Made by a program: the position numbers and the translations under genes. This document shows positions 1 through 38,080 of a stretch of DNA of 38,080 nucleotides, in pieces (the stretch's first letter is position 1; the number at the start of each line of letters is the position of its first letter). Under the pieces are notes generated by a model. It did not search any database. It saw nothing but the letters and a program-made list of their open reading frames with translations, and was not told where the DNA came from. This stretch comes from Candidatus Pyrohabitans sp. JdFR-17 (lineage in GTDB: Archaea; Hydrothermarchaeota; Hydrothermarchaeia; Hydrothermarchaeales; BMS3B), in assembly GCA_002011115.2 (NCBI GenBank), contig MTME02000095.1:1-38080 (forward strand), in the 5' to 3' direction.

Positions 1-217
1 TCTTCTCTGCCACATCTAGAATTGCGTCGATATTCAGGTAGCTCTGGCTCGGGGGCGCAGCTCCAATCAGGTAAGCCTCGTCAGCATATTTCGCATGAAG
101 CGCGTGCTTATCCGCCTCGGAGTACACCGCCACCGTCGCTATGCCCAGCTCTCTGCACGCACGCATGACGCGAACCGCAATCTCGCCTCGGTTTGCCACG
201 AGGATTTTGTTAAACAT
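1..217 (-). CDS. Biotin carboxylase subunit (acetyl-CoA/pyruvate carboxylase subunit A type), N-terminal fragment running off the window
   Basis: Minus-strand translation from ATG at 217: [72 protein letters not shown], the classic biotin carboxylase N-terminus ([16 protein letters not shown]). Confidence 0.93.
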
Positions 218-247
218 AAGTCAAGCTCTCCCTTGCCCTTTTTATAT

Positions 248-685
248 TTAACGTGTCACCCTCTGCAGTGCTACCTTAACCAGCGCCAGCCCGCGCTCAC
301 ACTGGAGTTTTTCTCCTGTTTGCGATACCACCACCCTGTCTCCAGCCTTGAGCCCTTCTGGCACACAGTAGATATAATTATCACACAGCACCCTATTGCA
401 AGCTACGGGAGAAAAGGCTAGGGTTGCGCCTATGAGCGCCTTCCTCTTCTCCATCCCTGCCTCAACTTCAGCCTCTTCCACCTCAACCACAACAGCCTCG
501 CCGCAGACGGCACAGGCATGGCTCTGCTCCCTCACCGCCACCACTCGATATCTCCTTCCAGCCTCAAGGTTCTCCACACACGCCTTGCTCAGCCTGCACT
601 CTGCGCACTCCTCAGCGGCGCCATAGTGGATAAACGCGTAGCCTTGCTTTGCTACTTTTTTGTCTATCAGTGTGACCGGCATCAT
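248..685 (-). CDS. UPF0179 family Cys-rich archaeal protein
   Basis: 145-aa ORF (TLIDKKVAKQGYAFIHYGAAEECAECRLSKAC...) with conserved Cys pattern; stop overlaps the start region of the egsA reading frame end (ATGA-type junction with 682). Confidence 0.75.
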   Translation of the reverse strand: MMPVTLIDKKVAKQGYAFIHYGAAEECAECRLSKACVENLEAGRRYRVVAVREQSHACAVCGEAVVVEVEEAEVEAGMEKRKALIGATLAFSPVACNRVLCDNYIYCVPEGLKAGDRVVVSQTGEKLQCERGLALVKVALQRVTR

Positions 686-1725
686 ATTACCCCTGTTGCC
701 TTCGCAACCTTCTCTGCCTTATCTCTGCTCAGATTCACGTGCTCAAGAATGGTATAGCGGTGCGGTCGTATTTCGCGCGCCTTCAAAAGTGCTTCAACCA
801 CCTCTCGCCTGCTCACCCCAAGCTCCTCTGCGCTGGTGGGTGCTCCTATCTCAGCGAGTGCTCGCTTTATCCCCTGCCAGTCTCCGCCATGGAGGTACAT
901 CATCATTATTGCGCCCACGCCGCACTGCTCCCCATGCAAACCTGGCTTCTCAGCTATTATATCCAGAGCATGGCTAAACTTGTGCTCAGAACCAGAGCCA
1001 GGGCGGGAGCTTCCTGCTATGCTCATAGCCACGCCACAGGAGATAAGCGCCTTAACCACCTTGCGTATCCCCTCGCGAGAGCCGCGAATCTCCTGCGAGG
1101 AGCGCATAACTATCTTTGCACTCATTCGGGATAATGCGATAGAGTACTCGCTTATCTCCTCGCCGGTAACGCTATGCGCCAGCTCCCAATCGCGAGTAGC
1201 CGTAAGCTTGGAAATCACATCCCCGCACCCGCTGGCGGTTAAGCGGTAGGGTGCTGAGCTTATAACTTCTATGTCCGCAAGCACACCAAGAGGTGCGACA
1301 GCCTCATTTGAAACAGTGCCACTTTCGTGCTTAATTGATGCTCTCGCGCTTGCTATGCCGTCGTGACTTGCTGCGGTGGGTACACTCAGAAATTCCACAT
1401 CAAGCATCTTCGCAGTGAGCTTGGCAACATCTATAACCTTGCCCCCTCCCACGCCCACAAGAAATTCTGCGCCAAAGCTTTTTGCCAGGGCGAGAGCCTC
1501 CTCAACGTTGGAGAAGCTGGCTTGTGTGACCCTGAAAACCTCAACCTCATGCTCTTCTCCCAGGATTTGTACAGCACGCTCTCCAGCAACACGTGCAGTA
1601 GCGCGTCCTGTGAGCAAAAGGCAGCGCTTGCCCAGCTTAAGCTGCGCCACCAGCTTTGGAAGCTCTTCAAGCACGCGCTCGCCCACGAGCACCGCCCGGG
1701 GGAGCTGCATCAATTTAGTGCGCAT
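682..1725 (-). CDS. egsA: sn-glycerol-1-phosphate dehydrogenase
   Basis: 347-aa ORF with GVGGGKVIDVAK, SVPTAASHDGIASARASI and HKFSHALD motifs of archaeal G1P dehydrogenase. Confidence 0.93.
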   Translation of the reverse strand: MRTKLMQLPRAVLVGERVLEELPKLVAQLKLGKRCLLLTGRATARVAGERAVQILGEEHEVEVFRVTQASFSNVEEALALAKSFGAEFLVGVGGGKVIDVAKLTAKMLDVEFLSVPTAASHDGIASARASIKHESGTVSNEAVAPLGVLADIEVISSAPYRLTASGCGDVISKLTATRDWELAHSVTGEEISEYSIALSRMSAKIVMRSSQEIRGSREGIRKVVKALISCGVAMSIAGSSRPGSGSEHKFSHALDIIAEKPGLHGEQCGVGAIMMMYLHGGDWQGIKRALAEIGAPTSAEELGVSRREVVEALLKAREIRPHRYTILEHVNLSRDKAEKVAKATGVI

Positions 1726-1761
1726 AAAAATTAGAAAATTACGTGAGAATATATAAATTTG

Positions 1762-2142
1762 CTATTTCTGTAGCAGTGACTCAATTGTGCGAAACAGCTT
1801 GTCCATGTTTATCGGCTTATCCACATGAGCATCTGCTCCGGCTTCTCTGCTCTCCTCCTTTGCATCTGGCTCCGCCATAACTGTTAATATCACCAGCGGG
1901 ATTCCCCTTAGCTTGGGGTCTGATTTTATAACCTTGCATGCCTCTATTCCGCTCATGCCCGGCATCATGAGGTCCATAATTATCAGCTCCGGGGTATCGC
2001 CGGAACGAAGCTTTTCTATGGCTTCCTCTGCACTCTCACACAACTCAACCTCGTAGCCGCGCTTTTTCAGGATTCTAGATAGGACCAACCTGATATCCGG
2101 CTCATCGTCCACCACCATTATCCTTGCCATTCTATTACTCAC
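1762..2142 (-). CDS. CheY-like response regulator (receiver domain only)
   Basis: RIMVVDDEPDIRLVLSRIL...LIIMDLMMPGMSGIEACK...VDKPI receiver motifs. Confidence 0.92.
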   Translation of the reverse strand: MSNRMARIMVVDDEPDIRLVLSRILKKRGYEVELCESAEEAIEKLRSGDTPELIIMDLMMPGMSGIEACKVIKSDPKLRGIPLVILTVMAEPDAKEESREAGADAHVDKPINMDKLFRTIESLLQK

Positions 2143-3496
2143 CCTTCGGAAGTTTTACCCAGAAGATGCTGCCTTTTGGCTTATTATCTGCTACGCCCAC
2201 CTCGCCTCCATGAAGTTCTGCGACGCGCTTGGCTATCGCAAGACCAAGGCCAGAGCCTTTCACACCACCTTTTCCTCCTCTGCTGAACCTGTCAAAGATG
2301 GTTTCCTTCTGCTCATCCCGAACACCAGGTCCAAAGTCAGCAAAGCATATATTCCAGCAATCTCCCGCATCCTCGGCGTAAATCACCACATTCTTCCCCT
2401 CTTCTGCGTACTTTATTGCATTGCTGAGGAAGTTCCAGAAGATTTCCTTGACAATTGGGTTGGCCTTTACCGACAGCCTTGTGCTTATCCTGTTCTCCAC
2501 TGTCATGTCTGCTTCGCTGAGCATCGACTTAAACTCCTCTAACACCTCATTGATAATCTCTGCAACGTTTAACTCGACCTTTCTGATTTTATCTATGCTG
2601 GCGAGCTTTGAGAACTTTGTGGCGTTTTCTATTACCTCTATAATCCTTTCAGCATTTCTGTTAATAACTGTTATTGTTTCTGAATCCAACCCATCGCTCT
2701 GAGCTAGCTCAGCATAACCCTTTATTATACTTGTATAATTAAGGAGGTCGTGATGTAGTATATCTATAAAAAGGTCTTTAAGCTCACTGTTTTGCTTCAG
2801 TTTTTTGGCATAATTTCTTAATTTCTCATCAGTCTCTTTAAGTTGTGTTATGTCAGAGAACGTGGCAATAGTGCCTGTAATTTCTCCTTTATCATCAAAT
2901 ATAGGGGATATGTTTACAAGCACTTCTTTTATGTTCCTGTTAACGTCTGAAATTCTTGTTTCAAGGGTAATCGGAACCTCTTGTGGTTGGTGAAATCCCT
3001 GCATGAACTGCCAGGAGCACTCTTCACCGCAGTAATTCGTAATCGGGGTACCGATTAAATCATCGACGCTTGGTCCAAAGAGTTCAGCCGCCTTGGAGTT
3101 GGCGTAAGTTATGCGCCCCTCACTGTCAATGGTTACCACACTTTCATTCATCGTCTCAACGAGGGTTCTGTATCTCTCCTCGGACTCTGCGATAGCTCTC
3201 TCTGCTTCTGCCTTACTCCTGAAGTAATCTGAAATATAAAGCACACCGGCTATCATGAGTACTGAAATTAAAAGTGCCACAAGCTCTGGCAGCAAGCCTG
3301 TAAAAATCTTCCCTGCGCCGTAGTAAATGGCAAAGAGAGAGACGAGCCCACTTAATCCCATGAAAAGAAAGGCTATGCCCAGAAAAAGCCACCCTCTTGA
3401 TTTTGTTACCTTCACCAGCTGAAAAGCAAAGTATGCAGCTGTAACCTGAAGTAAGACTGAGAGGGACAATATACCCACGCTTAAGCTGTCAACCAT
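2135..3496 (-). CDS. Membrane PAS-domain sensor histidine kinase
   Basis: N-terminal TM helices, PAS region (RYRTLVETMNESVVTIDSEGRITYANSKAAELFG), H-box ILHHDLLNYTSIIKGY, N/G boxes (NFLSNAIKYAEEG, GSGLGLAIAKRVAELHGG). Overlaps the response regulator by 8 nt. Confidence 0.93.
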   Translation of the reverse strand: MVDSLSVGILSLSVLLQVTAAYFAFQLVKVTKSRGWLFLGIAFLFMGLSGLVSLFAIYYGAGKIFTGLLPELVALLISVLMIAGVLYISDYFRSKAEAERAIAESEERYRTLVETMNESVVTIDSEGRITYANSKAAELFGPSVDDLIGTPITNYCGEECSWQFMQGFHQPQEVPITLETRISDVNRNIKEVLVNISPIFDDKGEITGTIATFSDITQLKETDEKLRNYAKKLKQNSELKDLFIDILHHDLLNYTSIIKGYAELAQSDGLDSETITVINRNAERIIEVIENATKFSKLASIDKIRKVELNVAEIINEVLEEFKSMLSEADMTVENRISTRLSVKANPIVKEIFWNFLSNAIKYAEEGKNVVIYAEDAGDCWNICFADFGPGVRDEQKETIFDRFSRGGKGGVKGSGLGLAIAKRVAELHGGEVGVADNKPKGSIFWVKLPKGE

Positions 3497-3607
3497 TCAT
3501 TTACCTCTTGGATTTTCCGGAGATAGAAGATTTATCTACTACTTTTTATTTTATCATAACAAATATTTATATCATTGGGAGAAAGTGCATAACTGCAGGG
3601 TGAAAAC

Positions 3608-4372
3608 ATGGCTGTTTACACACCGCTCGACTATGCAAAGAGTTTTGGCATTCTCATAATCATCCTCTGGTTATTGAAGAGGTACCTATTTACCAGAGTC
3701 GCCCTGGATAGGGAGTTCATGCTTGCCCTAATCCCACCCATAGTGTTGGCGATAACCATCCGCCTTCTTGCAGATGCCGGCGTCTATGAAAAATCTCAGT
3801 GGTGGAGTGTAACCCCGGGTATATACGTGCTGGGCGTTGCCTATGGTTCAGCGCTCGTTGGCGTGGGATTACTCGTGCAGGAGCGCTATGGAATAAGGTA
3901 CTGGAAGGTTGTCCTAGCGTTAGGCGCTGGCACAATCCCCTACTTTCTTCTGAAGCTTATAGCTGAGATGAACGCGCCGCTGAGGTTCTTTTATCCCGTC
4001 GCACTGGCTGCGTTGCTCACTCTTGTGGTGGGAGCAGTTGCAAGATTAGCAAACCTGCGATTTCTGCACGCCTCCGGTAACTTGTGGATAATCTTCGCCC
4101 ACTTCCTAGATGCGAGCGGTACCTTCATAGGCATAGACTACTTCCACTTCAGCGAGGAACACATTCTGCCAGAAATTTTCATCAACCTTGCCGGCACCGC
4201 CTTGGTGATGGTACCCCTGAAGCTTCTAGTAGTCGGCGGCGCGCTCTACCTGCTTGAGAAGTGGCGAGAAGAGGAAGGCGAGGACGTGTACTACCGCATT
4301 ATTAAAATAACCATGTTCATCCTTGGTTTTGGCCCCGGAACAAGAAACTCCCTTCTCCTAACTCTGGTTTGA
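3608..4372 (+). CDS. DUF63 family multi-TM membrane protein
   Basis: 254-aa hydrophobic ORF with LLADAGVYEKSQWWSVTPGIY and HFLDASGTFIGIDYF, recognisable as the euryarchaeal DUF63 family. Confidence 0.8.
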   Translation: MAVYTPLDYAKSFGILIIILWLLKRYLFTRVALDREFMLALIPPIVLAITIRLLADAGVYEKSQWWSVTPGIYVLGVAYGSALVGVGLLVQERYGIRYWKVVLALGAGTIPYFLLKLIAEMNAPLRFFYPVALAALLTLVVGAVARLANLRFLHASGNLWIIFAHFLDASGTFIGIDYFHFSEEHILPEIFINLAGTALVMVPLKLLVVGGALYLLEKWREEEGEDVYYRIIKITMFILGFGPGTRNSLLLTLV

Positions 4373-4426
4373 ATTTTGGGCATCCACTGAAAAGATATAA
4401 ATAAGGACTGAGAGTATTTTTAAGCA

Positions 4427-5140
4427 ATGGGCATTAAGAGGGTCAGAACCTTTGTGCGCGGCTTGGACGAGAAAATGGAGGGAGGAATACCAAAGGGAAG
4501 CGTAAACCTTATCTGTGGCACCGCAGGCACAATGAAGTCCTCGCTTGCATACAGTATCCTTTACCACAACGCACTGCGTGCAGGAATACCGGGGCTTTAC
4601 GTAACACTGGAGCAGGACCCTAGGAGCCTGCTCAGGCACATGGAAAAACTGAACATGGCTAAGGAGGGCGCCGTTGACATAGTGTGCTTCAATGACATTA
4701 AAGAAAAAGTCAAAGAGAGAAGGGTGGAAAACTGGATCCAGAAGCTATCTAGCTTCCTCAAGGAGATGAAGGATGAGAAGAAGTATGAGCTTCTGGTAAT
4801 CGACTCGCTGAACGCGCTCTACTCCCTCACCACCATAAAAGACGTTCGAGCGGAGATATACTTCTTCTTCAAATCCCTCAGCGACCTGGGCTTTACATCC
4901 TTCCTGATCTCCGAGATGCCCCCTGAGGGCGGACGATACGGTGAGTACGGCGTGGAGGAATTTCTCAGCGATGGCATAATCCATCTGCTCTTCCAGCGCA
5001 GGGGGGGCATACTTACCTCGCTGGAGCGCTACATAGGCATAGTGAAAATGCGTGCCACAAACCACGACACCCACTACTTCCCTCTGCTATACCAGAACGA
5101 CAGGTTCACCATCTACACCAAAGAAGACCTTGAGCTGTGA
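4427..5140 (+). CDS. KaiC/RAD55-like RecA-superfamily ATPase
   Basis: GLDEKMEGGIPKGSVNLICGTAGTMKSSLAYSILY (Walker A-like), LLVIDSLNALYS (Walker B). Confidence 0.88.
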   Translation: MGIKRVRTFVRGLDEKMEGGIPKGSVNLICGTAGTMKSSLAYSILYHNALRAGIPGLYVTLEQDPRSLLRHMEKLNMAKEGAVDIVCFNDIKEKVKERRVENWIQKLSSFLKEMKDEKKYELLVIDSLNALYSLTTIKDVRAEIYFFFKSLSDLGFTSFLISEMPPEGGRYGEYGVEEFLSDGIIHLLFQRRGGILTSLERYIGIVKMRATNHDTHYFPLLYQNDRFTIYTKEDLEL

Positions 5141-5249
5141 TTGCAGATGTTAATAACCAAAAGACTTAAAAACCTGCAGGTGGTTACTACTTTCGAAACT
5201 TTTATATTGCTGCTCTGCGAGCTTTTAAACTCCAATTTCGGTGATAGTT

Positions 5250-5528
5250 ATGAAGATGCCAAAGGAGAAGCGAACCTACTGTCCGAGTTGCAAGAGGCAC
5301 ACAGTGCATGAGGTGCTGAAGGTTAAGAAGCGCAAGGCGAGCGAGCTTAAAGCTGGGCAAAGGCAGTTCCGCAGAGTTTTGGCTGGTTATGGTGGATTCC
5401 CCCGCCCCTTGCCGAGCGGCTCAAAGCCCACGAAGCGTGTAGCGCTTATACTGAGGTGCAAAGAGTGCAAGAAGGCGCACAGCATGAAGGGCTTCAGGGT
5501 TAAAAAGCTGGAGATGGAGGCGGTATAG
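5250..5528 (+). CDS. rpl44e: Ribosomal protein L44e
   Basis: [22 protein letters not shown]...[21 protein letters not shown]; start chosen at ATG 5250 (ORF track extends to 5241). Confidence 0.95.
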
Positions 5529-5725
5529 TGGCGGAGGATGACAAGCTTATTCCAAAGCCTCGCTCTCGCTTCCTGCGCGTTAAATGCGACGACTGTAGCA
5601 ATGAACAGGTAATATTCGGCTCCGCATCCTCAAAGGTGCAGTGCCTTGTGTGCGGCAAAACGCTTGCGGAGCCCACTGGTGGTAAGGTAAGAGTTCTCAC
5701 CAAGATAATCTCTGTGCTGGAGTGA
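5528..5725 (+). CDS. rps27e: Ribosomal protein S27e
   Basis: [40 protein letters not shown]; Zn ribbon; GTG start overlapping rpl44e stop. Confidence 0.95.
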
Positions 5726-6537
5726 AGAGCTTGGTTCTGAAACGTGAGCCCTTCCCGAGCGAAGGCGACCTGGTGGTTTGCACCGTAACTAAGGTTTACC
5801 CTCATGGAGCCTTCGCTAGGTTAGATGAGTACAGGGATAGAGAGGGCTATATACATATCTCGGAGGTAGCCTCTACCTGGATAAAGAACATCCGGGATTT
5901 TGTGAAGGAGGGGCAGAAGACAGTAGCCAAGGTTTTAGCGGTCGACCGCAAGAAGGGGCACATAGATTTATCGCTTCGCCGCGTTAGCGACGCCGCCAAG
6001 AAGAAGAAAATGCAGGAGTGGAAGCGCGCCCAGAAGGCTGAGAAGCTCCTGGAAATGGCGGCGACGCAGCTTGGTAAGAGTCTCGAGCAGGCGTACCGCG
6101 AGGTAGGCTTTGTGCTCGAGGAGGAGTTCGGCGAAATTTACGGTGCCTTTGAGGAAATCTCCGCTATGGGCGAAGAGGCGCTTAAGGGAATAAAGATACC
6201 CAAGGAGTGGGTGAAGCCGCTGGTAAAGCTGGCGCAGGAGAACGTCTCCATACCCAAGGTTAAGATAGACGGGTACGTGGATCTCAGATCCCGCGAGCCT
6301 AATGGAGTTGAGATAATACGAGAAGCGCTCATCTCAGCCAAGAAGCTTGACCACGGCGAGGATGTGAGCTTGGACATAAGCTATGTTGGTTCGCCCAGGT
6401 ATCGCATTACTGTCGTCGCCTATGACTACAAGACCGCAGAAGAAGCGCTGCGAAAGACGGCGGAGCATGCGATAAATATTGTAACCCAAAAGGGTGGAGA
6501 AGGCAAGTTTTACAGGGAAATAAAAGAGGAAAAGTAG
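5722..6537 (+). CDS. Translation initiation factor aIF2 subunit alpha
   Basis: S1 domain ([74 protein letters not shown]). Confidence 0.95.
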
Positions 6538-6540
6538 TAG

Positions 6541-6726
6541 ATGAACCGTCTTAAAGTATGCAAGAAGTGCAGGGTTTACACCCTGAAGGACGCCTGTAAG
6601 GTATGCGGTGAGCCTACGGTTTCTCCACACCCTCCAAGATTTTCACCTCAGGACCCGTACGGGGAGTACAGGAGAAAGCTCAAGAGGGAAATTATGAAGG
6701 AAGAGGGGAAGGAGCATGCAGTGTGA
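6541..6726 (+). CDS. nop10: H/ACA RNP component Nop10
   Basis: 61-aa ORF: MNRLKVCKKCRVYTLKDACKVCGEPTVSPHPPRFSPQDPYGEYRRKLKRE. Confidence 0.95.
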   Translation: MNRLKVCKKCRVYTLKDACKVCGEPTVSPHPPRFSPQDPYGEYRRKLKREIMKEEGKEHAV

Positions 6727-7498
6727 GGTTGTGTTTACACGAAAGCCGGAGCTTCGCTCGCCAGTGCTCATCGAAGGCTTGCCCGGCATTGGGAATGTGG
6801 GTATGATAGCAGCCAAGCACATGATACGCGAGCTTCGTGCAAAGAAGTTTGCCAGGCTCTACTCAGCCACATTCCCGCCCCATGTTATTATTAAAAAGAC
6901 GGGAATGATAGAGGAGATGAAGAACGAGTTTTACTACTGGCGGGCAGAGGATGAGTCGCAGCGAGATCTGATTTTCGTCGTAGGAAATACTCAGAGCACC
7001 TCTCCGGAAGGGCAGTACCTGCTGTGCGAGAAGATTCTGGACGTTGCGCAGGAGCTTGGCGTTAAGGAGATGTTCACCCTCGGTGGGCTTGGGGTTGGCA
7101 GACCCGTGGACGCGCCGAAGGTTTTCGGAGCCGTGAACCACCCCCGCTACATACCCCTGCTGGAGGAGAAGGGCGTTGTGGTGAAGCGTGATGGCGTGGG
7201 GCAGATTATAGGCGTCTCGGGCATGCTTCTGAGTCAGGGGAAGCGTCGTGGAATATACGGCGCTTGTCTAATGGGCGAAACCTCTGGCTTCTATGTTGAC
7301 CCCAACAGTGCACGCGCCGTGCTGGAGGTGATCACATCCATCCTCGGCATAGAGATAAGCATGGAGAAGCTGGTTAAACGTGTGAAAGATGCCGCGAGGC
7401 GCGTGGAGGAGGCAGCTAAGCTTGAGAGGAAGATGATGGAGGATATGGGCATTCTGCGCAGAGAGCCCACCGATGATGAAATGCGGTACATAGGTTAG
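6716..7498 (+). CDS. PAC2 family protein (proteasome assembly chaperone family)
   Basis: VLIEGLPGIGNVGMIAAKHMIRELRAKKFARLYS...; downstream of nop10, a recurrent archaeal gene order. Confidence 0.88.
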   Translation: MQCEVVFTRKPELRSPVLIEGLPGIGNVGMIAAKHMIRELRAKKFARLYSATFPPHVIIKKTGMIEEMKNEFYYWRAEDESQRDLIFVVGNTQSTSPEGQYLLCEKILDVAQELGVKEMFTLGGLGVGRPVDAPKVFGAVNHPRYIPLLEEKGVVVKRDGVGQIIGVSGMLLSQGKRRGIYGACLMGETSGFYVDPNSARAVLEVITSILGIEISMEKLVKRVKDAARRVEEAAKLERKMMEDMGILRREPTDDEMRYIG

Positions 7499-7535
7499 GG
7501 CAAAGGTTATATTACCGCCCTGCCTATTTTTCAGC

Positions 7536-8570
7536 ATGGTAAAAGTTGGCATAGTGGGCGCCTCGGGTTACACAGGTGGCGAACTTCTGCGTATCCTAGC
7601 TCAGCACAGTGAGGTTGAGATAGCCTGCGTCACCTCCCGTGCCCACGCAGGTAAGCCTGTTCACAAGGTGCATCCCAATCTGCGTGGTGTGCTTGACCTG
7701 AGCTTTGAGGACATACCCTACGAGCGCGTGGCTGAGCGCTGCGACTTTGTTTTCTGCGCAACGCCGCATGGGGCGAGCATGGAGATAGTGCCCACCCTCC
7801 TTGAGCATGACGTTCGCGTAGTAGACCTGAGCGGCGACTTCCGCTTTGAGGATGTTGCAGTGTACGAGAGGTACTACGGCAAAAAGCATGTGGCGCCTGA
7901 GATAAAAGCAGCCTATGGCTTGCCCGAGCTTCACAGGGAGGATATTAAGCGAGCGAAGCTGGTGGCCAACCCGGGCTGCTATCCCACGAGTATTATTCTC
8001 GGTCTTGTACCGCTGCTAAAAGCGGGGATTATTTATGCTTCTCACATAGTGGCAGACGCAAAGAGTGGAATCTCCGGCGCTGGGAACAAGCCTCGGGAGA
8101 CAACGCACTTCCCCAACGCCGCAGAGAGCGTCCTGGCATATAAGATGACAACGCACCAGCACCTGCCGGAGATAGAGCAGGAGCTACGTCGCTTTTCCAG
8201 CGAGGCAAGAGTTTCCTTCGTTCCCCACATAGTGCCTGTGATTCGCGGGCTTACGAGCACGCTGCACTGCTTCATCACCCGGAGTATAGACGCCGTGGAT
8301 GTGCGGAAGCTCTACGCCGAATTTTACAGGGAAGAGCCCTTTGTGCGGGTGCTTGACGTGGGCGAAGTGCCCCGCTTGAGCGCTGTGCGCGGCTCAAACT
8401 TTGCCGACATAGGCGGCTTTGCCGTTGATAAAGAGCGTGGGAGGGTTATAGTTATTTCGGCGATAGACAACCTTGTGAAAGGTGCCTCGGGGCAAGCGGT
8501 GCAGAACATGAATATAATGCTGGGTTTCCCAGAGCAGGAAGGGCTCCGTGGCTTGGGTATTCACCCGTAG
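7536..8570 (+). CDS. argC: N-acetyl-gamma-glutamyl-phosphate reductase
   Basis: VGIVGASGYTGGELLRILAQHSEVEI...FCATPHGASM...VANPGCYPTSIILGL...GNKPRETTHFPNAAESVLAY. Confidence 0.95.
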   Translation: MVKVGIVGASGYTGGELLRILAQHSEVEIACVTSRAHAGKPVHKVHPNLRGVLDLSFEDIPYERVAERCDFVFCATPHGASMEIVPTLLEHDVRVVDLSGDFRFEDVAVYERYYGKKHVAPEIKAAYGLPELHREDIKRAKLVANPGCYPTSIILGLVPLLKAGIIYASHIVADAKSGISGAGNKPRETTHFPNAAESVLAYKMTTHQHLPEIEQELRRFSSEARVSFVPHIVPVIRGLTSTLHCFITRSIDAVDVRKLYAEFYREEPFVRVLDVGEVPRLSAVRGSNFADIGGFAVDKERGRVIVISAIDNLVKGASGQAVQNMNIMLGFPEQEGLRGLGIHP

Positions 8571-8582
8571 GAGGGCAGAAGT

Positions 8583-9026
8583 TTGAAGGTAAAAGATGTT
8601 ATGACGCGGGAGGTTATTACCCTCTCGCCAGAGGTGGGCATAGAGGAGGCTGCGAAGCAGCTGAGGGAGAACAAAATCAGCGGTGCCCCTGTGGTGGATG
8701 GGGATAGAATAGTTGGTATTCTCAGCGAAGCTGATTTAATGAGGCTACTGGAAGAGGAGAGCATAAACCTCGTGTTTCCGAGTCCCCTTGAGCTGATTGA
8801 GCTTCCAATAAAGATGCACCAGCAGCTGAAAGAGACCATAAAGAAGCTTACCGCCTCCAAAGTAAAAGATGTAATGACCCGCGAGGTTATAACCATAGGT
8901 GAGGAGGCGAGAATTGAGGAGGCTGCGCGGCTAATGGCAAAGCACGGGATAAACCGCCTGCCTGTGGTAAAGGATGGAAAGCTGGTGGGGATAGTAACCA
9001 GGGCAGACGTGATTAAGGCGATGTAA
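8583..9026 (+). CDS. Tandem CBS-domain protein
   Basis: Two CBS repeats: VKDVMTREVITLSPEVGIEEAAKQLRENKISGAPVVDGDRIVGILSEADL and VKDVMTREVITIGEEARIEEAARLMAKHGINRLPVVKDGKLVGIVTRADV. The start at 8583 is TTG. Confidence 0.93.
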   Translation: MKVKDVMTREVITLSPEVGIEEAAKQLRENKISGAPVVDGDRIVGILSEADLMRLLEEESINLVFPSPLELIELPIKMHQQLKETIKKLTASKVKDVMTREVITIGEEARIEEAARLMAKHGINRLPVVKDGKLVGIVTRADVIKAM

Positions 9027-9036
9027 AAAGCTGTTT

Positions 9037-9591
9037 TTACTTCCTCTCGTGGAACCTCTTACCCAGAGCGAACTTCCCCACCTCGTGGTGCGTTCCCTCG
9101 ACCACCTCTATGCCGAGGGATTCAATGCTCTTTTTGATGTCCTCCTTGAAGATGCACCTGTTAAAGGGCTCTTCCATGAGCATACAGGAACTCATGTGTA
9201 TCACATCCACGCCGTAGCGTTTTAGCGTGTTCGCCAGTCTGAAGGTGCGCCTTCCCGAGCACCCGCCGCAGGTGAAGAATCCAACCAAGCTGGTTTCCTC
9301 GCCCTCATAGCGTTTGAACAGCTCCTTCTTGTTCTCATACGCAAGCAGGCAGCCTATCCCAGGGCAAACCTCGCTGACTATGTCGCACCTAACAATGGCG
9401 ATCCTCTTTTTCTTCTTGTCCCCTTCCTCCTCCATGCCCAGGTACTTAGCTTTGGCTTTGAGGGCAATCTCCTTGGTAACCTTCTCCAAACCTTCCTCCT
9501 TAGCAAGCTTTTCCACGGCTTTTTTAGCCAGAGGTCGGACAAAACTAGGGACTTCTTTTAAAACCTCCAGCGCGTCATCTTCCCACTTCAT
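9037..9591 (-). CDS. PCP_red-like N-terminal domain fused to CGGC-domain Cys-rich protein
   Basis: N-terminus WEDDALEVLKEVPSFVRPLAKKAVEKLAKEEGLEKVTKEIALKAKAKY resembles the PCP_red small helical domain; C-terminus IAIVRCDIVSEVCPGIGCL...FFTCGGCSGRRTFRLA...VDVIHMSSCM matches the CGGC family pattern. Confidence 0.75.
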   Translation of the reverse strand: MKWEDDALEVLKEVPSFVRPLAKKAVEKLAKEEGLEKVTKEIALKAKAKYLGMEEEGDKKKKRIAIVRCDIVSEVCPGIGCLLAYENKKELFKRYEGEETSLVGFFTCGGCSGRRTFRLANTLKRYGVDVIHMSSCMLMEEPFNRCIFKEDIKKSIESLGIEVVEGTHHEVGKFALGKRFHERK

Positions 9592-9625
9592 AATTCAATC
9601 CTCTACCAGAGTCCTACTTCTGTGT

Positions 9626-9745
9626 TTAGCCGTGAATCAGCATGGGAAGGCACCGCACACAGATGTAGTGCTCTTCCTGCTTGTGGTAGAACTCTATTAT
9701 TGGTACCTCTTCTTCACTTCTGCTGCAGTTTTCACACTTTTTCAT
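9626..9745 (-). CDS. Small zinc-ribbon protein, 39 aa (not in supplied ORF track)
   Basis: Read by hand on minus strand: MKKCENCSRSEEEVPIIEFYHKQEEHYICVRCLPMLIHG*; two CxxC pairs (CENC, CVRC). Confidence 0.65.
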   Translation of the reverse strand: MKKCENCSRSEEEVPIIEFYHKQEEHYICVRCLPMLIHG

Positions 9746-9839
9746 GATGATAGCTCAGCTTTATATCTTATCCCATTTTTCCCGAAAATGTTCGACCAAT
9801 AACCTTTAACTTCGTTACCTCATAATTTCACAGCAGGTG

Positions 9840-10349
9840 ATGCCTTTGCACAAAAAAATTAAGGGCAGGGTGTGGCGTTTCGGTGCAAATGTTGACACTG
9901 ATCAGATAATCCCAGCGGAGTATTTAATCACCGCCGACCCCAAGGAGCTTGCGAAGCACGCGTTTGAAAAGGTGAAACCTGAGTTTGCAGAGCAGGTTAA
10001 GGCGGGCGACATAATCGTAGCTGACGAAAACTTCGGGTGCGGCTCCTCGCGTGAGCATGCGCCGAGGGCTCTGATGGGGGCTGGCATAAGCGTGGTAATT
10101 GCGAAGAGCTTTGCAAGAATCTTCTTCAGGAACAGCATAAACATAGGCCTTCCCCTGATTGAGGCAAGCGTGGACGCTGAAGAGGGGGATGAGCTTGAGG
10201 TTGACTTTTCGCAGGGCATAATAAAGAATCTAACAAAGAACAGGGAGTACACCTTTAAACCCCTGCCGGAATTTCTCCTCAACCTTCTTGAGAGCGGGGG
10301 CTTGGTGGAGTACACCAAGCGTGAGCTTGAGAAGGCTCAAGCTCAATAG
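9840..10349 (+). CDS. leuD: 3-isopropylmalate dehydratase small subunit (LeuD/HacB family)
   Basis: GRVWRFGANVDTDQIIPAEYL...DENFGCGSSREHAPRALMGAGISVVIAKSFARIFFRNSINIGLP. Confidence 0.93.
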   Translation: MPLHKKIKGRVWRFGANVDTDQIIPAEYLITADPKELAKHAFEKVKPEFAEQVKAGDIIVADENFGCGSSREHAPRALMGAGISVVIAKSFARIFFRNSINIGLPLIEASVDAEEGDELEVDFSQGIIKNLTKNREYTFKPLPEFLLNLLESGGLVEYTKRELEKAQAQ

Positions 10350-10402
10350 GAACTAATTGCTATGAGGTCAAACTTAATAAGGCCGCAGCATAAGATTACG
10401 TC

Positions 10403-11638
10403 ATGCTACCAGAGAAGCTGAGGGAAGACTTCCCTGCCCTGAGCAGGCTGCGCAATGGCAAACCTCCTGTTTACCTGGACAGCGCATGCATGAGTTTAAA
10501 GCCCAAGCAGGTAATCCAAGCGATAAATGAGTATTATGAGAATTATCCTGCATGTGGTGGGAGAGGGCGCTCCCAGCACTGGTTTGCCCGCGAGGTTAAG
10601 GAAGCTACAGAAAAGGCGCGGGAGAGGGTGGCTGGTTTCATAAACGCCTCGCCAGAGGAAATTGTGTGGACGAAAAATACAACGGAGGCGATTAACCTAG
10701 TGGCTAGAAGCTTCAAGCTTGAGTGGGACGATGTGGTGCTAACCAGCGACAGGGAGCACAACTCCAACCTTGTACCCTGGCTGGAGCTTGAAAAGAGTAG
10801 GGGAATAAGGCACGAGGTGGTGCCTTCGCGGGAAGATGCCACCTTCGATCTGGAGAAGTTCAAGGATATGCTCTCTCCCAAGGTTAAGCTTGTGAGCGTG
10901 GTGCACGTCTCAAACCTCGACGGCTACGCCCTGCCCGTGGAAGAGATTATAGAAATTGCCCACGATTATGGAGCCAAGGTTCTGCTGGACGCTGCGCAGA
11001 GTGTGCCCCATCGTAGCGTAGATGTTCGTCGCCTGGATGTGGACTTCCTCGCCTTCTCTGTGCACAAAATGCTGGGTCCCAGCTTAGGGGTGCTATATGG
11101 CAAAGAGGAGGAGCTTCGCGAGCTTAGTCCCTTTATCGTTGGCGGGGATACGGTGAGCGATTCCTACTACAACCGCGCTGTATTTCTGCCGCCACCCCAC
11201 CGCTTTGAAGCAGGGCTTCAGAATTACGCAGCGCAGATAGGCTCTGCTGCAGCGGTTGAGTATCTCAGCCGCGTGGGGATGCGCAGGATTGAGGAGCACG
11301 AGCGCGCTCTGACGGAGTATCTCTCGAAAAAGCTCGCGGCTATTGAGGAGGTGCGCTTTGTTGGCGTTACCGAGGCGAAGCTGCGCTCGGGGATAGTAAG
11401 CTTCCGCTTGGAGAGACGCGGGCGAAGCCTTGTAGCGCCGAGCGACGTTGCCGAGCTGCTCGACCGCCACTACAACATAATGCTGCGCGCGGGCGACCAT
11501 TGCTTGCATGCGTGGTTTAACGCCCGCGGAATAGGGGCGAGCGGCTCTGTAAGGGCAAGCCTCTACCTCTACAACACCCGCAAAGAGTGCGATTTACTCG
11601 TGGAAGGTGTAGAGAGGATAGTTGAGATGGAGGGATAG
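10403..11638 (+). CDS. Class V aminotransferase, cysteine desulfurase (SufS-like)
   Basis: PVYLDSACMSLKPKQVI...IVWTKNTTEAINLVA...HVSNLDGYALPVEEIIEIAHDYGAKVLLDAAQSVPHRSVDV...FSVHKMLGPSLGVLYG. Confidence 0.93.
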   Translation: MLPEKLREDFPALSRLRNGKPPVYLDSACMSLKPKQVIQAINEYYENYPACGGRGRSQHWFAREVKEATEKARERVAGFINASPEEIVWTKNTTEAINLVARSFKLEWDDVVLTSDREHNSNLVPWLELEKSRGIRHEVVPSREDATFDLEKFKDMLSPKVKLVSVVHVSNLDGYALPVEEIIEIAHDYGAKVLLDAAQSVPHRSVDVRRLDVDFLAFSVHKMLGPSLGVLYGKEEELRELSPFIVGGDTVSDSYYNRAVFLPPPHRFEAGLQNYAAQIGSAAAVEYLSRVGMRRIEEHERALTEYLSKKLAAIEEVRFVGVTEAKLRSGIVSFRLERRGRSLVAPSDVAELLDRHYNIMLRAGDHCLHAWFNARGIGASGSVRASLYLYNTRKECDLLVEGVERIVEMEG

Positions 11639-11645
11639 AAAATCG

Positions 11646-11884
11646 ATGAGGAAAAAAAGCGCCTTCTCTTAGAAATCCTCCGCTCCCTCGGCGAAGCCAA
11701 GCTGGCGAGGATTCAGGAAGAGGTCGAGGCGCGCCGTTTAGATGAGCCTGAAAAATATGAAGCTTTAACCGGGTGCAACCTTCAGGATTTGCTTATAGAG
11801 ATGGCGGAGGAAGGCCTGGTGGAGAGGATTTTTCCCGAGTGGGGTGCGCCGGTTTACAGGGTGAAATTGCGACAGAAAGAATAG
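11646..11884 (+). pseudogene. Small winged-helix-like protein, reading frame broken at an A7 run (frameshifted, programmed-slip or sequencing-error candidate)
   Basis: ATG at 11646 after GGAGGG (11629-11634) reads MRKKSAFS*. With one extra A, or a -1 slip, at A7 (11652-11658) it reads MRKKKRLLLEILRSLGEAKLARIQEEVEARRLDEPEKYEALTGCNLQDLLIEMAEEGLVERIFPEWGAPVYRVKLRQKE*. Confidence 0.6.
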
Positions 11885-11915
11885 ATTTAAGTTTCATGAT
11901 TCTAAAGATTTAGCT

Positions 11916-12474
11916 ATGGAAGAATTCAAAGTAGAAATAGATGAAGGGCACTCTCTTAGAATAACTGGGAAGAAAAATAATGAAAAGGCAAAAATAATAA
12001 ACGATGAAAAACATCACTATCTCTACGAATGTCGCACCTACTATGTGGAAATAACATCAGAAAATGAGTAATCTAGGAAAATCAGCGATAATATCTCTAT
12101 TTATATAGGAGATGAGAAGCTTGAAGATATTAGCAAAAATATCTTCAGATTTAAAATAAAAAAATTATATAGGCAAATCTCAAATCAGAATTTTTAAAAA
12201 CAATAGAAAAATTAAAGAAATTCCTATATAAATAATTTCCGAAAAATTCAAGAAAATTAGAGATAAAAGAAATGGGCTAGTAAAATTCAGAGATAATAAT
12301 GAAATTTTCGATCTTGCCCTACTCATGAAGGCTCTACCGAAATTCCACGGGAACAGGAAGAAGCTTGAAGAACCACTTAAAACGATTTTTAAGGTATGTC
12401 ATGTTAAAACTGAAGACTTAAATGATTCTGAGAAAGTCACAAAAAAATTGAGGGAGGTAGATGAATGTATATGA
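11916..12474 (+). pseudogene. Decayed AT-rich gene of unknown family
   Basis: MEEFKVEIDEGHSLRITGKKNNEKAKIINDEKHHYLYECRTYYVEITSENE*SRKISDNISIYIGDEKLEDISKNIFRFKIK / frameshift near A7 (12158-12164) / NYIGKSQIRIFKNNRKIKEIPI*IISEKFKKIRDKRNGLVKFRDNNEIFDLALLMKALPKFHGNRKKLEEPLKTIFKVCHVKTEDLNDSEKVTKKLREVDECI*. In-frame TAA at 12069 and 12229 plus one frameshift. Confidence 0.7.
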
Positions 12475-12601
12475 GATCCAAACTGAGGTAACTACAAGTT
12501 CAAACACACAGCCAAAAAGCCCTTATAATGCTCAGGCAGCTCTATGAAGTTGGTTTTGCTTCATTCTCATAGTGGCTAAATAGTCCATAAAGATAGAAGC
12601 A

Positions 12602-13012
12602 TCATCTCTCTGCGTCTTCTGCAAGTGGCACCCTCTCAATCCCAGGCACGCGGTCGAAGGCGGTGTCGTCGGAAATTAGAGCCTCATCCAGCGAGAGCGC
12701 TGCGGCTGCAACCAAGCTGTCGAAGTAGCTCAGCGAGAACCTTTCCTCTATCTCCGCCTGCCTAATAAAAAGTTCAGTGTTTATAGTATTAACCTCCTTC
12801 ATATTGTATTTAATGAAAATCTGCTTTAGAGCCATCATGGCGGAGGCGACCTTTGCGGCGCTCCTGCCCCTTGCGCGGAGAACTATCTGAAACTCAAAAA
12901 GCGCCACGTCTGGCACGAGCACGCGGTGGCGCTCTAGGTAGCGCAGCGCGCGGGCATGCTTCCTGTCGAGGGGGTTGAGGGCGAAGAGGAGCTCAGTGTC
13001 GGCTACCGCCAT
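12602..13012 (-). CDS. PIN-domain toxin (VapC-like)
   Basis: MAVADTELLFALNPLDRKHARALRYL...VALFEFQIVLRARG...FSLSYFDSLVAAAALSLDEALISDDTAFDRVPGIERV: PIN acidic-residue layout; overlaps the upstream AbrB-type gene by 20 bp. Confidence 0.85.
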   Translation of the reverse strand: MAVADTELLFALNPLDRKHARALRYLERHRVLVPDVALFEFQIVLRARGRSAAKVASAMMALKQIFIKYNMKEVNTINTELFIRQAEIEERFSLSYFDSLVAAAALSLDEALISDDTAFDRVPGIERVPLAEDAER

Positions 13013-13241
13013 GCAGCAGCCACCTCTCGGTGCGGGCCTCGTCTTCCCTCTCGTCGTAGCTCTCTCCCACAACCTCCGCCAGTACTTTAAAGGGGTCGGA
13101 GGGAAGCTTCTCCAGGATTATCCTGCTCCCCTCGAGCTTCATCTTGAGAAGGTCACCCTCTTTCACCCCTAGAGCCCTTCTAATCTTTGAGGGGATCACC
13201 ACCATATACTTCTTTCCGACTTTTGTGATTACATCCGTCAT
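12993..13241 (-). CDS. AbrB/MazE-fold antitoxin (VapB-like)
   Basis: MTDVITKVGKKYMVVIPSKIRRALGVKEGDLLKMKLEGSRIILEKL: SpoVT/AbrB DNA-binding signature. Start taken at ATG 13241 (track gives 13265). Confidence 0.88.
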   Translation of the reverse strand: MTDVITKVGKKYMVVIPSKIRRALGVKEGDLLKMKLEGSRIILEKLPSDPFKVLAEVVGESYDEREDEARTERWLLHGGSRH

Positions 13242-13272
13242 TCTGATTTCACCAGAAATATACAAATGTCTA

Positions 13273-13286
13273 ACATTTTAAAATGT
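13273..13286. promoter_or_regulatory. Palindrome ACATTTTAAAATGT upstream of vapB, candidate autoregulatory operator
   Basis: 14-bp perfect palindrome about 32 bp upstream of the vapB start, embedded in direct AAATGTCT copies. Confidence 0.45.
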
Positions 13287-13565
13287 CTTACAAAAACACT
13301 ATTTCGCATCTTCGTAGCTATTGAGTTTTCTTGCTTAGTCCCTATCCCGGCCTCGTAGCAGCGCTCATCCTTCCAGTACCTGCTCTCGTGTGTATGTAGT
13401 CGTGCATCAAGAGAATAATAGCCGAGTCAAATCAAAAACCTTATAAACCAAGAGCGATATATCCCACTTACTGTTTTACATGAAATTGGCGAGGCTCTTC
13501 TGGGACATTGGCACGGCTTTGTGTGAGGGGGAACTATCTCGTTCTTCCACTAGTGAGGTGATTGC

Positions 13566-14582
13566 GTGGTAACCATCGTTGTAGGCGGTCAATGGGGCGA
13601 CGAAGGCAAGGGAAAGGTGATAAGCTACCTGTGCATGAAGGATGAGCCAGACATAATTGCACGCGCTGGTGTTGGTCCGAACGCAGGCCACACCGTGGTT
13701 TATAGAGGGAAGAAGTACCCCCTGCGCCTTACCCCGAGCGGTTTTCTGTATGCGAAGGCGAAGCTGCTCATAGGCGCGGGTGTACTTGTGAACCCCGAGG
13801 TAATGCTCAAGGAGATTAGGGACCTGGGCATAGAGAATAGGATAGGGATAGACTACCGCTGCGGTATAATAGAGGAGGAGCACATCGCGAGAGATAAAGG
13901 CTCAGGGCATCTCGCGGGTAAGATAGGCAGCACGGGCACAGGCTGCGGGCCTGCGAACATGGACAGGGCAAACAGGAGCTTGAAGCTGGCTAAAGAGATA
14001 CCTGAACTCAAGCCCTACCTCACCGATGTGCCCAAGGAGGTCAATGAGGCGATTGATGCTGGTAAAAAGGTGCTGGTGGAAAGCTCTCAGGGTTTTGGGC
14101 TCAGCTTATTCTACGGCACTTACCCCTATGTCACCTCAAAAGATACGACAGCAAGCATGGCGTGTGTGGATGTGGGAATAGGTCCGAGAAGGGTTAGGGA
14201 TGTGATAGTGGTGTTTAAATCCTTCCCAACCCGCGTTGGCGCAGGTCCATTTCCAACTGAGATGTCACAGGAAGAGGCGGAGAGGCATGGGATAGTGGAG
14301 TACGGCACCGTCACCGGGCGAAGGCGAAGGATAGGAAGGTTCGACTTTGACATGGCGCGTTATGCTGCAATGCTAAACAGCGCCTCGCAGATAGCACTCA
14401 CCTGCGTTGATTATATTGACGAGGAGAGCAGAGGTGCGAGGAGCTACGACGAGCTCAGCAAAGCTGCGCAGAGCTTCGTGGAAGAGGTGGAGCGCCGCGT
14501 GGGTGTGCCGGTGACAATAATCTCCACAGGTCCAGAGCTTGAGGACACCATAGATTTAAGGGAGGAGAAGCTCGGAATATGA
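13566..14582 (+). CDS. purA: Adenylosuccinate synthetase
   Basis: GTG start; [21 protein letters not shown]...[12 protein letters not shown]...[16 protein letters not shown]. Confidence 0.95.
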
Positions 14583-16186
14583 CCAAGTATGTAATTGTAA
14601 CTGGCGGTGTGCTTTCTGGCCTTGGTAAGGGCGTGACCACCGCAGCCATAGGCTTGATTTTGCGCTCCCGCGGGCTGCGCATAGACGTGTGCAAGATAGA
14701 CCCGTACCTCAACGTGGACCCGGGGCTAATGAACCCCTTCCAGCACGGCGAGGTTTGGGTTACCAAGGATGGCTACGAGGCAGACCTGGACTTCGGGCAC
14801 TACGAGCGCTTTCTGGATGTGGAGCTAACCCGGGACCACAACATTACGACGGGCAAAATCTACCTCTCCGTGCTGGAGAAGGAGCGCCGGGGCGAGTATC
14901 TCGGCCAGACGGTGCAGATAATTCCCCACGTCACCGATGAGATAAAGAGGCAGATTCGCGAGATCGCGCAGATTAACAATCCAGACGTGCTCATCGTTGA
15001 GATCGGAGGCACGACTGGCGACATAGAGAGCATGCCCTTCCTTGAGGCGCTGCGTCAGCTCAGGATGGAGCTGGGCAAGGAGAATGTGCTCTTCATCCAC
15101 GTCACGCTTGTGCCCACGCTTGAAACCGTGGGGGAGCAGAAGACCAAACCCACACAGCACAGCGTCAAGGAGCTTCGCGGGATAGGAATACAGCCCGACA
15201 TACTCGTATGCAGAACTCGCGACCCCCTCTTAGATGAGACCAAGGCGAAGCTCTCCCTGTTCTGCGATGTGAGCAAACGCGATGTGATAAGCAACCACGA
15301 CGTGAAGATAGTCTACGAGGTCCCCCTGGTTATGGAGGCTCAGGGATTGGGGGACACAATCCTTGAGAAGCTCAACCTGCGCGAGCGCAAGCACGACCTG
15401 CGCGAGTGGGACAGGTTCATAAATAAGATAAAGAAACCCAAGGAGAAGGTCACCATAGCCATAGTTGGTAAGTACACCCACCTTCATGACTCCTACATAA
15501 GCATCGTCGAAGCCCTGAAGCATGCGGCGTGGAAGCTTAACCATGACGTGGAGATACTCTGGATGGAGGCTGAGGAGATAGAGGAGGAACCCGAGAAGAT
15601 CAAGGAGCTTGAAGGTGCGCACGGCATTCTTGTGCCAGGCGGTTTCGGCGCGCGAGGGGCAGAGGGTAAGATCGCCGCGATAAGATACGCGAGGGAGAAC
15701 AATGTGCCTTACCTCGGGATATGCTTCGGCTTTCAGCTTGCCGTCGTCGAGTTCGCGCGCAATGTGCTTGGTTTAAGCCAGGCAAATAGCGTTGAGCTCG
15801 ACCCCAAAACCATGCATCCGGTAATAGACCTCCTGCCTGAGCAGCGGAAGATTGAAAAGATGGGGGGCACAATGCGCCTCGGTGAGATAAAAGTTAATAT
15901 AAAGCCCGGAACCAAGGCGCACGAAATTTACGGCTGCACCGAGGTGGGCGAGCGCCACCGCCACCGCTACGAGGTTAACCCGGATTACATCCCCCAGCTT
16001 GAAAGCGCAGGGATGGTGTTCTCTGCCACCAGCGACGGCGGACGCAGAATGGAGATATGCGAGCTCCCCTCGCACTTCCACTTTCTGGCGACGCAGTTCC
16101 ACCCGGAGTTCAAGTCCCGACCGCGTCGTCCTTCTCCAGTGTTTCTTGCTTTTGTTGACGCCGCAATAAGGAAGAAGAGGTTGTAG
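14579..16186 (+). CDS. pyrG: CTP synthase
   Basis: [30 protein letters not shown]...[21 protein letters not shown]...[23 protein letters not shown] overlap with purA. Confidence 0.97.
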
Positions 16187-16188
16187 TT

Positions 16189-17118
16189 ATGTTTGATGCA
16201 AAGAAGTTTATTGAGGAAGCGGTGAAGGAGATTCGCGAGCAGGTGGGTGAGGAGACCGCGATCATAGCTTTATCGGGCGGCGTTGATTCGAGCGTCGCCG
16301 CTACACTTGCCCACCGTGCGCTTGGAAAGCATCTCGTAGCTGTCTTTGTCAACCACGGCTTTATGCGCAAGGGCGAGGAAGAGGAGATAGTGGAGATTTT
16401 TAAGAATAAGCTTGGAATGAACCTCCGCGTTGTGCATGCGCAGGAGCGTTTTTTCAAGGCGCTCGAAGGGGTGCGTGACCCGGAGGAGAAGCGAAAGATT
16501 ATAGGCAGGATTTTCATTGAGGTGTTTGAGGAAGAGGCAGCCAAGGTGGGGGCGAAGTACCTGGTTCAGGGTACAATAGCGCCGGACTGGATAGAGAGCA
16601 GCGGCGGGATAAAAAGTCACCACAACGTTGCTGGTTTGCCAAGTGGCATGGTTTTAGAGCTTGTGGAGCCCTTGCGCGACCTGTATAAAGACGAGGTGCG
16701 CATAGTTGCCCGGGAGCTGGGCTTACCTGAGAGCATCTCTGAGCGCATGCCCTTCCCAGGTCCTGGCTTGGCGGTGCGCGTGATTGGAGAGGTAACGCCG
16801 GAAAAGGTGGAGATAGTGCGCGAGGCAAATGCCATAGTGGAGGAGGAGATTAAAAAGGCGAAGCTTAAACCATGGCAGGCTTTCGCTGCGCTCCTGGAAG
16901 GAAAGACCGTTGGCGTAAAAGGCGATATCCGCGACTATGGCTATACCATCGCTGTTCGTGTGGTGGAGAGTGTTGATGCGATGACGGCAACGGCGATGGA
17001 GGTGCCCTGGGAGGTGCTCAAGCGCATCCAGAAGCGAATAACCAGGGAGATTCCCGGCGTCACCCGGGTGCTCTACGACATAACCGATAAGCCCCCGGCG
17101 ACGATTGAATACGAGTAA
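16189..17118 (+). CDS. guaAB: GMP synthase, PP-ATPase subunit B
   Basis: [22 protein letters not shown]...[27 protein letters not shown]...[18 protein letters not shown]. Confidence 0.95.
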
Positions 17119-17164
17119 GATACGGTTGCAGGATGTCTCGCCAATTCCATAAGAACTGGTTTCG

Positions 17165-17314
17165 GTTTCCCTCTCAAACGGTCGGGAAACAATAGGAACC
17201 CGCTGGTGGTTACCCGGAAGCTTCGCTTCCGGCGTGACGTAGTTCCTATAACAACGGAAAGGTTGGAGGTGAAATGCCCGAGAAAAAGGAGAGGAGGAGG
17301 TGGGGCATTTCACC
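17165..17314 (+). other. Candidate structured leader/non-coding RNA element (copy 1)
   Basis: Nested perfect inverted repeats: GTTTCCC 17165-17171/GGGAAAC 17184-17190; ATAGGAAC 17192-17199/GTTCCTAT 17242-17249; CCGGAAGC 17214-17221/GCTTCCGG 17225-17232; then TAACAACGGAAAGGTTGGAGGTGAAA (17249-17274), then GGTGAAATGCCC 17268-17279/GGGCATTTCACC 17303-17314. Confidence 0.6.
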
Positions 17315-17402
17315 TTACCCAGTAATATTGCACATACCGAAGGTAAACATTATTGTTGATCTATTGCTTTAAGGTAAACGTTGACGTTTGCAGGTGTGGT
17401 GA

Positions 17403-18230
17403 ATGGCGCTGCTCTTCGGCACTGCGGGTGTTCCCATTTCCTCACCCTCTAGAGACACCGCCTCTGGCATAGCGAGGGTGCATGAGCTTGGGCTGGGATG
17501 CATGGAGATAGAGTTTGTTCGCGGGGTGAGGATGGGTATGGAAAAAGCAAAAGAGGTGCGCGCAGTGGCGGAGAAGCTTGGCGTAGCTCTGACTGTACAC
17601 GCCCCCTACTACATTAATCTTAACTCACCAGAAGAAGCCAAGCTTAAGGCGAGTGTGCAGCGCATCCTCGACTCCGCTAAAGTGGGCTACGCCTGTGGTG
17701 CCCGCGATATAGCATTTCACCCAGGCTACTACATGAAAAGCTCCAAGGAAAACGCGTACGCTAGGGTAAAAGAGCATCTTGAGGGTATAGTTAGGACCCT
17801 CGAGGATGAGGGCATAGATGTGGTGCTTCGCCCTGAGACAACAGGCAAACGCAGCCAGCTGGGAAGCCTTGAGGAGGTTCTCAACCTTAGTGCAGAGCTT
17901 TCCAGGGTAATGCCCTGTGTTGACTTCGCCCACCTCTACGCGAGGAGCAGGGGAGCGGTGAACAGCTACGAAGCCTTTGCGGAGATGCTGGCAAAGATAG
18001 AGAATGCGCTTGGCAGCGAAGCGCTCCGCGACATGCACATCCATGTCTCTGGCATAACCTACGGCAAGGGTGGAGAGCTATCCCATCTTGTGCTTAAAGA
18101 GTCGAAGTTCAACTACGAGGCGCTGCTTCGCGTTCTGAAGGATTACCGCGTTGAGGGCAAGCTTATATGCGAGAGTCCTAACCTCGAGGAGGACGCGCTG
18201 CTTTTGAAGCAGAGGTATGGGGAGATTTGA
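17403..18230 (+). CDS. Endonuclease IV-like / xylose isomerase-like TIM-barrel protein
   Basis: LGLGCMEIEFVRGVRM...LTVHAPYYINLNSPEEAKLKASVQRILDSAKVGYACGARDIAFHPGYY...VVLRPETTGKRSQLGSLEEVL...PCVDFAHLYARSRG...MHIHVSGI: AP endonuclease 2-type motifs. Confidence 0.88.
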   Translation: MALLFGTAGVPISSPSRDTASGIARVHELGLGCMEIEFVRGVRMGMEKAKEVRAVAEKLGVALTVHAPYYINLNSPEEAKLKASVQRILDSAKVGYACGARDIAFHPGYYMKSSKENAYARVKEHLEGIVRTLEDEGIDVVLRPETTGKRSQLGSLEEVLNLSAELSRVMPCVDFAHLYARSRGAVNSYEAFAEMLAKIENALGSEALRDMHIHVSGITYGKGGELSHLVLKESKFNYEALLRVLKDYRVEGKLICESPNLEEDALLLKQRYGEI

Positions 18231-18251
18231 GAGCAATAGAAATAAAAAACA

Positions 18252-19967
18252 CTAAAACCCTGCACTCTGAATGCAGTGCCTGTAAAACTCGTCTATTTCT
18301 CTCTTCTCTTCCTCAGTGAATCTCCTCACGTACTTGTCCTCGCGAAGCTTCTTGCCCGTCTTTGCCTCCCATTCGCTGGCTGATATGCTGAACCTCTCCT
18401 GTATACGGTCGCGGTAGAGCTCCGGCAGGACATTGAAAGAGCAGAAGGGCACAATGCGAAGGTCAGGCAGGGCGTAGTGTACGCAACACTTCCTGACCCT
18501 CGCTATGTCGTAGTTGTAGGTGTCCTGGAAGTGCATCATTCCTATGAAAAGAGAGTTTCGGTTAAGTTCCTTGAGCTCAGCGTAAGAGCCTCTCGTTAGG
18601 GAGGATATGAGCACCCTCTTAAGGTCGAGGTACTCCGGCTTCTTTTCCTCGTCGATGAAACGGGAGATATTGGCGAGGGCTTTAATTATAGAGATACCCT
18701 TGCCAGCGAGCTTAAAGCGGGAGTGCTCCACCTCAAAGCTCAGCTCACGAAGGAACTCCAAGAAGCCCTCCACATCGAAAAATCGCGTCAGCGGCACGAG
18801 CGTGCTGCCCTGCTTGAAGGCGTAGGTCGCCATTCCGCACGCGAAGTGTGTAGACAGGCGGTACTTCGGTCTAGCGAAAATCGCCTCCATGAAGTCGGTT
18901 AGGCGAGCGGTACTCGGCACCGGGAAAAAGTCCTCCCTCGCTATGGCTCCGTCGGTCTGCTCTTCTATGGCCTTGATCACCCCGGGTATGGTTATGCGCT
19001 GCTTTTCGCGCTCCTCGCGGGGCATTCTTCCCACGAGGGAAACAGGCTGGAAGTTGACCCCGCGAACAACGTCTAAGTTAGCGAAGGCGAAGCGCAAAAT
19101 ATCTCCCAACTCGTGGTCGTTCGTACCTCGAATAACAGTGGGGACGAGCACCATATTCATTCCGGTGATGCGCGCATTGCGTATTACCCCCGGCACCTCG
19201 TAGTAATTCTTGGGATTCGTTTTCGGTGTAACTCCGTCGAAGCTCATGTAGAGAATGATGTGCCCGCGCTTGCTTCCCACTTCCTTTATCTTCCTCATAA
19301 GCTCTAAGTTGCGGGAAAGCTCTATCCCATTGGTGTTGAGCAGGATGTGCTGAAATCCAGCCTCGCGGCACGCGGCGATTATCTCGAGCAGGTCATCCCG
19401 CAGCGTTGGTTCGCCCCCGGTAAGCTGCACCGCCTCAGCACCAACTGGGCGCTCATTGCGAAGCACCTCAAGCATACGCTTAATCCTCTCCAGCGAGGGC
19501 TCGTATATCCTTCCACCCTCTTTAGCGTAGAAGAAGCAGTACCAGCACGCGATATTGCAGCGGTTTGTCACGACGATGTTCGCCAAGCCGGTGTGGGACT
19601 CATGCTCCTCGCAGAGGCCGCACTTCAGTGGGCACCTCGCTTTGGGCGCTTCCACGTTGGGGTTGTGTAGCTTTACACCATCGTCAGCAAACCTGCTGGC
19701 TAAGTGGTACATAGCGGCGTCTTCCCAGTAAACCTCTCTGGTTACGCCGTGGGTGGAGCAGTATTTTACTATCCACACCTTGTCATCCTTCTCATAAACC
19801 ACTGCGTCTATGACCATGGCGGAGAAATTCTTCTCTGAGGCGCAATCGGGGCAGAGGGAAGAGGTGTAGCGCAGAATCCTCGCATCCTCCCCTACAAGGC
19901 TGGAGAGAAAGCCAGACTCCACCTGTTGACAAAAGTCACAATTAAATGGGGTACTCTGGCTTTCCAT
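18252..19967 (-). CDS. tes: Radical SAM protein of the tetraether lipid synthase (Tes, MJ0619-like) family
   Basis: N-terminal Cys pairs (CDFC, CPDC, CPLKCGLCEEH), radical SAM CNIACWYC, LTGGEPTLRDDLLEII, and C-terminal CCVHYALPDLRIVPFCSFNVLPE. Confidence 0.8.
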   Translation of the reverse strand: MESQSTPFNCDFCQQVESGFLSSLVGEDARILRYTSSLCPDCASEKNFSAMVIDAVVYEKDDKVWIVKYCSTHGVTREVYWEDAAMYHLASRFADDGVKLHNPNVEAPKARCPLKCGLCEEHESHTGLANIVVTNRCNIACWYCFFYAKEGGRIYEPSLERIKRMLEVLRNERPVGAEAVQLTGGEPTLRDDLLEIIAACREAGFQHILLNTNGIELSRNLELMRKIKEVGSKRGHIILYMSFDGVTPKTNPKNYYEVPGVIRNARITGMNMVLVPTVIRGTNDHELGDILRFAFANLDVVRGVNFQPVSLVGRMPREEREKQRITIPGVIKAIEEQTDGAIAREDFFPVPSTARLTDFMEAIFARPKYRLSTHFACGMATYAFKQGSTLVPLTRFFDVEGFLEFLRELSFEVEHSRFKLAGKGISIIKALANISRFIDEEKKPEYLDLKRVLISSLTRGSYAELKELNRNSLFIGMMHFQDTYNYDIARVRKCCVHYALPDLRIVPFCSFNVLPELYRDRIQERFSISASEWEAKTGKKLREDKYVRRFTEEEKREIDEFYRHCIQSAGF

Positions 19968-20010
19968 TCACTCATCCTCCCTGGTTTAAAAAATTGACCT
20001 GAGTAGTTTT

Positions 20011-21780
20011 TTATTTTTCCTGATATTTAAGCTTTCGCTTTTTTCTTGAAATGTAGGCTGCCGCCGCTATCCCGACGAATACACCCAGCAATAGGATGGT
20101 CGCTGAGAGAAGCAGGCTTCTCTTTTTCAGATATTTTGGTTTAACAGTTTCATGAACGCCGTCGTGGCATCTCTCGCAGTTTTTGTCATTACAGTATTTC
20201 ACCTTGCTCTTTATTGAAAAATCACCTGGGAAATTCCATCGAATACCATAAATCCATGGTGCGTACTGCTCCGCTTTTTCCAGAGGAATTTCACTGGTGT
20301 TTCTGAGGAGAATGAACATGCCCGTGGAGTTGGCTATTACATAGCTCTCTCCGGAGAAGTACATACTCTCATCCACGTGCTCCCCCTCATAGCTCCAGGT
20401 TGCATAGCTGCGCTGCTCGCCTGTGGAATGGCAGCTATCGCATTCCCTGCCCTTACCAAAGCCGTGGGATACCTTGTCCATGTGCACCCAGGCTATTGCA
20501 TTGTTGTACCTTGGCAGAGAAGAGAAGGTGCCCACTACAGCAAAGGCGTCGCGTGAGGAGTTGCGCAGCCCTGGTAGAGCCCTGAAGCTCAGGCTGGTGG
20601 AGTTGAGGCTGTGCTTCATGTTCAGCACCGCCTGGGGCATGGGTTTGACAGGAATCCACTTTCCAGCGTCGTCCCTTATCAATATTGGCACATCCATAAT
20701 CCCGTAGTAGTTTATCTTCGCCAGAGGTGTGGGCATGCCGTAGTAGTCGCCAGGTGCCCAGAAGGTTGCCTGGTAGCCGGCTAAGCTCGAGACGTGGCAC
20801 GCCTCGCAGGTTAAGTTTGCGTGCACACTCTTCGCCAGCTTAGCTTCTTCCCTTAGATGGCAATCGCTGCAGGTGGCGCTTCTGGTTATGTTGTGGTCCT
20901 GATAGGTGTGGCATTCTAAGCATGAAAGGTTCAGGTCAGCGTGCACATCATTGGGCAAGCCAAAAACCTCTTCACGGAAGTAGCCGGCGCCGCGGCGGTA
21001 CTCCTCCGCGCCCACGTGGCATATTCCGCGCCCACCACCGAAGTAGCATGTGCTCGCCTCCACTCTGCGGGAGAAGAAGTGCTTACCTTCGCCTTTATCT
21101 GGCTGATAGTGGCAGTCCAAGCAGGAGGTGTGGCACTGCTGGCACACTCGATCGTTGAGCGCCGCCTGCTCCTCAGAGTAGGGCACCGCCAGGTCCTCGC
21201 GTATTGCAGAGAGGTTCACAAGCCAGTAGCCGCAGTTGTGAGGCGCCGGCGAGGTGAATCTTGGATATGCGCTCTGCATTCTGGCGTTGCCCATGCTCGA
21301 TGTCAGGTAGTCTTCCACCTGGCGGGGATGGCACTTTCCGCAGGTCATATTTGCGATGGTAAAGTTAAAGGCATAGTTCTCTCTGTTTCTGTCGTGGTAA
21401 AGCACCGTCTTGACTTGATAGGGATCGTTCACTATGCGCAGCGCAAGGCTTCCTGGATAATAAATGTCTATTTTTGGATAATATGAGCGGTTGAGCTTTA
21501 AAAGAGCGTCCTCGCGGGAGATGATTAACAGAGAAAGCATTCCAGCGTGAGCGCCATCCTTTGTGTAGTTCTCAGCATCGCCGAGGTGACAGTCCTCGCA
21601 CTGAGGGCCGCCTAATCCCTGACGAAACATCTTGCTCTGATTCCATACTTCCTCGAGGGTAACCACAAACTCCTCGTAGCCCTGCATAAGTGTGGCATTC
21701 CCATGGCAGTATGTGCAGGAGCTTGCCTCTAATGCTGGTAGGAGCAGCCCAACTGCAAGTATTAAAAGCAGCGTTCTCAT
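20011..21780 (-). CDS. Membrane-anchored multiheme c-type cytochrome
   Basis: Signal peptide; ten CxxCH motifs (CTYCH, CEDCH, CGKCH, CQQCH, CLDCH, CLECH, CSDCH, CEACH, CDSCH, CERCH) plus an atypical CYFGGGRGICH; C-terminal TM and RKKRK. Confidence 0.93.
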   Translation of the reverse strand: MRTLLLILAVGLLLPALEASSCTYCHGNATLMQGYEEFVVTLEEVWNQSKMFRQGLGGPQCEDCHLGDAENYTKDGAHAGMLSLLIISREDALLKLNRSYYPKIDIYYPGSLALRIVNDPYQVKTVLYHDRNRENYAFNFTIANMTCGKCHPRQVEDYLTSSMGNARMQSAYPRFTSPAPHNCGYWLVNLSAIREDLAVPYSEEQAALNDRVCQQCHTSCLDCHYQPDKGEGKHFFSRRVEASTCYFGGGRGICHVGAEEYRRGAGYFREEVFGLPNDVHADLNLSCLECHTYQDHNITRSATCSDCHLREEAKLAKSVHANLTCEACHVSSLAGYQATFWAPGDYYGMPTPLAKINYYGIMDVPILIRDDAGKWIPVKPMPQAVLNMKHSLNSTSLSFRALPGLRNSSRDAFAVVGTFSSLPRYNNAIAWVHMDKVSHGFGKGRECDSCHSTGEQRSYATWSYEGEHVDESMYFSGESYVIANSTGMFILLRNTSEIPLEKAEQYAPWIYGIRWNFPGDFSIKSKVKYCNDKNCERCHDGVHETVKPKYLKKRSLLLSATILLLGVFVGIAAAAYISRKKRKLKYQEK

Positions 21781-22175
21781 TTTTCCAGCAGCTCGAGTAT
21801 CATTTCCTCAAATCTGTCCTCCGGTATGTACCCGACTGCGCCACCCACGACCTCGCCCTTTGAGTTTAAGAGCACAAATGTGGGCGTCCCTCTGATTCCA
21901 TACTTCTTTACCAGCGCCTTTTCTTTATCAAAGTTGAGTATTACGATGTTCACTCTGTCACTATACTTGGCCTTCATCTTCTCCACCACTGGTGCCATGC
22001 GCAGGCATATTGTGCACCACGTAGCAGAGAACTCGACAATGGTGGGCTTTCCGCTCGCCAGTGCCTTTTCATAATCTTCGCGAGTGTCAAAGCTTATTCC
22101 ATCGTTTCCTCCCTTCTCTCCAGTACATGCTGCAAATAGGAGGGTAACCATGAGAACTGCCAACAACTTCTGCAT
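21777..22175 (-). CDS. Thioredoxin-fold lipoprotein (cytochrome maturation type thiol oxidoreductase)
   Basis: Lipobox-like LLFAACTGEKG; FSATWCTICLRMAPVVEKMKAKY...YGIRGTPTFVLLNSKGEVVGGAVGYI; ATGA overlap with the cytochrome gene. Confidence 0.9.
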   Translation of the reverse strand: MQKLLAVLMVTLLFAACTGEKGGNDGISFDTREDYEKALASGKPTIVEFSATWCTICLRMAPVVEKMKAKYSDRVNIVILNFDKEKALVKKYGIRGTPTFVLLNSKGEVVGGAVGYIPEDRFEEMILELLEK

Positions 22176-22340
22176 ATCACCACTCTCCTTTCAGGAATAA
22201 TCAGCATATCTTAATAAAATATTTGCGAATTCGGTTTTGGAGAGCTGTGGGTGGTTGTTCCCATCTTATGCATAACCTATTGACGCATTGTTTTATTTTA
22301 AACATATATTAAATGTTATTTTATAATTAAGTCGGAAAAA

Positions 22341-22425
22341 TTTATATATGGGTTTCTTAGAAAATTAGCCTGAAACCCGAGAGACTTCGGGTGGGACCAA
22401 AAAGATCTTTGAGTAAGGAGGTGAA
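22341..22425 (+). promoter_or_regulatory. TATA promoter, inverted repeat and leader hairpin of the beta-propeller gene
   Basis: TTTATATAT at 22341-22349; GGGTTTC 22350-22356/GAAACCC 22372-22378; ACCCGA 22375-22380/TCGGGT 22387-22392; SD AAGGAGGTGA. Confidence 0.5.
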
Positions 22426-22428
22426 CAT

Positions 22429-23685
22429 GTGGCAAAGCCTAAGACTCTGGCAGTACTTTTAGGTTTAGTCTTGGTTCTCGGAGTACTTAGCGCAGGGTGT
22501 GCACAAAAGCCAGCGGAGCAGGCGCCTGCAGTTAAGGAGGAGAAGCCTGCAGTGGTAAAGAAGACCCACAAGGCGAGAATATATACTAATGGCCACGGCG
22601 GTCATCTTTCAGTAACTGACATAGAGATAGACCCACGCACAAAGGAGGTACGTGTTGTTGCTGGTCCTGCAAGGCTCAAGGCTCAGGGTTATGGCAGTGA
22701 CAAGGCTTCTCATGCGGTTTCACTCAGCAAGGACGGCAAGACACTCTACTGGGCAGCTCTTGACGGCACCATAACAGAGATTGACCTCGCTGAGGTTGGG
22801 TTAACCTTCGACAAGACTCCATGGGGCAAGCTCAAGCGCTTCAAGACCTACGTGGCAAAGAATGTGGAGTGGAAAGAGCTTGGAGGCAGCGAGGATAACC
22901 TGCACTGCGGCACAAGTCTGAGCCCTGACGGCAAGCTTTTGTATGTGTCCAGCATAGCAAGCGGTGCGGTGCTGGTTTACGACACTCAGAAGCACCAGAA
23001 GGTTGACAAGATACCTGTCGACGCCTTCCTGTGTACTGCGCAGGTAACCCGTGACGGCAAGTACCTCTATGCCGCAAACATGGCGAGCGGTGTGCTCAAC
23101 AAGGTCAATCTGAAGACAGGTGAGATTGAGAAGAAGGTGGACCTCACTGAGATGAATGGTTACTTCCTGCACATAGGCGAGATTGAGCCTACAGGGCGCT
23201 ATCTGTGGCAGACGGCTGCGAACGAGTTCAAAGAGGGCAAGCCCTACAACATACCTGTTGAGGGTGCCACCGGTATTGGTCAGGGCTACATTATAGTCTA
23301 CGACACCGTCAAGGATGAGCCGGTTGAGGCAATCAATGTGCCAGGCAATCCCCACGATGTGACCTTCACCAAAGACGGGCGCTTCGCCATCTCCTCAATA
23401 CGCCATCCGCCAAGCGACCCGACGAGCAGCGCAATTATTGTGATAGACACCCAGAGCAAGCAGCTCCTCAAGATAAAGGATGTGCAGACAGGCAGCGAGG
23501 TTGAGGAGTTCGACGTCTGCAATGCCTGCCACAAGGAGATAGGTGCAGACCTTAGCAACTTCGTTGATCCCGAAACCCAGGTGCTGGTGAACCTTGGCTT
23601 GCTGGAGCACCCCGAGAAGGGTATTGCTCTGCACTGCGGCATAGACGCAGCGTGGGCAGAGAAGGTTAGCCTCGGCTGCGGCTGA
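22429..23685 (+). CDS. Beta-propeller lipoprotein with a single CxxCH heme site
   Basis: Lipobox LGVLSAGCAQK; repeated SPDGKLLYVSS / TRDGKYLYAAN / TKDGRFAISS blades; VCNACHKE heme c motif; GTG start after AAGGAGGTGA. Confidence 0.8.
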   Translation: MAKPKTLAVLLGLVLVLGVLSAGCAQKPAEQAPAVKEEKPAVVKKTHKARIYTNGHGGHLSVTDIEIDPRTKEVRVVAGPARLKAQGYGSDKASHAVSLSKDGKTLYWAALDGTITEIDLAEVGLTFDKTPWGKLKRFKTYVAKNVEWKELGGSEDNLHCGTSLSPDGKLLYVSSIASGAVLVYDTQKHQKVDKIPVDAFLCTAQVTRDGKYLYAANMASGVLNKVNLKTGEIEKKVDLTEMNGYFLHIGEIEPTGRYLWQTAANEFKEGKPYNIPVEGATGIGQGYIIVYDTVKDEPVEAINVPGNPHDVTFTKDGRFAISSIRHPPSDPTSSAIIVIDTQSKQLLKIKDVQTGSEVEEFDVCNACHKEIGADLSNFVDPETQVLVNLGLLEHPEKGIALHCGIDAAWAEKVSLGCG

Positions 23686-23737
23686 AGGTCCGAAACCCCT
23701 CCTCTCTTTTTAATTTTTGTAAATCTGCGGTGAGTTT

Positions 23738-24289
23738 ATGAAAAGACTACTTCTTTTACTGCTTATTTTGCTTCCTTCCAATGTTTTATCAGAACCCACG
23801 CTTCTTGTGGACATTCAGGAGGAAGGCAAGGCTAAGATTACATATGAGATGAAGGACGTGGATAATATTGAGAACCTCACTCGCAAAATGCAGGACCCCA
23901 TGGTTCAGGCAATTGTTGGGGAGCGCATCGCCTCACTTTTCTGCTGGGCAATAGAGGACTTCCTCATCGTGCCGGGTGAAGACAGGGTTACAATACTCGT
24001 GGATTGCGGTGAGTTTGCTAAAAAGGTTGGCAAAGTATGGGAAACTGAGGCGAAAAATCTGACAAACATAAAACCGGTGACCATAACAATAAATCTGCCC
24101 GAAGGAAGCGAGCTGATTTCGGTGGAACCGGAGCCCAGTGAGGTTAGAGACAACTCTCTTGTGTGGAAGGAAGTAACCTACATGCCCCGGGTGGTTTACA
24201 AGGAAGAGGGTTATCCTCTAAGCTATGGAGTGGCAGTGGTAATAGCAATTGTAGGCATGTTGCTGATCCTCTGGAAGCGGCGAAGGTAG
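23738..24289 (+). CDS. Secreted/membrane-anchored protein of unknown function
   Basis: N-terminal signal KRLLLLLLILLPSNVLS and C-terminal TM VAVVIAIVGMLLILWKRRR; no family recognised. Confidence 0.75.
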   Translation: MKRLLLLLLILLPSNVLSEPTLLVDIQEEGKAKITYEMKDVDNIENLTRKMQDPMVQAIVGERIASLFCWAIEDFLIVPGEDRVTILVDCGEFAKKVGKVWETEAKNLTNIKPVTITINLPEGSELISVEPEPSEVRDNSLVWKEVTYMPRVVYKEEGYPLSYGVAVVIAIVGMLLILWKRRR

Positions 24290-24294
24290 TTTGT

Positions 24295-24765
24295 TCACAC
24301 GCTCATCTGTGGCACTTCTATTTTTTCGGTATTTGGCAGCATTTTATTGATATCGATCAGGATTAGGAGTTTATTATCCTTCATTTTTCCCACTCCCTTC
24401 ACGAATTCATTTTCACCTCCCACTGGTGGCGGTGAGATATCTCTTTCTGACATATGTATTACGCCAGTAACAGAGTCCACCACAATACCTATATTTGACC
24501 CTTCTGTTTCTACGATTACGATTCTCGTATCCTTTCCGATTTTCTCTGTCTCTGCGTTCAGTCTTCTTCTCATATCCATCACAGGAGTAATCTGTCCTCT
24601 CAGGTTAATCACCCCTTCGATAAACTCTGGTGCATTAGGAATCTCTGTAATCTCCTGCATTTTAATAATCTCCTTCACCTCCTGGATATCCAGCCCGTAC
24701 TCCTCCTTACCAACGCGAAACACCACGAGCTGCATCTCCCCGCTCTTATCCAGCTCCTCTGTCAT
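24295..24765 (-). CDS. cheW: CheW-like chemotaxis coupling protein
   Basis: QLVVFRVGKEEYGLDIQEVKEIIKMQEITEIPNAPEFIEGVINLRGQITPVMDMRRR. Start chosen at MTEELDKSG (track to 24786). Confidence 0.93.
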   Translation of the reverse strand: MTEELDKSGEMQLVVFRVGKEEYGLDIQEVKEIIKMQEITEIPNAPEFIEGVINLRGQITPVMDMRRRLNAETEKIGKDTRIVIVETEGSNIGIVVDSVTGVIHMSERDISPPPVGGENEFVKGVGKMKDNKLLILIDINKMLPNTEKIEVPQMSV

Positions 24766-24819
24766 AGCTTTCTTCCTCCAAGACAAAAGTGGAGGGGTTT
24801 GTTTTAACCCCCTCCTCTC

Positions 24820-26670
24820 CTATGCATGCACCCCCCTCTCTGCTCTCACTGCTGCCTTCTCATCCACCTTAAACTTGTTCACCCCCCTCTCCAGCTCCTG
24901 GGCCAAGCGTGCCAGCTCCTGGGCGCTAGCAGCGAGCTGCTCCATACTAGCCTTCTGCTCCTCTGTAGCTGCGCTCGCCTCCTGCGAAGAAGAAGCCACC
25001 TCCTGAGCGTTCACCGCCACCTCCTCAATACTCCTTGCAACACTCTCAGAGATACTCTTCTGCTCCTTTGCAGCCTCGCTAATCTCCAGAATCTTCGTCG
25101 TAGACTCCTCCACAGCCTTTGCAATATGCTCCAAACTCTCCAGCGCCTTCGCAACAACCTCTGTACCGCCCTCTACCTCCTGCGTACCCTTCTCCATCGC
25201 TTTCACTGCCTCCTCAACATCGCGCTGCACCTCCTGAATCATCGTCGCTATCTGCTCCGCCGCCTTCGCAGAACTCTCAGCCAGCTTCCTCACCTCCTCT
25301 GCCACGACCGCAAACCCCTTACCATGCTCCCCCGCACGCGCAGCCTCTATCGCAGCGTTCAAGGCGAGCAGGTTGGTCTGCTCTGCTATACTGGAAATCA
25401 TGTCCACGATATCACTAATCTCTCGGGAGCGCTCGCCCAGCTTACGTATCTTATCAGCAGACGCAAGAGAAAGATTGCGAATCGCCTCCATCTTCGCAGA
25501 GGCTTCACCCGCAGAAGCTGAGCCATGCTTCGCTGCCTGTTCCGCAAGCTTGGCACTCTCAGCAGCAACGCTTGCATTCTCTGCAATGCTTCGAATCATA
25601 TCAGCAAGGCGAGCCATCTCTTTGGAGCTGGCATCTATTAACCTTGCCTGGTTCTGCGCCTTCGTGGCTATCTGCTGCACCGCCGAGGTTATCTCGTCGC
25701 TGGCAGCATTCAATTGTTCCGTCGAAGCCGCCTGCTCCTCTGCCGTCGCCGCCACACGCTCAGCTACTGACTTAACTGAAAGAATAAGTGAGCATAGGCT
25801 CTCCCTCATTTTGCCAAAAGTGTTGATTACCTTGCCAATCTCATCGCTGGGGTTGGTTGCCTCTATGCTCTTTGTCATGTCTCCCGAGGCGGCGGCCTCA
25901 ATCACCGGCAGGAAGCGTCCTATTTCGTTCTTCAGGTACTCCTGCATTATAAGAAGGTCATTCTCCTTCTGCTTCATCTTTCTGAGGTCAACCGCCGTTT
26001 TTATTGCCCCTACCCTTTCTCCTTTGGCGTTGTACAGAGGCGATGTGTATATCATTACGGGGATATCCTCACCGTGCTTGCTTTTCAGTACAACCTCCCT
26101 GCTCACAAAGTCGTCTCTACCTTCCATCACAACCACAGAGGAACATTTTTTCGTATGGCAGGCTGGAGTTACGCCAACGTAGGTGGTGATATCGTAGCAG
26201 TACTTGCCGATAACCTCCTCCCTCTTGTAGCCGAGCAACTCCTCTGCAGCAGGGTTGAACTCTATTATCCTCAGGTCATTGTCGGTTACGTAAACCGCAG
26301 CACCAACGCCGTTAACTATAGATTCCGCCTTCTGTCTGTACTCTGTTAAGTTCGCTACCATATTATTGCAGGACTCTGCCAGTTGTTTAATCTCATGTTC
26401 GGAGGTGTCCAGATCCAGGTTGCTGGAGTCCCCCTCTGAAATTCTCTTTGACCACTCTGAGAGTCTTTCTATAGGTCTAATCACGTTCATGTTGATTTTA
26501 TACGTCATTGCTGCTATAGCGCCAATAGCAATAAATGATAGACTAAAAACCAGTTTTTTGTTAGTCTCTGCGGAATTTATACTGATAAAACTAAGCAATA
26601 CTACAACCAAAAATATAGCAGCCAGTGTTATGTTTACTTTACCTTTTAATCCCAGATTAAACTGCGACAT
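24820..26670 (-). CDS. Methyl-accepting chemotaxis protein with HAMP-like and PAS regions
   Basis: Signalling core [81 protein letters not shown]; two N-terminal TM helices. Confidence 0.95.
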
Positions 26671-26776
26671 AACTCCTTTCCCCCTCTATCCTTAACTTAA
26701 AAATGAAAGTAAATAGTGGATATTAAAAATTTATTTTTCAGAAATTATATCAGAAAACGAAAAATACAGGATAGCC

Positions 26777-28024
26777 CTATTCATCCAAACTTCTGAAGAG
26801 CCCTACCTCCACCACTTCGCCCTTCTCTATACCCTCAGTATTCTCGGGCACAATCACAAAGCCGTCAGCGCGAACCAGACTGGAAACTATCCCTGAGCCA
26901 GAGGTTCTGATAGGCTCAACCTCAAAGCCTTCTTCGGAGCGTTCAACGCGAACGCGAACAAAGTCGCGCCTTCCAAGTTCAGAGGGTATCTTTCTGCGCA
27001 GCCTAGCCTTTATCGCTGGGTAGGGCATCGCTGGCTTCAACCCCTGCATCACCTGAAGTGCTGGGCGAACAAAGGTTTCAAAGGCGACTATGCTTGCAAC
27101 AGGGTAACCTGGAAGCATGAACACAAGGGTATCGCCTATATAACCAAAGCCCGTAGGTTCACCGGGGCGCATGGCTACGCCGTGCACCACAACTTCACCA
27201 AGTTCTCGCACTATCTCAGGCACCACGTCACGCTTGCCCACGGAGGTGGCGCCGCTTATCAGCAGGACGTCGTAGTTTAAACCGGCTTCTATTGCATGCT
27301 TCATTGCTTTGTACTCATCCCTCACAACCCCCAGACGGCTTGTTTCTGCGCCAGTTGCACTACACAGCGCAGCCAGAGCGAAGCTGTTGGTGTCGTAAAC
27401 CTGTCCTTCTTTCAGGTCTTCACCAGGCTCTTTAATTTCATCGCCAGTTGAGATTATCCCAACCCTTGGCCTGCGAAAGACTTTAACCCTGCGTAACCCG
27501 AGAGAGGCGAGGATCGCAATTTCCTGAGGGTTTAGCACACGCCCGCGCTTCAGGAGCACCTCGCCTTTTTTATAATCTTCTCCACGCAGTGAGACGTTTT
27601 TGCCAGGAGGTACCGCTTTAATTACTTCAATCTCGCCGCCAAGCTCATTCACATGTTCCAGCATCACTACAGCATCTGCGCCTCGGGGTAAGGGAGCACC
27701 GGTGGTTATTCGTACAGCCTCGAACTCGCGAACCTCACCATTGAAGCTCTGCCCGGTGAGCACCTCTCCTATTATTCTAAAATATATAGGATTTGCCTGA
27801 CTTGCACCGAAGGTGTTTTCTCCTCGAACAGCGAAGCCATCCATTGCAGCGCGGTCGAAGGGTGGGTTGTCCCTCTCCGCTACAACATCATGAGCGAGTA
27901 CTCTGCCAAGCGCTTCTTCCAGAAGGACCTCCTCCTCACCAATTACGCGAAGACCTGAAAGCAGATTCTCCAGCGCTTCATTTACTGGTGTTAGGCTGTA
28001 AAAGCCCTTGCCTCTTACCTGCAT
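26777..28024 (-). CDS. moeA: Molybdopterin molybdenumtransferase MoeA
   Basis: NPPFDRAAMDGFAVRGE...ITTGAPLPRGADAVVMLE...VGIISTGDEI...ISGATSVGKRDVV...RPGEPTGFGYIGDTLVFMLPGYPVAS. Confidence 0.95.
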   Translation of the reverse strand: MQVRGKGFYSLTPVNEALENLLSGLRVIGEEEVLLEEALGRVLAHDVVAERDNPPFDRAAMDGFAVRGENTFGASQANPIYFRIIGEVLTGQSFNGEVREFEAVRITTGAPLPRGADAVVMLEHVNELGGEIEVIKAVPPGKNVSLRGEDYKKGEVLLKRGRVLNPQEIAILASLGLRRVKVFRRPRVGIISTGDEIKEPGEDLKEGQVYDTNSFALAALCSATGAETSRLGVVRDEYKAMKHAIEAGLNYDVLLISGATSVGKRDVVPEIVRELGEVVVHGVAMRPGEPTGFGYIGDTLVFMLPGYPVASIVAFETFVRPALQVMQGLKPAMPYPAIKARLRRKIPSELGRRDFVRVRVERSEEGFEVEPIRTSGSGIVSSLVRADGFVIVPENTEGIEKGEVVEVGLFRSLDE

Positions 28025-28611
28025 GTTTTCACCTTTTCTCTGAGCTTTTTGTACTCTTCAGGTGTGTTTATGTTGAGAAAGCTTAGCATCTCTATGCCTT
28101 CTCTGCTGAGCTTTTCCTCGGGTACAAAATTAACATTGAGCAGGGTTAGAAGTGAATTCATACTTTTCAGCTCTTTTTTACTCTTCGCCAAAAGGGCTCG
28201 CTTATAATAAACGGCATGCAGGGGTTCAGCGAAGCCTCTGACAACAGGCACTGCTGCGTCGTAGCCTTTAACCTCTCGCATAAGTAAGTAGTATAATCCT
28301 GGTTCGAGCAGAGGGGAATCCACAGGCATTACAGCGAGATACTCATAGCTCGCGTGCTTGGCAGCTGAGATCAGGGCATAAGCTGGGCCTTTTCCAGGTT
28401 TTTCATCCAGCACTACTTTGAAATTACACTCAGCGCTTATCTGCGATGCCTGCTCCTCAGTTGCCAGGGAAACAATAACCTCTTGAGCAAAGCGTGTGGC
28501 GACCTTGAGTATGCGTTCAATAAAACTTTCTCCATCGAGTGTTAAAAATCTTTTATCTTTTCCCATCCTTCTGCTTTGCCCGCCAGCGAATATAACCGCG
28601 GTGCACAGCAT
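28015..28611 (-). CDS. mobA: Molybdenum cofactor guanylyltransferase MobA
   Basis: MLCTAVIFAGGQSRRMGKDKRFLTLDGESFIERIL...VLDEKPGKGPAYALISAAKHASYEYLAVMPVDSPLLEP. Start uncertain (28611 to 28644). Confidence 0.93.
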   Translation of the reverse strand: MLCTAVIFAGGQSRRMGKDKRFLTLDGESFIERILKVATRFAQEVIVSLATEEQASQISAECNFKVVLDEKPGKGPAYALISAAKHASYEYLAVMPVDSPLLEPGLYYLLMREVKGYDAAVPVVRGFAEPLHAVYYKRALLAKSKKELKSMNSLLTLLNVNFVPEEKLSREGIEMLSFLNINTPEEYKKLREKVKTCR

Positions 28612-28695
28612 TTTTTCATTACGGTTGTGCATTTTCATGCCCAATTCCGCCCTGAATCATTTTTTCATTACGGTTGTGCATTTTTATGCCCAATT
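28609..28695. repeat. 49-bp tandem duplication (1.8 copies) over the mobA start region
   Basis: CATTTTTTCATTACGGTTGTGCATTTTCATGCCCAATT (28609-28646) and CATTTTTTCATTACGGTTGTGCATTTTTATGCCCAATT (28658-28695): 37/38 identical, offset 49. Confidence 0.95.
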
Positions 28696-28745
28696 TTGCA
28701 TCAGATAAAAAAGTATATATATGGTGAAGTAATTAAAATTTAAAA

Positions 28746-28821
28746 GGTTACAGCGAAGTCGCGTGGGGTAGTTTTTACAAGCCCACGCAGTATGGTAACA
28801 ACGGAAAGGTTGGAGGTGAAA
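28746..28821 (+). other. Candidate structured leader RNA element (copy 2) in the 5' region of the molybdopterin oxidoreductase
   Basis: GGTTAC 28746-28751 pairing with GTAAC 28795-28799; GCGTGGG 28761-28767/CCCACGC 28782-28788; then TAACAACGGAAAGGTTGGAGGTGAAA (28796-28821), identical to 17249-17274. Confidence 0.6.
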
Positions 28822-28823
28822 AA

Positions 28824-31319
28824 GTGGTAGTATTGAGGAGAGTGTCGGAGTCCGTAAAGGACTACGATACAATCAGGTACACCACCTGCGACAACATGTG
28901 CGAAAGCGGTTGCGGGATGAAGGTGTACCTCAAGGATGGCAGAATAGTCGACATCTGGGGTGACGACGAGCATCCACAGAACTACGGCTCTCTATGCCCG
29001 AAGGGAACGGCTAACTACCAGCATGCATATAATCCCCTGCGCGCCAAATATCCTGTTATTAGAGAGGACAACGTAAACGGCAAGTTCAGGCGCGTCACCT
29101 GGGACGAAGCCCTCGACTTCGTCGCAGACCGCCTGAAGTACATCCGTGAGAAGTGGGGTGCCCACACCGTAGCATGCCACCGCACTGGAAGGAGCAGCTA
29201 CGGTAACAAGCTAGGTGGCTCAAGATTCCTTGCCATGTACGGTACCCCGAACATCTACGGCCAGGGTCCGCTTTGCTGTGAGTCACCTGGGGCGAGGGGT
29301 CAGTATGTATTTGGCGCCAAGGAGTTCCTGCGCCTGATGAACCCCTGCCAGGATGCAATGAACAGCGATACCATATTCATCTCCGGTGCCAACGCTGCGG
29401 CGCTGGAAGTAATAACCATGAAGTGGTTCATCGAGGCCCAGGATCGCAACGGCGCAAAGATGATAGTCATAGACCCGCGCTTCAATGCGACAATGGCCAA
29501 GGCAGACCTTGCCCTGCGACTGCGCCCGACCACCGACGCCTATCTGGCGAATGCGCTTGCCCACGTGCTTATCTATGAGATAGATGGAATTGACAAGGAC
29601 TTTATAGCTCGCTGGACTGTGGGCTTTGAGAAGTACAAGGAGCTGGTGAAGGACTATACACCCGAGAAGGCGGAGAACATCACCTGGGTTCCTGCGGAGG
29701 ACATACGCAAGGCTGCAGAGTGGATAGCCTACCCGAGGAGGACTCACTTCACTGGTTGCTTAGGTACTGCGCAGCAGTACAATGCTGGTAATGGTAATGC
29801 TGCCTACCAGATACTCGTCGCCATAACCGGTAACGTGGGCGTTAAGGGAGGAGGCTGGAACTGGCTCCACAACTGTCGCCCAGTGCTCAGCGCTGGTAAG
29901 GACCTGAAGGAGTACGTTGCAAAGATAAAGGAGCCCCAGCTTGCTGACAAGATAATTCCGTGGGGCGACACATCAAGCGCGTGCACAATTAACCCCGGCT
30001 ATACCGGCAAGCCCTACCCGGTCAAGGGTCTCATCTGGAATGGAAATCACATAGTGCAGTGGCCCAACAACAACAAGGTTCGCGAGTACATGAAGAACCT
30101 GTACTGCGGTGTACACCTGAGCTTCCATCCCAACGAGACCATGAGCTGGATGCACGCCGCATTCCCGATAACCAGCTTCTTCGAGCATGAAGGCGTTGTC
30201 CACCACGGCAACAACCGCCACGTGCAGTGGCACAACCAGATTATAGAGCGCCAGTGGGAGTGTCGCGCCGACATAGACTTCTGGGCAGGTCTGGCCAAGC
30301 GCTTCGAGTTCGCCGAGGCGTATTATGCTCCTGATGGCAAGAGCTGGTGGGCGAAGAAGGACGTGTTCGGCAACCCCTTGCCCGAGGATCCCAAGTATCC
30401 GGGCACCACCCACGAGATCGACGAGCGCGTATGCCAGAACTGGTTCCACTCCCAGGAGAGCTTCGTCGCCGGCATAACCGTGGAGCTCATGGATCCCGAG
30501 ATGTCCCCGAAGGGCGGTGTGATGTGGCCTGCCGAGACCAAGGACGAGGCCATGATGTACTCCGACCCCGAGGCGACAATACGCGGTGCCCAGTGGATAA
30601 TGTACAAGGAGGGTGTGAACTACCCAGGTACAGACAAGCGCTTCCCGACACCGAGCGGCAAGGTGGAGATATACTCCCAGGCTCTGGAGCAGATTGGCTG
30701 GTATCCACTGCCCATACACATCGAGCCCAGCAATGCTCCAGTTGCGAGGCCTGACCTGTGGGAGAAGTATCCGCTCATCCTGTGCACTGGTCGCCTTGTG
30801 GCGCACTTCCACGAGATGGGCCACTGGTGGCCGTGGATGGTTGAGCTTGAGCCTCACAGGTTCATAAACATCCACACCGAGCTTGCGAAGGCTCTCGGAA
30901 TACGCGACGGTGACACTGTGGTGTGCGAGAACGACTACGGCAAGGTGATCGGCCCCGCCTGGGTCAACGAGATGGTTGATGAGGGCGAGGTATGGGGTCC
31001 AGAAGGTTTCGACAAGTATCAGCCCTTCTATCCGTACAGCAACATTAATGAACTCGTGGACGACACTGTGAAGGACCCATTCTACACCCAGGCTCAGTAC
31101 AAGTGCAACCTGGTCAGAGTGTACCGTCTGGGTGACGATCCAGACAAGGCTGTGGAGAAGACCAAGGAGTTCCTTGCCAAGGTCAAGCGCACACCCAAGG
31201 ACTACCTCGACCCAGAGAAGGAGCCCACTGTCAACCTGGGTACCTACACCAGGTTCATCCAGAAGGGCAGCGGCATCTACTATGTAGGCGTGCCGCGTGA
31301 GAAGTGGGAGACCAAGTGA
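28824..31319 (+). CDS. Molybdopterin oxidoreductase, DMSO reductase superfamily, catalytic subunit with N-terminal Fe-S motif
   Basis: TCDNMCESGCGMKVYLKDGRIVDIWGDDEHPQNYGSLCPKG...VIDPRFNATMAKADLALRLRPTTDAYLANAL...RFPTPSGKVEIYSQALEQIGWYPLP...YPLILCTGR. No obvious Tat signal. Confidence 0.93.
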   Translation: MVVLRRVSESVKDYDTIRYTTCDNMCESGCGMKVYLKDGRIVDIWGDDEHPQNYGSLCPKGTANYQHAYNPLRAKYPVIREDNVNGKFRRVTWDEALDFVADRLKYIREKWGAHTVACHRTGRSSYGNKLGGSRFLAMYGTPNIYGQGPLCCESPGARGQYVFGAKEFLRLMNPCQDAMNSDTIFISGANAAALEVITMKWFIEAQDRNGAKMIVIDPRFNATMAKADLALRLRPTTDAYLANALAHVLIYEIDGIDKDFIARWTVGFEKYKELVKDYTPEKAENITWVPAEDIRKAAEWIAYPRRTHFTGCLGTAQQYNAGNGNAAYQILVAITGNVGVKGGGWNWLHNCRPVLSAGKDLKEYVAKIKEPQLADKIIPWGDTSSACTINPGYTGKPYPVKGLIWNGNHIVQWPNNNKVREYMKNLYCGVHLSFHPNETMSWMHAAFPITSFFEHEGVVHHGNNRHVQWHNQIIERQWECRADIDFWAGLAKRFEFAEAYYAPDGKSWWAKKDVFGNPLPEDPKYPGTTHEIDERVCQNWFHSQESFVAGITVELMDPEMSPKGGVMWPAETKDEAMMYSDPEATIRGAQWIMYKEGVNYPGTDKRFPTPSGKVEIYSQALEQIGWYPLPIHIEPSNAPVARPDLWEKYPLILCTGRLVAHFHEMGHWWPWMVELEPHRFINIHTELAKALGIRDGDTVVCENDYGKVIGPAWVNEMVDEGEVWGPEGFDKYQPFYPYSNINELVDDTVKDPFYTQAQYKCNLVRVYRLGDDPDKAVEKTKEFLAKVKRTPKDYLDPEKEPTVNLGTYTRFIQKGSGIYYVGVPREKWETK

Positions 31320-31329
31320 GGTGATTAAG

Positions 31330-32115
31330 ATGGATGAGGTATTCTCTGATAAGGGTCCCCTTCTCAACCTTGATCAGGAGACCGCTCGACAAGGTCTGCA
31401 GAGGAATGAGAAGATTGGTCTCTACGAGGTTCAGGCTGCCCGCGTCTGGGGTATCCCCCCAGACCACATTACCATGTTCGTTGACCTCAAGCGCTGCATA
31501 GGCTGCTTCGCCTGCGAGACCGCGTGCAAGCTGGAGCATGACGACCCCATGGGTCCGCGCAGGATGCGCGTCATCCAGGTGGGGCCCAAGAAGGTGGGTC
31601 GCCACACCAAGGCAATGTACATACCCATGAACTGCTTCATGTGCGGCCACGCAGCGTGTGTTGAGGCGTGCCCGACCGGAGCAATGACAAAGCGCGCCAA
31701 GGACGGCATTGTTTTCGTGGACAGCGAGAAGTGTATAGGCTGCAAGCGCTGCATGCAGGCGTGCCCCTTCGGTGCACCCCAGTGGGATTCCCGCACCGGT
31801 AAGGTAATAAAGTGCGACTATTGCATGCACCGCATCGACAAGGGTCTGCAGCCAGCCTGTGTTACCAAGTGTTCCACTCACTGCCTGTACATCGGCAACC
31901 CCGCCGACATAATGACCTACTTCCGCGAGAAGGATGCGATCCGCCTCGCGAGAGTGTTCTTCAATGACAAGGCAGACACCGACCTGCTCACCTCGCCGGC
32001 GTACTCCTTCCCGGAGCGCGCGCTTTTCATACCCAGGATACGCCTCAAGCCGGGCAAGCTGCCTGAGCGCGTAACCGAAGTGACAAAGCCGGTGTTCCTG
32101 AAGCAGCAGAAGTAG
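31330..32115 (+). CDS. Multi-[4Fe-4S] ferredoxin-like electron-transfer subunit (DmsB/NrfC-like), paralog 1
   Basis: DLKRCIGCFACETACKLEH...CFMCGHAACVEACPTGAM...DSEKCIGCKRCMQACPFGAPQ...CDYCMHRID...PACVTKCSTHCL; ATG 31330 after GAGGTGA. Confidence 0.92.
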   Translation: MDEVFSDKGPLLNLDQETARQGLQRNEKIGLYEVQAARVWGIPPDHITMFVDLKRCIGCFACETACKLEHDDPMGPRRMRVIQVGPKKVGRHTKAMYIPMNCFMCGHAACVEACPTGAMTKRAKDGIVFVDSEKCIGCKRCMQACPFGAPQWDSRTGKVIKCDYCMHRIDKGLQPACVTKCSTHCLYIGNPADIMTYFREKDAIRLARVFFNDKADTDLLTSPAYSFPERALFIPRIRLKPGKLPERVTEVTKPVFLKQQK

Positions 32116-32176
32116 GGGCATTCCCCTACCCTTTTGTTTTTGATTTTTGTTTACTTTTCAGCAGGAGGATACTAAA

Positions 32177-32455
32177 TTGGCAAAAACGAAGGGTTATCGT
32201 GGAGAGCTTGACGAGACTCAAAAGAAAGCTCTTGAAGGTGTTGTTCCTCCCGAAATTAAGAAGAGTTTTATTAAGAATCCCAACTGGAAGTATGGTCTCA
32301 CCGCTGTGAGAGAGATTCGCGCCCTTGAGACTGTGTATGCTTATTTCTGGGGAGATAAGGATGAGATAATGGTCTCCCCGGCTTCAGCTTATCCCGAACG
32401 TCACAATGTTCTGCCGGAGGATATGCTTAAACCCAGGAGGAAGGAGCATGGTTAG
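32177..32455 (+). CDS. Small uncharacterised protein between the two ferredoxin subunits
   Basis: TTG start after CAGGAGGA; MAKTKGYRGELDETQKKALEGVVPPEIKKSFIKNPNWKYGLTAVREIRALETVYAYFWGDKDEIMVSPASAYPERHNVLPEDMLKPRRKEHG. Confidence 0.75.
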   Translation: MAKTKGYRGELDETQKKALEGVVPPEIKKSFIKNPNWKYGLTAVREIRALETVYAYFWGDKDEIMVSPASAYPERHNVLPEDMLKPRRKEHG

Positions 32456-33284
32456 CGTAGAGGTTTTTGACGAAGCTTTTAGCATGTACGAGGTTGACCA
32501 GCGTGAGCCGAGTGATAATACTGTTGTTATGCTTATCGATTTAAAGCGGTGTATAGGCTGCTTTTCCTGTGAAACCTCATGCAAGCTGGAACATGACCTG
32601 AGCATGGGTCCGCGCTTGATACGCGTAATCCAGGTTGGACCGAGGAAGGTACTCGGCAGGGTTAAGACCCTCTACATCCCCATGCTGTGCTACCACTGCA
32701 ACCCTGCGCCCTGTGTCGAGGCGTGCCCGACTGGAGCAATGCAGAAGCGCGCCAAGGATGGCATTGTCTTTGTGGACAGCGAGGCTTGCATAGGCTGCAA
32801 GCGCTGCATGCAGGCGTGTCCCTATGGCGCCCCCCAGTACGACTCCCGCACTGGCAGAGTGGTAAAGTGCAACTTCTGCATGCAGCGTGTGGACTATCGT
32901 AGGACTTACACTAAAGAAGAGCTTCAGAAGATCTACCGCTATACATACAAGCATGGCGGAGAGGTACGCCTGCCAGTGGCGGATGAGGTTGGCAATATAA
33001 AGCGGGACAACAAGGGCAGGCTCGTCGATGAGAATGGCGAACCCCTATCTGGGAAGAAGCTTGCAGAGGTTGGTCGTGGGGTTGAGAGCATTACCTACGA
33101 AGGTTTGTGGAGTGCCTGTGCAACCAAGTGCTCCACCGAAGCCATGACCTTCGGGTACTACAAGGATGTGAAGAAGGTCATTGAAAAGAAGGCAGAGAAC
33201 AGGCGTATTATACGTGTGGGCTCTGTATATTATGCTTTACCCGGGGACGACTTCCCATTTCCTGCGCCAGAGGAGAGGCACTGA
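32448..33284 (+). CDS. Multi-[4Fe-4S] ferredoxin-like electron-transfer subunit, paralog 2 with an insertion
   Basis: DLKRCIGCFSCETSCKLEH...CYHCNPAPCVEACPTGAM...CIGCKRCMQACPYGAPQ...CNFCMQRVD, a roughly 60-70-aa insert, then WSACATKCSTEAMTFG. Confidence 0.92.
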   Translation: MVSVEVFDEAFSMYEVDQREPSDNTVVMLIDLKRCIGCFSCETSCKLEHDLSMGPRLIRVIQVGPRKVLGRVKTLYIPMLCYHCNPAPCVEACPTGAMQKRAKDGIVFVDSEACIGCKRCMQACPYGAPQYDSRTGRVVKCNFCMQRVDYRRTYTKEELQKIYRYTYKHGGEVRLPVADEVGNIKRDNKGRLVDENGEPLSGKKLAEVGRGVESITYEGLWSACATKCSTEAMTFGYYKDVKKVIEKKAENRRIIRVGSVYYALPGDDFPFPAPEERH

Positions 33285-33329
33285 TTCAGTTTTCCTTTCC
33301 ATCGGCTTTATTTTATAATTTGAGAAGAG

Positions 33330-34403
33330 GTGTTAACCTTGCCGAGAGAGCCCAAGGATATATTTGAGAGGAACGACTACGTAAAGTGGTACTTTGATCC
33401 CGAATTAGCAAAGGACTGGAAGAACCTGCTCAAGAAGTATAACTATCTCTTCTGGATTCATTCCATGAATGTGAAGGATAAAGATCACTGGATTGCTTTA
33501 ATAGAGAATAGAAAACCCAACATTCAGCGCACTCCTGCAACGCCTCACGATGCGAAGAGTTATGTGGAGCTCACCGTTGCCAGGCGAGACGCATATTTCC
33601 AGATTTTCCGCGCCTTTACAGAGATTTCTCCTGCGCTGGCAGAGGAGATTCTGAGCGGGGAGTACATGGAAAAGCTCCGCACCGCTCTAGGTAAGATTAT
33701 CCCTGAGAATCTGCTTGAGGAGCACTTCCAGGCGCTTGAGCGATTCCGCAATACTTTCACTGACATGAAGCCTAAGAAGTTCCGGCGTGAGCTTGAGGCG
33801 GAGCGCTTTACAATCTTCGACGACGACCTTATGCCATACATCTCGGGGCACGAGTCGGTGTATAGAAGCGAGAAGCAGATAATGGGCGATTTGACGGCTG
33901 AGGTTAAAAACCTGTACCGTGAGGCAGGTTATATTCTTGATAAATCACGCGGAAACCTCCCGCCGGACGAAGCCAAACTTGAGCTGGAGTTTGCCTTTCG
34001 CTTGCTGGAGGATGAGATAGAAGCATGGAAAGCTGGCGACAGGGAAAAGGCACTTCTCGCTTTGGAGCGCCAGAAGAAGTTCATCCATGAGCATATGATT
34101 CTGTGGCTGCCCTATCTCTTCGACGATGTAGCCAACGATGAGTTCAAGGTGGGCATAGCCCTCAAGTATCATGGCGACGTGCGCGACGTTGAGAAATACA
34201 AGAGCGAAGAGATAGTGGAGATGGACTTTTACAGAGCTATGGCGAGGCTCGCGAAGCTTTTCCTTGAGCACGAGTATAAGCAGGTGGAGGAGATGCTGAA
34301 CGCGGCGGGCAATCTGAGCGGAGAGGAGCTTGGTGCTGAGTTTGCCTCTGTGGATAAGATAGATACTTCGCAGGAGAGCACCTACTTCCTAAGGGCGGAG
34401 TGA
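33330..34403 (+). CDS. TorD/DmsD-like molybdoenzyme assembly chaperone
   Basis: Helical ORF: RRDAYFQIFRAFTEISPALAEEILSGEYMEKL...DDDLMPYISGHESVYRSEKQIMGDLTAEVKNLYREAGY...EFAFRLLEDEIEAW...FIHEHMILWLPYLFDDVA; position after a DMSOR cluster. Start may be TTG 33339. Confidence 0.85.
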   Translation: MLTLPREPKDIFERNDYVKWYFDPELAKDWKNLLKKYNYLFWIHSMNVKDKDHWIALIENRKPNIQRTPATPHDAKSYVELTVARRDAYFQIFRAFTEISPALAEEILSGEYMEKLRTALGKIIPENLLEEHFQALERFRNTFTDMKPKKFRRELEAERFTIFDDDLMPYISGHESVYRSEKQIMGDLTAEVKNLYREAGYILDKSRGNLPPDEAKLELEFAFRLLEDEIEAWKAGDREKALLALERQKKFIHEHMILWLPYLFDDVANDEFKVGIALKYHGDVRDVEKYKSEEIVEMDFYRAMARLAKLFLEHEYKQVEEMLNAAGNLSGEELGAEFASVDKIDTSQESTYFLRAE

Positions 34404-34405
34404 GC

Positions 34406-34750
34406 ATGGGCAGCATTTTAATAAAAAGCGCTGATATCAGGTTTGAGCCCCACCCCAAGTTCGCTGGAGTAGAGATTGCGAAGCTCATAACGAGCGAGAA
34501 CAACTCTGAGGTGAGCGTTTCTATTCTGAAAATATCCCCTGGAAGCTCCGCAAGCGTGCACCTGCATGAAAAGGAGGTGGATTCCATCTACATTTTAAAG
34601 GGTATGGGAAAAGCTTATGTGAATGGGGAGTGGGTTGGCATAAGGGAAGGTGACTATATCTTCGTCCCGCCGGGGGAGGAGCACGGAATTGAAAACACTG
34701 GCAGCGAGGAATTGATTCTGCTTGCAACCCATTCACCGCCGTTGTTTTAA
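34406..34750 (+). CDS. Cupin-fold protein
   Basis: SILKISPGSSASVHLHEKEVDSIYILKGMGKAYVNGEWVGIREGDYIFVPPGEEHGIENTGSEEL. Confidence 0.9.
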   Translation: MGSILIKSADIRFEPHPKFAGVEIAKLITSENNSEVSVSILKISPGSSASVHLHEKEVDSIYILKGMGKAYVNGEWVGIREGDYIFVPPGEEHGIENTGSEELILLATHSPPLF

Positions 34751-34851
34751 AACTTTTCAAAATTCTTCCGTAGAAATAAAACATGGCTTAGCCAACGTTT
34801 AGTCGTTTGTTTTAACATGCGTACATAGATCAAAAAGTTCCTTATTATGAT

Positions 34852-35553
34852 TTAACTCTTGATCGGAGATGTCTTGAACAATGTATGTTCTTTGTCGCTT
34901 TTCTTTAAATCTAATTTACCTTCTCTTACTAATACTGAGGCAATTATACACAATGTAGGAGGAGATACGCCAAAAACATTTGGAATTGTCAAATCATGTA
35001 GAAGATCTATATATGTATTTTCCTTCAATAATCTCTTAGAAACTTCTTTTTCATCTTGAAGGTTTATTCTCCATTCTTTTGAATTAATACAGTGCGTATC
35101 ATTTTGGAACGATACCCTAACGTTAAGAGTTTTTCCGTCTCGATTGAAATTTAATCCAGGTGGACGAACAGCAAATTCAAAAAGTTTATTCAATGATTCA
35201 AATAAATATACAGATCCAACTAAAATTTCCCTTACTTTTTCCCGATATTTTCTAAAATAACTTGGTCGATCCCGATGAGCTCGTCTATCATCAAGAGCAA
35301 ATAATTTTTTGAATAGTTCATAAACTTCTTCTCTTGTATGTGGGTAAAAAGCTTGTTTGAAGATGGAATTCCAAATATTTTTGTTATTTATTAAGTCTGC
35401 ATATTCACTCCTGCTAAAATGATAAAAAAGGTTTAAGTCTATCCCTCTTTTCAAACCAACAGGGGCCCTTTCTGGAGTTCTCTCAATTCTATCAATTATA
35501 TGCGAAGGAAGTTGTTTAATATAATTAGTCCCAAAATGAAGGGAGAAAGCCAA
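34852..35553 (-). CDS. Uncharacterised ORF; probably the C-terminal continuation (-1 frame) of the adjacent ATPase ORF
   Basis: 233-aa ORF opening on TTG and overlapping the ATPase ORF by 58 bp; frame open back to the A9 run at 35573-35581. Confidence 0.6.
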   Translation of the reverse strand: MAFSLHFGTNYIKQLPSHIIDRIERTPERAPVGLKRGIDLNLFYHFSRSEYADLINNKNIWNSIFKQAFYPHTREEVYELFKKLFALDDRRAHRDRPSYFRKYREKVREILVGSVYLFESLNKLFEFAVRPPGLNFNRDGKTLNVRVSFQNDTHCINSKEWRINLQDEKEVSKRLLKENTYIDLLHDLTIPNVFGVSPPTLCIIASVLVREGKLDLKKSDKEHTLFKTSPIKS

Positions 35554-37940
35554 ATAGAAGCTTGAACGAATCTTTTTTTTTCAGCATGATCACTTATAAG
35601 ATCCACCGATTGAATAAAGCCGCCTTGATTATATGCAGCTATACCATCATATAATACACGTAGATCTCTCCAATCCAAATTTGTTTCCGCCAAATTTACA
35701 ACTCTATTTGCATTTAATAAACCAGAAAGAATTTCAAGAAGTACATCAGTTGACTGATAATAATCGTGTAAATAAATAAAGCGAGTACTGCTAGATGGAA
35801 TTTCTCCTATTAATATTCTTTCAATTACATCGGGGATTTGAAGATCAACCCAAGTTTTTCGTACCCATTCACTTGGTGTCATGTTAGAGCCTAGAACTAT
35901 TTTTATGGCATTTACTAAGCTCTCTAATGCTGTTTGGGAGTAACTTACAAGAAGATCTGTGGATAATTCATAGTCTGCTATTAGTATTTTATGATTGTTA
36001 ATGAATTGCTGCATCAAAGGAACAATTTCGGGCCATTCTGATTCCCAAGTTGCAAGAATATTATCAACTACTGCTAATCTGGTATCTTCTTTGTCTTTCT
36101 TTTTTGGGACACTTTTAATATCCATACCAAACGATCGAAATATGATTTCTGGTGGAAAACCTCTCTCATTTAAAGACTCTAGTGCTGCTAGGAAATCTTT
36201 TGATAATCCCCATGCAACTTTACCTTTATTTATTTTGACTCTCTGTATTAGGCCACATTTTCTAAGTAGCCAAAAAGCTCCTTTATTTTTAAAGAACAAT
36301 TCATCTTCTTCAAGCGAAAAATTGTTTTTATATATGGATTCAAGAACGCGAACACACGCTTTCCTTAAAGTTGGTTTTTCTTCAGTATTATTTCGATAGA
36401 TCAAATAAGACTCCTTTATTACAGACTTCTTTAGCAATTCGTCAATATTTTGGAGAGCGTCCATATCGATAGATACCGATATTCCAGCTTCTTCATATTC
36501 ACCTTTCTCTAGTCTGGGGAGTATATAATCAATAAAATCTCTGAAATAAACGTTCCCGCCTAACTTATCTGATAGGTAGTTGTATGCAAATTCAATCGCC
36601 CTTTTATTAAAAAATATAGGTACAGTAGTTTCTTCTCTCATATAGGACTTAAAGCGTTTTTCGAGCAATGTATAGGCATCTTCAAAAGTTATGGGGGGGA
36701 TTTCGTCTATTCTATAGTAAGACCCACTATATGATGGATCATGTGTCAACTTTCTTTTCCAATAAGGAGAAGCAGCAACTAATATTGCTATATTAATGCC
36801 CTTCGAATCTAAATACTCATGGAAATTTTGAAGCTGTTTTACAAATTCTAAGGAACTATCAAGTGTTGTTTCGGCTTTATGAAGTCCATCAATTGTTAAA
36901 AGATAGCCTTTCAATGAACATTTTTCTTTGAGATGGTCAAGGAGAGCAACTATATTGCTTTTATCAATATTTACTGCTCTGGCTCGAGGATCAATACTGC
37001 ATCTCATTCGTAGTGCTTCGCTAATTTCGTCATATATTGCAGAATACATATTACGTCTAATCATTTCAGGGTCATCTATAGGGTCTAAAATAGCCATAAT
37101 TGGGTATATAGACAATGCCGACAGTTTATGAGCAATATATTGAAATAAGGTTGTCTTACCAGAACCAAATTGCCCTGCAATTATTATTGTTTTCCCAAAA
37201 AGTTCCTCTGGACGATAAGAAATTGTTTGAAGGTAAATATCAAATATTTTCGTTTTTACGACAATTTCCTCGTATCTATCTTCAGGGATTCTATTCAGTC
37301 CATATTTCGTTGGGAATGGATCGTCCACAAGTCCAAGTTTCTCCCACCATAATAGTTTCCCTTCTCTTTGGTCGATCGGTATTGGTTCATTGGTTTTGCT
37401 AATATAGTCCTCAGGATTGATTACTTCAGGTAGATTATCGAGTTCGCTTTTGAATTTTTCCACAATCTTCTTTTCTTCTTCTATCTGACTTTTAAGTTTT
37501 TTCAGCTGTCCTCGTTCTTTTTCCAGTTTGATTTTTGCCTCTTTTATAGCTATATCTCGAAATTCTTTGGTTTTTCGTTGGATAAACTCTTCCTGCGATA
37601 AACGCGATAGATCTTCAACTGTAATCAAACCAGGTTTGATTCCTTCTAAACGAATTTTTAGGTCTTCTATATCCCTATCATGTAAATATTTTGAGAGGAA
37701 AGTGGAACTTTTTGAGAATTTAGTAAGGTCTTCGGGGGTCTTGATTTTAGATGTTTTAATAAGATATTCGATTGTCTCCTTTGCGATTTCTCTGTTTTTA
37801 AATCTATCAGAACTCTTTAAATTGTGACGATGGAAGTATTGGACCTTTTTATTCTTGATTAAATTAATCGAAACGTGTGGGGACGTTAGTAACAGAATGT
37901 TCTGCTTTACGAATTTTTTAATATGGTCTCTTTTTGACAT
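35496..37940 (-). CDS. Large P-loop (AAA-type) ATPase with N-terminal coiled coil, unknown function
   Basis: Coiled-coil RKTKEFRDIAIKEAKIKLEKERGQLKKLKSQIEEEKKIVEKFKSEL; Walker A IIIAGQFGSGKTTLFQYIA; Walker B-like GYLLTIDGLHKAE; AT-rich compared with the rest of the window. Confidence 0.8.
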   Translation of the reverse strand: MSKRDHIKKFVKQNILLLTSPHVSINLIKNKKVQYFHRHNLKSSDRFKNREIAKETIEYLIKTSKIKTPEDLTKFSKSSTFLSKYLHDRDIEDLKIRLEGIKPGLITVEDLSRLSQEEFIQRKTKEFRDIAIKEAKIKLEKERGQLKKLKSQIEEEKKIVEKFKSELDNLPEVINPEDYISKTNEPIPIDQREGKLLWWEKLGLVDDPFPTKYGLNRIPEDRYEEIVVKTKIFDIYLQTISYRPEELFGKTIIIAGQFGSGKTTLFQYIAHKLSALSIYPIMAILDPIDDPEMIRRNMYSAIYDEISEALRMRCSIDPRARAVNIDKSNIVALLDHLKEKCSLKGYLLTIDGLHKAETTLDSSLEFVKQLQNFHEYLDSKGINIAILVAASPYWKRKLTHDPSYSGSYYRIDEIPPITFEDAYTLLEKRFKSYMREETTVPIFFNKRAIEFAYNYLSDKLGGNVYFRDFIDYILPRLEKGEYEEAGISVSIDMDALQNIDELLKKSVIKESYLIYRNNTEEKPTLRKACVRVLESIYKNNFSLEEDELFFKNKGAFWLLRKCGLIQRVKINKGKVAWGLSKDFLAALESLNERGFPPEIIFRSFGMDIKSVPKKKDKEDTRLAVVDNILATWESEWPEIVPLMQQFINNHKILIADYELSTDLLVSYSQTALESLVNAIKIVLGSNMTPSEWVRKTWVDLQIPDVIERILIGEIPSSSTRFIYLHDYYQSTDVLLEILSGLLNANRVVNLAETNLDWRDLRVLYDGIAAYNQGGFIQSVDLISDHAEKKRFVQASIWLSPFILGLIILNNFLRI

Positions 37941-38080
37941 AGCTAACCTCTTAAATTATTTGTAAGATCAGTATATCTCCCCAATAAGTAGCTAAAAATA
38001 TTAGATTAAAAACCTTTCGGTTATTGGGGGGTTGTCGACGAATTCCACCAAAACGTGAACATTTCTTTTCAGAGCCAATT

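Follow-up and report, generated by a model that had tools for sequence, protein, structure and literature searches.

In the window, by which we mean the whole 38,080-nucleotide stretch of DNA from Candidatus Pyrohabitans sp. JdFR-17 that was analyzed, an intergenic region of 284 bp (17119-17402) contains several perfect stems followed by a 26-mer, TAACAACGGAAAGGTTGGAGGTGAAA, that is found again in the leader of a molybdopterin oxidoreductase gene. The initial annotation had regarded stems and 26-mer as one structured RNA, either a cis-acting regulator or a small RNA, with a loose resemblance to the bacterial Moco RNA. Which parts of this region are conserved, from which strand would an RNA be made and what might such an RNA do to the oxidoreductase gene?

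Results

Origin of the stems upstream of the 26-mer

The gap and every stem listed for it by the initial annotation are present; the upstream genes, named guaAB there, actually encode CTP synthase and the PP-loop subunit of GMP synthase. When 17120-17402 was used for a DNA search, matches split at 17249, and the left part matched scattered repeats in the window's own genome (G000) and in its nearest relative (G001); these repeats read TATGGTTGCAGGAGGTCTCGC...TAGGAACCCGCTGGTGGTTCCTAT and enclose a palindrome, TACCCGGAAGCTTCGCTTCCGGCGTGACG. At this site in G001, only about 16 bp separate the motif from the guaA stop codon, and there is no insert. With multiple intergenic copies and an empty site in a relative, as for REP- or MITE-like sequences, the dense stems at 17119-17248 are, by their distribution, an interspersed palindromic repeat inserted in the window's genome, outside the conserved element. 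Because scattered copies exist and G001 has no insert, the hairpins of the initial annotation are attributed to this repeat and not to a conserved RNA, and stems and 26-mer do not form a single element. In two other places (L012 in G001:C2 and L021 in G000:C68) the repeat adjoins the upstream side of a putative SRP RNA gene (GGGCTAGGCCGGGGGGTTCGGCGTCCCC), which presumably encodes SRP RNA, and a palindrome related to the repeat adjoins a tRNA gene (L026).

The 26-mer and its two sites

The 26-mer occupies positions 17249-17274 and recurs exactly, as had been claimed, at 28796-28821. It was found in none of 100 dinucleotide shuffles with 3 mismatches allowed, and the whole 1.62-Mb genome has just these two sites for its 23-nt core when up to 3 mismatches are permitted. 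The assignment of the second copy to the oxidoreductase leader was also correct, as this copy overlies the SD of the gene (28824-31319, plus strand; start codon GTG at 28824), whose 831-aa product has Molybdopterin, Molydop_binding and Fe4S4 domains (Pfam PF00384, PF01568, PF04879). A moeA gene is located near the oxidoreductase gene in the window. Immediately 5' of the oxidoreductase promoter there is a 49-bp direct repeat (CATTTTTTCATTACGGTTGTGCATTTT...; 28609-28707), and the 5' leader (28740-28795) has a stem of its own, GCGTGGG/CCCACGC. An unrelated stem, TGGTTGAC/GTCGACCA, is found at a similar place in the leader of genus g2; oxidoreductase leaders in other families of the order are shorter and no such stem was noticed in them.

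At the first site, the conserved part extends from 17249 to 17391, where the 26-mer is joined by an inverted repeat and by a promoter-like block whose distance is fixed. The inverted repeat (AGGTGAAATGCCC at 17267-17279 and GGGCATTTCACCT at 17303-17315 on the plus strand) is perfect over 13 bp, shows few changes across all members and has a variable loop length; it is followed by a spacer and then by AAACATTATTRT. The block at 17343-17360, which reads ATCAACAATAATGTTTAC on the minus strand, was delimited from alignments A2/A3 and from distances, and is dyad-like as well as promoter-like. A second dyad, GTAAACGTTGACGTTTGC, is situated at 17374-17391. The interval chosen by the initial annotation contains the 26-mer tail, but inverted repeat and block (17267-17360) had been missed and lie partly outside of it. 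The small CAAC/GTTG hairpin proposed within the 26-mer can form in the window, but it is absent from genus g3 and from the extra copies in g2, and was rejected as the shared unit.

Distribution of the element and of its proposed target

The element is kept in nine genomes belonging to three genera (g1, g2 and g3), with 80-98% identity to the window in g1 and more distant sequences in g2 and g3. It is intergenic, and its neighbors differ between genera: guaA and an endonuclease-IV-like gene in g1, a thiL-like gene and tfx in g2, a response regulator gene and tfx in g3. In the window, element (17249-17325) and target (28796-28821) are found on the same contig, whereas each of the other eight genomes has them on different contigs. 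The 18-mer GRAAGGTTGGAGGTGAAA marks both loci; nine of the ten family genomes have one pair of element and target each, and the same 18-mer written backwards gave 0 matches. The tenth genome (G008) has neither element nor oxidoreductase. Extra matches to the 18-mer came from a paralogous element in g2, from one chance coding match in G006 and, as third match in G009, from a second contig end bearing the same target start. Both loci share genus-specific states, which are GGAAAGG in g1, TGAAAGG in g2 and GGGAAGG in g3, and TGAAAGG is also found in both extra g2 copies.

The initial annotation had suggested a covariance model and a search of related genomes as a check. Such a model recovered the elements of all nine genomes. 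It also revealed one additional copy in each of the two g2 genomes (E 3e-8 and 2e-7), and four g1 genomes were found to have a diverged copy with a different stem and the same spacing (E 0.02-0.08). Covariation inside the hairpin is weak, with 1 pair that has changed on both sides, and an RNA helix is unproven by pair statistics alone. The second g2 copies, L134 (G005:C47:4120-4208) and L135 (G007:C11:11338-11426), would be aimed at the same oxidoreductase site; on the plus strand they are preceded by a 12-bp perfect hairpin, CAGAAAGGGGTT/AACCCCTTTCTG, which could be the end of the predicted minus-strand transcript. The diverged g1 element (L136-L139; G001:C5:17117-17210, G002:C36, G003:C118 and G004:C96) has a perfect 11-bp stem, GAACCCATGAG/CTCATGGGTTC, with a block AATAATGTTT at 37 nt, and is flanked by methionine-synthase-like and polysaccharide-deacetylase-like genes, as annotated from sequence only. 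A search for a target of this diverged element gave no convincing site.

Covariance model R1 found no element in other families of the phylum, and those sites of TTGGAGGTGAAA that were inspected outside the family were plain SDs or coding sequence without hairpin. Among the 395 genomes searched in all, those outside the phylum gave a single isolated 17-mer match (G280). When the conserved block served as search pattern, most other matches had no hairpin. In a distant genome from another order of the phylum (G021), GGAAAGGTTGGAGGTG is present in the same oxidoreductase leader with no detectable element, which suggests that part of the motif predates the predicted sRNA or can exist without it. 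Upstream in this leader (G021:C149:25240-25310; L113), a hairpin, GCCCAACCAATGGGC, holds CCAACC, which is complementary to GGTTGG, and a cis pairing of CCAACC with GGTTGG might possibly lead to two mutually exclusive folds.

Complementarity to the oxidoreductase mRNA

An RNA read from the minus strand of the element, with TTTCACCTCCAACCTTTC..., is complementary to the oxidoreductase ribosome-binding site. Perfect contiguous complementarity extends over 24-26 nt in g1 and over 19 nt in g2 and g3 (nine genomes), and cofolding gains 15-38 kcal/mol when compared to the separate folds. For the mRNAs of g1 and g3, the best pairing is that with elements from the same genus, and each g2 or g3 element in turn pairs best with the mRNA of its own genus. 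The exception is given by the g2 mRNAs, which pair more strongly with the g1 element (-41 kcal/mol) than with g2 elements (-33 to -35 kcal/mol), because the g2 match is shorter. A distinct intergenic locus, together with complementarity that is maintained, with matched changes between genera, is what a trans-encoded antisense sRNA displays. We consider it likely, with a probability of roughly two in three, that the locus is the gene of a trans-acting antisense sRNA, transcribed from the minus strand from about 17325 to 17249 (ends approximate), that represses the oxidoreductase. In this predicted RNA a 5' hairpin would be followed by an antisense tail. The 5' arm of the hairpin (17303-17315; AGGTGAAATGCCC on the minus strand) would mimic the SD of the target, and the 3' arm (17267-17279; GGGCATTTCACCT on the minus strand) overlaps the proposed antisense segment 5'-TTTCACCTCCAACCTTTCCGTTGTTA-3' (17249-17274, minus strand), an exact 26-nt match to the complement of the target. 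The claim that this region is regulatory or a small RNA and not random DNA is upheld by recurrence in nine genomes with matched changes; its stems and its interpretation as a cis-riboswitch are not.

Strand of the predicted RNA

When ten sequences were compared, each had the AATAATGTTTA block 37-40 nt before the hairpin, as read on the minus strand; in the diverged g1 copy the distance is 37 nt. A TATA-like form of this block is confined to g2 and the diverged g1 copies, and all other members have ACAATAATG at this place. No conserved sequence is found upstream on the plus strand; this flank is guaA in G001 and the interspersed repeat in G000, and in g2 and g3 it is unrelated DNA. In g2, both neighbors are on the strand opposite to the motif, and because of this orientation on both sides a leader role for the plus strand would not be possible there. 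Wobble pairs gave mixed evidence that is supportive rather than decisive for the minus strand. Variants in the core helix of G005, G006, G009 and G007c form G.U pairs on the minus strand and A.C mismatches on the plus strand, whereas the extra g2 copies show the opposite trend at two distal positions and the outer extension GGUU/AAUC of some genomes favors the plus strand. The most likely RNA is encoded on the strand opposite to the one that had been folded in the initial annotation. No conserved terminator was seen for the predicted sRNA, and the interspersed repeat at 17119-17248 may end its transcript in the window's genome.

Transcription of the plus strand would have a different consequence. 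An RNA that copies the leader motif could act as a decoy for 30S subunits or for an RNA-binding protein that regulates the oxidoreductase leader, in the way in which CsrB titrates CsrA. The motif is indeed identical in sense orientation, a hairpin comes after it on the plus strand also, GGUU/AAUC has its G.U pairs only on that strand, and the leader motif is old, as it is seen in G021. Such a decoy is nevertheless improbable, since it comes without a conserved promoter upstream on the plus strand, several variants of the core helix are broken (A.C) on the plus strand and kept (G.U) on the minus strand, and the block at 37-40 nt would have no obvious role for a plus-strand transcript.

Molybdenum and tungsten genes near the element

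In g2 the element clusters with modA and modB, both of which exceed the NCBIfam cut-offs, and also with an ABC ATPase gene, a PTPS-like gene and tfx. The dyad GTNAAC-N6-GTTNAC beside the element is found again upstream of modA (G005) and of the PTPS-like gene; in locus L050 its sites at 1040-1057, 3587-3604 and 4828-4845 lie before the PTPS-like gene, modA and the element. There are 4 matches in L050, one of them intragenic, where 0.26 would be expected, and none of 300 shuffles reached 3 matches; as the element itself had supplied the motif and mononucleotide shuffles were used, this excess is suggestive. The two dyads at the element (17343-17360 and 17374-17391 in the window) are 31, 33, 42 or 43 bp apart, depending on the genus, which is near 3 or 4 helical turns. 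The dyad is a possible operator of a molybdenum/tungsten regulator, and the second dyad might be an operator of the sRNA gene, being of the class shared with modA and the PTPS-like gene in g2.

In Methanothermobacter, Tfx is reported to bind on the downstream side of the fmdECB promoter and to be repressed at the level of its own transcription by tungstate (PMC3087415). By analogy, the shared 18-26 bp could be a DNA operator, a site for a Tfx-type factor downstream of a promoter. This possibility, a serious alternative though we consider it slightly more doubtful than a decoy, draws on the tfx gene that adjoins the element in g2 and g3 and on the reported mode of binding at fmdECB (PMC3087415). 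As in Methanothermobacter, tfx adjoins molybdenum functions and the site lies downstream of a molybdoenzyme promoter (PMC3087415). However, the Tfx orthologue (81% identity, g2 vs g3) is absent from all five g1 genomes, where both copies of the motif are unchanged, so that the site is kept in a genus without its cognate Tfx and an explanation at the RNA level fits better. The best Tfx proteins of g1 are paralogues of just 39-47% identity; binding by another Tfx paralogue would still be conceivable. In addition, the shared segment coincides with the SD and has a fixed orientation, the spacing of the inverted repeat is variable without helical phase, and a second half-site is missing from the oxidoreductase copy.

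A structured leader or riboswitch for Moco, Wco or another ligand at both places, as proposed in the initial annotation, is very unlikely. The locus near molybdenum genes and the oxidoreductase leader, which has upstream stems of its own in every genus of the family, would agree with it, and the tie to Moco/Wco genes recalls the bacterial Moco RNA motif (PMC2408646). Yet the Rfam search of the window gave 0 matches at gathering score, and the Moco RNA covariance model, with which the suggested relationship was compared, matched neither copy of the 26-mer at E<=5. Unlike a Moco RNA, the g2 element precedes no co-oriented gene; furthermore, the CAAC/GTTG hairpin is lost in g3 and the stems of the annotated interval belong to the interspersed repeat. 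A minus-strand match to Gut-1 (17302-17371) reached 25.6 bits, where the gathering score is 50, and was treated as a chance match.

Least probable of all is an ordinary translation signal or small ORF, a strong SD with a 32-codon leader peptide (17274-17369), as TTGGAGGTGAAA does recur before unrelated start codons and the short ORF is open in several genomes, but the shared segment runs 7-14 nt past the SD core, the GRAAGG-containing 18-mer is confined to these two loci, and the conservation of the DNA is not matched by the ORF, which has 2 codons in g2 and changes frame among the g1 genomes. A small protein at 17274-17369 was ruled out for the same lack of a kept frame, and a shared coding sequence upstream of the oxidoreductase start was ruled out by a stop codon in g2 and a different frame in g3.

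Discussion

According to our preferred explanation, an antisense sRNA, the locus would give rise to a hairpin RNA of about 75 nt with a tail antisense to the oxidoreductase ribosome-binding site. The 3' arm of the hairpin and the single-stranded tail, CCAACCUUUCCGUUGUUA, would together form a perfect complement of 28796-28821 in the mRNA. The tail, whose CCAACC is largely outside the hairpin, could serve as a toehold on GAAAGGUUGG of the mRNA, and the mRNA would subsequently invade and open the hairpin, the 5' arm of which is a copy of the target SD. Once opened, the sRNA would cover GGAGGUGA, translation would be blocked and the enzyme would no longer be made. Dyad operators in the presumed promoter region of the sRNA, of a kind also present at modA in the sister genus, suggest how it might be governed. 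Because the element of the sister genus adjoins modABC and tfx and shares its dyad with modA, we infer that the sRNA is probably under the control of a molybdenum/tungsten-responsive factor, and it may spare metal by shutting down a dispensable Mo/W enzyme. As a wider and rather tentative proposal, more doubtful than not, a single regulator recognizing GTNAAC-N6-GTTNAC might control both molybdate uptake, through modA, and a toehold-hairpin sRNA that silences the oxidoreductase, and the sRNA scaffold, defined as promoter block, fixed spacing and perfect-arm hairpin, might have been copied with the GAACCCATGAG/CTCATGGGTTC arm in four g1 genomes in order to act on other mRNAs.

To our knowledge, few trans-acting sRNAs of archaea have a defined target. 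The SD is a known site of action for archaeal sRNAs, and sRNA162 of Methanosarcina mazei is an established case of a trans-encoded RNA that masks a ribosome-binding site (PMC3510493). Like sRNA162, sRNA154 and sRNA41 of M. mazei (PMC3510493, PMC5867862), the candidate is intergenic and an unpaired or loop part of it would cover the ribosome-binding site of a distant mRNA. In contrast to these, pairing is perfect over 19-26 nt, a single target is predicted and the 5' arm of the candidate hairpin copies the target SD. RyhB of Escherichia coli is a metal-sparing sRNA. The logic proposed here, in which a metal-responsive regulator acts through an sRNA that lowers a metal-using enzyme, resembles that of Staphylococcus IsrR (PMC9410917). 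Unlike IsrR and RyhB, the present case would involve Mo or W as the metal, an archaeal host and a long perfect pairing, and the regulatory half of the comparison is the part that we propose by analogy.

Target, pairing site, genus-matched changes and the link to molybdate uptake were all obtained from sequence, which makes the proposal directly testable. If it is true, the family would possess an archaeal antisense RNA with an unusually long perfect pairing in trans and a hairpin that mimics its own target, and this RNA might be a molybdenum/tungsten counterpart of the iron-sparing RNAs.

Follow-up and report, generated by a model that had tools for sequence, protein, structure and literature searches.

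The question raised by this locus is why a 26-nucleotide sequence lying directly in front of a molybdoenzyme gene occurs a second time, about 11.5 kb away. The sequence, TAACAACGGAAAGGTTGGAGGTGAAA, is present exactly, on the plus strand, at positions 17249-17274 (copy 1) and 28796-28821 (copy 2) of the window, by which we mean the whole 38,080-nucleotide stretch of DNA that was analysed. The repeat, already pointed out in the original prediction, was confirmed, the number of copies expected by chance being 0 (100 dinucleotide shuffles). Copy 2 is surrounded by the following features.

28711..28722, plus strand: AAGTATATATAT, a putative TATA box for the DMSOR operon, proposed from the sequence, which is kept within the genus
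28761..28788, plus strand: leader hairpin GCGTGGG/CCCACGC, genus-specific, pair probability about 0.99
28796..28821, plus strand: proposed target site UAACAACGGAAAGGUUGGAGGUGAAA in the DMSOR mRNA leader, SD included; exact 26-mer with its second copy at 17249-17274
28812..28819, plus strand: Shine-Dalgarno (SD) sequence GGAGGTGA of the DMSOR gene, 4 nt before GTG 28824
28824..31319, plus strand: DMSOR-family molybdopterin oxidoreductase catalytic subunit, 831 aa (Pfam PF00384, PF01568, PF04879)

The SD assigned earlier proved to be rightly spaced for the GTG that starts this DMSOR-family gene. The encoded protein had no NCBIfam equivalog above its cut-off, and moeA and mobA adjoin the gene, upstream and divergent. 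It is near certain that the repeated box functions in part as an SD, which explains part of its conservation. Upstream of the promoter we also observed a direct repeat, TTTTTTCATTACGGTTGTGCATTTTyATGCCCAATT, at window positions 28610-28645 and 28659-28694. Sites resembling GGTTGTGCA recur upstream of the DMSOR gene in relatives and are possibly the site of another regulator.

The two copies had been read as one conserved RNA fold that might exert cofactor-responsive translational control. We examined this in nine genomes from three genera of one Hydrothermarchaeota family (g1, the genus of the window, g2, and g3). The inner hairpin at 28761-28788 is indeed predicted, and the folding z-score of the DMSOR leader was -2.1. 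The outer GTTAC/GTAAC pairing did not hold up, being missing from the minimum-energy fold with a probability of about 0.1-0.18. It is invariant within the genus, so that covariation is unreadable there, and it is absent from the orthologous g2 and g3 leaders. A different hairpin takes the place of the inner one in g2, and g3 has no clear equivalent. Nor did the supposed parallel in layout survive, as the sequence 5' of copy 1 varies even within the genus: the simple hairpin present there in G007 and G008 is a different one, and in G006 and G009 the box stands close behind the guaA stop without a comparable stem-loop. Alignment of the nine leaders revealed folds kept neither between copies nor between genera, and conservation across the family was limited to the tail GRAAGGTTGGAGGTGAAA. 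The Rfam Moco riboswitch model gave no match at its gathering threshold, nor at E <= 5 in 28600-28900; in place of a conserved multi-stem aptamer with a GNRA tetraloop and receptor, the nine leaders offer a single genus-specific hairpin. A riboswitch or conserved leader fold was rejected on the basis of the alignment and the Rfam searches. What survives of the original proposal is control at this SD and the link to Mo/W, the latter better supported because the partner element adjoins tfx and modABC in related genera; the cofactor-sensing fold is left unsupported.

Comparison across the family led in another direction. The box is present in nine of the ten family genomes, covering all three genera, and always in at least two copies. 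One copy always precedes the DMSOR gene, and the remaining copies precede no conserved gene; in g1 they follow guaA, in g2 they adjoin tfx and modABC, and in g3 they adjoin tfx, while an additional g2 paralogue of copy 1 lies beside a MazE/AbrB-like gene. The tenth genome, G004 (91% complete), lacks both the sRNA described below and the DMSOR orthologue, and in place of the latter has only a 43% paralogue. An 18-mer scan of 84,980 species returned 15 stretches from the window's family and 21 from bacteria, the latter at about chance level. The Hydrothermarchaeota records with the box included Candidatus Pyrohabitans jungbluthii JdFR-16, and the other matches were single and scattered among bacteria. 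DMSOR orthologues outside the family (G010, G013, G015) are without the extended 18-19-base box and have only the SD context TTGGAGGTGAAA with a short leader; pattern matches with two mismatches in G015 and G010 are not located at DMSOR.

Seen in this way, the two copies resemble a target site and the complement of the RNA antisense to it rather than a pair of aptamers. If this is right, a repeated leader picked out by eye can amount to the two sides of one target-antisense pair. Read on the minus strand, the region of copy 1 has the following features.

17374..17391, no strand: palindromic operator C, GTAAACGTTGACGTTTGC, from the sequence; a comparable palindrome lies on the same side of sRNA loci
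17343..17360, no strand: palindromic operator B, GTAAACATTATTGTTGAT, its AAACATTATT core kept beside all 11 sRNA loci
17251..17342, minus strand: proposed sRNA core, its extent being the match of covariance model R1
17267..17315, minus strand: sRNA stem of 13 perfect bp, arms 17303-17315 and 17267-17279, with a 23-nt loop
17249..17274, minus strand: sRNA antisense stretch UUUCACCUCCAACCUUUCCGUUGUUA, perfect 26-nt complement of 28796-28821
17192..17249, minus strand: one or more hairpins on the 3' side of the antisense sequence, ATAGGAAC/GTTCCTAT and CCGGAAGC/GCTTCCGG, a possible sRNA 3' end that is not conserved

The order on this strand is thus palindromes, hairpin, and a single-stranded tail, CCAACCUUUCC. 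At copy-1 loci the box forms one arm of an inverted repeat, and TACCGAAGGTAAACATTATTGTT and the second palindrome follow 25-35 nt further on. Model R1 matched 11 loci in the nine family genomes with E-values from 1e-11 to 1e-16, values that follow by construction because the model was built from these same loci; the informative result is that no match at E <= 0.05 was obtained elsewhere in the phylum. No Rfam family matched the putative sRNA. Hairpins related to that at 17192..17249 were found in G007 and G008, and none in G006 and G009. A TATA box can be made out at the g2 and g3 sRNA loci, but at no fixed distance; in g1 it is poor.

The strand was judged from substitutions in the stem, which is retained in relatives through G.U pairs when read on the minus strand. 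Where only one side of the stem has changed in g2 and g3, the outcome is G.U if the minus strand is read but A.C if the plus strand is, an asymmetry that argues with moderate strength for a minus-strand RNA. About five substitution events favour this strand versus two or three opposed, the opposed events being two changes to the distal stem of the g2 paralogue and a single change to the accessory hairpin that G008 carries. Covariation is weak, with a single pair changed on both sides. Among the candidates that we rejected were a short plus-strand ORF at 17274 (MPEKKERRRWG...), which is not conserved and has 2-39 aa among relatives, and a plus-strand stem hiding the SD and ATG of copy 1, which fits the substitutions less well than the minus-strand stem. 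Another was Gut-1 RNA (RF01706) at 17302-17371 on the minus strand, covering the sRNA 5' region and operator B, with 25.6 bits versus a gathering threshold of 50; this weak match recurs solely in G006 among ten relatives. Several other elements were also noted. Radical SAM HMPTM-type proteins (PF23545) are encoded near the sRNA locus in both g1 (window 18252-19967, minus strand) and g2 (L094:6448-8151, minus strand). A 589-aa protein with multihaem cytochrome c7/c3 matches is encoded at window 20011-21780 (minus strand). A HEARO RNA (HNH endonuclease-associated RNA, RF02033, 106 bits) lies near the g2 sRNA paralogue (L200:998-1221, G001:C47).

Complementarity between the two partners was followed genome by genome. 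In the other genomes the sRNA and the DMSOR leader lie on separate contigs or in separate neighbourhoods, and the surroundings of the sRNA gene vary by genus, as in a trans-encoded RNA. The leader box is antisense to the sRNA of its own genome over at least 19 nt in nine of nine genomes, with uninterrupted Watson-Crick pairing of 26 in the window, 24-26 in g1, and 19 in g2 and g3. Pairing between the sRNA and leader of different genera was 11-18, always shorter than that within a genome. The second, diverged g2 paralogue in G002 pairs over 15 nt plus one G.U. Two bases of the box, which includes the SD, differ among genera, and they do so jointly in sRNA and leader: GGAAAGG in g1, TGAAAGG in g2, and GGGAAGG in g3. 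With a 31-nt effector, the DMSOR leader scored better than any other window site apart from the locus of the sRNA itself, at -45.7 versus -32.0 kcal/mol for the next. Duplex-folding energies of the full-length RNA did not separate the leader from background as the effector did, because long intermolecular folds form regardless. Genome searches with the 12-mers AGGTTGGAGGTG and GGTTGGAGGTGA found the sRNA loci, the DMSOR leaders, and otherwise sites in or resembling coding sequence; they yielded no other conserved leader as a further target.

Clues to the signal came from the palindromes upstream of the sRNA, whose consensus is GTnAACA-N4-TGTTnAC. The same palindrome is found upstream of tfx in G001, G002, G003, and G005, where the sRNA shares it, and in G010, G013, G015, and G019; in these last four, some of the tfx genes stand head to head with a transporter gene read by sequence as tungstate tupA. 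In L093 of g2, the palindromes, sRNA, tfx (TIGR00721), modA (TIGR01256, above cut-off), and a permease follow one another on one strand; in g3 the palindromes are flanked by sRNA and tfx, which run outward from them in opposite directions, and in g1 the sRNA gene does not adjoin tfx. In Methanothermobacter, tungstate represses tfx transcription, and fmdECB has a Tfx binding site downstream of its promoter (PMC3087415). From position alone we propose that Tfx is probably the factor that binds the palindromes. Since the operators match those upstream of tfx beside Mo/W transporter genes, the sRNA is probably produced together with the uptake system when molybdate or tungstate is scarce. Palindromes of this type also occur in the promoter region of the 43%-identical DMSOR paralogue (L165 and L166; two in G004, one in G005), which suggests that the paralogue may be under direct transcriptional control by the same factor. 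In G019, between tfx and tupA (L122 at about 1130-1190, minus strand), we noticed an sRNA-like arrangement of a hairpin, AGGUG.AGAAGG/CCUUCUCACCU, followed by CCAACCUUUAC. This look-alike between palindrome and tupA is weak, with an R1 E-value of 0.26, and could reflect an origin of the sRNA in a transporter 5' UTR.

We consider it fairly probable that a trans-acting anti-SD sRNA, co-regulated with Mo/W uptake, is encoded on the strand opposite copy 1 and represses the molybdoenzyme, copy 2 being its target. The evidence comprises complementarity, co-change within genomes, exclusivity, co-absence, operator similarity, and gene context; from these we infer the transcription of the sRNA, its strand, Tfx as the binder, the direction of the metal response, and repression. 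Low Mo/W would derepress the promoters of tfx, the transporter, and the sRNA. The sRNA would run on the minus strand from about 17342 to about 17190, starting near the two palindromic operators, passing through the 13-bp hairpin, and finishing as a tail left open. The sRNA stretch UUUCACC-UCCAACCUUUCCGUUGUUA would form the duplex with that part of the DMSOR mRNA which extends from UAAC to GGAGGUGAAA. The first part to touch the leader would be the tail (CCAACCUUUCC...), at GGAAAGG beside the SD, a segment that pair-probability prediction leaves largely unpaired. The hairpin would then open, and a 26-bp duplex would cover GGAGGUGA, hide the SD and block initiation. With translation of the molybdoenzyme turned off, metal and cofactor would be spared; the molybdopterin oxidoreductase domains and the adjacent moeA and mobA mark the target as a user of the metal.

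Other explanations were weighed against this one. Both copies could work as RNA elements of the plus strand with a protein or ligand in common, as a cis-regulatory element or riboswitch, with copy 1 serving a second regulated start. In favour of this, each copy has an SD and a start codon that point the same way, a plus-strand stem at copy 1 would mask its SD and ATG, and the box is strongly conserved. We nevertheless judge this quite unlikely, given the unconserved copy-1 ORF of 2-39 aa, the lack of any fold around the box kept between copies or genera, and the A.C mismatches that the stem changes produce on the plus strand; moreover, only about 15 nt separate the guaA stop from the box in G006, which leaves no room for a plus-strand promoter. 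Alternatively, a regulator such as Tfx might bind the box as DNA, the hairpin arms being two half-sites. The tfx gene lies close to copy 1 in g2 and g3, and in Methanothermobacter Tfx binds downstream of a molybdoenzyme promoter (PMC3087415). Against this, the box is not palindromic, the arms are spaced by anything between about 20 and 33 nt, no second arm accompanies copy 2, and tfx promoters already have a separate, truly palindromic motif, all of which makes a DNA site very unlikely.

That the two 26-mers merely reflect a recent duplication or a strong SD context, with no regulatory partnership, appears highly improbable. A long SD may be kept by itself, and DMSOR leaders throughout the order contain TTGGAGGTGAAA, those of families without a detected sRNA included; but the pair has lasted in three genera with linked changes while its flanks have wholly diverged, and SD context cannot explain copy 1, which serves no conserved ORF. 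Finally, the antisense sRNA could be real and yet activate or stabilise the DMSOR mRNA, as Methanosarcina sRNA154 does for some targets (PMC5867862), or it could sense a signal other than Mo/W, the metal link being one of gene neighbourhood only. We regard this as unlikely, since the duplex spans the whole SD, which normally blocks initiation, and since the leader is already accessible around GGAAAGG, leaving little to free.

Repression by the antisense sRNA therefore remains our preferred reading, and it bears comparison with known systems. The closest archaeal examples are Methanosarcina mazei sRNA154, acting on glnA2, and sRNA41, acting on polycistronic mRNAs, which are trans-encoded and mask ribosome binding sites (PMC5867862), as proposed here. 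Those serve nitrogen supply in a methanogen, whereas the present case concerns Hydrothermarchaeota, 19-26 nt of pairing, a single detected target, and Mo/W genes; the putative sRNA itself has no Rfam match. Control of molybdenum-related genes from the leader is known for the Moco RNA motif, some members of which mask the ribosome binding site (PMC2408646). That motif is a multi-stem aptamer, 138 nt long in E. coli moaA and reported from bacteria, in contrast to the one simple hairpin here, which gave no match at E <= 5. In Methanothermobacter, tfx (TFX_C, PF14601) likewise lies beside Mo/W-related genes; the accessible part of the report describes no sRNA (PMC3087415), and the link to the palindromes in our case is positional. 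Archaeal sRNAs with a predicted unique target and linked sequence change across genera are few.

The iron-sparing RyhB follows the same logic as the class discussed next. In the IsrR/HrrF class, an sRNA co-regulated with metal uptake turns off metal-using enzymes and so spares iron (PMC9410917, PMC4144887). All three are bacterial and controlled by iron and Fur, whereas the pair described here would answer to Mo/W, probably through Tfx; HrrF does reduce modABC, but in response to iron. The literature searched contained no Mo/W-sparing sRNA. We tentatively suggest, with somewhat less than even confidence, that this is the first such sRNA and the first proposed regulatory sRNA-target pair in Hydrothermarchaeota, that its origin lies within or close to the 5' region of a unit of tfx and Mo/W transporter genes, as in the g2 context, and that it combines an anti-SD-like stretch with an address tail specific to one molybdoenzyme. 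If true, an uncultured phylum would gain a circuit of Tfx, transporter, sRNA, and molybdoenzyme, and metal sparing by sRNA, known for iron in bacteria, would extend to archaea for Mo/W.
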